DNA of 64,000 nucleotides from Streptomyces sp. NBC_00620. Lineage in GTDB: Bacteria; Actinomycetota; Actinomycetes; Streptomycetales; Streptomycetaceae. The position numbers and the translations under genes are program-made. The notes under the pieces were generated by a model, which saw nothing but the letters and a program-made list of their open reading frames with translations, was not told the origin of the DNA and did no database searches. The DNA lies in assembly GCF_026341825.1 (NCBI RefSeq), contig NZ_JAPENY010000001.1:2418001-2482000 (forward strand), given 5' to 3'. Positions 1-64,000 of the stretch are shown piece after piece (the stretch's first letter is position 1; every line of letters begins with the position of its first letter).

Positions 1-1523
1 CCGCCGCCGAGGCCCTCATCACCGGCCGTGTCGGCTCCCGCGCCTCCTGGGACCGCCGGCTGAACATGGGCGAGGCCTGGGGCGACCTGCGGTTCATACC
101 GCACACCGAGGGCTGGGTCCTCGACGACGACGACGTACCGCAGTGGTACACCGACGGTCCCGCGCCCCGCTTCGAGGACGAGTGGCACCCCGCCGACCGG
201 CTCTTCGCGCCGATGTACACGCCCGGCGTCTCCGGCAGCAGCAGTTGCGGAGAACTGATCGGCGTCCTGTCCGTGGACAAGCCGCGCAACGGGCGACGGC
301 CCGGCGCGTGGGGGCGCGAGGCGCTCCAGATGTACGCGTTCCAGGGCGCCATCGCCATTAGCAACGCGCGTCTACGAGCGAATATGCAGCGTGCACTTGT
401 CCGGCTGGAGCGCGAACAGCAGGCGCTGCGGGCGAGCGAGGAGAGTTTCCGGCAGGCCTTCGAGTACGCCCCCTCCGGCATGGCCATCGCCGAGATGGGC
501 GGCGACCAGCACGGGCGGATCCTCCGCACCAACGACGCGCTCTGCCGCCTGCTCCTGCGTCCCGCCTCCGCGATGCGCCGCTACTCCTTCTCCGACCTGG
601 TCCACCCCGAGGACATCGGCACGCTGCTGCGGACCTCGGCGGAGGGCGGTCGCGCGGAGCTGAGACTCTGCCGCCGCGACAACACCTACGTCTGGGTGTC
701 CCTGCGCAACTCCGTCGTCGCCGACGCCGCAGACGGCCCCCGGTTTCTGCTCACGCACGTCGAGGACATAGAGGAACGCAAGCGCCGCGAGGTCCAGCTC
801 GCCCACCGCGCCTCCCACGACTCCCTCACCGGCCTGCCGAACTCCGCCGAGCTGCGCTCCCGGCTCAGCTCCCGCCTCTGTCAGCGCCCGCAGGCCCTCC
901 CGCCGGGCGCGATCGAGTCGTTGGACGCGGCGTACGGGCACGGGCAGCAGCAGCAGTACGCGGAGCTGCCGGGAGGCGAGCACGGCTCGTACGACGGGAA
1001 CGGTGGCCAGGGTGGCTACGACGGGAACGGGCACAGCTTCGACCCGTGGCCCAGTTCCGAGGCGTACGACGCCTTCGACCACCATGTGCACACCATCGCG
1101 CCCGAGGGCGAGACGGACGACGGCACCAAGGGGCTCGCGGTCCTCTTCTGCGACCTCGACGGCTTCAAGTCGATCAACGACCGGTTCGGGCACAACGCGG
1201 GTGACGAGGTTCTCATCGAGGTCGCGCGCCGGCTGACCAACGTCGTCCGGGACGGCGACACGGTCGCCCGGCTCGGCGGCGACGAGTTCGTGGTGCTCGC
1301 CGACGGGCTCGGCCGGGCCGACGCGCAGGACCTCGCCGTACGGCTGCGGAACGCGATCATCCCGCCCATCAGGGTCGACGGCAGGGCCGTCCGGGTGGGC
1401 GCCAGCTTCGGCATCGGGTGGGCACACTGCGGCATGACGGCGGACGAGGTGCTGAAGTCCGCTGACGAGCGGATGTACATCGAGAAACGGTCTCGTCCCA
1501 AAGCACATCGGCGGGCCGGATAA
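1..1523 (+). CDS. cdgB: GAF-PAS-GGDEF diguanylate cyclase, CdgB type (5' end outside window)
   Basis: This protein probably makes cyclic di-GMP, which in Streptomyces binds BldD and delays sporulation. The reading frame is open to base 3 with no stop, so the N-terminus lies outside the window. The visible part has the end of a GAF domain (to about residue 100 counted from the Met at 66), a coiled linker, a PAS/PAC domain (about 120-240) and a GGDEF domain. The catalytic GGDEF is intact within RLGGDEFVVLADG. An RxxD inhibitory-site motif (RDGD) lies five residues upstream of it, so product inhibition is expected. Odd feature: about 97 residues rich in Gly, Gln, Asn and Tyr separate the LTGLPN motif from LFCDLDGFK, where about 20 are usual. 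No EAL domain follows. Family assignment is firm; the symbol rests on domain order and neighbours. Confidence 0.85.
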   Translation, partial: AAEALITGRVGSRASWDRRLNMGEAWGDLRFIPHTEGWVLDDDDVPQWYTDGPAPRFEDEWHPADRLFAPMYTPGVSGSSSCGELIGVLSVDKPRNGRRPGAWGREALQMYAFQGAIAISNARLRANMQRALVRLEREQQALRASEESFRQAFEYAPSGMAIAEMGGDQHGRILRTNDALCRLLLRPASAMRRYSFSDLVHPEDIGTLLRTSAEGGRAELRLCRRDNTYVWVSLRNSVVADAADGPRFLLTHVEDIEERKRREVQLAHRASHDSLTGLPNSAELRSRLSSRLCQRPQALPPGAIESLDAAYGHGQQQQYAELPGGEHGSYDGNGGQGGYDGNGHSFDPWPSSEAYDAFDHHVHTIAPEGETDDGTKGLAVLFCDLDGFKSINDRFGHNAGDEVLIEVARRLTNVVRDGDTVARLGGDEFVVLADGLGRADAQDLAVRLRNAIIPPIRVDGRAVRVGASFGIGWAHCGMTADEVLKSADERMYIEKRSRPKAHRRAG

Positions 1524-1653
1524 GTCGCAGGTCAGTGGGTCGAAGCGGTGAGGACACCCGTTTGGCCCAGCGAGACCGGGTAGGCTCGCCATTCATCCAT
1601 GCAGTGAATCTGCACCGTCCGCAGCTGTACCGCACCCGCTAGGAGACCAAGGG

Positions 1654-2679
1654 ATGACGCCCGGCAACAACGGCGCGAGCACGCCCGAGGACGATGACCC
1701 GTTCGGCTATCTCTACGAGGATGGCCAGGCCAACGGAGCCACCCCGCCCAGTGGAGGCGGCGGCTACGGTTACCCGGGCTCGGTCAACAGGGTGCGTGCG
1801 GTAGGCGAGCGCCGCAACGGACCGCAGCAGGGCGGGCAGGGCGCGTACGGCCAGCAGGCCCCGACCGCGCAGTACGGCCAGCCGCAGGCTTTCGGCCAGC
1901 CCCCGGCCTACGGCCAGCAGGTGCCGCAGCAGTCCCAGGCCTACGGCCAGCCGAACCCGAACTACGCCGCACCCGAGACCGTCCCCGGTGGCGCGCCCAC
2001 GACCCGGCACTCACCGGTCGGTGACGGCGGCGGGCGCGGCCGCGGATCGAACGGGCCGAACACCAAGGGCCTCCTCATCGGTGCGATCGCCGTGGTCGCC
2101 GCCGTCGTCATCGGCATCAGCATCGCCATGCTGAGCAGCGACTCGGGCGACGACGACAAGGACGCCGCGGGCGGGGCGAGTTCGACGCCTTCGACCTCGC
2201 AGAGTTCGTCGCCGAGCGAGGCGGCGAGCGAGCCGGCCACGCTCGAGCCGACCACGATCGACGCGAAGGCGCTGAACCTCGGCACCGGCGTGACCACGGC
2301 CACTGACATCGAGGGCGCGGAGTCCGACGGCGGTGTCTATGTGACGGGCCTCAACCAGGCCGGCGCCCAGGTCACCTGGACCGTCGACGGCATTCCCAAG
2401 GACGGCGTCTACACCATCTTCACGCGCTACAGCGTGCCGGGCAGCGATCAGAAGATGACACTCACCATCAATGGCAAGGAGTTCGGCAGCAAGCTGAACC
2501 TGAAGAACTACGCCGAGGCCCAAGAGGGTGACTTCGTGAAGGGCTGGACGACGACCTACTCCTGGCCCACCCTCACCAAGGGCACCAACACGATCTCCAT
2601 CTCCTGCCAGAACGGCGACAGCTGCAATGTCCTGCTGGACCAGCTGCGGGTGAAGGAAGGCCAGGTCAAGGACTGGTGA
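1654..2679 (+). CDS. Membrane-anchored protein with CBM35-like carbohydrate-binding domain
   Basis: This 341-residue protein has an N-terminal cytoplasmic tail rich in Gln, Tyr, Gly and Pro (about residues 15-125, with repeated AYGQ/QYGQP units). One transmembrane helix follows (about 138-160, GLLIGAIAVVAAVVIGISIA). After a Ser/Thr/Asp/Glu linker comes an extracellular beta-sandwich of about 130 residues, ending DQLRVKEGQVKDW, that resembles CBM35/CBM6-type carbohydrate-binding modules. It may bind cell-envelope or substrate polysaccharide outside the cell. The ATG is preceded by AGGAG at 1641-1645. It ends nine bases before the convergent PfkB kinase gene. The domain call comes from fold-like sequence features; the ligand is unknown. 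Confidence 0.7.
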   Translation: MTPGNNGASTPEDDDPFGYLYEDGQANGATPPSGGGGYGYPGSVNRVRAVGERRNGPQQGGQGAYGQQAPTAQYGQPQAFGQPPAYGQQVPQQSQAYGQPNPNYAAPETVPGGAPTTRHSPVGDGGGRGRGSNGPNTKGLLIGAIAVVAAVVIGISIAMLSSDSGDDDKDAAGGASSTPSTSQSSSPSEAASEPATLEPTTIDAKALNLGTGVTTATDIEGAESDGGVYVTGLNQAGAQVTWTVDGIPKDGVYTIFTRYSVPGSDQKMTLTINGKEFGSKLNLKNYAEAQEGDFVKGWTTTYSWPTLTKGTNTISISCQNGDSCNVLLDQLRVKEGQVKDW

Positions 2680-2688
2680 CAGTGGCTG

Positions 2689-3618
2689 CTAGGCCGCGCT
2701 CGCGTCCCGCGTGACTGTGACCTGGTCAAGCAGCTCCTCGTACGTCCGGCGGTCGAACTCGCCCGCCACGGGGGCCAGTACGGCCGCCGCCGAGAGGGCC
2801 GCGGCCCGGGCCAGGCGGCCCGGCCAGTGGAGGCCGTCGACCAGTCCCGACAGCAGGCCCGCGACCGCGGCGTCGCCGGCGCCCGTCGGGTTGCCGCGGA
2901 CGCGGTGCGGCGGGGTGGCCCGCCAGCGGCCCTCCGTGTTCTCCGCGAGGAGGCCCTCCGTGCCCAGGGAGGCCACAACGGTGTGGGCGCCACGGCGGCG
3001 GGCGTCGCGGGTGGCCTGCAACGGGTCGTGGGAGCCGGTGAGTTCGGCGAGCTCGTCGGAGTTGGGCTTGATGATGTCGGGGCGGGCGGCGACCGCGCGG
3101 CGCAACGGCTCGCCGCTGGTGTCGAGGAGGACGGGGACCGCCGACGCGCGGGCGGTGCGGACCAGTTGGGCGTACGCGCCCACCGGCACCCCCGGTGGCA
3201 GGCTGCCGCACAGGGCCACCGCCGAGGCGGAGCGCAACAGATCCTCGTACGCCTCCTGGAAGGCCGACCACTCGGCGGGTGTGATCGCCGGGCCGGGTTC
3301 GTTGAGTTGAGTCGTGTCACCTGTCGTCGTGTCGACCACGGCTATCGTGCGGCGCGTCGATCCCTCGGTCGGGATCAGCGCGTCCACCACCCCCGGTGTG
3401 TACGCGAGTTGGTCCTGCACCGCGCGGCCGGTCGCGCCGCCCGTGAAGCCCGTGGCCGTCACCTCGTGGCCGAGGGCGGCGAGCACCCGGGCCACGTTCA
3501 GGCCCTTGCCGCCGGGGCGTTCGGTCACCTCGGTGACCCGGTGCGAGGCGTGCGGGCGCAGGGACGGTATGCGATAGGTGAGGTCGAGGGCGGTGTTCAG
3601 CGTGACGGTGAGGATCAC
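2689..3618 (-). CDS. PfkB-family sugar kinase (1-phosphofructokinase / tagatose-6-phosphate kinase type)
   Basis: This ATP-dependent kinase of the ribokinase/PfkB family has 309 residues, the usual length. The start ILTVTLNTALDLTY and the motif RPGGKGLNVARVLAALG are typical of the 1-phosphofructokinase/LacC branch. The C-terminal signature NPTGAGDA carries the catalytic Asp. The frame is open 63 codons further upstream, but the GTG at 3618 has AGGGG just upstream and gives the family's conserved N-terminus. It lies downstream of nagK-nagA on the same strand, separated by 161 bp holding a hairpin, so it may be only partly co-transcribed. Context suggests amino-sugar or hexose-phosphate metabolism; the exact substrate cannot be read. 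Confidence 0.8.
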   Translation of the reverse strand: MILTVTLNTALDLTYRIPSLRPHASHRVTEVTERPGGKGLNVARVLAALGHEVTATGFTGGATGRAVQDQLAYTPGVVDALIPTEGSTRRTIAVVDTTTGDTTQLNEPGPAITPAEWSAFQEAYEDLLRSASAVALCGSLPPGVPVGAYAQLVRTARASAVPVLLDTSGEPLRRAVAARPDIIKPNSDELAELTGSHDPLQATRDARRRGAHTVVASLGTEGLLAENTEGRWRATPPHRVRGNPTGAGDAAVAGLLSGLVDGLHWPGRLARAAALSAAAVLAPVAGEFDRRTYEELLDQVTVTRDASAA

Positions 3619-3703
3619 GTCGGTCCCCTCGAAGAGATTCAGCAAGTAGACGCCGGGAATGCGCTTGCCGGTTGTTCCGGAGACTCGATCATGCCAAACG
3701 TGA

Positions 3704-3737
3704 CGGCGGTCGGCCCAGTCCCACGGGCCAACCGCCG
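3704..3737 (-). terminator. Hairpin between nagA and the PfkB kinase gene
   Basis: The arms CGGCGGTCGGCCC (3704-3716) and GGGCCAACCGCCG (3725-3737) pair over 13 bp around an 8-nt loop. The single mismatch becomes a G-U wobble only when the minus strand is transcribed, which suggests a signal for minus-strand RNA. No strong U tract follows. It could be a terminator or attenuator that lowers kinase expression relative to nagKA. Confidence 0.5.
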
Positions 3738-3779
3738 TACGCCGCAACGCTGTCGATCTGCTGTCGACGAGGGTGCGAA

Positions 3780-4925
3780 TCAGCCCAGTTGGGGATCCAC
3801 CACCCATTCGCCCCTGCGCATCACGCCCTTGAGCTCGAAGGCGGAGTCGAGGATCACCAGGTCCGCGTCCTTGCCCGGCTCGAGGGAGCCCACCTTGTCG
3901 TACATGCCGAGGAGGCGGGCGGGGTTGGCGGAGAGTGCCGCCACGACGTCCTCGACCGGCAGCCTGTCGATGGTGACCGCGCGCTTGAAGGCGCGGTCGA
4001 GGGTGAGCGTGGAGCCTGCGATCGAGCCGCCCTCCACCAGGCGCGCGACGCCGTCCGCGACCTCGACCTCCAGCGGGCCGAGCATGTAGCGGCCGTCGCC
4101 GAAGCCCGCCGCGTCCATGGCGTCCGTGATGAACGCGACCCGGCCGGCGCCCGCGTGATGGAACGCCAGCTGCAGGGAGGCGGGGTGGAGGTGCGTGCCG
4201 TCGTTGATCAGCTCGACCGTGATCCGCTCGTCCTCGAGCAGGGCCGCGATCGGGCCCGGTGTGCGGTGACCGAGCGCCGGCATCGCGTTGAACAGGTGCG
4301 TCGCCACGGTCGCGCCCGCCTCAATGGCCTCGGCCGTCTGCTCGTACGTGGCGTCGGTGTGCCCGATCGCCGCGATCACCCCGTGCTCGGCAAGGAGGCG
4401 TACGGAGTCGATGCCGCCCGGCAGTTCGGTGGCGAGGGTGACCATGCGGGCCTGGCCCCGGGCCGCGTCGATCAGCTTGCGGACCTCCGCCGGGTCGGGG
4501 TCGCGCAGCAGTTCCTCGGAGTGCGCGCCCTTGCGGCACGGCGAGATGAACGGGCCCTCGAAGTGGATGCCCGCGATGTCGCCCTGCTCGGCCAGTTCGG
4601 AGAGGAGTCCGGCGCGCTGGGCGAGGCCGTCCATGTCGCCGGTGACGGTGGAGGCCATGGTCGTGGTCGTGCCGTGCAGGCGGTGGGTGTGGATGCCCTT
4701 GAGGACGTCCTCGACCGTGCCTGAGGTGAAGGACGCGCCGCCGCCGCCGTGGTTGTGGATGTCGACGAAGCCGGGGACGAGCCAGTGGCCGGACAGGTCC
4801 ACCGTCTCCGCGTCCACGGGAGCGCTCCCGGCGATCCGCGCGCCGTCGACGATCACGCGGCCGCCGTCCACGGTCCCGGTGGGCAGTACCACCTGTGCAC
4901 CGGCGAAAACCTTGCTAGTGGCCAT
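3780..4925 (-). CDS. nagA: N-acetylglucosamine-6-phosphate deacetylase
   Basis: NagA hydrolyses GlcNAc-6-phosphate to glucosamine-6-phosphate and acetate in the cytoplasm, the committed step of GlcNAc use. The 381 residues carry the amidohydrolase signatures in order: DIHNHG with metal-binding His (His57, His59), HFEGPF with the metal Glu, GHTDA, THLFNAM, DGTHLHP, and TDAM with the catalytic Asp. The ATG shares one base with the nagK stop (TGATG), so translation is probably coupled. GlcNAc-6-P and GlcN-6-P are the known inducers of DasR, so this gene affects the signal for the operator upstream of nagK. The assignment is firm. Confidence 0.95.
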   Translation of the reverse strand: MATSKVFAGAQVVLPTGTVDGGRVIVDGARIAGSAPVDAETVDLSGHWLVPGFVDIHNHGGGGASFTSGTVEDVLKGIHTHRLHGTTTTMASTVTGDMDGLAQRAGLLSELAEQGDIAGIHFEGPFISPCRKGAHSEELLRDPDPAEVRKLIDAARGQARMVTLATELPGGIDSVRLLAEHGVIAAIGHTDATYEQTAEAIEAGATVATHLFNAMPALGHRTPGPIAALLEDERITVELINDGTHLHPASLQLAFHHAGAGRVAFITDAMDAAGFGDGRYMLGPLEVEVADGVARLVEGGSIAGSTLTLDRAFKRAVTIDRLPVEDVVAALSANPARLLGMYDKVGSLEPGKDADLVILDSAFELKGVMRRGEWVVDPQLG

Positions 4926-5914
4926 CAGGTGGTTACCTCCGAGGGGTCGGTGGAGTCAGTGGGGTCGGTCGCGTCGGTCGGTTCGATCGGTTCGGTGGTG
5001 GTCAGGAGGTCCCAGGCCAGCAGCCCGGCGCCCAGGCACCCGGCGGTGTCCCCGAGGGCCGCAGGGACGAGGGACGGCAGCTTCTGGAAGGTGACGCGCC
5101 GCTCGACCGCGGCCCGCAGTGGTGTGAACAAGGTTTCCCCGGCCTCGGCCAGACCGCCACCGATGATCAGCATGCGGGGGTCCAGCAGAGTGAGCGCGGT
5201 GACGAGCCCGTCGGCGAGCGCGTCGAGGGCGTCCTGCCAGACCCGTACGGCCCGCTCGTCCCCGGACTCGACGGCCTTCGCGCAGTCCGCCGCGTCCGCC
5301 TCCGGATCCCCGGAGACCGCGGCCCATGCCGTGCTGACGGCAGCGGCGGACGCGTACCGCTCCAGACAGCCGCGCTGGCCGCACGGACACGGGGTGCCCC
5401 CGGGCCGTACGACGATGTGGCCGATCTCGCCGGCGAAGCCGTGCGCACCCGCCTCCACGCTGCCGCCGATGCCGATCGCGCCGGCGATCCCGGTGCCGAG
5501 CGGCACGAAGAGGAAACGGTCCGCTCCCCGACCCGCGCCGATCCGGCCCTCCGCAAGGCCGCCGGTGCGCACGTCGTGCCCGAGCGCCACCGGTACGCCG
5601 CCGAGCCGGGCACCGAGCAGTTCGCGCATGGGTACGTCGCGCCAGCCGAGGTTGGCCGAGTACACGGCCACGCCGCGGTCGGCGTCGACGATCCCGGGGA
5701 CGGCGACACCCGCGGCCGCGGCTCCCTCGCCGAAGTGCCGTTCGCCGTACGCGCGCAGCTCGGCCGCGAAGCCGAGGATGCCCTCGACGACGGCGTCGGG
5801 CCCGCGCTCGCGCCCGGTCGCCCGGCGCGCCTGATGGAGGAGCTCGCCGTCGGCGCCGACGAGGGCGGCCTTCATCCCGGTGCCGCCCACATCGAGGGCG
5901 ATGACATGTCTCAC
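4925..5914 (-). CDS. nagK: ROK-family N-acetylglucosamine kinase
   Basis: This ROK-family sugar kinase (329 aa) is encoded directly upstream of nagA and overlaps it by one base. Context indicates phosphorylation of cytoplasmic GlcNAc from chitin or cell-wall turnover. The N-terminal phosphate-binding motif ALDVGGTGMKAAL and the ROK zinc signature PCPCGQRGCLERYAS are intact. The GTG start lacks a good ribosome-binding site. Unusually, the C-terminus ends in a low-complexity Thr/Asp/Pro tail (TDATDPTDSTDPS) encoded by a GTCGGT-like repeat on the plus strand. A double DasR-like operator lies 29-62 bp upstream of the start, so DasR repression relieved by amino-sugar phosphates is expected. Confidence 0.88.
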   Translation of the reverse strand: MRHVIALDVGGTGMKAALVGADGELLHQARRATGRERGPDAVVEGILGFAAELRAYGERHFGEGAAAAGVAVPGIVDADRGVAVYSANLGWRDVPMRELLGARLGGVPVALGHDVRTGGLAEGRIGAGRGADRFLFVPLGTGIAGAIGIGGSVEAGAHGFAGEIGHIVVRPGGTPCPCGQRGCLERYASAAAVSTAWAAVSGDPEADAADCAKAVESGDERAVRVWQDALDALADGLVTALTLLDPRMLIIGGGLAEAGETLFTPLRAAVERRVTFQKLPSLVPAALGDTAGCLGAGLLAWDLLTTTEPIEPTDATDPTDSTDPSEVTT

Positions 5915-5942
5915 GAGGGACAGTGTGGCCCGTTAACCCGGA

Positions 5943-5976
5943 AGAGGTCTAGTCCACTTACGTGGTGTAGACCTTA
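5943..5976. promoter_or_regulatory. Double DasR-responsive element (dre) in the nagK / sugar-binding-protein divergent region
   Basis: AGAGGTCTAGTCCACT (5943-5958) closely matches the DasR consensus recalled as ACTGGTCTAGACCACT. A second, weaker site, CGTGGTGTAGACCTTA, lies at 5961-5976. Together they form a larger inverted repeat: GGTCTAGTCCAC at 5946-5957 and GTGGTGTAGACC at 5962-5973, mismatched only at the two central dinucleotide positions. It sits between divergent genes and could control both. Confidence 0.82.
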
Positions 5977-6022
5977 TGTCGAGATATCGAACAGTCGGTC
6001 AACAGAGTGCGGGGCAAAAGCG

Positions 6023-7288
6023 GTGCGGCGGCGTAGGACAGGAATGATCGCGGCGGTGTCCGCACTGGGGATGACAGCCGCCCTCGGAGGCTGCGGAAAC
6101 TCCGGCGAATCCGGAGACGTGACCCTCAGACTGGTGGCCGCCGACTACGGCGACTCCGACGCCAACAGCTCCCAGAAGTACTGGGACGCGCTGGTCAAGG
6201 AGTACGAGGCCGATCACCCGGGGATCAAGGTCGAGGTCAGCGTCTACTCCTGGACCGATGTCGACCGCAAGGTCAAGGAGATGGTCGCGGCCGGGAAGGC
6301 GCCCGACATGGCGCAGATCGGCGCGTACGCCGACTACGCCGCGAAGGGCCAGCTCTACACCGCCGACGAACTGCTCTCCATACCCGTACAGGCCAACTTC
6401 GCGCTCCAGCTCACCGACGCGGGGGAGCGGCAGCGGGTCCAGTACGGCCTGCCGTTCGCCTCCTCCACCCGGCTGCTCTTCTACAACAAGACCCTCTTCA
6501 CCCAGGCCGGTCTCACCCCGCCGAAGACCTGGGACCAGCTGGCGGCCGACGCCGAGGTGCTCAAGGCCGATGGCGTGAAGTTCCCGTACGCGCTGCCGCT
6601 GGGGCCCGAGGAAGCGCAGGCCGAGACGATGCAGTGGATGCTGAGCGGCGGCGGTGGCTACACCGACGACGTCGGCACGTACGCCATCGACTCCGACGAG
6701 AACGTCAAGACGTTCACCTGGCTCAAGGACGAACTCGTCGGCAAGGGGCTCACCGGGCCGACCGCGCCCGCGAAGCTCAACCGGGCGGACGCGTTCGCCG
6801 CGTTCACCCGCGGTGAGGTCGGGATGCTCAGCGGGCATCCCACGCTGATGAAGATGGCCGCCGCCAAGGGCGTGAAGTACGGCATGGTGCCGATGCCCGG
6901 GGCCGACGGCCAGAGCAAGTCCACGCTGGGCGTCGCCGACTGGATGATGGCCTTCAAGCAGAACGGCCACGCCGAGCAGGTCGGCGACTTCCTCGACTTC
7001 GTCTACAGCGACAAGAACGTCCTCGCCTTCTCCCGCGAGTACGACCTGCTCCCGGTCACCACGTCCGCCTCGGAGGCCATGACCGCCGACACCGACGATC
7101 AGGATCTCGCCCCGTTCCTCGAGGAACTCCCCACCGCCGAGCTGTACCCCGTCGACAAGACCTCCTGGGCCGGTGTCAGCGCCGACGTCAAGGAGCGGAT
7201 GGGTAAGGCCGTGGGGGCGGACGGGAGTCCTGCCGGGGTGCTGGGGGCGCTGCAGGCGGAGGCGAGTGCGGCGGACAACGCGACGTAG
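6023..7288 (+). CDS. ABC transporter extracellular sugar-binding lipoprotein
   Basis: This is a solute-binding protein (421 aa) of family 1 (MalE/UgpB type), which binds a sugar outside the membrane and delivers it to an ABC permease. The N-terminus VRRRRTG, a hydrophobic stretch and a lipobox (LGGC) mark it as a lipoprotein. The mature part has typical features such as YWDALVKEYEADHPGIKVEV and RLLFYNKTLFTQAGL. The frame is open far upstream, but the GTG at 6023 gives the positively charged start the signal peptide needs; the ATG at 6044 would lose it. No permease genes are adjacent, so it must use a distant or shared system. Position beside the DasR sites suggests an amino sugar or chito-oligosaccharide, which is inference. 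Confidence 0.82.
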   Translation: MRRRRTGMIAAVSALGMTAALGGCGNSGESGDVTLRLVAADYGDSDANSSQKYWDALVKEYEADHPGIKVEVSVYSWTDVDRKVKEMVAAGKAPDMAQIGAYADYAAKGQLYTADELLSIPVQANFALQLTDAGERQRVQYGLPFASSTRLLFYNKTLFTQAGLTPPKTWDQLAADAEVLKADGVKFPYALPLGPEEAQAETMQWMLSGGGGYTDDVGTYAIDSDENVKTFTWLKDELVGKGLTGPTAPAKLNRADAFAAFTRGEVGMLSGHPTLMKMAAAKGVKYGMVPMPGADGQSKSTLGVADWMMAFKQNGHAEQVGDFLDFVYSDKNVLAFSREYDLLPVTTSASEAMTADTDDQDLAPFLEELPTAELYPVDKTSWAGVSADVKERMGKAVGADGSPAGVLGALQAEASAADNAT

Positions 7289-7320
7289 TGGTGTCCGTGC
7301 CGGGGACTACGGTGCTGTCC

Positions 7321-7557
7321 ATGGAATCCATGGAGGAGCTCAACCCGCGCGAGCGGGCCATTCTCGCCGTGGAGCGCCGTGGTTTCGCCGGGCCCGGGGC
7401 GAAGGAGCGGGCGATACGGGAGCAGTTGGGTCTTGCGCCTGTGCGCTACTACCAGCTGCTCAACGCGCTGCTTGATGATCCGCGGGCGCTTGCTCATGAT
7501 CCGGTTACGGTGAATCGGCTGCGGAGGGTGCGGGAGGCCCGCCGGGGGGAGCGGTGA
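7321..7557 (+). CDS. DUF3263 family small protein
   Basis: This conserved actinobacterial protein of about 78 residues has the core LNPRERAILAVERRGFAGPG and then QLGLAPVRYYQLLNALLDDP. The latter resembles a winged-helix or sigma-like helical motif. Its function is not established, though DNA binding is plausible. A longer frame begins with a GTG at 7288 that overlaps the stop of the binding-protein gene (TAGTG); translational coupling from there is the alternative. The ATG at 7321 matches where the conserved sequence begins. Confidence 0.72.
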   Translation: MESMEELNPRERAILAVERRGFAGPGAKERAIREQLGLAPVRYYQLLNALLDDPRALAHDPVTVNRLRRVREARRGER

Positions 7558-7573
7558 GGGGGTTGCTGTAGGG

Positions 7574-7836
7574 GTTTTTCGCCCCCTCCGCCCCTACCCG
7601 TCCCTTGCTTCCTGGGGGCTCCGCCCCCAGACCCCCGTATCGCGCTGACGCGCTCGTCCTCAAACGCCGGACGGGCTGAAAGATCTCCCCCGGCCAGGAC
7701 TAAAAGATCTGCCGCGGGGGCGAAAGATTTCAGCGCCGGCCGGGGAAAGATTCAGCCCCTCCGGCGTTTGAGGAGCGGGGTCTGGGGCGGAGCCCCAGGG
7801 ACAAGGGACGGGTAGGGGCGGAGGGGGCGAAAAAAC
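7574..7836. repeat. Long palindromic intergenic repeat, copy 1 (two inverted arms)
   Basis: The left arm (about 7574-7690) begins TTTTTCGCCCCCTCCGCC, passes a small hairpin GGGGGCTCCGCCCCC and ends near AAACGCCGGACGGGCTGAAAG. The right arm (about 7749-7836) is an imperfect reverse complement ending GGGGGCGAAAAAAC. RNA from either strand would fold into a very long hairpin. Copies recur at 30605-30730 (one arm) and 41378-41671 (both arms, opposite orientation). No coding signal is visible. Confidence 0.85.
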
Positions 7837-7870
7837 TCGCCGCCAGCCCCCGCGCGGATAGGGTCGCCGT

Positions 7871-8725
7871 ATGGCCAGCCATGCGGATTCCGATTCCTTG
7901 CCGACCCCCACCACCCCCGCCGGCCGCGACGGCCTCGACGCCATCCTCGCCCGGCCGGGCCACGCAGTGATCGGCCTCGACTTCGACGGGACCCTCGCCC
8001 CGATCGTCCCCGACCCCGAGCAGGCCAGGGCCCACCCCGACGCGGTCCCGGCACTCGCGGCCCTCGCCCCGAGGGTCGCCTCCGTGGCGGTCGTCACCGG
8101 CCGCCCGGCCGCCGTCGCGGTCGAGCACGGCGGCTTCGCGGGCGTGCCGGGACTGGAGCACCTGGTCGTTCTCGGGCACTACGGCGCGGAACGCTGGGAC
8201 GCCAGGAGCGGCGAGGTCAGTGCCCCCGCCCCGCACCCCGGCGTCGCCGCCGTCCGGGCCGAGCTGCCCGGGTTCCTCGAGACGTTCGGCGCCTGGGAGG
8301 GCACCTGGATCGAGGAGAAGGGGCGGGCCGTCGCCGTGCACACCCGCCGCGCGGCGGACCCGCAGGCCGCGTTCGAGGCGCTGCGCGAGCCCCTCACCGG
8401 CCTGGCCGCCCGGCACGGCCTGATCGTCGAACCGGGCCGCATGGTCCTGGAACTCCGCCCACCGGGGATGGACAAAGGCGTGGCCCTCCTGGAGTACGTC
8501 CGCGAGACCGGAGCAGAGTCGGTCCTCTACGCCGGCGACGACCTCGGCGACCTCCCGGCCTTCGCCGCCGTCGACAAACTCCGCTCCGAAGGCATCCCGG
8601 GCCTCCTGGTCTGCAGCGGCAGCTCAGAGGTCGCCGAACTGGCGGACAGAGCAGACCTGGTGGTCGACGGCCCAGCAGGAGTCGTACACCTACTGAGGTC
8701 ACTGGCAAAGAGGCTCAGCCAGTAA
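7871..8725 (+). CDS. otsB: Trehalose-6-phosphate phosphatase
   Basis: OtsB removes phosphate from trehalose-6-phosphate to give trehalose, a stress and spore solute. It is a HAD phosphatase of 284 residues with nucleophile motif DFDGTLAP (Asp37, Asp39), VAVVTGRP (motif II), a cap region, PPGMDKGVAL, and motif IV YAGDDLGDLPAF. Its partner synthase otsA lies next door on the opposite strand, so the two steps converge and are not one operon. The ATG at 7871 directly follows the long intergenic repeat, leaving little room for a conventional promoter; transcription may start inside the repeat. Confidence 0.92.
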   Translation: MASHADSDSLPTPTTPAGRDGLDAILARPGHAVIGLDFDGTLAPIVPDPEQARAHPDAVPALAALAPRVASVAVVTGRPAAVAVEHGGFAGVPGLEHLVVLGHYGAERWDARSGEVSAPAPHPGVAAVRAELPGFLETFGAWEGTWIEEKGRAVAVHTRRAADPQAAFEALREPLTGLAARHGLIVEPGRMVLELRPPGMDKGVALLEYVRETGAESVLYAGDDLGDLPAFAAVDKLRSEGIPGLLVCSGSSEVAELADRADLVVDGPAGVVHLLRSLAKRLSQ

Positions 8726-8737
8726 GCTCCGGCCGGC

Positions 8738-8815
8738 TGAAGCGCCCCTCCAGGGGCGCGGGGCTGTGACATCTGCGGCTCCGCCGCGGGGCGCGACCAG
8801 CCACACCGCACCCGC
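8738..8815. repeat. Short dispersed intergenic repeat, copy 1
   Basis: A hairpin GCGCCCCT...AGGGGCGC is followed by GGGGC, a variable stretch, and GCGCGACCAGCCAC. The same layout occurs at 27036-27115 (GCGCCCC, GTCA, GGGGCGC, then GCGGCCAGCCACAG). Here it lies between the convergent otsB and otsA ends and may serve as a two-way terminator. Confidence 0.6.
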
Positions 8816-8832
8816 AGCCGAAGAACAACCCC

Positions 8833-10221
8833 TCACCCCTCCAACTCCCGCAACTGCTCAAGAAACCACTGCGCCGGAGGCAGAGCAGTAGCCGCGGCCG
8901 CGAGCCGTTTGGTTCGCTCAGCGCGCTCCCCCGCTCCCATCACCAACGCCTCGTGCAACGCCCCCGCCGTACCCACCACGTCGTACGGGTTCACCACGAT
9001 CGCGTCCTCGCCCAGCTCCTCGTACGCCCCCGCCTCCCGGGACAGAACCAGCGCGCACCCCTCGTCGGAGACGACCGGCACCTCCTTGGCGACAAGGTTC
9101 ATGCCGTCCCGGATGGGGTTCACCAGCGCCACGTCGGCGAGACGATAGGCGGCGAGGGAGCGGGCGAAGTCGTCGTCGACGTGGAGGAGGACCGGGGTCC
9201 AACCGGGCGTGCCGTAGGCGGAGTTGATCTCGTCGGCGACCCGCTGCACCTCGGCCGTGTAGTCGCGGTAGACGGCGAGGTCCTGCCGGGAGGGGTAGGC
9301 GAACGCGACGTGCACGACCCGCTCGCGCCAGGACGGCTGGTCCTCCAGGAGCTGCCGGTACGCCAGCATGCCGCGCACGATGTTCTTCGACAGCTCGGTC
9401 CGGTCGACCCGCACGATCGCCTTCCGGCCCTCGCCGATCTGCTCACGCAGCGTGGCCATGCGCTCGGCGACATCCGGCTCGTGCGAGCGCCTCCGCAGGA
9501 AGTCCGCGTCCGCCCCGAGGCCGTGCACCCCGACCCGGGTGTCACCGAGACCGCCGACCAGCTCCTGCGCACACGCGGTGAACGCGGACGCCCAGCGGTG
9601 GGTGAGGAAGCCCAGCCGGTCCGCGCCGAGCATGCCGCGCAGCACCTGTTCGGCGATGTCGTCGGGGAGCAGCCGGAAGTAGTCGACCGGCGCCCACGGG
9701 GTGTGCGAGAAGTGGCCGATGCGGAGATCCGGGCGCAGCTCCCGCAGCATCCCGGGGACCAGGGTCAGGTGGTAGTCCTGTACGACCACCACGGCGCCCT
9801 CGGCCGCCTCGTCGGCCAGCGCCCGCGCGAAGGACTGGTTGTACGCCTCGTACGACGCCCACTGGCGCCGGAACTCCTTGTCGAAGACCGGCTCCAGCGG
9901 CGTCTGGTACAGCATGTGGTGGACGAACCACAGCACGGAGTTCGCGATGCCGTTGTAGGCGTCCGCGTGCACCTCGGCGTCGATGTCCAGCATCCGCACG
10001 CCGTCCTCGCCGACCCCGCGCCGTACCGCCTCGCGGTCACCGTCGCCGAGCGCGGAGCACACCCACAGGGCGTCCCTGTCCGGGCCGATCGCAGACAGGC
10101 CCGAGACGAGGCCGCCGCCGCCGCGCTTGGCCTGTAGCTCGCCGTCTTCGCGGACGTCGTAGGAGATCGGGCCGCGGTTGGACGCGACGAGGATCCGATG
10201 ATTGCCGTACGGAGAAGCCAT
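8833..10221 (-). CDS. otsA: Alpha,alpha-trehalose-phosphate synthase
   Basis: OtsA (GT20 family) joins glucose from a nucleotide sugar to glucose-6-phosphate, giving trehalose-6-phosphate. The 462 residues contain the family landmarks: ILVASNRGPISY near the start, KRGGGGLVSGL, VVVQDYHLTLVPGMLREL, RVDRTELSKNI (sugar-phosphate loop) and RDGMNLVAKE (donor loop). An in-frame TTG lies three codons upstream at 10230, but the ATG at 10221 is the more likely start. It is 76 bp downstream of gpgS on the same strand, so two compatible-solute synthases are probably co-transcribed. Confidence 0.92.
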   Translation of the reverse strand: MASPYGNHRILVASNRGPISYDVREDGELQAKRGGGGLVSGLSAIGPDRDALWVCSALGDGDREAVRRGVGEDGVRMLDIDAEVHADAYNGIANSVLWFVHHMLYQTPLEPVFDKEFRRQWASYEAYNQSFARALADEAAEGAVVVVQDYHLTLVPGMLRELRPDLRIGHFSHTPWAPVDYFRLLPDDIAEQVLRGMLGADRLGFLTHRWASAFTACAQELVGGLGDTRVGVHGLGADADFLRRRSHEPDVAERMATLREQIGEGRKAIVRVDRTELSKNIVRGMLAYRQLLEDQPSWRERVVHVAFAYPSRQDLAVYRDYTAEVQRVADEINSAYGTPGWTPVLLHVDDDFARSLAAYRLADVALVNPIRDGMNLVAKEVPVVSDEGCALVLSREAGAYEELGEDAIVVNPYDVVGTAGALHEALVMGAGERAERTKRLAAAATALPPAQWFLEQLRELEG

Positions 10222-10297
10222 ACGCCTCAACCTAGCCCGGCCCGGAAACGCTCAAACGTACGGACGGGGTGCGGCGGAGGCGTATACAGCCGTCCGA

Positions 10298-11272
10298 TTA
10301 CGCCGCTTTGCGTGATTGGTACTCCGAGATTTCCGCCATCGGAGGCCGTTCCTCCGTGTCCACGGAGTACGTGCGCGGCTCGAAGCCGTCATCACCCCGT
10401 TCGAACTGGGTGATGGCCGGACGGATGAGATGGCCGCGGGCCAGCCTCAGCTGGGCCGTGCGGTAGATCGCCGCGGACATCCGGCCCAGCGCCTGGCCGT
10501 CCTGGTGCCGGTGCTTGCGGACGCCGACGTCGACCTGGGCGAGCGCGTCCAGGCCCACGAGGTGCAGGGCGTCGACGAGCATGCCGAGCTCCACGCCGTA
10601 TCCGACCGGGAACGGGAGCTGTTCGAGGAGTGAGCGGCGGGCCGCGTACTCGCCGCCGAGCGGCTGGACGAAGCCGGCCAGCTGGGGCCAGTGCATGTTC
10701 AGCAGCGGGCGGGCCATCAGCTCGGTCACGCGACCGCCCTGGCCGGCCGCGGTTCTGCCGGAGGTGGGCTCGCCCGGCAGGTTCAGCGGGCGGTCGTACA
10801 TCGCCTTGACGAGGTCCACGCCGGGCTCGGTGAGCAGCGGCCCCACGATCCCGGAGACGAAGTCCGAGGAGAACTCCTTGAGGTCCGCGTCGATGAAGCA
10901 GACGATGTCACCGCTCGTCACGAGGAGTGACCGCCACAGGACCTCGCCCTTGCCGGGCACGGCCGGGATGCGGGGGAGTATTTCGTCCCGGTGAACAACC
11001 CGGGCGCCCGCGGCGGTGGCGACCTCGGAGGTGCGGTCCGTCGAACCCGAGTCGATGACGACGATCTCGTCGACAAGGGGGACTTTCGCCGTCATCAGGT
11101 CGCGGCGGATGATGGAGACGATCTCACCGACCGTCGCCTCCTCGTTGAGCGCGGGCAGGACCACGCTCACCGTGGAGTTGGTGGATCGCTTCGCGGCTAT
11201 CAACTTCTTGAGCGGGCGGTCACTCACGGACCAGGAGCGCGTGCTCAGCCAGCGCTCGACGTCTTCCAGCAC
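10298..11272 (-). CDS. gpgS: Glucosyl-3-phosphoglycerate synthase
   Basis: GpgS (GT81, GT-A fold) transfers glucose from a nucleotide donor to 3-phosphoglycerate. This is the first step toward glucosylglycerate and, in mycobacteria, methylglucose lipopolysaccharide. The 324 residues hold VSVVLPALNEEATVGEIV (nucleotide-binding strand), VVIDSGSTDRT, the metal-binding DxD within FIDADLKEF, and a conserved C-terminal region with GYGVELGMLVD. The GTG start has GGAG eight bases upstream. It appears to lead an operon with otsA. No glucosylglycerate phosphatase gene is adjacent. It diverges from the SAM-riboswitch transcript. Confidence 0.88.
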   Translation of the reverse strand: MLEDVERWLSTRSWSVSDRPLKKLIAAKRSTNSTVSVVLPALNEEATVGEIVSIIRRDLMTAKVPLVDEIVVIDSGSTDRTSEVATAAGARVVHRDEILPRIPAVPGKGEVLWRSLLVTSGDIVCFIDADLKEFSSDFVSGIVGPLLTEPGVDLVKAMYDRPLNLPGEPTSGRTAAGQGGRVTELMARPLLNMHWPQLAGFVQPLGGEYAARRSLLEQLPFPVGYGVELGMLVDALHLVGLDALAQVDVGVRKHRHQDGQALGRMSAAIYRTAQLRLARGHLIRPAITQFERGDDGFEPRTYSVDTEERPPMAEISEYQSRKAA

Positions 11273-11453
11273 GTGCGGCTCTCCCTTGCGTTCATTGGGA
11301 TGCGTGTGCCCGTCGCCGCGCCAGCGGTTGGTGTGTCGCTGTCATCTCGCGGTTCGGACGGCTCTCTCCACCATCCAGGCCTTCGGTTACAGTCTTGAAC
11401 AACGCTGATGACCATCGCATGTCGGGGGTCGTTGCGCGTACAACTGAATACCG

Positions 11454-11598
11454 CTCATCCAGAGGGGCAGAGGGATACGGCCCGTTGAAGCCCCGGCAAC
11501 CCTCCAGCTGGTTCTTGTCACGTCGACGTGGTGAGGCTCCCGGCTCGGGAAGGTGCCAAATCCGTCTCACGGCGAAGTGCGTCGTGAGGAAGATGAGG
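11454..11598 (+). ncRNA. SAM-I (S-box) riboswitch upstream of metM/thrC-like gene
   Basis: The S-box core is visible in order. The P1 arm is CTCATC at 11454-11459. Then come CAGAGGGGCAGAGGGA, GGCCCGTTGAAGCCCCGG and CAACC, a variable P3, AGGTGCCAAATCC, and the closing P1 arm GATGAG at 11593-11598. It ends 18 bases before the ATG. A GGAG...CTCC pairing just before the start could hide the ribosome-binding region, pointing to translational control. High SAM should reduce expression. Confidence 0.9.
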
Positions 11599-11616
11599 AG
11601 AAAGGGCCTCCCCTCC

Positions 11617-12933
11617 ATGGCTGCGCAGACAGTTGCAAGCACCACGAACACCGTGACCTCCCCGGATTCCGCGAACACCGTCGATCTGGGCCCCGCCGCC
11701 GCGCTTTCCTGCCGCGAGTGCGGACACCGCGTACCGCTCGGTCCGCTCTTCGCCTGCGAGGAGTGTTTCGGCCCGCTGGAGATCGCGTACGACTTCTCGG
11801 CCTACGAGACCGAGGACCTCCGCAAGCGCATCGAAGCGGGCCCCGCGAACATCTGGCGCTACGCGCCGCTCCTGCCGGTCCCGGCGGACGTCGCCGAGAA
11901 GCCGAACATCAACCCCGGCTGGACCAAGCTCGTCCAGGCCGACAACCTCGCCCGCGAGCTGGGCGTCACCCCCGGAAAGCTCTTCGTCAAGGACGACTCC
12001 GGCAACCCGACGCACTCCTTCAAGGACCGCGTCGTCGCCCAGGCCATCGAGGCCGCGCGCGCGTTCAACTTCACCACCCTCTCCTGCTCCTCCACCGGCA
12101 ACCTGGCCGGCGCCGTCGGTGCCGCCGCGGCCCGGGCCGGCTTCCGCTCCTGCGTGTTCATCCCGCACGACCTGGAGCAGGGCAAGATCGTCATGGCCGC
12201 GGTGTACGGCGGCGAGCTCGTCGGCATCGAGGGCAACTACGACGACGTGAACCGTTTCTGCTCCGAGCTGATCGGCGACCCGGCCGGCGAGGGCTGGGGC
12301 TTCGTCAACGTCAACCTGCGGCCGTACTACGCGGAGGGCTCGAAGACCCTCGCGTACGAGATCTGCGAGCAGCTCGGCTGGCAGCTCCCCGACCAGCTGG
12401 TCATCCCGATCGCCTCCGGCTCCCAGCTCACGAAGATCGACAAGGGTCTGCAGGAGCTGATCAAGCTCGGGCTCGTCGAGGACAAGCCGTACAAGATCTT
12501 CGGCGCCCAGGCCGAGGGCTGCTCGCCGGTGTCCGTGGCCTACAAGGCCGGGCACGACGTCGTACGGCCCCAGAAGCCGAACACCATCGCCAAGTCGCTC
12601 GCCATCGGCAACCCGGCGGACGGGCCGTACGTGCTCGACATCGCGCGGCGCACCGGCGGTGCGGTGGAGGACGTCGACGATGAGCAGGTCGTCGAGGCGA
12701 TCAAGCTCCTCGCTCAGACGGAGGGCATCTTCGCCGAGACGGCGGGTGGCGTGACGGTGGGTGTGGCGAAGAAGCTGATCGAGAACGGTCTGCTCGACCC
12801 GACCCTCACCACGGTCGTCCTCAACACCGGCGACGGCCTCAAGACCCTGGACGCGGTGGCCTCGGACACCGGGCTCACCGCTACCATCCGCCCGAACCTG
12901 GACTCCTTCCGAGAGGCTGGCCTCGCGTCATGA
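11617..12933 (+). CDS. thrC/metM: Threonine-synthase-like PLP enzyme, probable MetM (O-phosphohomoserine-dependent homocysteine synthase)
   Basis: Fold-type II PLP enzyme (438 aa) that automatic annotation would call threonine synthase. It has an N-terminal zinc ribbon (two CxxC pairs, CREC and CEEC) and the PLP lysine Lys136 in NPTHSFKDRV. It also has the phosphate-binding SSTGNLAGAVGAAAA and an IASGSQLTKI loop. Two features argue against plain threonine synthesis: a SAM-I riboswitch upstream and a four-base overlap (ATGA) with a CysO-like sulfur-carrier gene. Both fit the MetM/MetO route described in Streptomyces, in which O-phosphohomoserine and a carrier thiocarboxylate give homocysteine for methionine. 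I recall S. coelicolor having another thrC near hom and thrB; that is not visible here. The family is certain; the physiological reaction is inferred. Confidence 0.88.
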   Translation: MAAQTVASTTNTVTSPDSANTVDLGPAAALSCRECGHRVPLGPLFACEECFGPLEIAYDFSAYETEDLRKRIEAGPANIWRYAPLLPVPADVAEKPNINPGWTKLVQADNLARELGVTPGKLFVKDDSGNPTHSFKDRVVAQAIEAARAFNFTTLSCSSTGNLAGAVGAAAARAGFRSCVFIPHDLEQGKIVMAAVYGGELVGIEGNYDDVNRFCSELIGDPAGEGWGFVNVNLRPYYAEGSKTLAYEICEQLGWQLPDQLVIPIASGSQLTKIDKGLQELIKLGLVEDKPYKIFGAQAEGCSPVSVAYKAGHDVVRPQKPNTIAKSLAIGNPADGPYVLDIARRTGGAVEDVDDEQVVEAIKLLAQTEGIFAETAGGVTVGVAKKLIENGLLDPTLTTVVLNTGDGLKTLDAVASDTGLTATIRPNLDSFREAGLAS

Positions 12934-13205
12934 GCGTCAATGTCCGCATCCCCACCATCCTGCGCACCTACACCGGCGGCAAGGCCGAGGTGACGGCCGA
13001 GGGTGGCACCCTCGGCGAGGTCATCTCCGACCTTGAGAAGAACCACACCGGTATCGCCGCCCGCGTCCTGGACGACCAGGGCAAGCTGCGCCGCTTCGTC
13101 AACGTGTACGTGAACGACGACGACGTCCGCTTCGAGCAGGGCCTGGAGACGGCGACGCCGGACGGCGCCGGCGTCTCGATCATTCCGGCCGTCGCCGGAG
13201 GCTGA
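12930..13205 (+). CDS. metO: ThiS/MoaD/CysO-family sulfur carrier protein, probable MetO
   Basis: This small beta-grasp protein (91 aa) ends in Gly-Gly (IIPAVAGG), the tail that is adenylated and turned into a thiocarboxylate. By eye it closely matches mycobacterial CysO (MNVTVSIPTILR..., RFVNIYVNDEDVRF, ...ILPAVAGG, recalled). Its ATG overlaps the stop of the preceding PLP enzyme by four bases, so the two are made together under the SAM riboswitch. The likely role is sulfur donor for homocysteine synthesis. The E1-like activating enzyme is not in this window. Confidence 0.88.
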   Translation: MSVNVRIPTILRTYTGGKAEVTAEGGTLGEVISDLEKNHTGIAARVLDDQGKLRRFVNVYVNDDDVRFEQGLETATPDGAGVSIIPAVAGG

Positions 13206-13264
13206 CCATTACGCGCAGTGATTGCAGTTACCTTGGGTAATCGCAATCACCGAGAGTTCACTTG

Positions 13265-13299
13265 ATTGCCCCCTCCGTGAGAGAAGCGGAGGGGGCAAT
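13265..13299 (+). terminator. Rho-independent terminator after metO
   Basis: The arms ATTGCCCCCTCCG (13265-13277) and CGGAGGGGGCAAT (13287-13299) pair perfectly over 13 bp around a 9-nt loop, followed by TCTGTATGGTT. It ends the riboswitch operon. Confidence 0.85.
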
Positions 13300-13665
13300 T
13301 CTGTATGGTTGAGCGCGGTACAGTTGGGGAACGTGCTTCGCTTTCCATGTTGGTTTCATGCCGGGCGCATATGAGTTCTTGCCCGAAGTCCGACAAGAAG
13401 TAGCCAAAGTGCCCTGCACTTTTGAGCCGTTTATGGCATTTATGGGGCCCGACTTGCCCTGAATCTTTGCGAATTCTCCGCATATTCCCGATCGGTCACG
13501 CCCAGAATTCTCGTCCGATTGACCTGTTGCAGAGGGCAGTTGGACAGATACATTCAGCCGCGGTCGACGCGTTCCGGCGCACACCCCCAATCGTTGGGGG
13601 GTGAGGTCTGACCCGGGCCCGCGAAGTGCGGTCCTGTGCAAGGGCCAGTAATAGGGGAGTTAGGC
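13300..13665 (+). other. AT-richer gene-free leader before the cold-shock gene
   Basis: No convincing gene is seen; the minus-strand frames here lack codon bias and ribosome-binding sites. Base composition is clearly lower in GC than its surroundings from about 13310 to 13540. It contains a short hairpin (AAAGTGC 13406-13412, GCACTTT 13416-13422) and one closer to the gene (ACCCCC...GGGGGT near 13583). It is probably the promoter and a long 5' leader of the cold-shock gene, or a small RNA. Confidence 0.45.
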
Positions 13666-13872
13666 ATGGCTCAGGGCACCGTCAAGTGGTTCAACGCGGA
13701 GAAGGGGTACGGCTTCATCGCGGTCGACGGTGGTGCGGATGTATTCGTCCACTACAGCGCGATTCAGATGGACGGCTACCGCACCCTTGAAGAGGGCCAG
13801 CGGGTCGAGTTCGAGATCTCGCAGGGCCAGAAGGGGCCGCAGGCGGACATGGTCCGGCTGGCGACCAGCTGA
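13666..13872 (+). CDS. Cold shock protein (CspA family)
   Basis: This is a single cold-shock domain of 68 residues, the usual size, binding single-stranded RNA or DNA as an RNA chaperone. Both RNP motifs are present: KGYGFIAV (RNP1) and DVFVHYSAI (RNP2). The protein begins [14 protein letters not shown]. The ATG has GGGGAG seven bases upstream; the in-frame start 30 bases earlier lacks family sequence. It has its own terminator and a long leader, so post-transcriptional control is likely. Streptomyces have several paralogues (scoF/csp), so I give no symbol. Confidence 0.93.
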
Positions 13873-13906
13873 AGCACGCGCCGACTGACTGTTCTGTTCG
13901 ACGTGA

Positions 13907-13946
13907 CGAAGGGCTCGTATCCCCGGCAGGGGGTGCGAGCCCTTCG
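13907..13946 (+). terminator. Terminator after cold-shock gene
   Basis: The arms CGAAGGGCTCG (13907-13917) and CGAGCCCTTCG (13936-13946) pair perfectly over 11 bp, with an 18-nt loop that contains a smaller C/G hairpin. Confidence 0.75.
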
Positions 13947-13953
13947 GTCTGTC

Positions 13954-14016
13954 CGGCGGTCTGTCCCCTCTGTCAGGCGATCCGTACCCTCTTCCCGGCG
14001 CTCCGTCCCCTCTTCG
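13954..14016. repeat. 21-bp imperfect tandem repeat, three units
   Basis: Units begin at 13954, 13975 and 13996, each of the form CGGCG-TC-GTCCCCTCTTC with a few changes. They are followed by two similar stretches containing CGTGTACGYGCGTACGGG (about 14017-14072). The repeat lies between the cold-shock terminator and the groEL2 operator; no function can be read. Confidence 0.65.
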
Positions 14017-14117
14017 CGTGTACGCGCGTACGGGACCCCGTGTCTTCCCGTGTACGTGCGTACGGGCCCGCGCGCCTGTGCACGCCCCCCGTTTCACCTG
14101 GGGATCTTCCGGAGCCG

Positions 14118-15934
<1,817 letters not shown>

Positions 15935-15977
15935 TCGACCCCGGCTCCGGCCACGGTTGATCACCGTCCTTCGTACC

Positions 15978-16014
15978 GAGGGCGGCACCCCTTCTCCCAG
16001 GGGGTGCCGCCCTC
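15978..16014 (+). terminator. Strong terminator after groEL2
   Basis: The arms GAGGGCGGCACCCC (15978-15991) and GGGGTGCCGCCCTC (16001-16014) pair perfectly over 14 bp with a 9-nt loop, followed by GGGCGTTTTCG. Almost the same hairpin recurs after the next gene at 17398-17433. Confidence 0.88.
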
Positions 16015-16105
16015 GGGCGTTTTCGTACGTCTTCCTGGTGCCTGCGTGTCCTGGATCACCCGGGGCAGTGTGCCGGGGGCCGGAATGCGGTGACGGGTGA
16101 GGCGG

Positions 16106-16182
16106 TTGACGTTGACGCGGGATCGATGCGCATGCACATATTCATCATCTGCAGTATTAATCACCTGCACATATGCATGAGC
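16106..16182 (+). promoter_or_regulatory. Probable promoter and operator of the OYE gene with direct repeats
   Basis: TTGACGTTGACG at 16106-16117 offers overlapping -35-like boxes. Downstream are two direct repeats starting TGCACATAT at 16133 and 16166, each followed by CAT-AT/CAT-AG. Their 33-bp spacing is about three helical turns. The stretch is clearly lower in GC than its flanks. A ligand-responsive repressor site is likely; the regulator is not identified. Confidence 0.5.
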
Positions 16183-16250
16183 ATCACTCCGCCGGATCGA
16201 CCGATGTCCGATCGACCGATGCCCGACCGACCCCTCCGAGGAGCCCCCAC

Positions 16251-17372
16251 GTGACACTCGCCCCCTCCCGCGCGGCCCAGATCCTGTCCCGCCCCCTGTC
16301 CCTCAACGGCCTGACCGTCCCGAACCGGATCGTCATGGCGCCGATGACCCGCCAGTTCTCCCCGGGCGGCATCCCCGGTGAGAACGTCGCGTCGTACTAC
16401 GCCCGCCGCGCCGCCGCGGGCGTGGGCCTCATCGTCACCGAGGGCACGTACATCGGTCACGAGTCGGCCGGGCAGAGCGACAGCATCCCCCGCTTCCACG
16501 GCGAGGAGCAGCTGGCGGGCTGGGCGAAGGTCGCCGAGGCCGTGCACGCGGCGGGCGGGAAGATCGTGCCGCAGCTGTGGCACATCGGCATGGTGCGCAG
16601 CGCGGGTGAGCCGCCGTTCGCGGACGCCCCCGCGGTCGGCCCGTCCGGCCTGCGCATCAACGGCACGGCCGGCGAGGGCAAGGAGATGACCCAGGCCGAC
16701 CTGGACGACGTCATCGCGGCGTTCGCCGAGGCCGCGGCCGCCGCCGAGCGCATCGGCTTCGACGGGGTCGAACTGCACGGCGCACACGGCTACCTGATCG
16801 ACCAGTTCTTCTGGGAGGGCACCAACCGCCGCACGGACGCGTACGGGGGTGACCTGGTCGCCCGTACCAAGTTCGCGACCGAGATCGTCGCCGCCGTCCG
16901 CGCCGCGGTCTCGCCCGACTTCCCGATCCTCTTCCGCTACTCGCAGTGGAAGCAGGAGGCGTACGACGCCCGCCTCGCGGAGACGCCGGAGGAGCTCGGC
17001 GCCCTCCTGACCCCGCTCGCCGAGGCCGGAGTGGACGCCTTCCACGCCTCCACCCGCCGCTACTGGCTCCCGGAGTTCGAAGGCTCCGACCTCAACCTCG
17101 CGGGCTGGACGAAGAAGCTCACGGGCAAGCCCACCATCACCGTCGGCTCGGTGGGCCTCGACGGCGGCGACTTCCTCCGCTCCTTCGCCGGCGAGGGCGC
17201 CCAGGCGGCGAGCCTCGACAACCTCCTCGACCGCCTGGAGCGCGACGAGTTCGACCTGGTCGCGGTGGGCCGCGCCCTGCTCCAGGACCCGGAGTGGGCC
17301 GCGAAGGTCCTCGACGGACGGCTCGGAGAGCTGGGGGCGTACGAGGCGGCGTCGCTGCGGTCGCTCAGCTGA
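16251..17372 (+). CDS. NADH:flavin oxidoreductase, old yellow enzyme family
   Basis: This FMN-dependent reductase of the OYE family (373 aa) usually reduces activated C=C bonds with NAD(P)H. Family features are NRIVMAPMTRQFSPGG at the N-terminus (FMN contact), the His/Asn-type substrate region in LWHIGMVRSAGEPPF, the signature HGAHGYLIDQFFWEGTNRRT, and VGRALLQDPEWAAKVLDG near the end. The GTG at 16251 has GAGGAG seven bases upstream; an ATG-initiated frame 26 codons earlier runs through the probable promoter. It is transcribed alone between two terminators. The substrate cannot be inferred. Confidence 0.9.
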   Translation: MTLAPSRAAQILSRPLSLNGLTVPNRIVMAPMTRQFSPGGIPGENVASYYARRAAAGVGLIVTEGTYIGHESAGQSDSIPRFHGEEQLAGWAKVAEAVHAAGGKIVPQLWHIGMVRSAGEPPFADAPAVGPSGLRINGTAGEGKEMTQADLDDVIAAFAEAAAAAERIGFDGVELHGAHGYLIDQFFWEGTNRRTDAYGGDLVARTKFATEIVAAVRAAVSPDFPILFRYSQWKQEAYDARLAETPEELGALLTPLAEAGVDAFHASTRRYWLPEFEGSDLNLAGWTKKLTGKPTITVGSVGLDGGDFLRSFAGEGAQAASLDNLLDRLERDEFDLVAVGRALLQDPEWAAKVLDGRLGELGAYEAASLRSLS

Positions 17373-17397
17373 GCCGCTGCCTTTTTGCCTGTACGTC

Positions 17398-17433
17398 GAG
17401 GGCGGCACCCTTCTCCCGAGGGGTGCCGCCCTC
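17398..17433 (+). terminator. Terminator after the OYE gene
   Basis: The arms GAGGGCGGCACCC (17398-17410) and GGGTGCCGCCCTC (17421-17433) pair over 13 bp. The sequence nearly repeats the terminator at 15978-16014, including the loop start TTCTCCC. Confidence 0.83.
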
Positions 17434-17475
17434 CGGCGTTGCCCGGGGCTCTGCAGGCCGTCCGGATGCCCGGAA

Positions 17476-17504
17476 GCCGGGATGGCACAAACTGCCATCC
17501 CGGC
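17476..17504. promoter_or_regulatory. Perfect 12-bp inverted repeat upstream of the phosphatase gene
   Basis: The arms GCCGGGATGGCA (17476-17487) and TGCCATCCCGGC (17493-17504) are separated by CAAAC. No T tract follows. It may be an operator or a second terminator; it lies 62 bp before the chosen start of the phosphatase gene. Confidence 0.5.
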
Positions 17505-17565
17505 AGAAGTTGTCATCTGCTTGCCGTTCACCTCGCCGTCGGTGAGTGCACACAGCATCCGTCGC

Positions 17566-18633
17566 ATGAAGAACCTCACGCTCGCCGGTGTCGCCCTCGC
17601 GCTCACCGCTGTCTCCGTCTCCCTGACCACGCCCGCCGCCCTGGCCGCGCCGGCCAAGCACACGGCCGCCACAAGCCGTATCCCCTTCACGGCCGCGACC
17701 GTGACCGCGAACGACAACGGCTCGTACCGCATCGTGTGGAAGGCTCCCGGCGTGCGGTCTGTGGCCATCCGGGCCAACGGTCATGTCGTCGCGCGCGGCG
17801 GTACTCACGGGGACGTCACGGTGAGCGGGCTGCCCGCCGCAGACCGGCAGTGGTTCGACCTGGTGCCCCAGCGCGGCGGTTCACTCCACCTCGCCGACCG
17901 CCTCGTCAAGCTCGACGGCGCGGTCAACTTCCGTGACGCGGGCGGCTACCGGACCGCCGACGGCCACTGGGTGAAGATGGGCGAGATCTACCGCTCGGAC
18001 GCCCTGAACCGGCTCACCGACGCCGACCTCGCGAAGCTCGAGCGCCTCGGCATAGAGGCGGTCTACGACCTGCGGATGGCGTCCGAGCGTACGTCCGCGC
18101 CCGACCGCGTGCCGTCCGGTGCCGCGTACACCGTCGCCGACGTGCTCGCCGGTTCGGCCACCTTCACCACCATGCCCACGACCGAGGACGAGGCGGTCGA
18201 GATGATGGTGGAGGGTGAGAAGTTCATGGTCAGCGGGGACTCGGCGCGGGCCGCCTACAGCGCGGTGTTCGCCGGTGTCGCCGACGAGTCCCAGCACGGC
18301 CTGCTCTACCACTGCACCGCGGGCAAGGACCGCACCGGCTGGTCCAGCGCGGCCCTGCTCACGGCGCTGGGCGTGCCGCGCGCGACGGTGATGGACGACT
18401 ACCTCGCCAGCAACACGTACCGCGCGACGGTCAACGCGGCCACGCTCGCCGCGATGCCGGCCGCCCAGGCCAAGGTGTACAAGCCGCTCCTCGACGTCCG
18501 TCCCGAGTACCTCAACTCCGGCTTCACCGAGGTGAGCACGGAGTACGGCTCGTTCAACTCCTACCTACGGAAGGGCCTCGGCATCGACACGGGCGAACTC
18601 CGCGCCCTGAAGCGGGACCTGCTGATCGGCTGA
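17566..18633 (+). CDS. Secreted tyrosine-protein phosphatase (Y_phosphatase3 family)
   Basis: The protein has 355 residues. The N-terminus MKNLTLAGVALALTAVSVSL...ALAAPAKH is a Sec signal peptide with an Ala-x-Ala cleavage site. A short beta-rich domain (about 45-115) precedes the phosphatase domain, which has NFRDAGGYRTADG and the P-loop HCTAGKDRTGW with catalytic Cys250. The CxxGKDRTG loop is typical of bacterial dual-specificity/lipid-like tyrosine phosphatases such as MptpB. The frame continues 28 codons upstream without a clear ribosome-binding site, so the start rests on the signal peptide. Extracellular action is expected; the substrate is unknown. Confidence 0.83.
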   Translation: MKNLTLAGVALALTAVSVSLTTPAALAAPAKHTAATSRIPFTAATVTANDNGSYRIVWKAPGVRSVAIRANGHVVARGGTHGDVTVSGLPAADRQWFDLVPQRGGSLHLADRLVKLDGAVNFRDAGGYRTADGHWVKMGEIYRSDALNRLTDADLAKLERLGIEAVYDLRMASERTSAPDRVPSGAAYTVADVLAGSATFTTMPTTEDEAVEMMVEGEKFMVSGDSARAAYSAVFAGVADESQHGLLYHCTAGKDRTGWSSAALLTALGVPRATVMDDYLASNTYRATVNAATLAAMPAAQAKVYKPLLDVRPEYLNSGFTEVSTEYGSFNSYLRKGLGIDTGELRALKRDLLIG

Positions 18634-18655
18634 CCGCCGTCCTGGGCGGGAGGCG

Positions 18656-18730
18656 ATTGGCAGATGTGTTCCACGGTGGGGCCGCTTTACCTGCGGGTTT
18701 GCGGCTGGCTGTTGGGACACATCTGCCAAT
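18656..18730. repeat. 14-bp perfect inverted repeat between convergent genes
   Basis: The arms ATTGGCAGATGTGT (18656-18669) and ACACATCTGCCAAT (18717-18730) are separated by 47 bp. Pairing extends three bases further with one mismatch (TCC against GGG). The right arm touches the DUF397 stop codon. It may act as a bidirectional terminator or a regulator site. Confidence 0.6.
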
Positions 18731-19002
18731 TACTTGGCTGTGGAGTTCTTGACGCCCGCGACGAACGCCGACCAGGCCTCCGGCCGGAACGCGAGCTTCG
18801 GGCCGTGGGGGGTTTTGGAGTCGCGGACGGGGACGAGGGTGGGGTGGGCGTCGGCGACTTCGAGGCAGTCGCCGCCATCGCCACCGCTGTACGTCGACTT
18901 GCGCCAGCGGGCGACTTCCAGGCAGTCGCCGCCACTGCCGCCGCTATAGCTGGACTTGTACCAAGTGGCCGCGTCCAGGTCGTACTCAGGGATGCTCCTC
19001 AT
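18730..19002 (-). CDS. DUF397 protein with duplicated motif
   Basis: This small protein (90 aa) belongs to the DUF397 family found beside XRE/DUF5753 regulators in Streptomyces, where such pairs resemble type-II toxin-antitoxin-like or whiJ-type developmental modules. The signature is present twice in tandem: WYKSSYSGGSGGDCLEVA then WRKSTYSGGDGGDCLEVA. The usual C-terminal VPVRDSK...LAFRPEAWSAFV follows. Its ATG lies inside the end of the upstream XRE gene (17-base overlap), so the two are co-expressed. Confidence 0.85.
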   Translation of the reverse strand: MRSIPEYDLDAATWYKSSYSGGSGGDCLEVARWRKSTYSGGDGGDCLEVADAHPTLVPVRDSKTPHGPKLAFRPEAWSAFVAGVKNSTAK

Positions 19003-19825
19003 GCGCGTAATCCTGCGCCATCTCCTCGATCAAGGCCAGGGACTTCTCGGGGGACAGTGCGCAGGCCGAGAGGAGTTCGTAGGTGAGGCGGTGGTGCCTG
19101 ACGGTGGCCGGGTCGTCCTCCAGTCGACCGGTGCCGACACCCTCGAAGTAGACGAGTGGAGGGGCGTCCTCGAAGTCCATCAGCTTGATAGGGCCCTGCA
19201 TCGCTGGGTGTGCCCCCGCCTCGAACGGCAGTACCTGCACGATGACCCGGTGCCGACGGATCAGGCCGACGACGTGGCGCAGTGCCTCCGCCATCACCTC
19301 GCGGCCGCCCGTCACCCGGCGCAATGCGGCCTCGTCAACCACCGCCCACAACAACGGCTCTGTTGGATCGTCGAGGATTTGGGCCCGATCGATCCGGGCG
19401 GACACCAGCTCCTCGATCGTCTCGTCCGGCGCCGTGGGCTGATAGGCGCGGCACACGGCTCGCGCGTACGCGGGTGTCTGGAGCAACCCGGGGATGAGCA
19501 TGGTCGAGTACTGCCGGATCTCCGTAGCCGCGGCCTCCGCCTCTGCGGCCTCCGCGAAGTGCTCCGGATACTTGGACTTGGCCGCCGCACCGCAGTTCCG
19601 CGCGAAGAAGTCCTCCGTCCCCAGTACCTCGTCCAGCATCCGCGCGTACTCCGGCTGCATCCGCCGTGTCCCCGCCTCCAGCTGCCCGATGAACGAACCG
19701 CTCACGAACAGCCGTTGCCCCAACTCCTCCTGGCTGATGCCGGCCTTCTCCCGCGCATGCCGCAGCTCGGCGCCCAGCAACGCGCGTGGTGACGACGACG
19801 GGTCGAGGTCCTTCGGTCCTGCCAC
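18986..19825 (-). CDS. XRE-family transcriptional regulator with DUF5753 domain
   Basis: This regulator of 279 residues has an N-terminal helix-turn-helix (LGAELRHAREKAGISQEELG... to about residue 80). A long DUF5753 ligand- or partner-sensing region follows, recognisable by LLIPGLLQTPAYARAV and the later VIVQVLPFEAGAHPAMQGPI. The frame is open much further upstream, but the GTG at 19825 has AGGGAG five bases before it and gives the normal family length. It forms a module with DUF397 downstream and diverges from a small gene at 19937. Such pairs often regulate themselves and development; the target here is unknown. Confidence 0.88.
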   Translation of the reverse strand: MAGPKDLDPSSSPRALLGAELRHAREKAGISQEELGQRLFVSGSFIGQLEAGTRRMQPEYARMLDEVLGTEDFFARNCGAAAKSKYPEHFAEAAEAEAAATEIRQYSTMLIPGLLQTPAYARAVCRAYQPTAPDETIEELVSARIDRAQILDDPTEPLLWAVVDEAALRRVTGGREVMAEALRHVVGLIRRHRVIVQVLPFEAGAHPAMQGPIKLMDFEDAPPLVYFEGVGTGRLEDDPATVRHHRLTYELLSACALSPEKSLALIEEMAQDYAHEEHP

Positions 19826-19936
19826 GGCAACTCCCTGTCCGACAGCCGATGTTGTTGGGGCGCCCTGTCTGGCCAGGTTAGGCGGCTGGCGGACACGCTG
19901 TGTTGCGAATAGTGAACTCTGCGTGGAGGTGAAGGA

Positions 19937-20329
19937 ATGCTGCGGTCGACGGAAGAGGTCGTCGCCCTGCTTCGGGACGCACTCACGGGCGTGGGTGTCG
20001 TTCTGCCGTCCCTGTGTGTCGACCCCGTGACCGGCGCGAGCGACGAGCCGTTCGCTCTGGTCGTCCTGGGGCGCTGCAACGTACGTACGGCCGAGAAGCT
20101 GGCGTCCGTGCTGCGCGGGGAGCGGCCGCCGGTCGGGGCGTACGTCGTGGACGTACGGGACGGGCAGGTCGGGGAGGTGATGGGGCATGTGGGCGGGAAG
20201 GTGCAGTTGCGGCCCGTGGGTGGGGGCCGGGAGTGGGACTGCCCGCCGGAGTCGACCAGGCCCGCGGCGCAGGGGGAGGTACTGCGGGCGCGGGTACGGG
20301 AGAGGAACCGTGAGGTGCGCCTCCCCTGA
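19937..20329 (+). CDS. Conserved hypothetical protein divergent from the XRE module
   Basis: The product (130 aa) starts MLRSTEEVVALLRDALTGVGV and contains SLCVDPVTGASDEPFALVVLGRCNVRTAEKLASVL. There is no signal peptide, membrane helix or catalytic motif. The ATG has GGAGG about eight bases upstream and codon use is normal, so the gene is real. Its divergent position suggests control by the XRE regulator through the 111-bp shared region. I do not recognise a characterised family. Confidence 0.68.
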   Translation: MLRSTEEVVALLRDALTGVGVVLPSLCVDPVTGASDEPFALVVLGRCNVRTAEKLASVLRGERPPVGAYVVDVRDGQVGEVMGHVGGKVQLRPVGGGREWDCPPESTRPAAQGEVLRARVRERNREVRLP

Positions 20330-20475
20330 GACTGGCCCACGGTGCGAAGCAGTCGTCCCAGTACGCCGAAGGGGCGGCGTACTCCGACGTGGTGTCGGGG
20401 CACGCCGCCCTGGGGCGGGACGAGTTGCGGGAGGTGGCCCGCGCTTTCATGGCGGTTACTTCGGGTCGCTGTTGA
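20314..20475 (+). pseudogene. Possible gene fragment (coding-like, no start codon)
   Basis: A frame from a stop at 20311 to TGA at 20473-20475 reads LAHGAKQSSQYAEGAAYSDV then VSGHAALGRDELREVARAFM. Third codon positions are almost all G or C, as in real Streptomyces genes. It has no ATG, or GTG with a ribosome-binding site, before its conserved-looking part, and it overlaps the 3' end of the convergent ABC permease gene. It may be the remnant of a gene cut off by rearrangement. Confidence 0.3.
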
Positions 20476-21241
20476 ACTTCGAGGTCGACCAGCGGTAGCC
20501 GAGCGCCGTGAGAGCCAGGCACCAGGCGATGGCGATCCACCCGTTGTTGCCGATCTCGGTTCCGAGGAGCAGGCCGCGCAGGGTTTCGATGGCCGGGGTG
20601 AACGGCTGGTACTCGGCGATCGGCTGGAACCAGCCGGGCATGGTGTCGGCCGGGATGAAGGCGCTGGAGATGAGCGGGAGGAGGATCAGCGGCATCGCAC
20701 TGTTACTGGCCGCCTCGGCGTTCGGGCTGGCCATGCCCATTCCGACCGCGATCCAGGTGAGCGCCAGCGAGAACAGCGCGAGCAGCCCGAACGCCGCCAG
20801 CCACTCCAGGGCGGTTGCGTCCGTGGAGCGGAAGCCGATGGCCACGCCGACGGCACCGACGAGGACCAGGCTGGCGAGTACCTGCAGCACGCTGCCGACG
20901 ACGTGCCCGATGATCACGGAGCCGCGGTGGATGGCCATCGTGCGGAAGCGGGCGATGACACCCTCGGACATGTCGGTGGCGACGGACACCGCGGCGCCGA
21001 TCACGGTGGAGCCGATGGTCATCATCAGGATGCCCGGGACGATGTAGGCGATGTAGTCGGAGCGGTCGGCGCCGCCGATGCCCGCGCTCATCACGTCGCC
21101 GAAGATGTAGACGAAGAGCAGCAGCAGCATGATCGGCGTGAGCAGCAGGTTCAGGGTGAGGGACGGGTAGCGGCGCGCGTGCAGGAGGTTGCGGCGCAGC
21201 ATCGTGTTCGAGTCGCGGACGGCGAGCGAGAAGGTACTCAT
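20456..21241 (-). CDS. ABC-2 type transporter permease
   Basis: This membrane subunit (261 aa) is of the ABC-2/DrrB type, with about six predicted helices (for example LTLNLLLTPIMLLLLFVYIFG and IAYIVPGILMMTIGSTVIGAA). Export of a drug, lipid or peptide is the usual role. It overlaps the ATPase gene by one base (TGATG), so the two are translationally coupled. The ABC-2 motif region FIPADTMPGWFQPIAEYQPFTP is present. The operon also carries a DUF4097 gene, and a divergent regulator probably controls it. Confidence 0.88.
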   Translation of the reverse strand: MSTFSLAVRDSNTMLRRNLLHARRYPSLTLNLLLTPIMLLLLFVYIFGDVMSAGIGGADRSDYIAYIVPGILMMTIGSTVIGAAVSVATDMSEGVIARFRTMAIHRGSVIIGHVVGSVLQVLASLVLVGAVGVAIGFRSTDATALEWLAAFGLLALFSLALTWIAVGMGMASPNAEAASNSAMPLILLPLISSAFIPADTMPGWFQPIAEYQPFTPAIETLRGLLLGTEIGNNGWIAIAWCLALTALGYRWSTSKFNSDPK

Positions 21242-22200
21242 CAGACTGCTTCCTTCGGCTGGTTGGGGACCTTGGTGGTGCCGGTCAGGGCGAAGAACAC
21301 GTCGTCGAGGTCGGGGGTGTGGACTGTGAGTTCGTCGGCCTCGATGCCGGCCGAGTCCAGCCGGTCGAGGATGGAGCGCAGTTCGCGCTGACTGCCGTCG
21401 CTGAGAATCTGCAGCGCCAGTGCTTCGTCGTCGCGGGTGACCTCGCGCAGTGCGGAGGCGGCGGACTGGTAGGCGGCCGGGTCGGTGAAGCGGAGCCGGA
21501 CGTGTCCGCCGGGGATCAGTCGCTTCAGCTGCTCGGCGGTGCCCTGGGCGGCGATCCTGCCGTCGTTCAGCACCGCGATGTGGTCGGCGAGCTGGTCGGC
21601 TTCCTCGAGGTACTGGGTGGTGAGGAAGACGGTCACCCCGTCGGAGACCAACTCGCGGATGATCTGCCACATGTTGTGCCGGGCGCGCGGGTCGAGGCCG
21701 GTGGTCGGTTCGTCGAGGAAGATGATCCGCGGGTTGCCGACCAGGGTCATGGCGATGTCCAGGCGGCGCTTCATGCCGCCGGAATAGGTGGAGGCCGGCT
21801 TCTTCGCCGCGTCGACCAGGTCGAAGCGTTCCAGGAGTTCGGCCGTGACCCGCCGTCCCTCGCTTCGGGTCAGGTGGTGCAGGTCGGCCATGAGGAGCAT
21901 GTTCTCCTCGCCGGTGATGAGGCCGTCGACGGCGGAGAACTGGCCGGTGACGCCGATTGCGGCGCGTACGGCTTGGGGGTGGGTGGCGAGGTTGTGGCCG
22001 CCGATGTGGATGTCGCCGGTGCCGGGGTCTGCGGTGATGAGGGTGGAGAGGATCTTGACGGCGGTGGTCTTGCCGGCGCCGTTCGGGCCGAGCAGGGAGA
22101 AGACCGTGCCGGTCGGCACCGTCAGGTCGACGCCGTCGAGGACCGTCTTGTCGCCGTAGGACTTGCGCAGCCCGTTCGCGGCGATGGCCGGGTTGGTCAT
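21241..22200 (-). CDS. ABC transporter ATP-binding protein, DrrA type
   Basis: This nucleotide-binding subunit (319 aa) has Walker A GPNGAGKTTA, the ABC signature YSGGMKRRLDIAM, Walker B IIFLDEPTTGLDPRAR and an H-loop region (FLTTQYLEEADQLADHI). The C-terminal extension of about 90 residues is typical of DrrA-like drug-export ATPases. ATG with AAGGAG seven bases upstream. It is the middle gene of DUF4097-ATPase-permease. The substrate is unknown. Confidence 0.92.
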   Translation of the reverse strand: MTNPAIAANGLRKSYGDKTVLDGVDLTVPTGTVFSLLGPNGAGKTTAVKILSTLITADPGTGDIHIGGHNLATHPQAVRAAIGVTGQFSAVDGLITGEENMLLMADLHHLTRSEGRRVTAELLERFDLVDAAKKPASTYSGGMKRRLDIAMTLVGNPRIIFLDEPTTGLDPRARHNMWQIIRELVSDGVTVFLTTQYLEEADQLADHIAVLNDGRIAAQGTAEQLKRLIPGGHVRLRFTDPAAYQSAASALREVTRDDEALALQILSDGSQRELRSILDRLDSAGIEADELTVHTPDLDDVFFALTGTTKVPNQPKEAV

Positions 22201-22229
22201 GGTGGATCTCCTTCAGGGGATGCGGGCTG

Positions 22230-22895
22230 CTAGAGGCTGCGGGCGGTGATGTCGCCGCGGGAGGTGGTGGCGCGGATGTCGAGTCCGGCGGTGCCGTCGT
22301 TCTTGAGGGCGTTGCTGACGCGGCCGTAGTCGGTGCCGGCGTCCAGGGCTGCGGACACGCCTGCAGCGGCCGTGACCGAGATGGCGCCGGACTGGGTGCG
22401 GAGCACGACCGTGCCGCGCACGGCCTCGGTGATCCGGATGTCGCCCCGCGCGGTGCTGATCTCTCCGGGACCGCCGAGCCGGCCGACCTCGACGTCGCCG
22501 TCGGTCGCGGTGAGGCGCAGGCTCGCCGCCTCGTCGATCTTGATCCGGCGGTACGCGCCCTCGAAGACGACATCACCCAGGCGCCCGACGCCCCGGAGCT
22601 CGGCGGCGGAGGCCTTCCCCTCGACGCGGGAGCCGGCGGGCAGTTGGACGGTCACCTCGACCGATCCGGAGGCGCCGAACAACTGGTTCTTCGCCGCCGG
22701 GGCCCCGATGTGCAGGATCCCGTCGGCGTAGGCGACCGTGATCTGCTCCGCCGCCTTCACATCACGGCCCTTGGAGGCGTCCGTGGGCAGCACCTCGACG
22801 GTGGTGTCGGCCCGGTCGGCGGCGATGAACTGGACGCGTCCGGCGGGGATGTCCAGGACGGCGGAGACCGGGGCGGGGGTGTCGAACTTCTGCAT
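22230..22895 (-). CDS. DUF4097 family beta-helix-like protein
   Basis: This 221-residue protein has repeating short beta-strand units (for example VEVGRLGGPGEISTARGDIR and VLRTQSGAISVTAAAGVSAA) typical of DUF4097 or adhesin-like right-handed repeats. No signal peptide or membrane segment is visible. It is often found with ABC exporters or stress operons and its role is unknown. The ATG at 22895 has AAGGAG six bases upstream; the other Met at 22916 lies on that site and is less likely. First gene of the operon behind the CGTTGC motif cluster. Confidence 0.8.
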   Translation of the reverse strand: MQKFDTPAPVSAVLDIPAGRVQFIAADRADTTVEVLPTDASKGRDVKAAEQITVAYADGILHIGAPAAKNQLFGASGSVEVTVQLPAGSRVEGKASAAELRGVGRLGDVVFEGAYRRIKIDEAASLRLTATDGDVEVGRLGGPGEISTARGDIRITEAVRGTVVLRTQSGAISVTAAAGVSAALDAGTDYGRVSNALKNDGTAGLDIRATTSRGDITARSL

Positions 22896-22960
22896 GGTGC
22901 TCTCCTTCATCTGCATCGCGCGCTCCTTTGGACCGCGTCGTTTCCGATGACGGAAAAGCT

Positions 22961-23086
22961 ACGTTGCATTCATGGATCCTTCAATGTGTTCGTTGCGCTC
23001 AATTGCTATCAGTGCAGGTGAATGCCGGGAAATCGTTGCAACGATCCTCAAGGCTAACGCAACGAAAGTCGCCTGTGCGTTGCAAT
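22961..23086. promoter_or_regulatory. Operator cluster of CGTTGC motifs between DUF4097 and the HTH-MarR regulator
   Basis: The motif appears as ACGTTGCATT (22961), CGTTGCGCTC (22991), the perfect palindrome ATCGTTGCAACGAT (23032-23045), AACGCAACG (23057-23065, inverse orientation) and CGTTGCAAT (23078). The stretch is also AT-rich for this genome. It lies between divergent genes and is a good candidate for the binding region of the regulator encoded at 23142. Confidence 0.75.
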
Positions 23087-23141
23087 GAATTGAAGGTGAA
23101 CGCTATGCTGGAGGTATCAAAGGGGAACGAAGGAGATCGCA

Positions 23142-23891
23142 ATGCCGGGAGGCAGGCTCACTCAGCAGGAACGCCAGCAGATCGCGTTGGGGCTGGCCGA
23201 CGGCCTCGCCTACGCGGAGATCGCCAGGCGTCTCGACCGCCCGACCTCGACGATCACGCGTGAGGTGATGCGCAACGGCGGCCCCACCGCCTACCGCGCC
23301 GAGGTGGCCCACCGCGCGACTGAACGCCGTGCCCACAGGCGCACGCAGGCGGCGCCCCGAGGTGCGGAGGCGCCGGCGCAGGCCCACGGACGCGATGCCG
23401 AGGCCGTGCGCGAGTTCGAGGAGACGTTCACGACCGTCATGATGGGCTCGGGTATGCCCACGATGATGTCCCGGGTGATGGCCAGCCTCACCGTCACCGA
23501 CACCGGCAGCCTCACCGCGGCCGAACTCGTCCAGCGTCTCCAGGTCAGCCCGGCGTCCGTCTCCAAGGCGATCGCGTTCCTGGAGAGCCAGGGCCTGGTC
23601 CGCCGGGAACGCGACGAGCGCCGACGTGAGCGCTATGTCGTCGACGACGACATCTGGTACCAGTCGATGATGGCCAGCGCCCGGTCCACCGCCCAGATCG
23701 TCGAGATCGCACGGCAGGGCGTCGGTGTCCTCGTTCCGGGCACCCCGGCCGCCACCCGCCTGGAGAACGTCGCCCGCTTCCTCGACTTCGTCAGCGAGGC
23801 CATCGCCCGCGCCGCGGAGCAGGCCCGCGAGATCCTCCAGACGAAATCCGCAACGACCTCGGACGGAGCTGCCGAGCCGAGTTCGGAGTAG
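23142..23891 (+). CDS. Regulator with IS30-type HTH_38 domain fused to a MarR/GbsR winged helix
   Basis: The protein has 249 residues and two DNA-binding parts. Residues about 5-45 (LTQQERQQIALGLADGLAYA then EIARRLDRPTSTITREV) match the helix-turn-helix of IS30-type transposases. Residues about 90-200 form a MarR/GbsR-like winged helix (LTAAELVQRLQVSPASVSKA, IAFLESQGLVRRERDERRRE). Its ATG has AAGGAG upstream. It diverges from the DUF4097-ABC operon across a cluster of CGTTGC motifs, so it probably represses that operon and itself. The fusion is uncommon but seems intact. Confidence 0.82.
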   Translation: MPGGRLTQQERQQIALGLADGLAYAEIARRLDRPTSTITREVMRNGGPTAYRAEVAHRATERRAHRRTQAAPRGAEAPAQAHGRDAEAVREFEETFTTVMMGSGMPTMMSRVMASLTVTDTGSLTAAELVQRLQVSPASVSKAIAFLESQGLVRRERDERRRERYVVDDDIWYQSMMASARSTAQIVEIARQGVGVLVPGTPAATRLENVARFLDFVSEAIARAAEQAREILQTKSATTSDGAAEPSSE

Positions 23892-23912
23892 GGCGCCCGA
23901 CGCGCGCGTTGT

Positions 23913-24500
23913 CTACAGGTTCCCCATCGGCTCGATGTCGATCTTCACGGGGGTGCCCCAGATGCGCAGCACCTCGTAGTCCGTGAACTCGTGGATCAGG
24001 CGGTAGGCCATGCCCGGGCGGGGGGTCTTGCGCTCGGCGGCGAGGTAGCGCTCGGCCTCGATGCGGTCGCGGCGCGGGGTGCCGCAGAGCTGCCACGCTT
24101 GGCCGTTCCAGACTTCCGGGAGCCAGCGCTGCTGGGGCTGGGGGCGGTCTTCGCGCAGGCCGTAGCGGGACTTCGTGCGCTCGGGGGCCTCGTCGGGGCC
24201 GGGTCCACGGCCGTGCGAGAAGGAGCCGTTCACCTGGGAGCGGCGGGCGGCGCGGCGGCGGGTCTCGCACAGCAGGCAGAGGTCGGCGGCGGCCTCGTCG
24301 ACCGGGCCGTTCGGGTGCTCGGAGCAGCGGGTGGTGGGCGCGGCCGTGGTGACCGTCTCGTCGAGCAGGTCGAGGGCCCGCTTCAGGTCCGCCTTGATCT
24401 CGTGCAGCTTCGCGTCGGGGGTGTCGGCGTTCAGCGCGTCGCCGTGCTCGCCCAGCACACGCAGGGCGCGGCCGAGAGCGGTGAGCTGTGCGTGGTTCAC
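23913..24500 (-). CDS. Hypothetical protein translationally coupled to the PTS gene
   Basis: The product has 195 residues and is not recognised. The first about 55 residues look helical (LTALGRALRVLGEHGDALNA, LHEIKADLKRALDLLDETV). Then comes a Cys/His cluster (CSEHPNG...CLLCETRRR) that may bind zinc. The C-terminal part has aromatic residues and the block YLAAERKTPRPGMAYRLIHE. The GTG start overlaps the end of the PTS gene by four bases (GTGA), so it belongs to the MurNAc operon transcript, although no functional link is known. Confidence 0.6.
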   Translation of the reverse strand: MNHAQLTALGRALRVLGEHGDALNADTPDAKLHEIKADLKRALDLLDETVTTAAPTTRCSEHPNGPVDEAAADLCLLCETRRRAARRSQVNGSFSHGRGPGPDEAPERTKSRYGLREDRPQPQQRWLPEVWNGQAWQLCGTPRRDRIEAERYLAAERKTPRPGMAYRLIHEFTDYEVLRIWGTPVKIDIEPMGNL

Positions 24501-26053
24501 GGTGTTCGGTTCCCTCCCCGGGCGTTTTCCTGACTGTCAGAAGCGTCGCACACACCACTGACAGTGCCGTCGACAGAGGCAGAGGCAGAGGCAGAGGCAG
24601 AGGCACCAGCACTAGCACCGGCACCGGCCTCAGTACCGGCACCGGCACCGAGGCCGCCTCTCACAGCCGGCCCGAGACCGAAGACGTACGTCGCCCCGAA
24701 GCCGACGGCATACCCGGTCAGCAGCCCGCCCGCGTAGATCGCGGCCGTCATCGCCGGCCCCCCGCTTCCTGCCAGCAGCGGGAACAGCGCCCACCCCGAC
24801 GGCCCGATCGCCGTCGACCCCACCTTGTCCCCGAGCATCGCGAAGAAGCCGACGAAGGCGCCGCCCGCCGCCCCGCCCGCGCAGGCCGTCAGGAACGGGC
24901 GGCCGAGGGGGAGTGAGACGCCGTAGATGAGGGGTTCACCCACGCCCAGCAGCCCCGCCGGGAGCGCCGACTTGATCGTCGTACGCATGGACTGGTCGTG
25001 GCGGAGGCGGACGTAGACCGCCAGGGCCGCGCCGACCTGGCCCGCGCCCGCCATCGCCAGGATGGGCAGCAGGACCGTGTAGCCCTGCTGCTCGATGAGG
25101 GTGGTGTGGATGGGGATGAGGGCCTGGTGCAGGCCGAGCATGACGAGGGGGAGGAAGAGGCCGCCGAGGATCAGGCCCGCGAAGGCGCCGGTGGTGGAGA
25201 GGAGCCAGTTCGCGCCGGTGCCGATGGCGGAGGACAGCTCGCCGGCCGCGTACATGAGGGCGTACAGCGTGACCAGGCCGGTGAGCAGGACCGTGAGGGT
25301 GGGGGTGAGCAGGACGTCCAGGGCCTCCGGGACCCAGCTGCGGCACCACTTCTCGACGTACGTGCCCAGGAGCGCGGCGGCCAGTGCGCCGAGTACGCCG
25401 CCCTGGCCCGGTGCCAGCGTCATCCCGAACGCCGTCACCTTCGCGACCCCCGCGTACACGATGACCGCCGCCACCGCGCCGCCCAGGATCGGGGTGCCGC
25501 CGAACTCCTTCGCCGTGTTGTAGCCGACGAAGACGGCGATCAGCGCCATGAAGCCGGAGGCGATGGCGGCGAGGGCGGGGGTGATCGCGTCCAGCCGGCC
25601 CAGGTTGATCAGCAGGCCGTTGAGGCCCGCGATGATTCCGCAGCCGATGAGGGCGGGGATCAGGGGGACGAAGATGTTCGCGACGCGGCGCAGCAGGAGT
25701 TTGCCGGGGGTGGCGTTGCGCTGCCGTCCCGCTTCCTTCAACTCGGCGCCGCGCGAAGCCAGTTCATCGGCTGTCGTTGCAGCTGATGCCGTCGTCGTCA
25801 GCAGCGCCTCGAACTCCGGGGTCACGCGGGCGACCGTGCCCGGGCCCAGGACGATCTGGTACGTCTCGTCGTCCGTGACCAGGCCGAGTACGGCGGGGAG
25901 GGCTCGCAGGGCCTCGTCCTGGACCAGGGTCCGGTCCCGCAGGCCCACGCGCAGGCGGGTCATGCAGTGGGCCACGGAGGTGATGTTCGCGGGGCCGCCG
26001 AGGAGGGGGAGCAGGGCGGCCGCGGTGGCGGTGGGGTCGTTCGGAGTGCGCAC
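24497..26053 (-). CDS. murP: PTS transporter subunit EIIBC, probable N-acetylmuramic acid permease
   Basis: This phosphotransferase transporter (518 aa) has an EIIB domain with phosphocysteine Cys30 in SVAHCMTRLRV, then an EIIC domain with about ten membrane helices (from FVPLIPALIGCGIIAGLNGL to GLLTGYAVGFGATYVFGLGP). The GEPLIYGVSLPL motif of glucose-superfamily EIIC is present. It directly follows murQ (16 bp), which points to MurNAc uptake with phosphorylation. No EIIA is encoded nearby, so a shared EIIA must serve it. The C-terminus carries a low-complexity Ala/Ser/Gly tail with a hexanucleotide repeat. The GTG start has only a poor ribosome site. The substrate is inferred from context. 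Confidence 0.82.
   Translation of the reverse strand: MRTPNDPTATAAALLPLLGGPANITSVAHCMTRLRVGLRDRTLVQDEALRALPAVLGLVTDDETYQIVLGPGTVARVTPEFEALLTTTASAATTADELASRGAELKEAGRQRNATPGKLLLRRVANIFVPLIPALIGCGIIAGLNGLLINLGRLDAITPALAAIASGFMALIAVFVGYNTAKEFGGTPILGGAVAAVIVYAGVAKVTAFGMTLAPGQGGVLGALAAALLGTYVEKWCRSWVPEALDVLLTPTLTVLLTGLVTLYALMYAAGELSSAIGTGANWLLSTTGAFAGLILGGLFLPLVMLGLHQALIPIHTTLIEQQGYTVLLPILAMAGAGQVGAALAVYVRLRHDQSMRTTIKSALPAGLLGVGEPLIYGVSLPLGRPFLTACAGGAAGGAFVGFFAMLGDKVGSTAIGPSGWALFPLLAGSGGPAMTAAIYAGGLLTGYAVGFGATYVFGLGPAVRGGLGAGAGTEAGAGASAGASASASASASVDGTVSGVCDASDSQENARGGNRTP
24575..24604. repeat. Hexanucleotide microsatellite (AGAGGC)5 in the PTS gene
   Basis: Five exact copies of AGAGGC on the plus strand encode the Ser-Ala repeat near the C-terminus of the EIIBC protein. 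The six-base unit means gain or loss keeps the frame. Confidence 0.85.
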
Positions 26054-26069
26054 TCCCCGAGGGTGCTGG

Positions 26070-27005
26070 TCAGCGGGGCGCCGCCGCGAGCGCCGCGCGC
26101 AAGTGGCCGTGGCTCTCCTCCAGAAGGCGGGCGGCGGTCGGCCCGTCGACGCCGCCCAGGATGGTGAGGATCGCGTTCTTCACCTCGCCGTCCGTGGCGG
26201 CGAGGGCCTGCTCGATCTCCTCGTCCGTGGCGCCCGTCGCGAGTGACACGATGCGGCGGGAGCGGGCGCGGAGCTTCTCGTTCGAGGCGCGTACGTCGAC
26301 CATCAGGTTCCCGTACGTCTTGCCGAGGCGGATCATCGTGATCGTCGAGAGCATGTTCAGGACCAGCTTCTGGGCCGTGCCCGCCTTGAGGCGTGTCGAG
26401 CCCGTGAGCAGCTCAGGGCCGACGACGACCTCGATGCCGTGGTCGGCTGCCGCTGCCAGCGCGCTGTCCGCGTTGCAGGACAGGCCGATCGTCAACGCGC
26501 CCTGCGCGCGGGCGTGTTCGACGGCGCCGATGGCGTACGGGGTGCGTCCTGAGGCGGAGACGCCGACCACCGTGTCGTCGGAGGTCAGCGCGAGTTCCGT
26601 GAGGTCCCGCGCGGCCAGCTCCTTGGAGTCCTCGGCCCCCTCGATCGACGTGACCATCGCGCTCGGGCCGCCCGCGATCAGGCCCACGACCTCGGACGGG
26701 GCGGTGTTGAAGGTGGGCGGGCACTCGGACGCGTCCAGGACACCGAGGCGGCCCGCGGTGCCCGCGCCCGCGTAGATCAGGCGCCCGCCGCGGGACATCC
26801 GCACCGTGATGTCGTCGATCGCGGCGGCGATGAGCGGAAGCCGCGCGGCGACGGCCCTCGGAACGGTCGCGTCCTCGCCGTTCATGAGCCGGGCGATCTC
26901 AACCGTCGGCAACTGATCGATCTCGGCCAGCTCGGGCCGGAACGCCTCAGTGGTGAGCGTCTCCAACTCGGCACGCAGGTCACGGTAGTTGGCGTTGGAG
27001 GTCAT
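26070..27005 (-). CDS. murQ: N-acetylmuramic acid 6-phosphate etherase
   Basis: MurQ cleaves the lactyl ether of MurNAc-6-phosphate to GlcNAc-6-phosphate plus lactate, linking cell-wall recycling to NagA. The 311 residues hold a SIS domain with the MurQ signature: TVRMSRGGRLIYAGAGTAGR, LGVLDASECPPTF, the catalytic Glu region IEGAEDSKELAARDL, and VVGVSASGRTPYAIGA. The C-terminal helical part includes KLVLNMLSTITMIRLGK. It lies 117 bp downstream of an RpiR/MurR-like regulator and 16 bp upstream of the PTS gene. Assignment is firm. Confidence 0.94.
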   Translation of the reverse strand: MTSNANYRDLRAELETLTTEAFRPELAEIDQLPTVEIARLMNGEDATVPRAVAARLPLIAAAIDDITVRMSRGGRLIYAGAGTAGRLGVLDASECPPTFNTAPSEVVGLIAGGPSAMVTSIEGAEDSKELAARDLTELALTSDDTVVGVSASGRTPYAIGAVEHARAQGALTIGLSCNADSALAAAADHGIEVVVGPELLTGSTRLKAGTAQKLVLNMLSTITMIRLGKTYGNLMVDVRASNEKLRARSRRIVSLATGATDEEIEQALAATDGEVKNAILTILGGVDGPTAARLLEESHGHLRAALAAAPR

Positions 27006-27035
27006 GGCGGGCTGCTCTTTTCGACGCGGGGTGGT

Positions 27036-27115
27036 AAGGCGCCCCGTCAGGGGCGCGGGGAACTGCGCGGCCAGCCACAGACGGCCCGCAGCGCTCCAAC
27101 GGCATCAAGTCTCCC
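27036..27115. repeat. Short dispersed intergenic repeat, copy 2
   Basis: A hairpin with arms GCGCCCC (27039-27045) and GGGGCGC (27050-27056) and loop GTCA is followed by GGGGAACTGCGCGGCCAGCC. It matches the layout at 8738-8815. Here it lies between the RpiR regulator gene and murQ and may separate their transcripts. Confidence 0.6.
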
Positions 27116-27122
27116 GGCCCAG

Positions 27123-28049
27123 CTAGCGCGAGCGCCCCCGCGGACTGTGCCGATGGGCAAGCGCCTCGTACGACGCCGACAAGGCCGGCGCAGCCGTCGC
27201 ATACGTCCGCTGGGCGACCCCCACGAACAGACAGTCCACCACCAGCAGCTGACTCGTCCGGGACGACATCGCCGCAGGCCGCAGCTCGCTCTCGCGGGCC
27301 GTCGAGGTGGTGAGGATGTGGTCCGCGTACTGCGTCACGGGCCCGTCCGGACGGCCGGTGATCGCGACCGTCGTCGCGCCGTGTTCGAAGGCGACCCGGA
27401 GAGGTTCGATGACGTCGCCGGTCGAGCCGGAGTGGGTGATCGATATCGCCACGTCCTTGGCGCGCAGCTGCACCGCGTTGGTGACGGCGAGGTGCGGGTC
27501 GCTGTGCGCGTGGGCTATGAGCCCGATGCGGAGCAGCTTCTGGGCGAGGTCCTGGGCGACGAGACCGGACGCACCCTGCCCGTAGATGTCGATACGGCGG
27601 GCGGCGGCGAGCGCGGTGACCGCCGCGCTGAGCTGGGCCATGTCGAGCCCGGCCGCGGTGTCGGCGAGGGTCTGCTGCTCGTCGTACGCGAGCTTGGCGA
27701 CCACGTCGGCGATGGGGTCGTCGACCGCGATGTCCGCGGTGACTGCGGGGGCGCGGCCCGACTGCTGCTGGGCGGCGAGCCCGGCGAGGGCGAGGCGCAG
27801 GTCTCGGTAGCCGGGGTAGCCGAGGAGGCGGGCGGTGCGGACCACCGTCGCCTCGCTGGTACCGGTGAGTTCGGCCAGGCCGGTGACCGTGAGGGCCGCG
27901 CAGCCCGCCGGGTCGGCGGCGACGGCCTCCGCGACCCGCTGCATGGAGCGTGTCATCGACGGGGCGAGCGTCCGTACCTTGGCCGCGAGGGCGGCCGGGG
28001 CGGGCGGCGCCTCACCGGCGAAAATTTCCTTCACGTCACGGGTCACCAC
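27123..28049 (-). CDS. RpiR-family transcriptional regulator with SIS domain (MurR-like)
   Basis: The regulator (308 aa) has an N-terminal HTH_6 domain (about residues 30-105: ALTVTGLAELTGTSEATVVR, TARLLGYPGYRDLRLAL) and a C-terminal SIS sugar-phosphate-sensing domain (RRIDIYGQGASGLVAQDLAQ then ISITHSGSTGDVIE). By position it should control murQ-murP and respond to MurNAc-6-phosphate. Two adjacent GTG codons (28049, 28046) are possible starts without a strong ribosome site. A TGAAA...TTTC inverted repeat adjoins the start and could be its own operator. Confidence 0.85.
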   Translation of the reverse strand: MVTRDVKEIFAGEAPPAPAALAAKVRTLAPSMTRSMQRVAEAVAADPAGCAALTVTGLAELTGTSEATVVRTARLLGYPGYRDLRLALAGLAAQQQSGRAPAVTADIAVDDPIADVVAKLAYDEQQTLADTAAGLDMAQLSAAVTALAAARRIDIYGQGASGLVAQDLAQKLLRIGLIAHAHSDPHLAVTNAVQLRAKDVAISITHSGSTGDVIEPLRVAFEHGATTVAITGRPDGPVTQYADHILTTSTARESELRPAAMSSRTSQLLVVDCLFVGVAQRTYATAAPALSASYEALAHRHSPRGRSR

Positions 28050-28063
28050 TGAAAGATATTTTC
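28050..28063. promoter_or_regulatory. Possible RpiR operator
   Basis: TGAAAGATATTTTC contains an inverted GAAA/TTTC pair with five bases between. It lies directly upstream of the RpiR gene in an AT-rich patch shared with the divergent gene at 28102. Confidence 0.4.
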
Positions 28064-28101
28064 CGTTGGGGCATACGGTCAAGGGTGCGCACAATAGGTG
28101 C

Positions 28102-28494
28102 ATGAACCCCATCAGCGGCCCCGTCAGCCCCTTGGAGCAGGCGTTGCACGCGGCTCGCGCCCTCGTCCTCGCCGACCTCGCCGCGCGCGAGGTCGCGGAC
28201 GCCGACGTGGTCTCGCTCGTCGAGGAGTCGGTGGTGCAGCGCCGCTGGTGGGTCGAGCAGTGGCCCGAGGGCGCGGAGTACGTGGCCGGGCTCGTCGCCC
28301 AGGACGTACAGGACGGCCTCCTCGAACGGCACGGGCGCTGGCCGCTGTGCCCCGTCTGCGAATCCGGCGACCCGCACGCCCTGGAGGTCGAGCCCGAGCT
28401 CGGTCCCGACCCGCACTGGGTGTGCCACCAGGCGGGCGTGAAGGTGGCCTCGGTGGGGACGCTGGGGGCGGCCGGCGGGACCCCGCCCTCGTGA
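28102..28494 (+). CDS. Conserved hypothetical protein with Cys/His cluster
   Basis: The product has 130 residues. It has an acidic helical N-terminal half and a C-terminal motif CPVC-ESGDPHALEVEPELG-PDPHWVCHQAG that could hold zinc (CPVC, His, HWVCH). The frame is open upstream, but the ATG at 28102 is preceded by AGGTG and fits the divergent promoter region. It overlaps the DUF4031 gene by four bases (GTGA), so the two form an operon. Function unknown. Confidence 0.65.
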   Translation: MNPISGPVSPLEQALHAARALVLADLAAREVADADVVSLVEESVVQRRWWVEQWPEGAEYVAGLVAQDVQDGLLERHGRWPLCPVCESGDPHALEVEPELGPDPHWVCHQAGVKVASVGTLGAAGGTPPS

Positions 28495-28769
28495 CCGTCT
28501 ACATCGATCCGCCCACCTGGCCGGGCCACGGCCGCCTGTGGTCCCACCTGATCAGCGACGTCTCGTACGACGAACTGCACGCCTTCGCCGAGGAGTTGGG
28601 CGCCCCGCGGCGCGCCTTCGAGCGCGACCACTACGACATCCCCTCGCACCGGTACGAGGACGCGGTGCGCGCGGGCGCGGTGCAGGTCAGCAGCCGCGAG
28701 GTGGTGCGGCTGCTGTACGGGGCGGGGTTGCGCAGGGCCAAGAGGTGGGCAGGGCCGAGGAGTTCGTAG
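28491..28769 (+). CDS. DUF4031 domain protein
   Basis: This small protein (92 aa) starts VTVYIDPPTWPGHGRLWSHL and contains VSYDELHAFAEELGAPRRAF and RDHYDIPSHRYEDAVRAGA, the features of DUF4031. No biochemical role is established for the family. The GTG overlaps the stop of the upstream gene. Confidence 0.8.
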   Translation: MTVYIDPPTWPGHGRLWSHLISDVSYDELHAFAEELGAPRRAFERDHYDIPSHRYEDAVRAGAVQVSSREVVRLLYGAGLRRAKRWAGPRSS

Positions 28770-28797
28770 CTTCGGTCGGCGCCCGGACGCCGAGCAG

Positions 28798-29865
28798 TCA
28801 GCTCCGCAGCTCGTACGCGAACTGCTCACCGTCCTCGCTCACCCGGGTGAACCCGGCGCGTGAAATGACGCCCTGGGAAGGGATGTTGTCCCGGTCGACG
28901 GCCGCGAACAGCACCTTCACGTCGTCGTGCGCGAGCGCCCGGCCGGCCAGGGTGCGCAGGGCCTCGGTCGCGTAGCCGTTGCCACGGGCCTTCTCCGCCA
29001 GGTCGTAGCCGACCTCGGCGCGGCCCTCCTCGTCCGGGGTGCCGTGGAAGCCCATGCCGCCGACCGCGCGGCCGTCCTCGGTGCGTACGAGGACGAAGAG
29101 GCCCCACTCGGGGCGGTGCACCCCGGCCTCGTACGCCTTCACGACCATCCCGGCGGCCTCCCGCGTGCCCTCGAAGGGGCCGCCCTCGACCCACGCGAAG
29201 CCGCCCGTGCCGCCCGCCCGCAGATCGGCGGCGGCCGCCGGAGTGACTCCCTGGAGCGTGAGCCGCTCGGACCCGATCACCAGGTTGTTGCTCCAGCGCC
29301 ACTCGGTGACCGGGGCACGGCCGGGCAGTTCGCCGCGGCCGGTCGCCCACAGCAGGGTGCGCCAGTGGTCCGGGCCGGGCCTGACATGCGGGAAGATCCG
29401 GGTCAGTACGTCCTCGCAGAGCGCGGCCGCTGGCTCGTACGGGACGCCGAGGCCCTCGGCGATGTCGTGCGTGTGCAGCAGGACTTCGGCGACGCCCATC
29501 GCGGCGAAGCCCTCGCGGTTCGCGCTGCGGAACGGGTACGGGTGGAAGGCGCGCACCTCGCGGGGTGTCGTGCGGACGGTCGCGGCGAGCAGGGCGCCGG
29601 TCGTCTCGATCACATCGACGACGCCCGCGTTGTCGGTGCCGTCCTCCATGGTGATGTCGAACGGGACGTACGCCTTGGTGGCGCGCCCCGCCAACTGCCC
29701 CGCGTACGCGATGAGATCGGAGCAGATGTGCACGGCGGTCTCGCGGCAACTCCACGCCAGGCGGCCCGCCTTGACCCCGTCCCAGTCCCGCCCGCTCAAC
29801 GTCCGCAGCAGCGCCGCACTGCCCGCCACGGCCTCCGACACCTGGTCCCCACCCATGTCTCCCAT
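28798..29865 (-). CDS. Fusion of a mycothiol-dependent maleylpyruvate isomerase-like (MDMPI/DinB) domain with a GNAT acetyltransferase
   Basis: The product has 355 residues. The N-terminal about 200 residues form a DinB-fold MDMPI-type domain, with conserved helix positions in CRETAVHICSDLIAYAGQLA (His) and VAEVLLHTHDIAEGLG (Glu, His, Asp). Residues about 215-355 are a GNAT acyltransferase with VGYDLAEKARGNGYATEAL (acetyl-CoA loop) and VISRAGFTRV. Starts at 29865 and 29856 are both possible. The domain pairing may link thiol chemistry and acyl transfer; neither substrate is known. Confidence 0.8.
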   Translation of the reverse strand: MGDMGGDQVSEAVAGSAALLRTLSGRDWDGVKAGRLAWSCRETAVHICSDLIAYAGQLAGRATKAYVPFDITMEDGTDNAGVVDVIETTGALLAATVRTTPREVRAFHPYPFRSANREGFAAMGVAEVLLHTHDIAEGLGVPYEPAAALCEDVLTRIFPHVRPGPDHWRTLLWATGRGELPGRAPVTEWRWSNNLVIGSERLTLQGVTPAAAADLRAGGTGGFAWVEGGPFEGTREAAGMVVKAYEAGVHRPEWGLFVLVRTEDGRAVGGMGFHGTPDEEGRAEVGYDLAEKARGNGYATEALRTLAGRALAHDDVKVLFAAVDRDNIPSQGVISRAGFTRVSEDGEQFAYELRS

Positions 29866-29910
29866 GGGGTGAGGGTAGGCGCGACCGCGGTCGCGTACGT
29901 ACCCGATTTT

Positions 29911-30567
29911 TCAGCCGGGGGCGCTGCCGAGCCGTGTCAGCTCCGTCCGCAGGTTCTCGCGGGCCCGCCGCTCCCACTCCCGTTCGCCGTACGGCGTTCT
30001 GAACAGTCTCGGCAGGTCGAGCAGCTGGCGCAGGATCGCCGCTCTGCCCTCGCGGAAGGCCTCGGCGGGGACGAAGGCGTACTCCTCGCGGACGGCCGTC
30101 GTATAGGCCGCGTACGCCGGTGGGGACGCGGCCAGGATCGCCAGGTCGGCGTCGCAGAGGACCTGGCCGTTGCGGTCGTCGTCCGTGGGGGCGTGGGTGA
30201 CGGTGAGGCGGACCAGGCGGGCCACCTCCGCGGCGTCGGGGTCGGAAAGACCGGCTTCGGGGAGGGCCCGTTCGGCCAGGTGGGCCGAGCGTTCCTCGTT
30301 CTCGGAGCGGTCCGGGAGGTAGACGGCGTCGTGGAACCAGGCGGCCAGGCGTACCAGGTCGGGGGCGTCCGCGTACTTCTCCAGTACGTCGATGTGGTCG
30401 AGGACCGCTGTGAGGTGGGTGAGGGTGTGGTAGCGGCGCTGGGGCTCCTGCCAGCGGGTGAGGAGGTTGTCCGCGTACGGGGTGGGGTCGGGGGTTTGTG
30501 CGCCGGGGGAGCGGGCGCCTTCCAGGGCGTGGGTCCAGCGGGTGCGGAGGGTGTCGAGGTCGGGCAT
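29911..30567 (-). CDS. HD-superfamily metal-dependent hydrolase-like protein
   Basis: This 218-residue protein resembles predicted HD-domain phosphohydrolases. Key parts are RYHTLTHLTAVLDHI (first metal His), LAAWFHDAVYLP (His-Asp pair), a charged helix SENEERSAHLAERALPEAGL and LCDADLAILAAS (last metal Asp). It is probably a cytoplasmic nucleotide or phosphate-ester hydrolase; the substrate is unknown. It stands alone on this strand, upstream of an arm of the long intergenic repeat. Confidence 0.78.
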   Translation of the reverse strand: MPDLDTLRTRWTHALEGARSPGAQTPDPTPYADNLLTRWQEPQRRYHTLTHLTAVLDHIDVLEKYADAPDLVRLAAWFHDAVYLPDRSENEERSAHLAERALPEAGLSDPDAAEVARLVRLTVTHAPTDDDRNGQVLCDADLAILAASPPAYAAYTTAVREEYAFVPAEAFREGRAAILRQLLDLPRLFRTPYGEREWERRARENLRTELTRLGSAPG

Positions 30568-30604
30568 GGGGTCATTGTGCGGGTGCCGGGTGGGCTGGGG
30601 TGGG

Positions 30605-30730
30605 GTTTGTTCGCCCCCTCCGCCCCTTCCCGTCCCGTTCCTGGGGGCTGCGCCCCCAGACCCCGCTGTCGCGCTGCGCGCTCGTCCTCAAACGCCGGAC
30701 GGGCTGGAACCTCCCCGGAGGGGCTGAAGA
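30605..30730. repeat. Long intergenic repeat, copy 3 (mainly one arm)
   Basis: The order of blocks is as in copy 1: TTCGCCCCCTCCGCCCC, the small hairpin GGGGGCTGCGCCCCC, CTCGTCCTCAAACGCCGGAC, GGGCTGGAA. The second arm is reduced to CCCCGGAGGGGCTGAAGA. It lies between divergent genes, just before the DasR-like site. Confidence 0.8.
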
Positions 30731-30751
30731 ACCGATCTCGCGTACGCTTTG

Positions 30752-30767
30752 ATTGGACTAGACCTGT
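30752..30767 (+). promoter_or_regulatory. DasR-responsive element-like site upstream of cutC
   Basis: ATTGGACTAGACCTGT differs at only two positions from the reverse complement of the nagK site at 5943-5958 (AGTGGACTAGACCTCT). It lies 24 bp before the cutC start, so a bound repressor would block transcription or elongation. Confidence 0.7.
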
Positions 30768-30790
30768 AGCCGCCCAAGGGAAGAGGTCCG

Positions 30791-31486
30791 ATGAGTAAGC
30801 GTAGGCGCGCAGTCCTGGAGGTGATCGCCCTCGGTGTGGAGGACGCGGTCGCCGCTGAGGCCGGAGGCGCGGACCGCCTCGAGCTGGTCACCGACATGGC
30901 CGCGGACGGGCTCACCCCGGCCGTGGAGACCTTCGCCGGGATCCGGGCCGCCGTCGACGTCTCGCTGCGTGTGATGCTGCGGCTCGCGGACGGCTTCGCG
31001 GCCGGGGATGTGGACGCGCTGGTACGCGTCGCCGGTGAGCTGCGCACCGCGGGGGCCGACGAGTTCGTGCTCGGGTTCCTCGACGAGCACGGCGGCGTGG
31101 ACCTGACCGCCGTGGAGCGGATCGTCGCCGAACTGGACGGCTGCCGCTGGACCTTCCACCGCGCGATCGACCGCGCCGCCGACCGCGACGCCCTGCGCAA
31201 GCAGCTCGCGGACCTGCCGGGCCTCGACGCCTACCTGACCGCCGGCTCCCCCGACGGCGTCGACGACGGCCTGCCCACCCTCCTCGTCGAGGCCGCGCGC
31301 CGCGGTGAACCCGGCTACGAGCCGCAGATCATGGTGGGCGGCGGGCTGCGCCTCGACCACGTGCCGCAGCTGCGCGCCGCGGGCATCGACGCCTTCCACA
31401 TCGGCGGCGCCGCCCGGCCCGGCGGCTGGACCGGGCCGGTCTCGGCCGAGGCGGTAGGGGAGTGGCGGAGGGTCCTGGACCAGTAG
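30791..31486 (+). CDS. cutC: CutC family protein
   Basis: TIM-barrel protein of the CutC family (231 aa). Family motifs are LEVIALGVEDAVAAEAGGAD, RLELVTDMAADGLTP, TFHRAIDRAADRD and the late IMVGGGLRLDHVPQLRA. CutC was named for copper homeostasis in E. coli, but its enzymatic role is unclear. The ATG has AAGAGG just upstream. A DasR-like operator in front hints at a link with amino-sugar metabolism in Streptomyces, which is inference. Confidence 0.88.
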   Translation: MSKRRRAVLEVIALGVEDAVAAEAGGADRLELVTDMAADGLTPAVETFAGIRAAVDVSLRVMLRLADGFAAGDVDALVRVAGELRTAGADEFVLGFLDEHGGVDLTAVERIVAELDGCRWTFHRAIDRAADRDALRKQLADLPGLDAYLTAGSPDGVDDGLPTLLVEAARRGEPGYEPQIMVGGGLRLDHVPQLRAAGIDAFHIGGAARPGGWTGPVSAEAVGEWRRVLDQ

Positions 31487-31512
31487 CCGGGCCCTAGGTG
31501 TGCTGTCCGGTC

Positions 31513-33570
31513 CTAACCCAGTTGGGCCGGCAGTGGTGCCGCGTGTGTCACGGTCAGGCCCGAGACCGCTCGGGTCAGGGCGACGTACAGGCGGCGCAGG
31601 CCGGTGCGTTCGTCGGGTTCGCCGTCGACCACGGCCTGCGGTTCGTCGAGGACCACGTAGTCGTACTCGAGACCCTTGGCCAGCGAGGCCGGTACGAGGG
31701 TCAGGCGGGTGTCGAGGGTCGTCTCCTCGCCCGGAGCGAGGTAGGTGATCCCGCCCTCCGTCAGCGCCTCGGCCAGCGCCGGGATCCGGGCGTCCGCGGC
31801 GATCAGCCCTGTCGAGCCCTCGTTGCGGAGCAACTCCTCGCAGGCGGCGACCACTTCACCGGTGGCCGTGATCGGGCGTACGTCGAAGAAGCCCGGGTTC
31901 TCGCGCACCGACGCCACCGGGGTCAGCCCGGGCGCGATGTGCGGCAGCAGCCTGGACGCGTACGTGATGACGTCGGTGGGGACGCGGAAACCGGCCGTCA
32001 GCTCCTCGACGACGGCCTCCCCCTTGCCGAGATGGCCGAGCGCCTCGGCCCAACTCCGCGTCGCCCAGGGCGTGGTGCCCTGCGCCAGGTCGCCGAGCAC
32101 GGTCGCCGAACCGGTCGTGCAGCGCCGCCCGACCGCCCGGTACTGCATGGGGGAGAGGTCCTGCGCCTCGTCGAGGACGACATGCCCGAGCGAGTGCGTC
32201 CGCTGGACGAGGTCGGTCGCCTCGTCGATCAGCACGGCGTCGGCCGGGGCCCACTTGGCGGCCTTCACGGACCGCGCCGGCTTCTGCCAGAGGATCTCCT
32301 TCTGCTCGTCCTCGTCGAGGATTCCCGCCGCGTGTACGGCGAGGAAGTCCGCGTCGGTGAGCAGCCGGAGCACCAGCTTGGCGGGGTCGACGGGCGGCCA
32401 GATCGCCTTGACCGTGGCCTTCACGGCGGCGTTGCGGGCGACCGCGTCCTGCACCCGGTCGTCCGGCGCCTCGCCCGAGCGCTCCATCTGGACCAGCACC
32501 ACATGCGCGATCCGCTGCGGAAGCGCCTCGCGGGCGGCGCCGTACCGGATGTCGCGGTCGAGCAACTCCCGGACGATCTCCTCCAGTTCGTACGCGGGGA
32601 CGCGCCAGCGCCGTGAGCCGCGTACGACCATGACCGGCTCGGTCGGCAGGGTCACATGCGAGCGGACGGCCCTGCGCAGCACCTCGGCCATCCGGGCGTC
32701 GCCCTTGATGACCGCGGCGGTGGCGCCGTCCGTGCCCCGGACCTCCACATGGGCGACGAGGTCGTCGACCGTCGCCTGCTTGACCTCCAACTCGCCAAGC
32801 GCGGGGAGTACTTGCTCGATGTAGTGCAGGAAGGACTTGTTCGGCCCGATGACGAGGGTGCCGGTGCGGGCGAGCCGCTCGCGGTGGGCGTACAGCAGAT
32901 ACGCGACACGGTGCAGGCCCACGGCCGTCTTGCCGGTGCCGGGACCGCCCTGCACGCAGACGGAGCCGGACAGTCCCGCCCGTACGATCTCGTCCTGCTC
33001 CGGCTGGATGGTCGCCACGATGTCGCGCATCGGGCCGACGCGCGGGCGCTCGATCTCCTGCTGGAGCAGCTTGCTGGTGGCCGCGGTCTCGGTGGGGTCG
33101 GAGAGGTGCTCGTCCTCGTAGGCGGTGAGGTCGCCGCCGGTGTAACCGAAGCGGCGCCTGAGCCCGACGTCCATCGGGTCCCGCTTCGAGGCCCGGTAGA
33201 ACGGCTGCGACACCGGCGCGCGCCAGTCGATGACCATCGGATCGCCGTCGGCGTCGTGGACGTGCCGCCGCCCGATGTAGAAGCGCTCGCCCTCCGCGCC
33301 CTCCGCCTTGTCGGCGCCCGGAGCGTGCAGGTAGTCGAGCCGCCCGAAGAACAGCGGGGTGTGGCTGAGGTCGGCGAGGGCCTTGATGCGCTCGTCGATC
33401 TGGTGCTGGAGGACCGCCGCGTTCACCCAGTTCGCGGTGACGTCCTTGATGTCGAGGTTCTTGACGTCCTCGCGCATCGCGCGCAGGGCGGCACGCGAGT
33501 CACCGAGGTGGGTGCGCTCGCGGGACAGGGGGTCGTCGGTGTGCAGCGGATGGTCGGACGGGCTGGACAA
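31513..33570 (-). CDS. helD: HelD-like UvrD-superfamily ATPase
   Basis: The protein (685 aa) is a superfamily 1 motor of the HelD type, which strips RNA polymerase from stalled complexes; some Streptomyces members (HelR) give rifamycin tolerance. It has the HelD N-terminal region with FFGRLDYLHAPG and FYIGRRHVHDADGDPMVIDW, then RAPVSQPFYRA. Walker A is GGPGTGKTAVGLHRVAYLL near residue 210, followed by motifs HVVLDEAQDLSPMQYRAVGR and YDYVVLDEPQAV. The TTG start is supported by GGAGG seven bases upstream. I see no obvious rifamycin-associated element, so role in resistance is open. Confidence 0.85.
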   Translation of the reverse strand: MSSPSDHPLHTDDPLSRERTHLGDSRAALRAMREDVKNLDIKDVTANWVNAAVLQHQIDERIKALADLSHTPLFFGRLDYLHAPGADKAEGAEGERFYIGRRHVHDADGDPMVIDWRAPVSQPFYRASKRDPMDVGLRRRFGYTGGDLTAYEDEHLSDPTETAATSKLLQQEIERPRVGPMRDIVATIQPEQDEIVRAGLSGSVCVQGGPGTGKTAVGLHRVAYLLYAHRERLARTGTLVIGPNKSFLHYIEQVLPALGELEVKQATVDDLVAHVEVRGTDGATAAVIKGDARMAEVLRRAVRSHVTLPTEPVMVVRGSRRWRVPAYELEEIVRELLDRDIRYGAAREALPQRIAHVVLVQMERSGEAPDDRVQDAVARNAAVKATVKAIWPPVDPAKLVLRLLTDADFLAVHAAGILDEDEQKEILWQKPARSVKAAKWAPADAVLIDEATDLVQRTHSLGHVVLDEAQDLSPMQYRAVGRRCTTGSATVLGDLAQGTTPWATRSWAEALGHLGKGEAVVEELTAGFRVPTDVITYASRLLPHIAPGLTPVASVRENPGFFDVRPITATGEVVAACEELLRNEGSTGLIAADARIPALAEALTEGGITYLAPGEETTLDTRLTLVPASLAKGLEYDYVVLDEPQAVVDGEPDERTGLRRLYVALTRAVSGLTVTHAAPLPAQLG

Positions 33571-33860
33571 GGGGGTGCCTCCGGGAGACCTGCGGTGTGG
33601 GTGATTCCTGGATGCCGTCCGGTTTCCGTCCGGACGGCGGCGCTCCGTGCGGGGAGGCGGGCAAGAGCGGAGATTCTAGGCGAGCGGGGGATGCCGGGGC
33701 CAACCCTTTTTTGCGGCCTCAGGGGTACCCCTGTAGGAGCCCTAGGGGTCGGGGTCCGTCGTGAGGCGTACGAGGGGCGGCCCGCAGGTGTACGAGGGGG
33801 CCGCTGGGGTTCGGTCCGGGGGGTGACGCCATTCGGGACCGCGAGTTCCACCATGGATAC
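33571..33860. promoter_or_regulatory. Divergent promoter region with a 14-bp palindrome
   Basis: CAGGGGTACCCCTG at 33720-33733 is a perfect palindrome, close to CCCTAGGGG (33740-33748) and a T6 run (33708-33713). The rest holds short G-rich stretches and no convincing gene. It probably has promoters for helD and the small gene at 33861. Confidence 0.4.
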
Positions 33861-34043
33861 ATGAGCGCAGCTACCTTCACCCCAGGCCCCCCTGTCCGCA
33901 CCGGCGCGACCGCCGCCTCCGGAACCCACCAGCGCCACCGCGTCGGGGACGCCCTGCGCGCCGTCAAGGTGTTCGCCGGTGCGGCCCTCAGCGTGGTCCT
34001 CCTCGGCGAGTACGGAGAGGAGGCGGGCGTACGGCGACGGTGA
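33861..34043 (+). CDS. Small conserved protein
   Basis: The product has 60 residues: an unstructured start (TFTPGPPVRTGATAASG) followed by one hydrophobic, possibly membrane-associated helix (VKVFAGAALSVVLLGEYGEE). I recall near-identical small proteins in other Streptomyces, which supports it as a gene, but the function is unknown. There is no good ribosome-binding site. Confidence 0.55.
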   Translation: MSAATFTPGPPVRTGATAASGTHQRHRVGDALRAVKVFAGAALSVVLLGEYGEEAGVRRR

Positions 34044-34136
34044 CCGTATGACCGACCCGCAGCGGTGAGTCGTACACCCGTCCCGCAGCGGTGAGCCGTC
34101 CGCCGGGCCGAACTGCCCGGACACTAGGGTCACTCC

Positions 34137-35294
34137 GTGCTTCAACGGAACGTGATCAATCGCTCACCCAGTGAAGTCGCCTCCGCGCGAACCCTGCTGA
34201 TCGTCTCCCTCGCCGCCTTCTCCGCGCTGTGCGTCGTCACGCACGCCCCCATGGCCGACGTACTGGTCTACCGGGCCGAGGGCGCGGCCGTCGCGAACGG
34301 CACGGATCTCTACGGGTTCACCGTCACCGAGTGGCGGCTGCCCGCGACGTACCCGCCCTTCGCGGCGCTCCTCTTCGTACCGACGACCTGGCTCCCGCTG
34401 GGCGCCCTCAAGCTGGCCTTCGCCGCCGGGAACGTGGCCCTGCTGGCCGCGCTGGTCCGGCTCTCCTGCCGCCTCGCGGACCTGCCCGCGAGAGCCCCCG
34501 CCGTCTGCGCCGCCACCGCGCTCGCCCTCTGGCTCGAACCCGTCTTCCAGACCGTCCTGTTCGGCCAGATCAATCTCGCCCTGGCTGTGCTGATCCTCTG
34601 GGATCTCACCCGCCCGACCGGCGCCCGCGGCAAGGGAATCGCGCTCGGCATCGCCGCCGGGGTGAAACTGACGCCGGCCCTCTTCATCGCGTACCTGCTG
34701 CTCAGGGGGAGGCGACGGGAGGCGGCCACGGCCGTGTCGGCCTTCGCCGGGACCGTACTGCTCGGTGCGCTCGTACTCCCCGCCGCCAGCGTCGACTTCT
34801 TCACCCGGCGGCTGTACGAGACCGGGCGCGTGGGCAAGGTGTGGATCGTCGACAACCAGTCGCTTCAGGGGCTGATCGCCCGCGCACTGGGGGAACGGGA
34901 GCCGGGCCTCGCCTGGGCGCTGCCCGCGGTGGCCGTCGCCTGCGCGGGCCTCTGGCTGGCCCGCCGCGCCCCCCAGGACCGCTGGGGCATCCTGATCACC
35001 GCCACCACGGCCCTGCTCGTCTGCCCCATCAGCTGGTCGCACCACTGGGTGTGGTGCGTACCGCTGATCGCCGTCCTCTACGCCGAACGCCGCCTCCACC
35101 TGGCCGCGGCGGCGACGGTCGTCTTCACGGCCCGTACCCTCTGGCTGGTCCCGCACCAGGGCGACCTGGACCTGCAACTCCCCTGGTGGCAGCAGGTGTT
35201 GGCCTCGCCGTACCCCTTGCTGGGACTGGCCCTGCTGGCGGCTCAGCCGTCCTTGTCCGCCGCAAGGAGCTCATCGGCGTCCATGATCCGGTAG
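34137..35294 (+). CDS. GT87-family polyprenyl-phosphate mannosyltransferase-like membrane protein
   Basis: Polytopic membrane protein (385 aa, about ten helices) of the DUF2029/GT87 family, to which mycobacterial PimE belongs. Such enzymes use polyprenyl-phosphate mannose outside the membrane. Features include MADVLVYRAEGAAVANGTDL with the catalytic-type Asp in the first loop, ATYPPFAALLFVPTTWLPLG, LFGQINLALAVLILWDL and ISWSHHWVWCVPLIAVLYAE. The 3' end overlaps the end of the convergent XPB gene by 52 bases. GTG start without a clear ribosome site. The acceptor is unknown. Confidence 0.82.
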   Translation: MLQRNVINRSPSEVASARTLLIVSLAAFSALCVVTHAPMADVLVYRAEGAAVANGTDLYGFTVTEWRLPATYPPFAALLFVPTTWLPLGALKLAFAAGNVALLAALVRLSCRLADLPARAPAVCAATALALWLEPVFQTVLFGQINLALAVLILWDLTRPTGARGKGIALGIAAGVKLTPALFIAYLLLRGRRREAATAVSAFAGTVLLGALVLPAASVDFFTRRLYETGRVGKVWIVDNQSLQGLIARALGEREPGLAWALPAVAVACAGLWLARRAPQDRWGILITATTALLVCPISWSHHWVWCVPLIAVLYAERRLHLAAAATVVFTARTLWLVPHQGDLDLQLPWWQQVLASPYPLLGLALLAAQPSLSAARSSSASMIR

Positions 35295-36895
35295 GCGTAC
35301 CCCTGCTCCGCCAGGAACCGCTGCCGGTGGGCGGCGAAGTCCTGGTCGATGGTGTCGCGGGCGACGACGGAGTAGAAGTGCGCCTGGTGGCCGTCGGCCT
35401 TCGGCCGCAGCACTCGGCCGAGCCGCTGTGCCTCCTCCTGCCGGGAACCGAAGGTCCCCGACACCTGGATGGCGACGGTCGCCTCGGGCAGGTCGATGGA
35501 GAAGTTCGCGACCTTGGACACCACGAGGACGGAGATCTCGCCCTCGCGGAAGGCGCCGAACAGCTTCTCGCGCTGGGCGTTGCTCGTCTCGCCCTTGATG
35601 ACGGGCGCGTTCAAGTGCTCGCCCAGCTCGTCGAGTTGGTCGATGTACTGGCCGATCACCAGGATCTGCTGCCCCGCGAACCGCCGTACCAGCGCCTCCG
35701 TCACCTTCCGCTTGGTCGCGGTCGTCGCACAGAAGCGGTACTTCTCCTCGGTCTCGGCGGTGGCGTAGGCCAGCCGCTCGGTCTCGGTGAGATTGACGCG
35801 GACCTCGACGCAGTCGGCGGGCGCGATGTACCCCTGCGCCTCGATCTCCTTCCAGGGCGCGTCGAACCGCTTCGGCCCGATGAGGGAGAAGACGTCCGAC
35901 TCGCGCCCGTCCTCGCGTACGAGGGTGGCGGTCAGACCGAGACGGCGGCGCGCCTGGAGGTCGGCGGTGAACTTGAAGACGGGAGCGGGCAGCAGGTGCA
36001 CCTCGTCGTAGAGGATGAGGCCCCAGTCGCGGGAGTCGAAGAGCTCCAGGTGCGGGTAGATGCCCTTCCGCTTCGTCGTCAGCACCTGGTACGTCGCGAT
36101 GGTGACGGGCCGGATCTCCTTGCGCGTACCGCTGTACTCGCCGATCTCCTCCTCGGTCAGCGAGGTCCGCTTCACCAGCTCGTGCTTCCACTGCCGGGCC
36201 GAGACGGTGTTCGTCACGAGGATGAGGGTGGTGGCCTTCGCCTCGGCCATGGCACCGGCGCCGACGAGGGTCTTCCCGGCGCCGCAGGGGAGTACGACGA
36301 CCCCGCTGCCGCCGTGCCAGAAGTTCTCCACGGCCTGCCGCTGATAAGGCCGCAGCGCCCAGCCGGTCTCGTCAAGGTCGATCGCGTGCGCCTCGCCGTC
36401 GACGTACCCGGCGAGGTCCTCGGCCGGCCAGCCCAGCTTCAGCAGCGTCTGCTTGATCTGCCCGCGCTCGGAGGGGTGCACGAGGACCGTGTCCGGGTCG
36501 ATCCGGGCGCCGACCAGCGGCGCGACCCGCTTCGACCGCAGGATCTCCTCGAGGATCGGCCGGTCGGTGGTGGTGAGCACCAGACCGTGCGTGGGGTGCT
36601 TGCTGAGGGTGAGCCGCCCGTAGCGGTCCATGGTCTCCGCGATGTCCACCAGCAGCGCGTGCGGCACGGGATAGCGGCTGAACTCGACGAGCGCGTCCAC
36701 GACCTGCTCGGCGTCGTGCCCGGCCGCCCGCGCGTTCCACAGCCCGAGCGGTGTCACCCGGTAGGTGTGGATGTGCTCGGGCGCCCGCTCCAGCTCGGCG
36801 AACGGTGCGATGGCCCGACGGCATGCGTCGGCCTTCTCGTGGTCGACTTCGAGCAGGAGTGTTTTGTCGCTCTGGACGATGAGAGGTCCGTTCAC
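35243..36895 (-). CDS. DNA repair helicase XPB
   Basis: Superfamily 2 DNA translocase (550 aa), the bacterial form of XPB, acting in nucleotide excision repair or transcription-linked repair. Visible are the damage-recognition-like N-terminus, Walker A in VVLPCGAGKTLVGAGAMAEA, the DEVH box in LILYDEVHLLPAP, the RED-like segment TATLVREDGRESDVF and the late QEEAQRLGRVLRPK. The GTG at 36895 (AAAGG upstream) gives the normal length; 22 further codons are open. A large helicase-associated gene follows at 37641 on the same strand, the usual actinobacterial pairing. Confidence 0.92.
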   Translation of the reverse strand: MNGPLIVQSDKTLLLEVDHEKADACRRAIAPFAELERAPEHIHTYRVTPLGLWNARAAGHDAEQVVDALVEFSRYPVPHALLVDIAETMDRYGRLTLSKHPTHGLVLTTTDRPILEEILRSKRVAPLVGARIDPDTVLVHPSERGQIKQTLLKLGWPAEDLAGYVDGEAHAIDLDETGWALRPYQRQAVENFWHGGSGVVVLPCGAGKTLVGAGAMAEAKATTLILVTNTVSARQWKHELVKRTSLTEEEIGEYSGTRKEIRPVTIATYQVLTTKRKGIYPHLELFDSRDWGLILYDEVHLLPAPVFKFTADLQARRRLGLTATLVREDGRESDVFSLIGPKRFDAPWKEIEAQGYIAPADCVEVRVNLTETERLAYATAETEEKYRFCATTATKRKVTEALVRRFAGQQILVIGQYIDQLDELGEHLNAPVIKGETSNAQREKLFGAFREGEISVLVVSKVANFSIDLPEATVAIQVSGTFGSRQEEAQRLGRVLRPKADGHQAHFYSVVARDTIDQDFAAHRQRFLAEQGYAYRIMDADELLAADKDG

Positions 36896-37087
36896 GCCCG
36901 TACCTTTCTGCGCGGCGGCACCCACGCGCGGGTGCTTGGCCAAACGTCCAGTGTGCATCACCGACGGACCTTCGCGGCGGGGCGCAGCTCACAGTGGACG
37001 GACCCCGCGTGCAACCCCGGACCCCCGACAGCTGTCTTGACCGGCGGAAGCGGCGCAGGCGCGCGGCGCGGTGAGGAGCTCGCGGTG

Positions 37088-37627
37088 ATGTCGGTACGCA
37101 GGTGGGGGGCGGGCCTGGGAGCCACAGCGGTGCTGGTGGCGACGGGCGCGTGGGTGCTGTGGCCGAAGGACGTCGACGCCCGCCTGTGGGGCGAGGTACG
37201 GCCGGTGATCGAGGCCCGGCTCGCGGCCGACTCGCGGGGCAGCGGGTACGGGGAGACGGTGCCCGGTCTCAGAGCGCGCTGGTTCTGCCGGGCGGAGGCC
37301 GTGGACCTCGCCGAGCGCGACGGCCTCGTACGGGCGGGTGTCACCACGCTGTGCATGGAGTACGGGGTGCGCGGCGGCACTCTCGTGGAGTGCGGCGGTT
37401 CCAAATACCCGCAGGTGGTGCGACTGAAGCGGGAGACCAACGGCGGCTACCGCGTCGTATCCCGGGAGGAACCGCCGGACGGCGCGGGCTACGCGGAGTG
37501 GGAGAAGGACCACTTCGGCTTCTTCACCGAATCCGAACTCGACGGCGCCATGTCGGACACGTCCCTGAAAGCCGCTGCCCGCGCCCATTTCGGCCTCCCC
37601 GCGGACGCCCGGGTCACGGACTGCTGA
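37088..37627 (+). CDS. Hypothetical exported or membrane-anchored protein
   Basis: The product (179 aa) begins MSVRRWGAGLGATAVLVATG, an N-terminal hydrophobic helix that could be a signal anchor. The rest is soluble with three cysteines (WFCRAEAVDL, TLCMEYGV, VECGGSKY), perhaps forming disulfides outside the cell. GAGGAG lies about nine bases before the ATG. A GTG just before it is an alternative start. No family recognised. It is transcribed between two minus-strand DNA-repair genes. Confidence 0.6.
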   Translation: MSVRRWGAGLGATAVLVATGAWVLWPKDVDARLWGEVRPVIEARLAADSRGSGYGETVPGLRARWFCRAEAVDLAERDGLVRAGVTTLCMEYGVRGGTLVECGGSKYPQVVRLKRETNGGYRVVSREEPPDGAGYAEWEKDHFGFFTESELDGAMSDTSLKAAARAHFGLPADARVTDC

Positions 37628-37640
37628 CCGATCCCGCCGG

Positions 37641-40202
37641 TCAGCCGGCGTCCTCCGCGAGCTCGGCGACACCCGTCACCCGGTGCAGCGGATACGTCCT
37701 GACCTCGTCCGCCGTGTGGTCGTACGCCGTGACGAAGCCGCCCTCGACGCGGATCGGGGCGATGACGCGCTGGGTGGCGGAGCCCTCGGCGTTGACGTAG
37801 CCGATCCAGAGGGCCTCGCCGGTGAGGACGGCGGCCTGCACGGTGGCGAGGGTCTCGGCGGGGCTGGTGCGGGGGAGGTCGGCGCTGCCGGGCCGGTCGT
37901 CGGCGTTGGGCTTGCGGGGCGTCGTGGAGGCCAGGTCGCCTGCGCGGATGGCGCGCACCGCGGCGCCGAGGAGGGTGGCGTCGGGGACCGGCGGGCCGTC
38001 CGGGACGGGCGCCGGTGCGGTACGCGGCGGGGTGCGGTGGGCGTGTGCGCGGGTGATCAGGACGTCGCCCTCCGCGGACTCGGCGGCGGGCGCGAAACCC
38101 ATCGCGCGCAGCCCTTCGAGGAGGGCCGCCGGCTCCGCCTGCGCGGCGAGCACGGTGGGCGCGAGGCGTCTCAGGCGCAGCCCCTGCGACCGCTTGTCGG
38201 CGAGGATCTCGTTCAGCATCGAGTCGTCGTCGCACCGCACGTACGCCGACGCCGAGCCGATCCGCAGATGGCCGTGCCTGCGCGCCACGTCGTCGATCAG
38301 ATACGTGAGCGGCTGCGGGACGGGCGTCCGCGAGTGCGCGGCGAGGAACGCGTGCAGATCGGACGCCGACCGGCCCGCGTCCAGCGCCCGCCGCACCGAC
38401 CCCGGCGTGAAGCGGTACACCGTCGCCCCGCCCTTCGACTCGACGTCCGCGAGGACGCCGAGCGTGTCGGCGAGCGGGCGGTCCAGCGGGCCCGGCGCGA
38501 CCGCGGTCAGGTCCGCCTGCAGGAGGACGTGGTCCAGGGGCTCGGGCAGGAGCGGGGCGAGGAGCCGGGCCGCCCGGGCGCCGGCCGCGGCCTGCTCGGC
38601 AGGGGACCGGGCGGACTCGGGGGCCGGGTGCGGGCGCTTGTGGACGGGGAGCTTGTCGCCGGGCCCTGCGGGCTCCGCGTCCTGGGGAGTCGCCGGTGGC
38701 AAGCCAAGGAGCGCCCGCCCCTGCGCCGACAGCGCCCCCCGGCCCGTCACGCCCAGCGACTCCGCCTCGGACAGGGTCCATCGGGCGAGCCGGGTGCGCA
38801 GGTCGTCCGTCGACTGGGGGCTTCGCAGGGGGCGTTCCCACTGGAGGCGGGCGAGGACGGAGGCCTGGGTGGGGGAGGCGCCTTCGGGGAGGGCGGCCAG
38901 GAGGGCGAGGACGCGGTGGCGGACCTCGACGGCCGCGGAGCGGTCCAGGCCCGGGCCGAGCGCCGACAACGTACGGTCCTTCGCGTCCCGCCCGCCGACC
39001 AGGCCCGGCGTACGAGTCGACGCCAGCCACGCCGAGGCGAGCCCGACCCAGCGCTCGGCGGCCGGCAGCTCAAGCCACTCGTCGTACTTGGGCGTCGCCG
39101 CGTACCGCTCCTCCGCCACCCCGTCCGACGCCAACAGGCCCGCCGCATAGGCGAGTTCGACCCAGAACGCGGCCACCGGCTCCGACACGTCCAGCGCCAC
39201 CGCCGTCCGCTTCAGATCCCGCACACTCAGCCCGCCCGCGCGCAGCACGGCCGGACCGCCCTCGTGCCAGTCCTTCAGCAGCTCCTCGACGGTGGCGAGG
39301 GCCGTGTACGCCTGGCCCGCCGCCGTGCTGTCCACAACCTGTGGACGGTGCGTCGCCGCGGGCTCGACGGACGGCCCCACCGGCTCCGTGACCCGGTGCG
39401 CGCGGCCCGCCCGCAGGTGCAGGGCCACCTCCCGGGGCAGTACGACCGTGCCGGGCGCCGTCGGCAGCAGCAGCCCCCGCGCGATCAGCCAGCGCAGATG
39501 GCGCGCCGGGTCGGCGGTCACCTGCCCGTACGGCGGCCCCCACACCAGCCGGGACAGTACGTCCACCGACTCGGCCGGGGCCTCGTCGAGGAGCGCCGAC
39601 ATCCGGGCGCGATCCGTGAACAGGCCGGTCAGCGACGCCACCGCCGACACGGAGTCATGGGTGCTCGGCAGCCCGGCCGCGGTCACGATCTCCTGGATCC
39701 GCCCCGGCGACATGCCCGCCGTGGCCTCCGCGACCGTCGGGCCAAGACCCGTCGGGGACGGGTGCTGCGGGGACGGCGCGAGCAGCTCACGGGCCGTGCG
39801 GACGAGCCGCAGCCGGTCGTCGGGCCCCCAGACGAGGGCCTGCTCGCGGAGCGTGCCGAGGGCCCGCGGGAACGCCTGGTTGACCGCCGGGTCGCGGTCG
39901 TCGCCCGCCAGCAGGGCGAGCAGTTCGTCGTACGCCGCCGGTTCGGGCGCCACGGCCAGCGCCTCCGCCGTCTGCAGGGCGAACCGGTCCAGACGCTCCA
40001 GGGCGCGGACGACCGACGCACGGGTGCCCGCCCGGGTCGCCAGCTGCGTGAGGTCCGTGGGGACGGGGGTGATCAGGTCCGGGCGGCTACGGAGGAGCGC
40101 GGACAGCGAGGCGTCGTCGCGTGCGCGGAGGGCTTCCGCCAGCGAACGCGGAGCGTTCCCCGCGGGGGCGGGGTCCGTGGTGGGGTGCTCCTCGGTGCTC
40201 AT
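37641..40202 (-). CDS. Helicase-associated (XPB partner) domain protein
   Basis: Large protein (853 aa) of the helicase-C-terminal/XPB-Ssl2-associated family found beside xpb in actinobacteria. The N-terminal part (about 15-300) has winged-helix-like segments (SLAEALRARDDASLSALLRS, RVVRALERLDRFALQTAEAL-like). The middle carries conserved leucine-rich blocks, and LLQADLTAVAPGPLDRPLAD marks the family core. The last about 75 residues (VLTGEALWIGYVNAEGSATQ then RVIAPIRVEGGFVTAYDHTA) look like a WYL domain. It is probably a DNA-binding partner of XPB. No Walker motifs are seen. ATG at 40202 follows a weak site. Confidence 0.8.
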   Translation of the reverse strand: MSTEEHPTTDPAPAGNAPRSLAEALRARDDASLSALLRSRPDLITPVPTDLTQLATRAGTRASVVRALERLDRFALQTAEALAVAPEPAAYDELLALLAGDDRDPAVNQAFPRALGTLREQALVWGPDDRLRLVRTARELLAPSPQHPSPTGLGPTVAEATAGMSPGRIQEIVTAAGLPSTHDSVSAVASLTGLFTDRARMSALLDEAPAESVDVLSRLVWGPPYGQVTADPARHLRWLIARGLLLPTAPGTVVLPREVALHLRAGRAHRVTEPVGPSVEPAATHRPQVVDSTAAGQAYTALATVEELLKDWHEGGPAVLRAGGLSVRDLKRTAVALDVSEPVAAFWVELAYAAGLLASDGVAEERYAATPKYDEWLELPAAERWVGLASAWLASTRTPGLVGGRDAKDRTLSALGPGLDRSAAVEVRHRVLALLAALPEGASPTQASVLARLQWERPLRSPQSTDDLRTRLARWTLSEAESLGVTGRGALSAQGRALLGLPPATPQDAEPAGPGDKLPVHKRPHPAPESARSPAEQAAAGARAARLLAPLLPEPLDHVLLQADLTAVAPGPLDRPLADTLGVLADVESKGGATVYRFTPGSVRRALDAGRSASDLHAFLAAHSRTPVPQPLTYLIDDVARRHGHLRIGSASAYVRCDDDSMLNEILADKRSQGLRLRRLAPTVLAAQAEPAALLEGLRAMGFAPAAESAEGDVLITRAHAHRTPPRTAPAPVPDGPPVPDATLLGAAVRAIRAGDLASTTPRKPNADDRPGSADLPRTSPAETLATVQAAVLTGEALWIGYVNAEGSATQRVIAPIRVEGGFVTAYDHTADEVRTYPLHRVTGVAELAEDAG

Positions 40203-40381
40203 CCGGCCAACGGTAGCGGGTTTCACCTGCTGTGCCCCTGACCTCCCCGGCCCGGGGCTCCGGTCCGGACCCCGTTCCCCGCGCGCCGGAAGGGCCCGAT
40301 CGCCCGGGAGCGGCGGGTATGCAAAACCCGGTACCGTCGTGACCACGAGGTATCCAACGCGCGCCCCTCGGAGGGGACTTC

Positions 40382-41368
40382 GTGGGAATTGAGAGCGACC
40401 AGCTCGTCTTCGACTATCTGAGCCGGGTCGGAGACCTGGCCCAGCAGCGCCAGGTGCCGTCCGCCACGCGCATGCGGCTCGTGTCGGAACTGCGCAACGA
40501 GATCGACCGCCGCCGGGCGAAGGCCGCCGCCGACAGCCCCGCCGCCGTCCGCCGCATCCTCGACCGCCTCGGCACCCCCGACGAGATCGTCGCCGCCGCG
40601 GGCGCGGGCACCCCGGGGGAGGCCGCCGGGACGGGTTCCTGGGCGGCCGTCCCCACCCAGCGGCACGCCGACGAACCGGCGCCCCGCCCCAAGGGGCTGC
40701 GCCGCGTCGTGCCCCGGCCGCGGCCCGCGGAGTCCGGTCCCGGCCCGGCGTTCGACGACGACGTTCCCGCGCCGCCGCATCTCGCCAGCGCGCAGGAGCT
40801 GGGGGACAGCGCGACTCAGCCGGACTGGTGGCGGGTGGGGAGTACTCCGCTCGGGCTGGGGGAGAGCGTGCCGGGGTTCGTGGGCGGGGTGGAGATTCCC
40901 GAAATACTGAAGCCGCCGCCAGTGGAGAAGGATGAGGTGGCCGCCAAGGAAGCGGTGCCTGAGGTCGAGGTCGAGGTCGAGGACGAAGTCCGGGCTCCGC
41001 GCCGTCGTCTCCTGCGACTCCCGCGCCTCGGCGGGTGGAGCAACCCCCTCCTCCTGCTCGCCGCCGCTCTCCTCGTCGCGGGCGCCGTCCTCGGCAACTG
41101 GTTCGCCCTCGTCCTCGGCTGGCTCATCGCCTACGCCTCGCGCCGGCTGACCCCCGCCGAGTCGAAGGGCGCCGTCCTCGTGCTGCCCGGCCTTGCGGCC
41201 ACGGCCGGCATCGTCTGGCTGTGGGGGCGGATGAACGACCGCTGGGGCGAGCCGATCGCCGAGGGCCACATGAACGAGGCGATCGGGGAGACGTGGCCGT
41301 GGGTTGTGCGGGGGGCGGCGGTGGGGTCGGCGGTGTATTTGGTCTGGCGGTCGCAGCGGCGGGGGTGA
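40382..41368 (+). CDS. Membrane protein with N-terminal HAAS-like domain
   Basis: The product has 328 residues. The first about 70 (FDYLSRVGDLAQQRQVPSAT, RMRLVSELRNEIDRRR, RILDRLGTPDEIV) resemble the helical HAAS signalling domain that often accompanies PadR-type regulators. A disordered Pro/Glu-rich linker follows, with a Glu-Val repeat (EVEVEVEDE). Then come about three to four membrane helices (NPLLLLAAALLVAGAVLGNW to WVVRGAAVGSAVYLVW). GTG start at 40382. The role is unknown; no PadR gene is adjacent. Confidence 0.68.
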   Translation: MGIESDQLVFDYLSRVGDLAQQRQVPSATRMRLVSELRNEIDRRRAKAAADSPAAVRRILDRLGTPDEIVAAAGAGTPGEAAGTGSWAAVPTQRHADEPAPRPKGLRRVVPRPRPAESGPGPAFDDDVPAPPHLASAQELGDSATQPDWWRVGSTPLGLGESVPGFVGGVEIPEILKPPPVEKDEVAAKEAVPEVEVEVEDEVRAPRRRLLRLPRLGGWSNPLLLLAAALLVAGAVLGNWFALVLGWLIAYASRRLTPAESKGAVLVLPGLAATAGIVWLWGRMNDRWGEPIAEGHMNEAIGETWPWVVRGAAVGSAVYLVWRSQRRG

Positions 41369-41377
41369 CGGGGGTGG

Positions 41378-41671
41378 TTTTTCGCCCCCTCCGCCCCTAC
41401 CCGTCCCTTGCTCCTGGGGCTCCGCCCCAGACCCCGCCAAGGGGCTCCGCCCCAGACCCCGCCAAGGGGCTCCGCCCCCTGGACCCCCGCTCCTCAAACG
41501 CCGGAGGGGCTGAATCTTTCCCCGGCCGGAGCTGAAATCTTTCGCCCCGGCCGGGGGAGATCTTTCAGCCCGTCCGGCGTTTGAGGACGAGCGCGTCAGC
41601 GCGATGCGGGGGTCTGGGGGCGGCAGCCCCCAGGAAGCAAGGGACGGGTAGGGGCGGAGGGGGCGAAAAAC
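41378..41671. repeat. Long palindromic intergenic repeat, copy 2 (inverted relative to copy 1)
   Basis: The left arm has the same opening as copy 1 but contains a tandem expansion of CTCCGCCCCAGACCCCGCC (about 41415-41490, three units). The right arm (about 41545-41671) matches the reverse complement of the left arm of copy 1 over roughly 125 bases with only a few differences. Copies 1 and 2 are therefore long inverted repeats 34 kb apart. The element lies between the HAAS-like gene and the HAD phosphatase gene. Confidence 0.87.
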
Positions 41672-41695
41672 CCACCCCCCACCCCCCTCGGCACA

Positions 41696-42355
41696 ATGAC
41701 CCACATGACACCGCGCCCCCTCACCCCCCTCACCCCCCTCACCGTCGGCTTCGACCTCGACATGACCCTGATCGACTCCCGGCCCGGGATCCACGCCTGC
41801 TACCAGGCGCTTTCGGCGAGGACGGGCACGTACATCGACTGCGACCTGGTGGTGACGCGGCTCGGGCCACCCCTGGAGGAGGAGCTCGTCAACTGGTTCC
41901 CGGCGGACGAGGTCGCCGCGACGGCGGACGTCTACCGCGAGATGTACCCCACGTACGCGATCAAGGCCACCCCCGCGATGCCCGGCGCCCGCGAGGCCAT
42001 CGCGGCGGTCCAGGCGGCAGGCGGCCGCGCGGTCGTCGTCACCGCGAAGTGGGAGCCCAACGCCAAGCTCCACCTCCAGCACCTGCGCATCGAACCGGAC
42101 GCGGTCATCGGCAACCTGTGGGCGGAGCGCAAGGCGGAGGCGCTGCGCGAACACGGCGCGAGCGTGTACGTCGGCGACCACACCGGCGACGTCCGCGGCG
42201 CACACACCGCGGACGCGTACGCCGTCGCGGTGCCCACCGGCCCCTGCGACGCGGCGGAACTGCGCGCGGCGGGCGCGGACGTCGTACTCGCCGACCTGAC
42301 GGAGTTCCCGGCCTGGCTGACGGACTACCGCGGGACGCGGGCGGCGCGCGCCTGA
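41696..42355 (+). CDS. HAD-superfamily phosphatase
   Basis: Phosphoglycolate-phosphatase-like hydrolase (219 aa). Motif I is VGFDLDMTLIDSRPGI (nucleophile and acid Asp), a helical cap follows, motif II/III region is AVVVTAKWEPNAKLHLQHL, and motif IV is VYVGDHTGDVRGAHTADAYA. The substrate cannot be predicted. The start (ATG at 41696 or 41705) comes 25 bases after the intergenic repeat, with no ribosome-binding site, so the message may be leaderless. Its 3' end overlaps the convergent small membrane gene by 31 bases. Confidence 0.83.
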   Translation: MTHMTPRPLTPLTPLTVGFDLDMTLIDSRPGIHACYQALSARTGTYIDCDLVVTRLGPPLEEELVNWFPADEVAATADVYREMYPTYAIKATPAMPGAREAIAAVQAAGGRAVVVTAKWEPNAKLHLQHLRIEPDAVIGNLWAERKAEALREHGASVYVGDHTGDVRGAHTADAYAVAVPTGPCDAAELRAAGADVVLADLTEFPAWLTDYRGTRAARA

Positions 42356-42582
42356 CGGCGTCCCGCGGCGAGTGACTGGAACACCCCCGCGCCGGCCATC
42401 AGGAAGCCGACGCCCATGAACATGCTCAATCCGAACATGTACGTCGGGAATGGCGTCGTATCGAGCAACAGCGGGGCCACGGTGACCAGAGTGGCCACGG
42501 CACCGATGAAGAACACGATGGCACCGGCACGGATCAGCCGGTCACCGGCTTCTGCGGAATTCGCTTGGGTTTTGTCACGCAC
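42325..42582 (-). CDS. Small membrane protein, two helices
   Basis: The product (85 aa) starts VRDKTQANSAEAGDRLIRAG and has two hydrophobic helices (AIVFFIGAVATLVTVAPLLL and YMFGLSMFMGVGFLMAGAGVF) and a basic tail. No family recognised, though similar small proteins are common in Streptomyces. The GTG is chosen because the frame upstream has no better site. Confidence 0.6.
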   Translation of the reverse strand: MRDKTQANSAEAGDRLIRAGAIVFFIGAVATLVTVAPLLLDTTPFPTYMFGLSMFMGVGFLMAGAGVFQSLAAGRRQARAARVPR

Positions 42583-42663
42583 CCGACCAGGGTAGTTCCC
42601 AGCGCGAAGGAACAATCCGGCGACGTCTTGTCAGCAGCCGCCGGACCATTAGCCTTGGTACAG

Positions 42664-42681
42664 GCGGGTCCGACGACCCGC
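42664..42681. promoter_or_regulatory. Inverted repeat in the promoter region of the cold-shock-domain gene
   Basis: GCGGGTC (42664-42670) and GACCCGC (42675-42681) form a perfect 7-bp stem with loop CGAC. It lies just upstream of the 11-bp-phased repeats; it could be an operator or a small RNA stem-loop. Confidence 0.4.
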
Positions 42682-42695
42682 TGTAGTGCTATCCA

Positions 42696-42773
42696 GAGCA
42701 GTTTCCGAGCAGTTGCCGCGCACGAGCCGAGCAGTTGCAAAGCACTACCCAGCAAGTTTCCAGAGCAGTTTCC
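42696..42773 (+). repeat. 11-bp-phased GAGCAGTTTCC repeats before the cold-shock-domain gene
   Basis: Copies are GAGCAGTTTCC (42696), GAGCAGTTGCC (42707), GAGCAGTTGCA (42729), AGCAAGTTTCC (42751) and GAGCAGTTTCC (42763). Spacings are 11, 22, 22 and 12, so all copies fall on one face of the helix. They end 26 bp before the GTG start, within the leader or promoter. Confidence 0.75.
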
Positions 42774-42798
42774 GACGAGTACGAGGACGAGGACAGAC

Positions 42799-43182
42799 GT
42801 GCCTACCGGCAAGGTCAAATGGTTCAACAGCGAGAAGGGCTTCGGCTTTCTCTCCCGCGACGACGGCGGCGACGTCTTCGTTCATTCCTCGGTCCTGCCC
42901 GCCGGAGTCGAAGTCCTCAAGCCCGGCCAGCGCGTGGAGTTCGGCGTCGTCGCCGGCCAGCGCGGCGACCAGGCGCTTTCGGTGATCCTCCTGGACCCGA
43001 CCCCCTCCGTCGCGGTCGCACAGCGCCGCAAGCCGGACGAACTGGCCTCCATCGTCCAGGACTTGACGACCCTCCTCGAAAACATCACGCCGATGCTGGA
43101 GAGGGGCCGCTACCCCGACAAGGCCTCCGGCAGCAAGATCGCGGGCCTGCTGCGAGCGGTCGCCGACCAGCTCGACGTCTAG
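42799..43182 (+). CDS. Cold-shock-domain protein with C-terminal extension
   Basis: The product has 127 residues. Residues 1-68 form a cold-shock domain (VPTGKVKWFNSEKGFGFLSR, DVFVHSSVLPAG) with both RNP motifs. A helical extension of about 55 residues follows (IVQDLTTLLENITPMLERGR), a two-part layout found in actinobacterial CspB-like proteins. RNA-chaperone function is likely; the extension may mediate partner binding. The GTG has GAGGAC-type purines upstream, and the frame is open 78 further codons into the repeat region without family sequence. Confidence 0.88.
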   Translation: MPTGKVKWFNSEKGFGFLSRDDGGDVFVHSSVLPAGVEVLKPGQRVEFGVVAGQRGDQALSVILLDPTPSVAVAQRRKPDELASIVQDLTTLLENITPMLERGRYPDKASGSKIAGLLRAVADQLDV

Positions 43183-43223
43183 AGCCTGATCCGCCGGACA
43201 GGCCCCAGCCGACCGGCAACCGA

Positions 43224-44078
43224 CTAAGGGAAGTTCAGCGCATCCGGCCCGAGGGGCGGCACGAGCCCCTCGGCCGCCGCACGCGTCAGCAGTCCCCGGA
43301 TCGCCGCGTACCCGTCGTCGCCCAGATCGGCCGTGAACTCGTTCACGTACAGGCCGATGTGCTGGTCGGCGACGGCGGGGTCCATCTCCTGGGCGTGTTC
43401 CAGGACGTAGGGGCGGGAGGCCTCCGGGTCGTCCCAGGCCATGCGGACCGACGTACGGGCCGCCGTGGCGAGCGCCGTCAGCCGCTCCTCGCCCAGCGAG
43501 CGCTTGGCGATGATCGCGCCCAGCGGGATGGGCAGTCCGGTCGTCCGCTCCCAGTGCTCGCCCATGTCGGCGAGCTTGTGCAGCCCGTAGTTCTGGTACG
43601 TGAAACGCGCCTCGTGGATGACGAGTCCCGCGTCGACCTTCCCGTCCCGTACGGCGGGCATGATCTCGTGGAACGGCATGACCACGATCTCGCCGACCCC
43701 GCCGGGCAGGACGTCCGCGGCCCAGAGGCGGAAGAGCAGGTACGCCGTCGACCTCTCGCTCGGCACGGCGACCGTACGGCCCGTGAGGTCGGCCTCCGGC
43801 TCCCGGGTGAGGACCAGCGGCCCGCAGCCCCGGCCGAGCGCACCGCCGCACGGCAGCAGCGCGTACTCGTCGAGGACGTACGGCAGCACGGCGTACGACA
43901 CCTTCAGTACGTCGAACTCGCCGCGCTCGGCCATGCCGTTGGTGATGTCGATGTCCGCGAAGGTGACGTCGAGCGCGGGCGCGCCCGGCACCCGGCCGTG
44001 GGCCCAGGCGTCGAAGACGAAGGTGTCGTTCGGGCAGGGCGAGTACGCGATCTGCAGGGGCTCAGTGAGTGCGGTCAT
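43224..44078 (-). CDS. mqnD: 1,4-dihydroxy-6-naphthoate synthase
   Basis: MqnD makes 1,4-dihydroxy-6-naphthoate from cyclic dehypoxanthine futalosine in the futalosine menaquinone pathway. The 284-residue protein has the MqnA/MqnD periplasmic-binding-like fold: IAYSPCPNDTFVFDAWAHGR, ITNGMAERGEFDVLKVSYAV, LPCGGALGRGCGPLVL and IHEARFTYQNYGLHKL. Its ATG lies 17 bases inside the end of mqnB, so the two are coupled. Assignment is firm. Confidence 0.94.
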   Translation of the reverse strand: MTALTEPLQIAYSPCPNDTFVFDAWAHGRVPGAPALDVTFADIDITNGMAERGEFDVLKVSYAVLPYVLDEYALLPCGGALGRGCGPLVLTREPEADLTGRTVAVPSERSTAYLLFRLWAADVLPGGVGEIVVMPFHEIMPAVRDGKVDAGLVIHEARFTYQNYGLHKLADMGEHWERTTGLPIPLGAIIAKRSLGEERLTALATAARTSVRMAWDDPEASRPYVLEHAQEMDPAVADQHIGLYVNEFTADLGDDGYAAIRGLLTRAAAEGLVPPLGPDALNFP

Positions 44079-44799
44079 GTGGGTTCCAACTCTCCAGGAC
44101 GGGCGCCAGCTTCCCGAAGGCCTCGGTGAGTGCCGTGAGGGCCTCGCCGATGCGCCAGGCGGCGCGGTCGCGCGGGCCGACGGGGTTGGAGACCGCGCGC
44201 AGCTCAAGGACGGGCACGCCGTGCGCGGCGGCGGCCTCGGCGACCCCGAAGCCCTCCATCGCCTCGGCGAGGGCGCGGGGGTGGCGGGCGCGCAGTCCGG
44301 CGGCGCGGGCGGCGGTGCCGGTCACGGTGGACACGGTCAGTACCGTCCCGGCGCGTCCACCCGTGGCCGCCGCGACGTCTCGTACGAGTGATTCGGGTGG
44401 ACGGTGGCTGACGACCCCGAAGCCGAGCTCGGTGACGGTCAGGAAACCGTCCGCGGTCTCCGCGCCCAGATCCGCCACCGTGATCTCGTCGGCGACGACC
44501 AGCGATCCGACGGGCGCGTCCGGCTGGAAACCGCCGGCGATGCCCGTGGAGACGACGAGGTCGTACGGGGTGTCCGACAGGGCGGCCGCGGTGAGGGCCC
44601 CGGCGGTGGACGCGGCGGCGAGGGCGGGACCGACGCCGGCGGCGAGGAGGTCGTAGGCACCGGCCCGGTGGAGGGTTGCCCCGGGCAGCGGGACCTCACG
44701 GGCGGCGGGAGGCGCGAACGCCCGGGCCACCGCGTCCCGTTCGACCGGGACCGCGGTGGCTACGAGGATGCGTGCCGCACGTACGGAAGACGTGGTCAG
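44062..44799 (-). CDS. mqnB: Futalosine hydrolase
   Basis: MqnB (245 aa) removes hypoxanthine from futalosine, a nucleosidase step of the menaquinone pathway. It has the nucleoside-phosphorylase-like fold: ILVATAVPVERDAVARAF, LAAGVGPALAAASTAGALTA, LVVSTGIAGGFQPDAPVGSL and AMEGFGVAEAAAAHGVPVLE (purine site). The frame has no ATG or GTG before the first conserved strand. The best start is a CTG at 44799 that overlaps the DUF2771 stop (CTGA) with AAGGA just upstream. That would be a rare coupled CTG start. Confidence 0.9.
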   Translation of the reverse strand: MTTSSVRAARILVATAVPVERDAVARAFAPPAAREVPLPGATLHRAGAYDLLAAGVGPALAAASTAGALTAAALSDTPYDLVVSTGIAGGFQPDAPVGSLVVADEITVADLGAETADGFLTVTELGFGVVSHRPPESLVRDVAAATGGRAGTVLTVSTVTGTAARAAGLRARHPRALAEAMEGFGVAEAAAAHGVPVLELRAVSNPVGPRDRAAWRIGEALTALTEAFGKLAPVLESWNPHDRTH

Positions 44800-45335
44800 G
44801 AGTCCTTCTTGAGCGTGAAGGACCACAGACCGCTGACCGTCGTGTCGCCCTCCTTGATGGAGACGAGCGTGGAGTTGCCGCTCGCGCCGTACTGCGCGTT
44901 GAAGAACACGCTGCCCGGGATCGTGCGGTACGTCTTCTTGCTGGAGTCGGTCAGCGGCTGACCGTTCATCAGGATCGTCCAGCCCTTTTCGGCGATGTCG
45001 GGGTCCACACCGAACCGCACGGTCTCGTCGGGGTCGACCTTGATGGACTTGATGTCCTTGGACTTGAGGCACTTGGCCAGCTCCTCGGCCTTCACCTCCT
45101 TGCCGTCGTTGTAGCAGTCGGTCTCGGAGCTCACCGAGTTGTCGCCGACCGTGATGGTGGCCAGCGGCGTCGGCTTGTCACAGGCGGACAGGGTGAGAAG
45201 TCCGGCGGACACGGCTCCGACAACGGCAACGGCGCGACGGCGGCGCGCGGCGCTGAATCCAGAAGATCCATTGGATCCGGGAACGGATCCAAGAACAGAT
45301 TCAATAGCGGCTCTGCCGCGGGGCAGGGAGGTCAT
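44796..45335 (-). CDS. DUF2771 family lipoprotein
   Basis: The product has 179 residues. A long basic N-terminal extension precedes the membrane segment AVAVVGAVSAGLLTLSAC with lipobox LSAC. The mature part includes ETDCYNDGKEVKAEELAKCL with a probable disulfide pair and ends in beta-strands (GASGNSTLVSIKEGDTTVSG). It sits upstream of mqnB-mqnD in many Streptomyces; function unknown. The extension is encoded by repeated GGATCC-like stretches, so the true start may be a later codon. Confidence 0.8.
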   Translation of the reverse strand: MTSLPRGRAAIESVLGSVPGSNGSSGFSAARRRRAVAVVGAVSAGLLTLSACDKPTPLATITVGDNSVSSETDCYNDGKEVKAEELAKCLKSKDIKSIKVDPDETVRFGVDPDIAEKGWTILMNGQPLTDSSKKTYRTIPGSVFFNAQYGASGNSTLVSIKEGDTTVSGLWSFTLKKDS

Positions 45336-45416
45336 GGGCGAAGGCTATCGGGCACGCCCACCGCTCCCCCCACCTGGGGTACGGCGTGCCGCCCCCCGCA
45401 TGAGGTGCGTGCCGGG

Positions 45417-46841
45417 TCATGCCACGCGTGTCCGCGGACGGCCCCCGTGCCGGGCCACCCCGATCAGTCCCCGCACGGTGGTGAGCCAGCCGGTGGCGAC
45501 GATCGCTGCGGCCACGGAGAGGCCGAGCGTGCCGTTCAGAGGCAGCGCCATGCCGATGCCGCCGCCGATGACCCAGGCCATCTGCAGGATCGTCTCGGAG
45601 CGCGCGAAGGCCGACGTACGGACCAGCTCGGGCACGTCCCGCTGGATCAGGGCGTCCAGGGACAGCTTGGCCAGAGCCTGCGCGAACCCGGCGACCGCGG
45701 CCAGACAGGCCACCACGACCGCGCCGAAGAACACGGCGGCGGTGATCGCGGCCGCCAGCACGAACGCGACGACCGTCACGATGATGATCTCGGGAGCGCG
45801 CGATTTCAGCCATGCGCCGACCGCCGTGCCGAGCGCGTTGCCCACGCCCGCCGAGATACCCACTATCGCCAGCGAGGCCGCCGCGCTCGCCCCGGCCAGC
45901 GGATGCTCGCGCATCAGGAACGCGAGGAAGAAGATCAGAAAGCCGGAGAGGCAGCGCAGGGACGCGTTCGCGGCGAGCGCGTGCGTGACGGCCGTACCGA
46001 CCGTGCGCAGCCCCGGGCGCTTGACCTTCTTCAGGTGCGGCCCGTGCAGATGCTCCGGATCCGCCGCCAGGAGCGCCTTGTCCTCGCCCTTGGCCGAGTC
46101 GACCTTGGGCGGCAGCGAGAACGACAGGAACATTCCCGCGATGAAGATCACGAAGGCGCCGTAGAGCGGATAGCGCGGGCCGAGCACCTGCAGCCCCGCC
46201 CCGATCGGCGCGGCCACACCGGTGGCGAGCAGCCCGCCGAGGGTGACCCGGGAGTTCGCCTTCACCAGCGAGAACCCCGGTGGCAGCAGTCGTGGCACGA
46301 CGGCGCTGCGCACCACCCCGTACGCCTTCGACGACACCAGCACGCCCAGCGCGGCGGGATACAGCTCGATACCGCCGGTCACCACCGCGCCCGACAGCAG
46401 CAGCGCCAGGAAGGCCCGGGCGAGCATCGCGCCCGCCATCGCGGCGCGGCGGCCGTGCGGGAGGCGGTCCAGGAGCGGCCCGATCACGGGGGCGAGGAGG
46501 GTGAAGGGCGCCATGGTGATGGCGAGGTACAGCGCGACGCGGCCGCGGGCCTCGTCCGTGGGCACCGAGAAGAAGACGGTGGAGGCGAGGGCGACGGTGA
46601 TCATGACGTCACCTGCGCCGTTCACCCCGTGCAGCTCGATCAGCTTCCCGAGCCCGGACTCACCCGCCCCGTGCGCGTGCGTCGCCTTGCGGATACCGCG
46701 CGCAGTCCCCGTCACCGGGAAGTGCAGGGCGCGACCGACCGCACGGACGGGCCCGCTCACTCGGGCCGATCCGCCACTCCGGTTGGTCCCCTTGGCCCCG
46801 CCGATCCCGGTGGCTCCGTGGGGCGACCTTGCGGCTGCCAC
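45417..46841 (-). CDS. MFS transporter
   Basis: Major facilitator family membrane protein with about 12 helices over about 420 residues (GDVMITVALASTVFFSVPTD onward). A loop between the halves carries KVDSAKGEDKALLAADPEHL. The N-terminal about 50 residues before LIELHGVNGAGD are basic and Gly-rich, which is unusual, and the start is uncertain: GTG at 46841 or GTG at 46760. The substrate is unknown. Its gene is downstream of DUF3027 in the opposite direction. Confidence 0.75.
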   Translation of the reverse strand: MAAARSPHGATGIGGAKGTNRSGGSARVSGPVRAVGRALHFPVTGTARGIRKATHAHGAGESGLGKLIELHGVNGAGDVMITVALASTVFFSVPTDEARGRVALYLAITMAPFTLLAPVIGPLLDRLPHGRRAAMAGAMLARAFLALLLSGAVVTGGIELYPAALGVLVSSKAYGVVRSAVVPRLLPPGFSLVKANSRVTLGGLLATGVAAPIGAGLQVLGPRYPLYGAFVIFIAGMFLSFSLPPKVDSAKGEDKALLAADPEHLHGPHLKKVKRPGLRTVGTAVTHALAANASLRCLSGFLIFFLAFLMREHPLAGASAAASLAIVGISAGVGNALGTAVGAWLKSRAPEIIIVTVVAFVLAAAITAAVFFGAVVVACLAAVAGFAQALAKLSLDALIQRDVPELVRTSAFARSETILQMAWVIGGGIGMALPLNGTLGLSVAAAIVATGWLTTVRGLIGVARHGGRPRTRVA

Positions 46842-47387
46842 TCCGTCATAGTGCCCCGAGATGGGGGTGCGTAGTGCGGTTACCGCGCGTATGGGGGCCG
46901 AGTGGGGGCCCGCGGGGTGGGTGCCTCGGGCGGGATTTTGGCGGGGGCGGGCCTGGGTTCTGGTGGGCGCATCCCCGGGCGGGCCCCTTTCGGTGCGCTG
47001 GTGGCGCCTCCGGCGCAGTCGGTGTTTTTTCGGTGCTTTCCAGCCGACCGAGACGGGCGGGTGGGTGGGAAAATCCGGCGCGGAGCGGCGGGAATCAGGG
47101 CGCGGAGCGGCCGGAGTGGGGGCCGCGGAGCGGCGAAAAACCCGGCGCGGAGCGCCGAAGAGGCCCGCCGGTGTGGGCCCAGGGGCCAGGAGAAGGTAGC
47201 GTGCGTAGCGCGCTAGTGGCGATTGTTCTCGGCCGCGCGCCTCTCGGTCATCCCGCAGAATGGATGACGTAGGTGCGCCCGAGCGCGATCGGGCGCGGAC
47301 GTCGACGCGGTCCCCTGGTCCGCTCCGTCCGCACCCCCGCCGAGCAATGGCGCACCCGTGAGACGGCGTAGGAGAGAAGCGATACCT
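46842..47387. other. 546-bp divergent intergenic region
   Basis: No gene is convincing: the plus-strand frames are Gly/Arg-rich shadows of G-rich DNA. It contains the 22-bp repeats listed separately and, near the right end, a possible promoter for DUF3027. A likely ribosome site (GGAGAGAAG) lies around 47371. It is unusually G-rich on the plus strand from 46860 to 47180. Confidence 0.5.
47078..47166. repeat. 22-bp tandem repeat, four units
   Basis: Each unit contains GCGGAGCGSC. Starts of GCGGAG are 47080, 47102, 47125 and 47147 (spacings 22, 23, 22, about two helical turns). Confidence 0.75.
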
Positions 47388-48314
47388 GTGAGCGCAGCGA
47401 CCACGCGAAGCCGCACCCCCGACCGCCTGTGCGCCGAGGCAGTCGACCTCGCCCGCGCCGCCGCCGAGGAGGCAGCCGCACCCGGCGTCGTCGGCGAGCA
47501 TGTGGAGCTGGTCTCCGAAGGGGACCGAGTCGTCACGCACTTCTTCGAGTGCAAGGAGATGGGCTACCGCGGCTGGCGCTGGGCCGTGACCGTCGCCCGC
47601 GCCTCCCGCGCGAAGCTCGTCACCCTCGACGAAACCGTGCTGCTGCCCGGCCCGGACTCCCTCCTCGCCCCCGAGTGGGTGCCGTGGAGCGAGCGCCTGC
47701 GCCCCGGTGACCTGGGCCCGGGCGACCTGCTGCCCACGGACGCCGAGGATCTGCGCCTGGAGCCGGGTTACACCGGCGAGGACGAGCCCCCGCCGAACTC
47801 GCCCCTCTCCGAGGAGATGGCCGAGCTGGTGGAGGCGGAGGACGCCGAGGTCTCGGGTGTGACGCCCGCGGGCCTGCTCCTCTCGCCGATGCGCGGTTCG
47901 ATCGCGTCGGTCGCCGAGGAGCTGGGGCTGCGCCGTGCGCGCGTCCTGTCGCGGTACGGGCTGCATGTCGCGGCCGACCGCTGGGAGGAGTCGTACGGGC
48001 CGAAGACGCCCATGGCGCAGGCCGCGCCGGCGTCGTGCGTCAGCTGTGGCTTCCTCAATCGGATCGGGGGCTCGCTCGGACAGGCGTTCGGAGTCTGCGC
48101 GAACGAGTTCTCACCGGCCGACGGTCACGTGGTCTCCCTCGCCTACGGGTGCGGCGGCCACTCCGAGGCCGCGGTCATGCCCGCACCACCGCGTCCGGCG
48201 CCGCACGTGATCGACGAGACCCGGGTGGACCCCTTCCCACTGCGGCCGGCGGCGGACTCGGGGTCGGTGTCGGAGGTCTCGGACGAGGCTGCGGCGGAGT
48301 TGGGGCACTCGTAG
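47388..48314 (+). CDS. DUF3027 family protein
   Basis: Conserved actinobacterial protein (308 aa). N-terminal LCAEAVDLARAAAEEAAAPG, then a basic aromatic region CKEMGYRGWRWAVTVARASR and an acidic stretch. A C-terminal part has four spaced cysteines (SCVSCGFLNRIGG, FGVCANEFSPADGHVV, YGCGGHSEAAV) suggesting a zinc site. The GTG at 47388 is preferred to the frame start at 47358, which lacks conserved sequence. It is transcribed toward the Uma2 gene, ending two bases from it. Function unknown. Confidence 0.82.
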   Translation: MSAATTRSRTPDRLCAEAVDLARAAAEEAAAPGVVGEHVELVSEGDRVVTHFFECKEMGYRGWRWAVTVARASRAKLVTLDETVLLPGPDSLLAPEWVPWSERLRPGDLGPGDLLPTDAEDLRLEPGYTGEDEPPPNSPLSEEMAELVEAEDAEVSGVTPAGLLLSPMRGSIASVAEELGLRRARVLSRYGLHVAADRWEESYGPKTPMAQAAPASCVSCGFLNRIGGSLGQAFGVCANEFSPADGHVVSLAYGCGGHSEAAVMPAPPRPAPHVIDETRVDPFPLRPAADSGSVSEVSDEAAAELGHS

Positions 48315-48315
48315 G

Positions 48316-48915
48316 TCAGGGCGTGGGGGTGTAGCGCGGCAGGTTCTCCGTTGAGATCGTCCAGTCGCCGATGGTGACGTCCTCGCCGTATACGAAGTCC
48401 TTGCGGGTGGCGTAGCGCGGGCCGTCGGCGGTGGTGTGGATGTCGGTGAGGACGGCGCCGGTGCCGGTGCGGGGGTCGAAGATCGCGTAGACGGGGATGC
48501 CGATCAGCGGGTAGTCCCGTACCTTGCCGATCCAGTCGTTGTCAGGGTTGGAGCGGGAGACGATCTCAACGGCGGCGACGAGCGTACGAGGGTCGAAGGA
48601 CCCTTCTCCCTCCATGTCCACCTCGGCGATCACCATGATGTCGGGGCGGCGCATGATGCCTTCCGGCGCCACTTCGACGTCAGGCTCGCCCGTGTGCGCC
48701 ACGATCTCCTCCGGCATGACCTTCTCCAGGCGTTTCCGGAGACGGAGTGCAGTGAGTTCGTGCGGCCGCACAGGCGACATCATGTCGAGGACGATCCCTT
48801 CCTTGGTGATCTCGAACTTGCCGGGGAGGGTGCCGTCCGTGGACTCCACGAAGTCGCGCATGGCCCGGTACAGGTGCGAGGCGCCCTGCTGGGCGTGGTC
48901 CGGGGCGATGGTCAT
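48316..48915 (-). CDS. Uma2-family (DUF820) putative endonuclease
   Basis: The protein has 199 residues with a PD-(D/E)XK-like fold of the Uma2/DUF820 family, which is common in Streptomyces in many copies. Core segments are EVAPEGIMRRPDIMVIAEVD and VAAVEIVSRSNPDNDWIGKV, with the candidate catalytic Asp and Glu, then YPLIGIPVYAIFDPRTGTG. The real substrate is unknown. The ATG at 48915 has GAGGAG eight bases upstream; the 16 codons before it are non-conserved. Confidence 0.85.
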   Translation of the reverse strand: MTIAPDHAQQGASHLYRAMRDFVESTDGTLPGKFEITKEGIVLDMMSPVRPHELTALRLRKRLEKVMPEEIVAHTGEPDVEVAPEGIMRRPDIMVIAEVDMEGEGSFDPRTLVAAVEIVSRSNPDNDWIGKVRDYPLIGIPVYAIFDPRTGTGAVLTDIHTTADGPRYATRKDFVYGEDVTIGDWTISTENLPRYTPTP

Positions 48916-48964
48916 GGCGTTCGCTCCTCGTCTGTGCCCAGGGGCAAGGATCGTCACGTTCATG

Positions 48965-49810
48965 TTAGGCGGCCTCCGGAAGATCGGTTCGGCAGAGGCG
49001 GCAGCGACCTGGTGTGAGGGAGCGGAACGCGTGGTCGCAGCCGTCGCAGTTCTGGAGCGGGTGCCGTACGTCCGGGGGTGGGGCCGGGGCTCGGAACGGC
49101 GGCGGCGGCGGCAGTTGGGCGGTCAGGCGGTGGGCGAGGAGGGCGGCCGGGCGGCGTAGGTCCTCGGGTGGCAGGTCCGCTGTCAGAGCGTGGCGTACGG
49201 CGGTGGGGGTGAGGTCGCGCTCCAGCCAGGCGGCGACGCCGGGAGCGAGGTGTTCGGCGTCGGTGGCCGAGAGGAGGAGGCGGGGGTCCTGGCGACGGAG
49301 GCCGGCGAGGAGGTCGGTCGCCTGTTGGAGGAGGGTGGGGGAGCGGTAGGCGGGCTGCGGGACGGGCGGGAGTTTCTTACGGGGTGGGGTGGCGTCCGGG
49401 CGGCGGCGCGGTGGCTTCGGGGTGTCGGCGGCCTGGTCGCGGGGTCCGGGCCGGTTGCAGGACACGGTCCGGGTGACGATGCGGCCGCCGGGAACGCGTT
49501 CGCGGGTGCGGCGCAGGTAGCCGTGGGCCTCCAACTCGCGCAGAGCGGCGGCGATACGGGCCGGGCTCTCCGGGAAGCGGGCCGCGAGGGTCTTGATGTC
49601 TGCTGAGGCGCCGGTGGGGAGGGACTGGATGTGGACGGCCAGTCCGATCGCGAGGCCCGACAACTCCGGGTGCTGGGCGAGGTGGTTGCCGACCACCGTG
49701 AAGCGCTCGGTGTGGCGGGCGTTGTCGTGAATCACGCCGGAGTGGGGGTGATTCCTGGCCCGAGTACGGGACTGGGGGCGCGCGGGAGCGCTAGGGTTTT
49801 GCGTGTCCAT
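48965..49810 (-). CDS. Helix-turn-helix protein with C-terminal zinc ribbon
   Basis: The product has 281 residues. After a disordered Pro/Arg-rich start, residues about 35-120 form a winged helix (ERFTVVGNHLAQHPELSGLA, IKTLAARFPESPARIAAALR, ELEAHGYLRRTRERVPGGRI). A Pro/Arg linker, a helical block with LTPTAVRHALTADLPPEDLR, and a C-terminal CDGCDHAFRS...CRLC zinc ribbon follow. Paralogues are frequent in Streptomyces, but their role is not established. The gene neighbours an RsbW-like kinase gene upstream, a pairing seen in Streptomyces. The start at 49810 is tentative. Confidence 0.72.
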   Translation of the reverse strand: MDTQNPSAPARPQSRTRARNHPHSGVIHDNARHTERFTVVGNHLAQHPELSGLAIGLAVHIQSLPTGASADIKTLAARFPESPARIAAALRELEAHGYLRRTRERVPGGRIVTRTVSCNRPGPRDQAADTPKPPRRRPDATPPRKKLPPVPQPAYRSPTLLQQATDLLAGLRRQDPRLLLSATDAEHLAPGVAAWLERDLTPTAVRHALTADLPPEDLRRPAALLAHRLTAQLPPPPPFRAPAPPPDVRHPLQNCDGCDHAFRSLTPGRCRLCRTDLPEAA

Positions 49811-49958
49811 CGGGAAGGGTTCTGCTTCCTTGGTGGTCAGGCCCTCGCATTGGGATGCCAGTCCCTGCGAGGGCCGTCGTATGTCTGCGGTTGTCCGTGC
49901 TTGTCGCGCTGAGCGTAGGGCAGGCAACCGGTCCCGAATCCAGCTGAGTTGGCGATGT

Positions 49959-50456
49959 TCACTCGCGCGAGTGAGTTTGCGCTGCGGGCGGGAGGGGTGG
50001 GGCTTGGTGAGGGTTCTTTCTCCCCGTTGGTTCTTTGGAGAGACCGCCCGCGTCACCGGAGCTCAGAGGGCTGAGCTTCGGTGGTGACGGCGACGGGAGG
50101 GTGACTTCGGCCCATACGGTCTTGCGAGGGTGCGGACCCGTGTTCGTGCCCCAGCGGTCGGCGAGGGCGTCCACGAGAAGCAGGCCCCGGCCCGACTCCG
50201 CGTCGGTGGCGGGGTGTTGAGCCTGCGGGGCACGCTCACCCCTCGTGTCCGTGACCTCGATACGGAGGGTGTCGCCGACGACGTAGAGCGTGAGCCGGAA
50301 GTCCCGGCCCGGGACCCGACCGTGCGTGACCGCGTTCGCCGCCAGATCCGCCACGATGTGCGCCATCGGGTCCAACGGGAGGCCCCAGTCGCGGAGTTGC
50401 TCCGTGGCGAGCAGGCGGGCGATACAGGCTCCGCGTGGCGTGGAGGACAGCGGCAC
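49959..50456 (-). CDS. RsbW-like ATP-binding protein (anti-sigma factor type)
   Basis: GHKL/HATPase_c protein of 165 residues. It has ADLAANAVTHGRVPGRDF (N box), RIEVTDTRGERAP (G1-like) and GRGLLLVDALADRWG (G2 box), as in RsbW/SpoIIAB-type serine kinases of Streptomyces. They may phosphorylate an anti-anti-sigma partner or bind sigma factors; no partner is visible here. GTG at 50456; upstream codons are open only to a stop at about 50510. The last 45 residues are Pro/Ser-rich and probably disordered. Confidence 0.8.
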   Translation of the reverse strand: MPLSSTPRGACIARLLATEQLRDWGLPLDPMAHIVADLAANAVTHGRVPGRDFRLTLYVVGDTLRIEVTDTRGERAPQAQHPATDAESGRGLLLVDALADRWGTNTGPHPRKTVWAEVTLPSPSPPKLSPLSSGDAGGLSKEPTGRKNPHQAPPLPPAAQTHSRE

Positions 50457-50579
50457 GCTGAAGGGGCTCCCGGATCTGACCGGCGCACTCTGGCCCGGAC
50501 GCCTTCACAGAGACCGGATATAACATCCCCCCGCCCTCATACGTCTGCCATGCAGGGCCTTGAAAGCGGGGGAGTTGCG

Positions 50580-51290
50580 ATGAACGACGGGATCGAGCGG
50601 GAGTACCGCGGGCGGCGGGTTGTGCCGACTGTGTACGTCAGCCTGGTGGCCGTGGCGGTGATAGTCGCCATCGGAGTACTGAACGCGACGACGCTGTCCG
50701 GACTGAAGGCCTCGGGCACGATGGTCCCGGCTCTCTGGCTGTTCGTCGGTGTCCGGGTGGCCCTGGAGCAGTGGCGGGTACGGACGTTCGTCACGGCCGA
50801 CGGGATCACCGTACGAGGGCCGTTGCGCACCCGCACCTGGGCCTGGACCGAGATCTACGGCATCCGGCTCGAGAACAACAGGTGGAGCAGCCCCCGCTGG
50901 CCGGCGTATCTCTACCGCACCGACGGGCGCCGGGTTCGCCTCCCCCACCTCGACGAGCTTCAGCTGGACGACCCGATCGCCGAGGCCGCCGACCTGTGCG
51001 CCACCGCCGTACGGCTCGGGCTCACGTCCCTTGAGACGCGGCCCGAGGTGGAGGAGCGCATCCGGCGAGGGGCGCGACGCCGCACGGCATGGCAGCGGGC
51101 GTTCGGCGCCAGCGTGGTCGTCGTGGTCGCCCTGTTCGTCCGCGACTTCTGGATGATTTTCACCGACGGGCCCACGCTCTCGTTCCTGCTCCTCCTGGGC
51201 ATCCCGCTCCTCTGCCTCCCCGTCTTCTTTCTCCTCCTGGACCGTCTCGGCGAGACCCTCGCCGCCCGGCGTTCCCCGGGTCACGCCTAG
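50580..51290 (+). CDS. PH-domain-containing membrane protein
   Basis: The product (236 aa) has an N-terminal pair of membrane helices (PTVYVSLVAVAVIVAIGVLN and SGTMVPALWLFVGVRVALEQ). Then comes a bacterial PH-like beta domain (TFVTADGITVRGPLRTRTWA, WTEIYGIRLENNRW, RTDGRRVRLPHLDELQLDDP). Two further helices near the end (VVVVVALFVRDFWMIF, LLLLGIPLLCLPVFFLLL). GGGGGAG lies five bases before the ATG. A conserved cytoplasmic-side membrane protein of unknown function. Confidence 0.8.
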   Translation: MNDGIEREYRGRRVVPTVYVSLVAVAVIVAIGVLNATTLSGLKASGTMVPALWLFVGVRVALEQWRVRTFVTADGITVRGPLRTRTWAWTEIYGIRLENNRWSSPRWPAYLYRTDGRRVRLPHLDELQLDDPIAEAADLCATAVRLGLTSLETRPEVEERIRRGARRRTAWQRAFGASVVVVVALFVRDFWMIFTDGPTLSFLLLLGIPLLCLPVFFLLLDRLGETLAARRSPGHA

Positions 51291-51384
51291 CGTTCGCCGG
51301 GCGGCTCGACCTCGGCGTGGGCTGGCGGGGCGCCCGGTGCCGCCTCGCGGTACCTTCATCGTCACGCCGATGAGGAGAGCCACA

Positions 51385-54300
51385 GTGAGCAAGTTCGTGC
51401 GGCCCGCAGCCCAGGGTGCCGACCCGTTCGGGACCGCCCGTCTCAGGCGGGGTGTGCTGGACGCCTGGGCGACCAGCCCGGCCAGGTTCCGCGAGGACGC
51501 CAACGCCGAGGAGGACCTCGTACTCGGCGGGTACCGGGACCGCCTGGTGGTCGAGCTCGCCCAGAACGCCGCCGACGCCGCGGCCCGCGCCGGGGTCCCC
51601 GGCCGCCTCAGGCTCACCCTCCGCGACGGCGCACTTGTCGCGGCCAACACCGGCGCCCCCCTCGATGCGACGGGCGTCGAGTCGCTCTCCACCCTCCGCG
51701 CCTCCGCGAAGCGGGACGCCTCCGACACGGCTGTCGGCCGCTTCGGCGTCGGCTTCGCCGCCGTTCTCGCGGTGACCGACGAGCCCGCCGTGGTCGGCCG
51801 GCACGGCGGCGTCCGCTGGTCCCTCGCCGAGGCCCGCGAACTGGCCTCCGAAACCGCCCGGCACAGCCCGGGCCTGGGCGACGAGATCCGCCGCCGCGAC
51901 GGCCATGTGCCCCTGCTCCGGCTGCCGTTCGCCGCCGAGGGCACCGCCCCGGACACGTACGACACGGCCGTGATCCTCCCCCTGCGCGACCCCGCCGCCC
52001 AGGACCTCGCCGAACGCCTCCTCCAGAACCTCGACGACGCGCTGCTCCTCGCCCTGCCCGGCCTCGAAGAGGTCGTCGTCGAGAGCGGTGACAACGAAGT
52101 CCGTACGCTGCGCCGCCGCGCCGACGAGCACGGCGCCGTCATCGAGGACTCCCGCGACGGCACCACCCGCTGGCGCACCGTCGCCCGCCACGGCGCCCTC
52201 GAACCCGCCCTGCTCGCCGACCGCCCGGTCGAGGAACGGCTGCGCCCGCACTGGTCCGTGACCTGGGCCGTCCCCGTGGACGCCGACGGCGCCCCGGCCC
52301 GCCCCCGCACCAGCCCCGTCGTGCACGCGCCCACGCCGAGCGACGAACCCCTGGGCGTACCGGCGCTGTTGATCGCCTCACTCCCGCTGGACACCACCCG
52401 CCGCCACGCGGCCCCCGGCCCCCTGACCGGCTTCATCGTGGAGCGCGCGGCCGACGCGTACGCCGAACTGCTCGCCGCCTGGCGCCCGGTGGACGCGGGG
52501 ATCATCGACCTCGTGCCGGGCCCGCTCGGCAAGGGCGAACTGGACGGTTCCCTGCGGCAGGCGATCCTGGAGCGGCTGCCGCGCACCGCGTTCCTGCCGC
52601 CCGCCGCCCCGCCGGACACCGCCGTCCCCGAGACCCCCGTCGACTGGCCCGACGCCGGTACCGGCACCGCGGAGAACCCCGCCGCCCTGCGCCCCCGTGA
52701 CGCCGAGGTCGTCGAGGGCGCCGGTGCCGAGACCGTCGGTGTGCTCGCCGAGGTGCTGCCCAGCCTGCTGCCCGCCGGGCTCGAACGCCGGGCGGAACTG
52801 CGGACCTTGGGCGTCGCCAGGGTCCCGCTCACCGAGGCCGTGGACCGGCTGGCGGGTCTGGAGAAGGACCCGGGCTGGTGGCGGCGGCTGTACGACAGCC
52901 TCGCCGGCGTAGACCCCGACCGGCTCTCCGGGCTGCCCGTGCCGCTCGCCGACGGCCGTACGACCATCGGCCCCCGGCAGGTCCTGCTGCCCCTTGCCGA
53001 CGACGACCGGACCGCCGCCCCCGACACCCTCGCCCGGCTCGGCCTCAAGGTCGCCCACCCGGACGCCGCCCATCCGCTCCTGGAGAAGCTGGGCGCCCTC
53101 CCGGCCACCCCCCGCGCGGTCCTCACCACCCCGCAGGTGCGTGCCGCCGTCGCGGCCTCGCTCGACGACGAGGGCGGCGGCTGGGACGAGGACGCCCCGG
53201 ACGCCGAGGAACTGGCCGACACCGTCCTCGCACTCGTCCGCGGCGCAGGTCTCGAACCCGGCGACGAGCCCTGGCTCGGCGCCCTCGCCCTCCCCGACGA
53301 GGAGGGGGAACTGGTGCCCGCGGGCGAACTGGTCCTGCCCGGCAGCCCGTTCGCCCAGGTCATGCGCGAGGACGAACTGGCCTTCGTCGACGCCGAACTG
53401 GCCGAGCGCTGGGGCGAGCAGCCGCTGGCCGCCTGTGGAGTCCTCGCCAACTTCACCCTCGTACGCGCCACCGATGTCGTCCTGGACCCGGACGAACTGG
53501 AGCCGCGCGACTCGGACTTCGCGGAGCCCGACGACGCGGGTCTCCTGGACGCCGTCGACGTGTGGTGCGAGGACATCCTCGACCGGCTGCCCGACACACC
53601 TGTGCCGCCCGTCGCCACCGAGATCGTCGCCGTACGGGACCTGGATCTCGTCGACGACGAGCACTGGCCGCAGGCACTCGCTCTGCTGTCCCGGCCGCCC
53701 CTGCGGGACGCGCTGACCCAGCCGGTGCGGCTGCTGCTGCCGGACGGGACGCACGAGACCGTACGGCCGTACACGGCCTGGTGGCTGCGCGGTCACCCCG
53801 TCCTGGACGGGCGTCGCCCGGCCGGGCTGCGGTCGGCCGGCGGCGACCCGCTGCTGCACGGTCTCTACGACGCCGCCGACGCGAGCGGTTTCGAGGACGA
53901 GCAGGTACTGAGGGCGCTGGGCGTACGGACCTCCGTGGCCGCCCTCCTCGACGAACCCGGCGGCGCGGCCGAGCTCCTGGACCGCCTGGCCGACCCCGAC
54001 CGTGAGGTGTCCGGCGCCCAACTGCACGCCCTCTACGGCGCCTTGGCCGACCTCGACCCCGAGCAGGTCACCCTGCCGGACGAGCTGCGGGCCGTGGTCG
54101 ACGGGCAGGTGACCGTGGTGGACGCGGCCGACGCCATGGTCGTGGACTCACCCGACCTGCTGCCCTTCACGAGCGGCGTGCCGCTGCTCCCCGTACGGCC
54201 GGCGCGGGCCGCCGAGCTCGCCGAGCTGTTCCAGGTGCGGCGCCTCAGCGAGTCGGTGACGGGCGAGGTCGATTCGGAGGGCACCGAGCACGAGGTGCCG

Positions 54301-54552
54301 GAGTCGGTGCGGCTGCTGCTCGGTCCCGCCACCCCGGCGTCGTACGTCGAGCACGAGGAACTCATCGTCGACGGCGTCGAGTTGGACTGGCGCCGTACCC
54401 GGGACGGGGTGCTGCACGCCGCCACCCTGGAGGGTGTCGCCGCCGCTCTCGCCTGGACGGCCGGGCAGTGGCCGCGCCGCTTCGAGGTCGCGGCCCTCCT
54501 CGAGGACCCGTCGCGGACGGAGGAGCTGGAGCGGGACCGCTGGTTCGACTGA
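51385..54552 (+). CDS. Large sacsin/Hsp90-type GHKL ATPase
   Basis: The protein has 1055 residues. The first about 230 match the sacsin-like N-terminal ATP-binding domain related to Hsp90. Evidence is an N-box with Glu57 and Asn61 (RLVVELAQNAADAAARAG), GALVAANTGAPLDATGVESL, and the glycine loop SDTAVGRFGVGFAAVLAVTD. The remaining 800 residues are acidic and Leu/Asp/Glu-rich, without recognised domains. The role may be chaperone-like or in stress defence; I do not know an experimental function. GTG with GAGGAG eight bases upstream; the frame 16 codons earlier is less likely. It is transcribed alone. Confidence 0.8.
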   Translation: MSKFVRPAAQGADPFGTARLRRGVLDAWATSPARFREDANAEEDLVLGGYRDRLVVELAQNAADAAARAGVPGRLRLTLRDGALVAANTGAPLDATGVESLSTLRASAKRDASDTAVGRFGVGFAAVLAVTDEPAVVGRHGGVRWSLAEARELASETARHSPGLGDEIRRRDGHVPLLRLPFAAEGTAPDTYDTAVILPLRDPAAQDLAERLLQNLDDALLLALPGLEEVVVESGDNEVRTLRRRADEHGAVIEDSRDGTTRWRTVARHGALEPALLADRPVEERLRPHWSVTWAVPVDADGAPARPRTSPVVHAPTPSDEPLGVPALLIASLPLDTTRRHAAPGPLTGFIVERAADAYAELLAAWRPVDAGIIDLVPGPLGKGELDGSLRQAILERLPRTAFLPPAAPPDTAVPETPVDWPDAGTGTAENPAALRPRDAEVVEGAGAETVGVLAEVLPSLLPAGLERRAELRTLGVARVPLTEAVDRLAGLEKDPGWWRRLYDSLAGVDPDRLSGLPVPLADGRTTIGPRQVLLPLADDDRTAAPDTLARLGLKVAHPDAAHPLLEKLGALPATPRAVLTTPQVRAAVAASLDDEGGGWDEDAPDAEELADTVLALVRGAGLEPGDEPWLGALALPDEEGELVPAGELVLPGSPFAQVMREDELAFVDAELAERWGEQPLAACGVLANFTLVRATDVVLDPDELEPRDSDFAEPDDAGLLDAVDVWCEDILDRLPDTPVPPVATEIVAVRDLDLVDDEHWPQALALLSRPPLRDALTQPVRLLLPDGTHETVRPYTAWWLRGHPVLDGRRPAGLRSAGGDPLLHGLYDAADASGFEDEQVLRALGVRTSVAALLDEPGGAAELLDRLADPDREVSGAQLHALYGALADLDPEQVTLPDELRAVVDGQVTVVDAADAMVVDSPDLLPFTSGVPLLPVRPARAAELAELFQVRRLSESVTGEVDSEGTEHEVPESVRLLLGPATPASYVEHEELIVDGVELDWRRTRDGVLHAATLEGVAAALAWTAGQWPRRFEVAALLEDPSRTEELERDRWFD

Positions 54553-54629
54553 GTCCCGGTCGAGTCCTGGCTGAGTTCCTGGCTGAGTCCCGGCTGAATT
54601 CAGGGGCGACTCCGGGGCGACTCCGGGGC
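54551..54629. repeat. 11-12-bp tandem repeats after the sacsin-like gene
   Basis: Seven units of GAGTCCYGGCT type begin at about 54551, 54562, 54573, 54585 and 54596, then GACTCCGGGGC at 54608 and 54619. The period is close to one helical turn. The first unit lies directly at the stop codon. Confidence 0.6.
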
Positions 54630-54682
54630 GCGTCTTGGGCGCGTCCAGGAGGTGGCCGAAAACACGCGCACGAAATCTGCAC

Positions 54683-54816
54683 ATCCGCACAACCATTCGC
54701 CCCTGTCGAACATCTGATCACTCGAGTCATCAGACTCCACGATCACTTGGGCCCCGTGTGACGACGAGCCGTCAGGAACGACCACACCAGGGCCCCTGTT
54801 TCCACTGGGGGAAACT
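54683..54816 (+). promoter_or_regulatory. Conserved leader A of the secreted-protein pair
   Basis: This stretch is similar along its whole length to 55783-55914 before the paralogue. Shared blocks are CGCACAACC/CGTACAACC, CCCTGTCG, GACTCCACGATCACTTGGG/GGCTCCACAATCATTTGGG, CGACGACGAGCCG and GGGGCCCCT-like runs before the start. The shared part is longer than a promoter alone, so an RNA leader may be conserved too. Confidence 0.7.
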
Positions 54817-55593
54817 GTGCGGAAGCGCACCACTACCGTTGCCCTGCTCGCGGCCTTCACGGTGGCCGGCGCCGCGCTGGCGCCCGCGGCCTTCGCCGAC
54901 GGCGTCGAGGGCGACACCAAGATCACCAAGGTCGTGGTGAACGGCGGCAAGAACGTCGTCGTCGGAGCGGCGACGGTCAAGAAGTTCACGGTGTCCGTCA
55001 CGGCGACGGACGACCAGGGCATCGCCGGTGCCGAGATCGACCTCTACGGTCCGAACGACGGCCTTCTCATCTCCACGTCCGCGGCGGCGAAGTGCGTGGT
55101 CTCCAGCACCAGCGCCACGACCTCCACTTGCACGGCGACCTACAGCGTCGACCCGCGGTTGGCCGACGTCTTCAACAACGAGGCGGGCAACTGGGTCGTC
55201 GACGCGTGGGTCGACGCCAACGGCGACGACTCCAACTACGTCTGGAAGGAGAACGCGGGCAGCTTCAAGGTCCAGCGTGCCTCCCAGCTGACGGTCAACG
55301 CCGCCCCCGAGCCGGTGGTGAAGGGCAAGACCATCACGGTCACCGGCAAGCTGACCCGCGCCAACTGGGAGACGGGCAAGAACGTGGCCCTCGCCAACCA
55401 GTCGGTGGCCCTGCAGTTCCGCAAGGCGGGCACCACCACCTACACCAACGTCAAGGGCATCAAGTCGACCTCGACGGGCGCCCTGAAGACCACGGTCAAG
55501 GCCTCGGTCGACGGCTACTACCGCTACTCCTACGCGGGCATCACGACGACCGCGGGCGTCAGCGCCGCGGGCGACTACATCGACGTCAGGTAG
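54817..55593 (+). CDS. Secreted beta-sandwich protein A
   Basis: The product (258 aa) has signal peptide VRKRTTTVALLAAFTVAGAA with cleavage near AFADG. The middle has Ig-like strands (VKKFTVSVTATDDQGIAGAE, EIDLYGPNDGLLIS) with a Cys pair (KCVVSS...TSTCTAT). The last about 90 residues (SQLTVNAAPEPVVKGKTITV, TGKLTRANWETGK, FRKAGTTTYTNVKGIKST, TVKASVDGYYRY) are shared with the next gene. Such extracellular beta domains often serve adhesion or protection; no catalytic motif is seen. GTG with GGGGGAA just upstream. Confidence 0.75.
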   Translation: MRKRTTTVALLAAFTVAGAALAPAAFADGVEGDTKITKVVVNGGKNVVVGAATVKKFTVSVTATDDQGIAGAEIDLYGPNDGLLISTSAAAKCVVSSTSATTSTCTATYSVDPRLADVFNNEAGNWVVDAWVDANGDDSNYVWKENAGSFKVQRASQLTVNAAPEPVVKGKTITVTGKLTRANWETGKNVALANQSVALQFRKAGTTTYTNVKGIKSTSTGALKTTVKASVDGYYRYSYAGITTTAGVSAAGDYIDVR

Positions 55594-55610
55594 TCGCACT
55601 CGCGACCGGT

Positions 55611-55673
55611 TGAACCTGCGGCAGGTCCCGTCGAACTTGCGGCAGGCCCGGTCGAACTCGCGCTAGGCGCAGG
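55611..55673. repeat. 21-bp tandem repeat, three units
   Basis: Units begin at 55611 (TGAACCTGCGGCAGG...), 55632 (CGAACTTGCGGCAGG...) and 55653 (CGAACTCGCG...). They lie just after the stop of secreted protein A. Confidence 0.65.
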
Positions 55674-55914
55674 TGAGTTGGCCGAACGGCAAGTAGCCGG
55701 ACGTGAAGTGGAAGTGCCTTGCCGATGGCTCCCGGGTTTCCCCCGGGGGCCATTGGTCATGTGCGACAAAAATTCGCAACACTCGTACAACCTTTCACCC
55801 CCTGTCGCGCATCTCCTCATGTGAGCCAACAGGCTCCACAATCATTTGGGTCCCGCGCCGACGACGAGCCGTAGTAACGACCAGAGCCCGGGGCCCCTTT
55901 CACGTGGGGAACAC

Positions 55915-56856
55915 ATGCGCATACGAGCCACTGTGGCCGCCGTCACCGGTGCCCTGGCCCTCTCCGCCTTCGTCGTACCCGGCGCGCACGCCGCCGACTC
56001 CGGCTCCGCCTCCACCTACCGCGCGGACGTCGCCAAGGTGCTGGAGGCCGCCCGCGCCGCAGACTCCGGCAAGAGCGCGTTCAGCACCTCAGCCGCGGCC
56101 GTGGACGAGCCGTACGCCCTCGACGTCACCTTCTCCAACATCAAGGTGAACAAGGGCAAGGCGATCGTCGTCGGCGCCACCACCCACAACGTCGTGCCGG
56201 TCACGTACACCCTGACCCACGCCGCCGACGTCGACATCACGGCCGCGGACTTCCTCAACGGCCCGTACCTCTACAAGGGCACCTTCGGCAACGCGGACAA
56301 CGAGCTGTGGGGCGACGCCCCGGGCACCTGCACCCCCACCTCGTCGACGACCGCTTCCTGCGTGGCCAAGATCGACATCCGCGCCAACGAGGGCTACCTG
56401 ATCAACTCCGACGCCGGCACGTGGAAGGCCGCCGGTTTCGCCGTCGCGTACAACGGCCAGGACCCGTCGAGCTCCACCTTCGACATCACCAAGGTCGGCG
56501 TCGCCGACCAGGGCGGCTTCACCTCTCCCAAGGTCCAGCGGCTGTCGAAGCTGACGGTCAACGCCGCGCCGGAGCCGGTGCTGAAGGGCAAGACCATCAC
56601 GGTCACCGGCAAGCTGACCCGCGCCGACTGGGAGACGAACAAGTACGTCGGCCTCAGCGGCCAGTCGGTGGTGCTGCAGTTCCGCAAGGCGGGCACCACC
56701 ACCTACACCAACGTCAAGGGCATCAAGTCGGCCGCGGGCGGCGCGCTGAAGACCACGGTCAAGGCCGGGGTCGACGGCTACTACCGCTTCACCTTCGCGG
56801 GCATCGCGAGCACCGCCGCGGTCACCACCGCCGGTGACTACGTCGACGTCGAGTAA
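55915..56856 (+). CDS. Secreted beta-sandwich protein B, paralogue of A
   Basis: The product (313 aa) has signal peptide MRIRATVAAVTGALALSAFV and cleavage near AHAAD. An extra helical stretch (YRADVAKVLEAARAAD) precedes the beta-rich part (TFSNIKVNKGKAIVVGATTH). The C-terminal 100 residues match protein A closely (SKLTVNAAPEPVLKGKTITV, TGKLTRADWETNK, FRKAGTTTYTNVKGIKSA, TVKAGVDGYYRF). GGGGAA precedes the ATG. The two genes and their leaders are a tandem duplication that has diverged at the N-terminal half. Function unknown. Confidence 0.75.
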   Translation: MRIRATVAAVTGALALSAFVVPGAHAADSGSASTYRADVAKVLEAARAADSGKSAFSTSAAAVDEPYALDVTFSNIKVNKGKAIVVGATTHNVVPVTYTLTHAADVDITAADFLNGPYLYKGTFGNADNELWGDAPGTCTPTSSTTASCVAKIDIRANEGYLINSDAGTWKAAGFAVAYNGQDPSSSTFDITKVGVADQGGFTSPKVQRLSKLTVNAAPEPVLKGKTITVTGKLTRADWETNKYVGLSGQSVVLQFRKAGTTTYTNVKGIKSAAGGALKTTVKAGVDGYYRFTFAGIASTAAVTTAGDYVDVE

Positions 56857-56880
56857 CCACCTGCAGTACCTGCAGTACCG

Positions 56881-59286
56881 CTAGGCCGGAAAGCGGCGGT
56901 CGACCCATTTCCACACGAACTCCAGGGCGGCCGCCGCCACCGCCGCGATGCCCACCGCGATCCACGGCATCGTCGCCCCGACCAGCTTCAGCGCGAAGAA
57001 GTCCTGCAGCCACGGCACGACGAGCACCAGCAGGAACCCCGCGCCCATCGTCGCGACCAGGGCGACCCGCCACCAGGTGTACGGCCGGGCGACGATCGCC
57101 AGCACCCACATCGAGATCAGGAAGAGCGTCAGTGTCGCGGCGCTCGTCTCCGCGTCCAACGCGCCGGTACCGCTGTAGTGGTGACGGGCGGTCAGATACG
57201 TGATGAACGTGGCCACCGCCGCGATCACGCCCCCCGGGATCGAGTACCGCATGACCCGGCGTACGAAGTGGGGCCTCGCCCGCTCCGTGTTCGGGGCGAG
57301 GGCGAGGAAGAACGCCGGTACACCGATCGTCAGCGTGGACAGCAGGGTCAAGTGGCGGGGCAGGAACGGGTATTCGACCTGCCAGCACACCACCAGGATG
57401 GCCAGCAGCACCGAGTAGACCGTCTTCACCAGGAAGAGGGTCGCGACCCGGGTGATGTTCCCGATCACCCTGCGGCCCTCCGCGACCACCGAAGGCAGCG
57501 TCGCGAAGCTGTTGTTGAGCAGCACGATCTGGGCCACGGCGCGGGTCGCCTCGGAGCCCGAGCCCATGCTGACCCCGATGTCGGCGTCCTTCAGGGCCAG
57601 TACGTCGTTCACGCCGTCGCCGGTCATCGCCACGGTGTGCCCGTTCGACTGCAGCGCGCCCACCATGTCCCGCTTCTGCTGCGGGGTGACCCGCCCGAAC
57701 ACCGTGCCCTTGTCCAGTGACTTCGCCATCTCCGCCTGATCGGCGGGCAGTTGGCGCGCGTCCACGACCTTGCCGGTGAGCCCGAGCTTCCCGGCCACCG
57801 CGCCCACCGACACCGCGTTGTCGCCGGAGATGACCTTGGCCTTGACGTTCTGCTCCTCGAAGTACCGCAGGGTGTCCGCCGCGTCCGGGCGCAGCCGCTG
57901 CTCCAGGACGACCAGGGCGGTGGGCTTCGAGCCTTCCTTGACGGCGGGATCGTCGAGGTCCCTGGTGGCCCGGGTGAGCAGCAGCACCCGCAGCCCCTCC
58001 TCGTTCAGCCGCTCGGTCTCGGCGAGCGCCGGGTCCCCTTCGGACAGCAGCACGTCGGGGGCGCCGAGGAGCCATGTGCTCGTTTCCCCGTTGCCCTCGC
58101 TGAACGACGCCCCGCTGTACTTGCGGGCCGAGGAGAAGGGCAGCGACTCCGTGCAGCGCCAGTCCTCGCTGTCCGGGTAGGCGTCGATGATCGCCTTCAG
58201 GGACGCGTTCGGCCGCGGGTCCGACTCGCCGAGCGAGCCGAGGACCTTGTGTACGTAAGCCTCGTCGCTGCCGCCCAGCGGGCGCACCTCGGTGACGTCC
58301 ATGCCGCCCTCGGTGAGGGTGCCCGTCTTGTCGAGGCAGACGGTGTCGACGCGCGCGAGCCCCTCGATGGCGGGCAGCTCCTGCACCAGGCACTGTTTCC
58401 GGCCAAGCCGGATGACCCCGATCGCGAAGGCGACGGAGGTGAGGAGGACCAGCCCCTCCGGGACCATCGGCACGATCCCGCCGACGGTGCGGGCGACGGA
58501 GTCCTTGAAGTCGTTCTGCTTGACCACCAGTTGGCTGATGATCAGGCCGATCGCCGTCGGGATCATCATCCACGTCACGTACTTGAGGATCGTGGAGATA
58601 CCCGTCCGCAGCTCGGAGTGGACGAGCGTGAACCGTGACGCCTCCTCCGCGAGCTGCGCCGCGTACGCCTCCCGGCCCACCTTCGTCGCCGTGAACGCGC
58701 CGCCGCCCGCGACGACGAAGCTGCCCGACATCACCTGGTCGCCGGGCTGCTTGATCACCGGATCCGCCTCACCGGTGAGCAGCGACTCGTCGATCTCCAG
58801 TCCGTCGGCCTCCACGCAATCGCCGTCGACGACGATTTTGTCCCCGGGCCCGATCTCGATCAGGTCCCCGAGCACGATCTCCGACGTGCTGACCTGTGCG
58901 GCGATCCCGTCCCTGCGTACGGTCGGTTTCGCCTCGCCGATCACCGCCAGCGAGTCCAGGGTCTTCTTGGCCCGCCACTCCTGGATGATGCCGATCCCGG
59001 TGTTGGCGAGGATGACGTACCCGAACAGGCTGTCCTGGAACGGCGCCACGAACAGCATGATCAGCCAGAGCACGCCGATGATCGCGTTGAACCGGGTGAA
59101 GACGTTGGCGCGGACGATCTCGCTCACGGAGCGGCTGCTGCGCACCGGAACGTCGTTCACCTCGCCGCGCGCCACCCGCTCGGCCACCTCTGCGGCGGAC
59201 AGCCCCAGCGCCCGCTCCGCGGGGGAGGCGGGTATGGGCACGGGGTGAACGGGATCGAGTTCGGCGCCCGCGTCGATGTGCGTCAT
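56881..59286 (-). CDS. ctpE: Cation-transporting P-type ATPase, CtpE-like
   Basis: The P-type ATPase (801 aa) has phosphorylation site Asp319 in CLDKTGTLTEGG, actuator LLTGEADPV (TGE), nucleotide-binding features and hinge MTGDGVNDVLALKDADIGVS. The membrane motif GGIVPMVPEGLVLLTSVAFA and the length match mycobacterial CtpE, linked to calcium uptake. No heavy-metal-binding domain is present. The gene begins 76 residues before the first helices, lies 24 bp from the end of the secreted-protein pair, and converges with it. Calcium as substrate is inference from the family. Confidence 0.85.
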   Translation of the reverse strand: MTHIDAGAELDPVHPVPIPASPAERALGLSAAEVAERVARGEVNDVPVRSSRSVSEIVRANVFTRFNAIIGVLWLIMLFVAPFQDSLFGYVILANTGIGIIQEWRAKKTLDSLAVIGEAKPTVRRDGIAAQVSTSEIVLGDLIEIGPGDKIVVDGDCVEADGLEIDESLLTGEADPVIKQPGDQVMSGSFVVAGGGAFTATKVGREAYAAQLAEEASRFTLVHSELRTGISTILKYVTWMMIPTAIGLIISQLVVKQNDFKDSVARTVGGIVPMVPEGLVLLTSVAFAIGVIRLGRKQCLVQELPAIEGLARVDTVCLDKTGTLTEGGMDVTEVRPLGGSDEAYVHKVLGSLGESDPRPNASLKAIIDAYPDSEDWRCTESLPFSSARKYSGASFSEGNGETSTWLLGAPDVLLSEGDPALAETERLNEEGLRVLLLTRATRDLDDPAVKEGSKPTALVVLEQRLRPDAADTLRYFEEQNVKAKVISGDNAVSVGAVAGKLGLTGKVVDARQLPADQAEMAKSLDKGTVFGRVTPQQKRDMVGALQSNGHTVAMTGDGVNDVLALKDADIGVSMGSGSEATRAVAQIVLLNNSFATLPSVVAEGRRVIGNITRVATLFLVKTVYSVLLAILVVCWQVEYPFLPRHLTLLSTLTIGVPAFFLALAPNTERARPHFVRRVMRYSIPGGVIAAVATFITYLTARHHYSGTGALDAETSAATLTLFLISMWVLAIVARPYTWWRVALVATMGAGFLLVLVVPWLQDFFALKLVGATMPWIAVGIAAVAAAALEFVWKWVDRRFPA

Positions 59287-59441
59287 GCGTTCGACGGTAC
59301 GTGCGGATATACGGCTTCACCCGCTGAGTGCCCGAAAGATCCGACCAGGGGAGGACGGGGGCGGCGGTCAATGATGCCGTGGTTGTAGGCGGGGCCCGTC
59401 ACTCGGCGGGGGAGACGGCCTACCCGGCGGGGGGAGTCGGC

Positions 59442-59717
59442 CTACTCCGCAGGAGAGTCGGCGTCGGCCTTGAGCGCCGCGTCCCGCTTCAGCGCGGCCT
59501 CCCGGCCCCGGACGTACCAGATGCCGATCAGGCCGAGACCCGCGCCGGCCAGGCACGTCCACACCCACCAGGTGTGCCCGTGGTCGTCGAACCAGCCGTA
59601 GAACGGCAGCTGCACCAGGAAGAGGACGAACCAGAGAATCGTGAGGCCTGTGATGGTGGCGACGACGGGCCCCTCCAGGGGCTCCGGCGCCTCGTGCTTG
59701 GGGGTCCACTTCGCCAT
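59442..59717 (-). CDS. DUF2530 family small membrane protein
   Basis: The product (91 aa) starts MAKWTPKHEAPEPLEGPVVA, has two membrane helices (TITGLTILWFVLFLVQLPFY and WWVWTCLAGAGLGLIGIWYV) and a charged tail. It matches the DUF2530 layout. Function unknown; it is found next to purine permease genes, as here, which may be chance. Confidence 0.8.
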   Translation of the reverse strand: MAKWTPKHEAPEPLEGPVVATITGLTILWFVLFLVQLPFYGWFDDHGHTWWVWTCLAGAGLGLIGIWYVRGREAALKRDAALKADADSPAE

Positions 59718-59767
59718 GGGGACAGCTTACGAGAGGGCGTCCGTGTCCTCTTCGGGGCGTGGAAGGT

Positions 59768-59782
59768 CCTTGTATACCAAGG
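59768..59782. promoter_or_regulatory. GntR-type palindrome upstream of the permease gene
   Basis: CCTTG (59768-59772), TATAC, CAAGG (59778-59782) form a 15-bp inverted repeat of a kind used by GntR-family regulators. It lies 212 bp before the permease start in an AT-rich stretch (about 59760-59890). Confidence 0.4.
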
Positions 59783-59993
59783 GTCTACGCGCGGAGATAG
59801 CGAATTCGACCTCATATGTTCATACTGAAACCGCCTGAGTCTGGCTCTTTCTATTCGTACGAAACAACAACGGAAACCTCTCGGAAACCCGTTGGTGATC
59901 ACACGACAGCCAGACTCGATCAAGTTCCCAGCCCGGCGCCGTCCCCGCCCGGCGCCCACTGGCCACCTGGCCCCCGCACGTATGAGGTCACGC

Positions 59994-61445
59994 ATGTCCA
60001 CCTCGGCCGCCACCAAGGCCCCCACCCCGGAGCAGCCGGAACCCCGGCCCGCGCAGGGTGCCCTCGACCGCTACTTCAAGATCTCCGAGCGGGGCAGCAC
60101 GCTGCCGCGCGAGATCCGCGGCGGTTTCGCCACCTTCTTCGCGATGGCCTACATCATCGTGCTGAACCCGATCATCCTGGGCAGCGCGAAGGACATGTAC
60201 GGGCACCAGCTGGACAACGGCCAGCTGGTCACCGCGACCGCGCTGACCGCGGCGTTCACCACGCTCCTGATGGGTGTCATCGGCAACGTGCCGATCGCGC
60301 TGGCCGCCGGTCTCGGTGTGAACACGGTTGTCGCGCTCCAGCTCGCGCCGCGGATGTCATGGCCGGACGCCATGGGCATGGTGGTCCTCGCGGGCATCGT
60401 CGTGATGCTCCTGGTCGCCACCGGTCTGCGTGAGCGCGTCATGAACGCCGTGCCGCTGGGTCTGCGCAAGGCCATCGCGATCGGTATCGGCCTGTTCATC
60501 ATGCTGATCGGCCTGGTCGACTCCGGTTTCGTCTCGCGCATCCCGGACATCGCGCAGACCACGGTCCCGCTCCAGCTCGGCAGCGACGGTCACCTCAACG
60601 GCTGGCCCGTCCTGATCTTCATCCTCGGCACGCTCCTCACACTCGCGCTGATGGTGCGCAAGGTGTCCGGCGCGATCCTCATCTCGATCGTCACGATGAC
60701 CGTCCTCGCGGTGATCATCAACGCCGTCGCCGACATCCCGTCCTGGGGCCTGACCACCCCGGAGTGGCCCGGCAACCCGGTCGCCACCCCGGACTTCGGG
60801 CTCGTCGGCAAGGTCAGCCTCTTCGGCGGCTTCGGCAAGGTCGGCGTGCTGACCGGCGTCCTCTTCGTCTTCACCGTGCTGCTGTCGTGCTTCTTCGACG
60901 CGATGGGCACGATCATGGGCGTCAGCGACGAGGCCAAGCTGACCGACGCCCAGGGCAACATGCCCGGCATCAACAAGGTCCTCTTCGTCGACGGCATCGC
61001 GGTCGCCGCGGGCGGCGCCAGCTCCTCCTCCGCCACCACCTGCTTCGTGGAGTCCACGGCGGGCGTCGGCGAGGGCGCGCGCACCGGCTTCGCGAACGTC
61101 GTCACCGGCGCGCTCTTCGCCGTCGCGCTCTTCCTGACCCCCGTCGCCACCATGGTCCCGTCGCAGGCGGCCACCCCCGCGCTGCTCGCGGTCGGCTTCA
61201 TGATCCTGGCGGGGTCGGTCAAGGAGATCGACTGGGCGGACTACACGATCGCCATCCCGGCCTTCGTCACCATGCTGATGATGCCGTTCACGTACTCGAT
61301 CACGAACGGCATCGGCTTCGGCTTCATCACCTTCGTGGTGCTGCGCCTGGCGGCGGGGCGCGGCCGTGACGTGCCGGTCGCGATGTACGTGGTGGCGGCG
61401 GTGTTCGGGTTCTACTACCTGATGCCGGCGCTGGGCCTGACGTAA
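59994..61445 (+). CDS. NCS2-family (AzgA-type) guanine/hypoxanthine permease
   Basis: The transporter has 483 residues and about 13 membrane helices. AzgA-branch features are EIRGGFATFFAMAYIIVLNP at the start, ALAAGLGVNTVVALQLAPRM, FFDAMGTIMGVSDEAKLTDA and ASSSSATTCFVESTAGVGEG. It imports purine bases with protons. The ATG at 59994 has GAGGT five bases upstream; an upstream frame of 34 codons is Arg/Pro-rich and not conserved. No purine riboswitch is seen in the 270-bp leader. The call is firm at family level. Confidence 0.9.
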   Translation: MSTSAATKAPTPEQPEPRPAQGALDRYFKISERGSTLPREIRGGFATFFAMAYIIVLNPIILGSAKDMYGHQLDNGQLVTATALTAAFTTLLMGVIGNVPIALAAGLGVNTVVALQLAPRMSWPDAMGMVVLAGIVVMLLVATGLRERVMNAVPLGLRKAIAIGIGLFIMLIGLVDSGFVSRIPDIAQTTVPLQLGSDGHLNGWPVLIFILGTLLTLALMVRKVSGAILISIVTMTVLAVIINAVADIPSWGLTTPEWPGNPVATPDFGLVGKVSLFGGFGKVGVLTGVLFVFTVLLSCFFDAMGTIMGVSDEAKLTDAQGNMPGINKVLFVDGIAVAAGGASSSSATTCFVESTAGVGEGARTGFANVVTGALFAVALFLTPVATMVPSQAATPALLAVGFMILAGSVKEIDWADYTIAIPAFVTMLMMPFTYSITNGIGFGFITFVVLRLAAGRGRDVPVAMYVVAAVFGFYYLMPALGLT

Positions 61446-61464
61446 GCGGCCGTACGGGGGCCGC

Positions 61465-61647
61465 TCACGTGACCCCGTAGAACTTCTCCGTCTCCTCGAC
61501 CGCGGTCTGGAACCGCTCGTCGAAGTCGTCGCGGATGAGCGTCCGGACCACATAGTCCTGGACGCTCATTCCGCGTTTGGCGGCGTGGTGTCGGAGCCGG
61601 TCGAGCAGCTCCCCGTCTATCCGCAGGCTGAGCACGCTGGTCCCCAT
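61465..61647 (-). CDS. Ribbon-helix-helix (CopG-type) protein
   Basis: The product (60 aa) starts VLSLRIDGELLDRLRHHAAK and continues RGMSVQDYVVRTLIRDDF, a ribbon-helix-helix DNA-binding fold as in CopG/Arc or antitoxins. No toxin gene is adjacent, so it is either an orphan antitoxin-like regulator or a stand-alone repressor. A perfect 16-bp palindrome 55 bp upstream could be its operator. Confidence 0.8.
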   Translation of the reverse strand: MGTSVLSLRIDGELLDRLRHHAAKRGMSVQDYVVRTLIRDDFDERFQTAVEETEKFYGVT

Positions 61648-61701
61648 GCAGTCGAGGGTCGCCTTACCTCGCCGGGCGAGGGGTCACTTTCCGGATCCGG
61701 C

Positions 61702-61717
61702 TCACTCATATGAGTGA
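61702..61717. promoter_or_regulatory. Perfect 16-bp palindrome between RHH and MarR genes
   Basis: TCACTCATATGAGTGA reads the same on both strands. It lies between two divergent regulator genes and is the best candidate for autoregulation by one of them. Confidence 0.6.
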
Positions 61718-61769
61718 CGTAAAGATTCAGTTTCCGGTTTCGGGGGCACTCCGGTGGTCTTTAGGGAGA

Positions 61770-61781
61770 GTAATGAGTTAC
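61770..61781. promoter_or_regulatory. MarR-like half-site pair
   Basis: GTAA (61770-61773) and TTAC (61778-61781) form an inverted repeat directly before the ribosome-binding site of the MarR gene, as is common for MarR autorepression. Confidence 0.45.
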
Positions 61782-61791
61782 GCTAAGGAAC

Positions 61792-62229
61792 ATGCCTGAC
61801 CTCACCCATGGCGACGACGTTGCCGCCGTGAACTCCCTCCGCTCCGCAGTCATGCGGCTGTCGCGCCGGCTCAAGCACCAACGGGTCGACGAGTCGCTGA
61901 GCCCCACCGAGATCTCGGTGCTCGGCACCCTCGCCCGCTGTGGCAACGCCACCCCGGGCGAACTCGCCCGCAAAGAGCATGTGCAGCCGCCCTCGATGAC
62001 CCGCATCGTCGCGCTGCTCGAAGCGAAGGGACTGGTCAGGCTGGAGCCGCACCCCGACGACCGGCGCCAGAAGGTCGTCACACAGACCGAGCAGGCCGAG
62101 GCCATCCTCGAAGAGAGCCGCCGCAAGCGGAACGCGTGGCTGGCCGGCCTGGCCGAGGGTCTCGACGAGGACGAGTGGGCCAAGCTCCGCGAGGCCGCTC
62201 CCGTCCTGGAGAAGCTCGCACAGATCTGA
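61792..62229 (+). CDS. MarR-family transcriptional regulator
   Basis: Winged-helix regulator (145 aa). Core motifs are LSPTEISVLGTLARCGNATP, LARKEHVQPPSMTRIVALLE and VRLEPHPDDRRQKVVTQTE (the DxRxxxV wing). Probably a repressor of the MFS gene 82 bp downstream on the same strand, released by a small molecule. ATG with AAGGA just upstream. Confidence 0.9.
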   Translation: MPDLTHGDDVAAVNSLRSAVMRLSRRLKHQRVDESLSPTEISVLGTLARCGNATPGELARKEHVQPPSMTRIVALLEAKGLVRLEPHPDDRRQKVVTQTEQAEAILEESRRKRNAWLAGLAEGLDEDEWAKLREAAPVLEKLAQI

Positions 62230-62245
62230 CCCAAGCCGTAGTGCC

Positions 62246-62285
62246 AGGACGTCGTCGTCCTGCACGCCCCAGGACGACGACGTCC
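62246..62285 (+). terminator. Intercistronic hairpin between MarR and MFS genes
   Basis: The arms GGACGTCGTCGTCCT (62247-62261) and AGGACGACGACGTCC (62271-62285) pair perfectly over 15 bp around a 9-nt loop. The left arm can also fold on itself (CAGGACG, TCGT, CGTCCTG). No T tract follows. It may attenuate MFS expression or protect the upstream message. Confidence 0.6.
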
Positions 62286-62311
62286 GACGTACGCCTAGGA
62301 GGCGAGCCCTT

Positions 62312-63667
62312 TTGAGTTCGGGACCCGGAGCAGACTCCGCCCCCGCACCAGCCACCCACGACTCCCCACCCGCCCCCGACACCCGCTCGTCGATGTTCAG
62401 CTCGCTGAAGGTCCGGAACTACCGCCTGTTCTTCATGGGCCAGGTCGTCTCCAACACCGGCACCTGGATGCAGCGCATCGCCCAGGACTGGCTGGTGCTG
62501 AGCCTGACCGGCTCGTCCGCCGCGGTCGGTATCACCACCGCGCTGCAGTTCCTGCCGATGCTGCTGTTCGGGCTGTACGGCGGCGTCCTCGTCGACCGTC
62601 TCCGCAAGCGCCCGACCCTCCTTGCCACCCAGACGGCCATGGGCATCACCGGCCTCGCGCTCGCCTTCCTCACCCTCTCCGGACACGTCGAGGTCTGGCA
62701 CGTCTACCTGGCCGCCTTCGTCGCGGGCCTTGTCACGGTCGTCGACAACCCGGCCCGCCAGTCCTTCGTCTCCGAGATGGTCGGCCCGGACCAGCTGCAG
62801 AACGCGGTCAGCCTCAACTCCGCCAACTTCCAGTCCGCCCGCCTGATCGGCCCCGCCGTCGCGGGCCTGCTGATCACCGGCGTGGGCACGGGCTGGGCGT
62901 TCCTCTTCAACGGCCTGTCGTTCGTCGCCCCCGTCGCGGGCCTGCTGCTGATGCGCACCCGCGATCTGCAGTTCGTCAAGCGCGCCCCGCGCGCCAAGGG
63001 CCAGCTCCGCGAGGGCCTGCGCTATGTCGCGAACCGTCCCGAGCTGATCTGGCCGATCGTCCTCGTCGGCTTCATCGGCACCTTCGGCTTCAACTTCCCG
63101 GTCTGGCTCTCGGCCTACGCGGACGACATCTTCCACGCGGGCGCCGGCGCGTACAGCCTCTTCAACACGCTGATGGCGGTCGGCTCCGTGGCCGGCGCGC
63201 TGCTCGCCGCCCGCCGCGGCACGGCCCGCCTGCGCGTCCTGATCGCCGCGGCGGTGGCCTTCGGTGTCCTGGAGGTGGTGGCGTCCGCGGCCCCCTCGCT
63301 CTGGCTCTTCGCCCTCCTCATGGTCCCGATCGGCCTCTTCGGTCTGACGGTCAACGTCACCGCGAACACCTCGGTCCAGATGGCCACCGACCCCGCCATG
63401 CGCGGCCGCGTCATGGCCCTGTTCATGATGGTCTTCATGGGCGGTACGCCCCTGGGGGCGCCCCTCGTCGGCTGGGTCACCGACGCCTACGGCCCGCGCA
63501 TCGGCTTCGCCCTCGGCGGCGTGATCTCGACGCTCTCGGCGCTCACCATCGGCCTGGTCCTGGCACGCCTCGGCGACCTCCGCCTCTCCCTGGGCTGGAA
63601 CCACGGCCACCCGCACGTCCGCTTCGTACCGAGGGAGGAGCGGGAGCGGCTGGCCACGGCGGCGTGA
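62312..63667 (+). CDS. MFS transporter (EntS-like drug/siderophore efflux type)
   Basis: The product (451 aa) has a short disordered start and 12 helices. The first helix region SLKVRNYRLFFMGQVVSNTG, the TWMQRIAQDWLVLSLTGSSA block and DNPARQSFVSEMVGPDQLQN are typical of the EntS/MFS_3 branch. TTG start with AGGAGG nine bases upstream; upstream of that is the hairpin. With the MarR gene it forms a classic regulator-efflux pair; the substrate is unknown. Confidence 0.88.
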   Translation: MSSGPGADSAPAPATHDSPPAPDTRSSMFSSLKVRNYRLFFMGQVVSNTGTWMQRIAQDWLVLSLTGSSAAVGITTALQFLPMLLFGLYGGVLVDRLRKRPTLLATQTAMGITGLALAFLTLSGHVEVWHVYLAAFVAGLVTVVDNPARQSFVSEMVGPDQLQNAVSLNSANFQSARLIGPAVAGLLITGVGTGWAFLFNGLSFVAPVAGLLLMRTRDLQFVKRAPRAKGQLREGLRYVANRPELIWPIVLVGFIGTFGFNFPVWLSAYADDIFHAGAGAYSLFNTLMAVGSVAGALLAARRGTARLRVLIAAAVAFGVLEVVASAAPSLWLFALLMVPIGLFGLTVNVTANTSVQMATDPAMRGRVMALFMMVFMGGTPLGAPLVGWVTDAYGPRIGFALGGVISTLSALTIGLVLARLGDLRLSLGWNHGHPHVRFVPREERERLATAA

Positions 63668-63675
63668 CCCGGCGC

Positions 63676-63762
63676 GTGGGGCCGGGTCAGGTGACCCAGC
63701 TGTATGCGCTCAAGGGCCAGTTCGAACGCCGTCGGGCCGACCTTGAGCGCTCCGCCCGCTGA
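63676..63762 (+). other. Short coding-like frame between MFS and tnpB end
   Basis: GTG at 63676 to TGA at 63762 reads VGPGQVTQLYALKGQFERRR then ADLERSAR, a charged helix. No ribosome-binding site is seen. It may be a real micro-protein, a gene remnant displaced by the transposon, or chance. Confidence 0.2.
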
Positions 63763-63787
63763 ACGGGTAGTTGAACTCTTGAAGTGC

Positions 63788-63809
63788 TCTCCCGGCTGAG
63801 GCCGGGAGA
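63788..63809 (-). ncRNA. Right-end stem-loop of an IS200/IS605-family element, likely end of the TnpB guide-RNA scaffold
   Basis: The arms TCTCCCGGC (63788-63796) and GCCGGGAGA (63801-63809) form a 9-bp stem with loop TGAG, only 7 bases after the tnpB stop on the minus strand. In this family the tnpB message continues into an omega RNA whose 3' part comes from the element's right end, followed by a guide from flanking DNA. Exact element boundary not determined; lower-coordinate sequence GCACTTCAAGAGTTCAAC (read on the minus strand) contains TCAA-type ends. Confidence 0.55.
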
Positions 63810-63816
63810 TTCCTGC

Positions 63817-64000
63817 TTACCTTGCGGCAGCGGGCTTGACGCGCTTCGCGCGCCTGACGACTGCCCTCCCGGCAGCCGGGATGAGCGCGAGGCCCATCCG
63901 GTACAGGTGCAAGACGTTCCGGGCCGCGTTGTGGTCGGCGTTACCCGACCATCCGCAGTCCGGGTTCCTGCACACGAACACGGCCTGGGACTCCCTGCTG
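63817..64000 (-). CDS. tnpB: TnpB C-terminal part (IS200/IS605 family, partial; continues beyond window)
   Basis: Reading the minus strand from the right edge gives about 61 codons ending at TAA (63817-63819). They include the end of the zinc ribbon (FVCRNPDCGWSGN) and the last RuvC motif ADHNAARNVLHLYR with its conserved Asp. A basic tail AVVRRAKRVKPAAAR follows. TnpB is an RNA-guided DNA nuclease ancestral to Cas12 and maintains IS605-type elements. The start lies outside the window, so completeness of RuvC I and II cannot be judged. Such tnpB genes without tnpA are common in Streptomyces. Confidence 0.88.
   Translation of the reverse strand, partial: SRESQAVFVCRNPDCGWSGNADHNAARNVLHLYRMGLALIPAAGRAVVRRAKRVKPAAAR

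Follow-up and report, generated by a model that had tools for sequence, protein, structure and literature searches.

A regulator gene in Streptomyces sp. NBC_00620 raises the question of what a transposase-type helix-turn-helix (HTH) does on a MarR-type protein, and which of the two DNA-binding parts reads the cluster of CGTTGC words lying just upstream. The locus was analysed within a window of 64,000 nucleotides (G000:C2:2418001-2482000, where G000 is the own genome of 9.56 Mb). The closest named relatives of the regulator were found in Streptomyces.

The fusion of an IS30-like HTH_38 to a MarR winged helix, proposed in a sequence-only reading of this DNA, was upheld by Pfam, residues 5-45 matching HTH_38 (E 4e-15) and residues 104-160 matching MarR_2 (E 9e-11, 42.2 bits against a cut-off of 27), both above curated cut-offs. 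The MarR model also matched the regulator (35.8 bits against a cut-off of 24.6). Residues 6-66 shared 43% identity over 61 aa with residues 59-119 of the E. coli IS30 transposase, and the N-terminal HTH_38 was homologous to the end-binding region of IS30 transposases; Nagy et al. 2004 reportedly found that end binding by the IS30 transposase depends on its second HTH. Structure prediction, put forward earlier as a check, agreed with this layout. The AlphaFold2 model (46 sequences, mean pLDDT 83) displayed a three-helix HTH, a helix at residues 47-67 and a MarR-like domain at residues 86-233, with long helices flanking the winged helix (169-197 and 202-233) and a low-confidence linker (69-77). 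The best Foldseek matches in the PDB were 4nb5 and 1ku9, chains of about 150 residues that we take to be of MarR/GbsR type (TM-score 0.82 for 4nb5, by target length), while no IS30-named protein occurred among the best 50 of 1195 matches. Solved relatives of the full-length regulator were searched by sequence at E <= 0.01, and none was found.

The protein thus passed the curated winged-helix cut-off and had the long-helix fold of MarR/GbsR regulators. With the IS30-family model NF033563 it reached 13.8 bits, well short of the cut-off of 80; the best 25 of 36 Pfam families listed included no catalytic domain, and none of five inverted-repeat pairs between 22850 and 24350 bracketed the regulator gene or held GCAAC in both arms. 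An IS30 element or remnant at the locus was rejected, as no catalytic domain and no bracketing inverted repeats were found. A link to defence was also set aside, PADLOC giving the regulator weak winged-helix matches (best E 6.6e-6) and DUF4097 none. Both domains, full length and an upstream array, the features by which the HTH_38-MarR fusion family of actinomycetes is defined here, were all present in the window regulator. No description of such a fusion was found in a literature search that had most subscription papers outside its reach.

The five CGTTGC motifs counted earlier, one of them a perfect palindrome, were recovered as six words at five places (22962+, 22991+, 23034+, 23038-, 23059- and 23078+), with 23034+ and 23038- forming the palindrome CGTTGCAACG (23034-23043). 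These six words of the 225-bp divergent region compared with a shuffle mean of 0.25, and none of 5000 dinucleotide shuffles reached six; a chance cluster was rejected by the shuffles and by conservation over 100 loci. Across the whole window CGTTGC occurred at chance level (43 found, 43.0 expected). Two further words lay within the regulator gene (23272- and 23850-), the latter, at 23850-23855, being the single CGTTGC inside the gene's 3' end. The words formed part of a larger operator array of elements E0 to E8 (Table 1), and position 22961, at which the earlier reading began, falls within its left element. The DUF4097 gene is divergent from the regulator and is followed by a DrrA-like ATPase gene and then an ABC-2 permease gene; its start may be at 22895, since many homologues begin at MQKF.

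Table 1. Features of the regulator locus, in window positions
Feature	Position	Strand	Basis
ABC-2 type permease	20459..21241	-	domain search
DrrA-type ABC ATPase	21241..22200	-	drrA model 304.7 bits, slightly under cut-off 312.45
DUF4097 (toastrack) gene	22230..22916	-	Pfam 1e-9
Operator array E0-E8, single unit of ~168 bp, ~nine half-sites	22941..23109	.	94 distinct aligned loci; sequence-only model R1
E0, inverted repeat TTTC-N8-GAAA, arms near-invariant	22941..22956	.	alignment
Likely DUF4097 promoter (TTGAAG, 17 bp, TAGCTT), within E2-E1	22956..22984	-	sequence and conservation; inference
E1, half-site TGAATGCAACG (plus-strand CGTTGC 22962-22967)	22962..22972	-	sequence, alignment
E2, gCAAca element, degenerate in the window (TCAATG)	22981..22986	+	alignment
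E3, half-site (plus-strand CGTTGC)	22991..22996	-	word scan, alignment
E4, GCAGGT, nearly invariant, not a GCAAC word	23014..23019	+	alignment
E5, palindrome ATCGTTGCAACGAT	23032..23045	.	word scan, alignment
E6, half-site TAACGCAACG	23055..23064	+	word scan, alignment, matrix
E7, CGTTGCAATG, overlapping the likely regulator -35 box	23078..23087	.	word scan, alignment
Likely regulator promoter (TTGCAA, 18 bp, TATGCT)	23080..23109	+	sequence; -10 box absent in 20/22 scored regulator-less arrays
E8, half-site GTGAACGC, retained in 21/22 scored orphan arrays	23096..23103	+	alignment, orphan-array scoring
HTH_38-MarR regulator gene, 249 aa	23142..23891	+	Pfam; AlphaFold2 model mean pLDDT 83
IS30-transposase-type DNA-binding domain, residues 6-66 (HTH_38 5-45 and helix 47-67)	23157..23339	+	IS30 transposase alignment; family conservation
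MarR winged helix, residues 104-160, in MarR/GbsR-like fold (~residues 86-233)	23451..23621	+	Pfam; Foldseek

The half-site took the forms tAAYGCAACG (E6), TGAAYGCAACG (E1, minus strand) and GTGAACGC (E8). E0 follows closely after the likely -10 box of DUF4097, on its downstream side, and may be a leader element or a site for the MarR wing. As E0 and E4 are conserved yet not GCAAC-like, HTH_38 alone does not account for the whole array.

The array was conserved as a unit among close relatives of the regulator (family A). Related loci numbered 110, of which 30 (own copy included) came from a search of 199 genomes of the genus and 80 were named. Word counts, restricted to the 100 loci with DUF4097 within 300 bp, gave 430 CGTTGC words, or 4.3 per locus, against 0.27 in shuffled sequence and 0.11 at flank density. 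Alignment of these 100 loci (94 distinct) displayed one conserved array with invariant cores. Among the 98 scorable loci of 104 distinct ones, with search windows preset by the analyst, spacing was 29 bp between E1 and E3 (97/98), 43 bp between E3 and E5 (97/98) and 20 bp between E7 and E8 (96/98). More distant regulators (family B, 20 proteins, 40-57% identity) mostly kept the order of elements by eye, least so at L131 and L132, and DUF4097 was found in none of their 20 stretches. Strict helical phasing across families is not claimed, family A being rigid within those search windows and the E6-E7 distance varying in family B.

R1, a model of the array built from sequence alone, was trained on 35 linked arrays from the 56 of 110 loci that passed an over-strict regular expression. 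Because of this pre-selection the invariance within A1 is partly a product of selection, unselected conservation being that of the 94-locus alignment. Run on 121 genomes of the genus with stricter filters, which may have lost weak family B arrays, R1 returned 139 whole or partial arrays, spread over 81 genomes. Arrays were found in 81 of the 83 genomes with the regulator (best E < 1e-45) and in none of the 38 without it; G063 was counted as having the regulator although its best copy was truncated, its arrays remaining. This co-occurrence is partly trivial where arrays adjoin regulators, which does not hold for arrays without a regulator. In the own genome R1 found 22941-23109 as the sole array at E <= 0.01, so that action in trans is not indicated there.

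Regulator-like genes in the array-less genomes G096 and G102 both lacked HTH_38. G096 and G160 look like deletions that removed the array too, and G102 had neither array nor HTH_38 upstream; since G096 looks like a deletion, it and G102 cannot be counted as clean losses of the domain. G171 had HTH_38 and six GTTGC/GCAAC words, but the gene is split across frames. Two apparent deletion remnants were also observed: the MarR part directly adjoins the tail of DUF4097 in L237 and that of the permease in L239, and in both the array is missing along with HTH_38.

At least one array without an adjoining regulator gene occurred in 30 of the 83 regulator genomes, against none of the 38 others. Left out of the 30 were L202 (weak score) and L168, L171 and L195 (truncated regulators), while two loci with short regulator remnants were kept, namely L199, where the homology covers residues 17-51, and L178, where an HTH-tail-like frame is visible by eye. 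The genomes are related and were treated as independent, so exact tests overstate significance. Forty stretches around seemingly unaccompanied arrays, a subset of such arrays, were fetched. Orphan arrays also preceded further DUF4097 genes. Others lay directly before genes of GtrA-like membrane proteins with no DUF4097 between (L181, L186, L190, L191 and L192; two of the five calls above the Pfam cut-off, three just below), before P450 genes (L196, L197, L198, L199 and L201, with shorter, weaker-scoring arrays of family B type, L199 keeping an HTH stub) and before a beta-lactamase-like gene (L200).

In linked arrays the last half-site, E8, runs into the likely -10 box of the regulator (TATgcT), a promoter for which orphan arrays have no such use. 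Among orphan arrays (22 of 24 scorable), E8 was kept in 21 and the -10 box (TANNNT) in two, against 88 of 98 for the -10 box in linked arrays (Fisher 2e-13, a value that is too small as the scored rows are related). E8 being kept while the -10 box was lost, the half-site seems to be selected for itself, and the array looks to be one unit even where it would serve a single gene. Among side observations, the regulator had decayed with the array kept at L168, L171 and L195 (homology only to residues 1-57, 1-113 and 1-28, respectively). Three whole arrays lay within 6.4 kb in G024 (L169:3472-9847), only the last adjoining a regulator and two preceding DUF4097 genes. Two facing, overlapping regulator copies, each with a partial array, were seen at G041:C241:4139-5402 and look like an inverted duplication.

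DUF4097, rather than the exporter, was the steady partner in family A. Control of a DUF4097-ABC exporter had been proposed for this locus; judged from sequence, the divergent DUF4097 gene is likely controlled by the regulator, while the exporter proved only the commonest gene behind DUF4097. Among the 56 named loci for which 4 kb of upstream sequence was covered and DUF4097 lay nearby, a DrrA-type ABC ATPase followed DUF4097 in 35 and was missing there in 21. Of 155 DUF4097 places, 142 had an ORF behind, 96 being ABC ATPases and 46 falling outside the ABC cluster, with overlapping loci counted twice and some of the 46 probably false ORFs. The exporter was weakened as a target by both counts. 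In each of the next downstream clusters (7, 6, 4, 4 and 4 members) one member was identified, as alpha/beta hydrolase, beta-lactamase-like, ketopantoate-reductase-like, S9 peptidase and GtrA-like, respectively. In the more distant family B, the divergent gene encoded an enzyme (beta-lactamase-like hydrolase or P450), an ABC ATPase or a membrane protein. A DUF4097-DrrA pair is labelled drug resistance in the lunaemycin cluster, in the excerpt of PMC9866976, where DUF4097 adjoins a DrrA-type ATPase as it does in the window. Together with that pair, the efflux, P450 and beta-lactamase-like neighbours suggest a detoxification role in antibiotic-producing actinomycetes, and the ligand, given efflux, P450 and hydrolase neighbours, is probably a toxic or antibiotic-like compound.

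It is quite probable that HTH_38, with a specificity inherited from IS30 ends, reads the array, that MarR dimers repress both promoters and that a ligand releases them. A MarR/GbsR-type protein would have gained its N-terminal end-binding HTH from an IS30-family transposase, and the captured HTH_38 would have kept its specificity, binding half-sites of IS30-end type (GTSAAYGCAACR). About nine such half-sites of fixed orientation and spacing would make up the array of about 168 bp that spans both divergent promoters. Judging from the MarR fold, dimers of the MarR part would present HTH_38 domains in pairs, and these pairs would jointly and cooperatively fill the array and keep the DUF4097 and regulator promoters shut until the complex was released by a ligand, a small molecule that the MarR part probably senses. 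The array as a unit would act in trans in part of the species, through its copies before other genes of the same genome.

Repression is itself the probable mode of action, because the -35 boxes of both likely promoters lie in GCAAC-type elements (E2 and E7) and the -10 boxes at E1 and E8, so that a filled array should block both. The protein might instead be an activator, with the array as an upstream activating region for DUF4097, as the likely DUF4097 promoter has most of the half-sites on its upstream side and orphan arrays keep the far end, E8, some 120 bp away. This is unlikely, given that the likely -10 and -35 boxes of the two promoters coincide in part with E1-E2 and E7-E8, as suits repression, and that most characterised MarR proteins repress.

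Conservation of HTH_38, on which the sequence-only reading had staked its claim, was borne out, as it was the most conserved part of the protein in both families. Mean majority fractions in family A (110 proteins) were 0.97 for HTH_38, 0.86 for MarR, 0.84 for the C-terminus and 0.82 for the linker; those in family B (20 proteins) were 0.80, 0.73, 0.58 and 0.49, respectively. MarR-only relatives were represented by 25 loci (L212-L236), one each from 25 of 31 genomes. Their 25 upstream regions held one GTTGC/GCAAC word in total, and TTGTGAA, part of a palindrome like TTCACAAATTTGTGAA, occurred in 23 of them. The MarR-only paralogue of the own genome (L002, 42% identity) has such a palindrome between itself and an ABC gene. 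Having another palindrome and almost no GCAAC, the MarR-only relatives indicate that the operator change tracks the presence of HTH_38. MarR/GbsR regulators (4nb5, 1ku9, L002) share the winged helix and long helices with the regulator, and L002 resembles the window locus in its divergent ABC ATPase gene; the regulator differs by its extra N-terminal IS30-type HTH and by an operator of about nine half-sites over 168 bp, with arrays repeated at other genes, in place of one short palindrome. SCO7424, in the excerpt of PMC12838073, also belongs to the MarR proteins but is laid out differently.

It is improbable that the CGTTGC sites are recognised through the winged helix of the MarR part, with HTH_38 only helping dimers to stack or adding non-specific affinity, even though the perfectly palindromic E5 and the near-palindromic E7 have the usual form of a MarR operator and MarR proteins normally contact DNA via the wing. 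The contrary evidence is the scarcity of the word and the other palindrome in MarR-only relatives, the better conservation of HTH_38 than of the wing, the non-palindromic half-sites E1, E6 and E8, and a motif that equals the IS30 end. The match of regulator and cluster claimed earlier gained backing from the 4.3 words per locus over 100 loci and from this IS30-end motif. As they match motifs of IS30 ends, the CGTTGC words of the array most likely belong to the HTH_38 half; that the two DNA-binding parts read different elements, as suggested earlier, is conjecture.

The array half-site AAYGCAACR was the subterminal motif of IS30 ends. E. coli IS30 ends (GGTCAACGCAACA and GTCAATGCAACA, also written TGTAGATTCAATTGGTCAACGCAACA and TGTAGATTCAATCTGTCAATGCAACA) have AAYGCAAC in common with the array half-sites, with the C/T variation at the same place. 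A matrix of 35 array E6 sites, run on the 1221-bp IS30, ranked the two ends first and second (15.95 and 15.21 bits, the next site scoring 8.36), and none of 20000 shuffled IS30 ends scored as high. Ends were resolved in 16 of 26 IS30-like loci examined (not in L205, L207, L210, L241-L244, L264, L266 and L267, of which L241-L243 gave no starting HTH). GCAAC was present at the ends of 12 of the 16 elements, at both ends in 11 and at one in L262. The GCAAC-bearing elements came from actinomycetes, lactobacilli and proteobacteria, with a similar position across the three phyla. The other four lacked an exact GCAAC (GCAYC in L209 and L247, GCAGC in L265, none in L269). With look-alikes collapsed by eye, nine of 12 element kinds bore the motif (binomial 4e-10 at an estimated 5% chance per kind). 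Published ends of two Leifsonia IS30-family elements, in the excerpt of PMC2516522, contain GTTGCAACA and CGCAACAC and agree with the motif. According to the excerpt of PMC7780238, IS30 ends hold a subterminal site for the N-terminal domain of the transposase, and an N-terminal transposase fragment protects end bp 9-35, a range that covers this motif. IS30-family transposases (E. coli IS30; the actinobacterial IS30-like elements L203, L208, L245, L246 and L261) thus share the HTH_38-type domain with the regulator, and their recognition motif GCAAC, which lies around bp 21-25 from the element ends, matches the motif of its array; the regulator differs in having a MarR sensor domain and no catalytic domain found, and its sites form a fixed array at promoters instead of lying at element ends.

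A coincidence, in which HTH_38 shares just its fold with the transposase domain by homology and both settings happen to contain the same frequent 5-bp word, would fit the shortness of GCAAC and the four of 16 resolved elements without it, but is very improbable because the match exceeds the word (AAYGCAACR, with its C/T variation at the same place), the motif holds a similar position in elements of three phyla and the two IS30 ends rank first and second in a whole-element scan. A structured RNA or attenuator in place of a protein-binding array is scarcely credible and was rejected, as none of the 17 pairs that RNAalifold draws in the conserved region has a compensatory change, the single Rfam match up to E 1 scored 18.9 against a gathering score of 33, and E2-E7, lying between two likely promoters, would stay untranscribed.

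A DNA-binding HTH captured once seems to underlie the family of HTH_38-MarR regulators. In a tree of 63 columns, with 20 of 36 inner branches open, 21 regulator HTHs formed one side of a branch (97/99) opposite 18 IS30 HTHs, a grouping that fits a single fusion. Among 396 genomes across the phylum the regulator (E <= 1e-30) was found in 12, ten of the own genus and two of another family of the class. By eye, the actinobacterial loci from another family held a recognisable array beside a P450-like gene (L258) and a partial array (L259). Further named genera with the regulator were Kitasatospora, Actinomadura, Streptosporangium, Microtetraspora, Planotetraspora, Micromonospora, Actinopolymorpha and Peterkaempfera. 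The end-binding HTH of the IS30 family was thus probably captured once, in actinomycetes, as far as these sequences tell.

We lean slightly towards a wider reading, in which capture of the IS30 domain would have brought the end code of a transposon into host regulation, with a transpososome-like assembly free of catalysis and a portable operator of about 168 bp recruiting detoxification genes in trans; the unrelated genes so recruited would be the DUF4097-exporter, P450, beta-lactamase-like and GtrA-like ones. FHY3/FAR1 and SETMAR, eukaryotic transposase-derived factors as presented in excerpts of the literature, resemble the regulator as host proteins using a transposase DNA-binding domain, and the regulator differs from them in being bacterial, IS30-derived and MarR-fused, with arrays of end-like sites. 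It would be a bacterial case in which a host regulator that captured the DNA-binding domain of a transposase apparently kept both the domain and the sequence recognised by it, so that the origin of the regulatory code could be read directly from sequence. The operator is also unusually large and rigid, and present as a whole unit at several genes.

Beyond the regulator, a gene on the minus strand (24497-26053), PTS permease-like by eye, carried an Ala/Ser/Gly-rich C-terminal tail coded by short GGCAGA-like repeats (window ~24540-24640).
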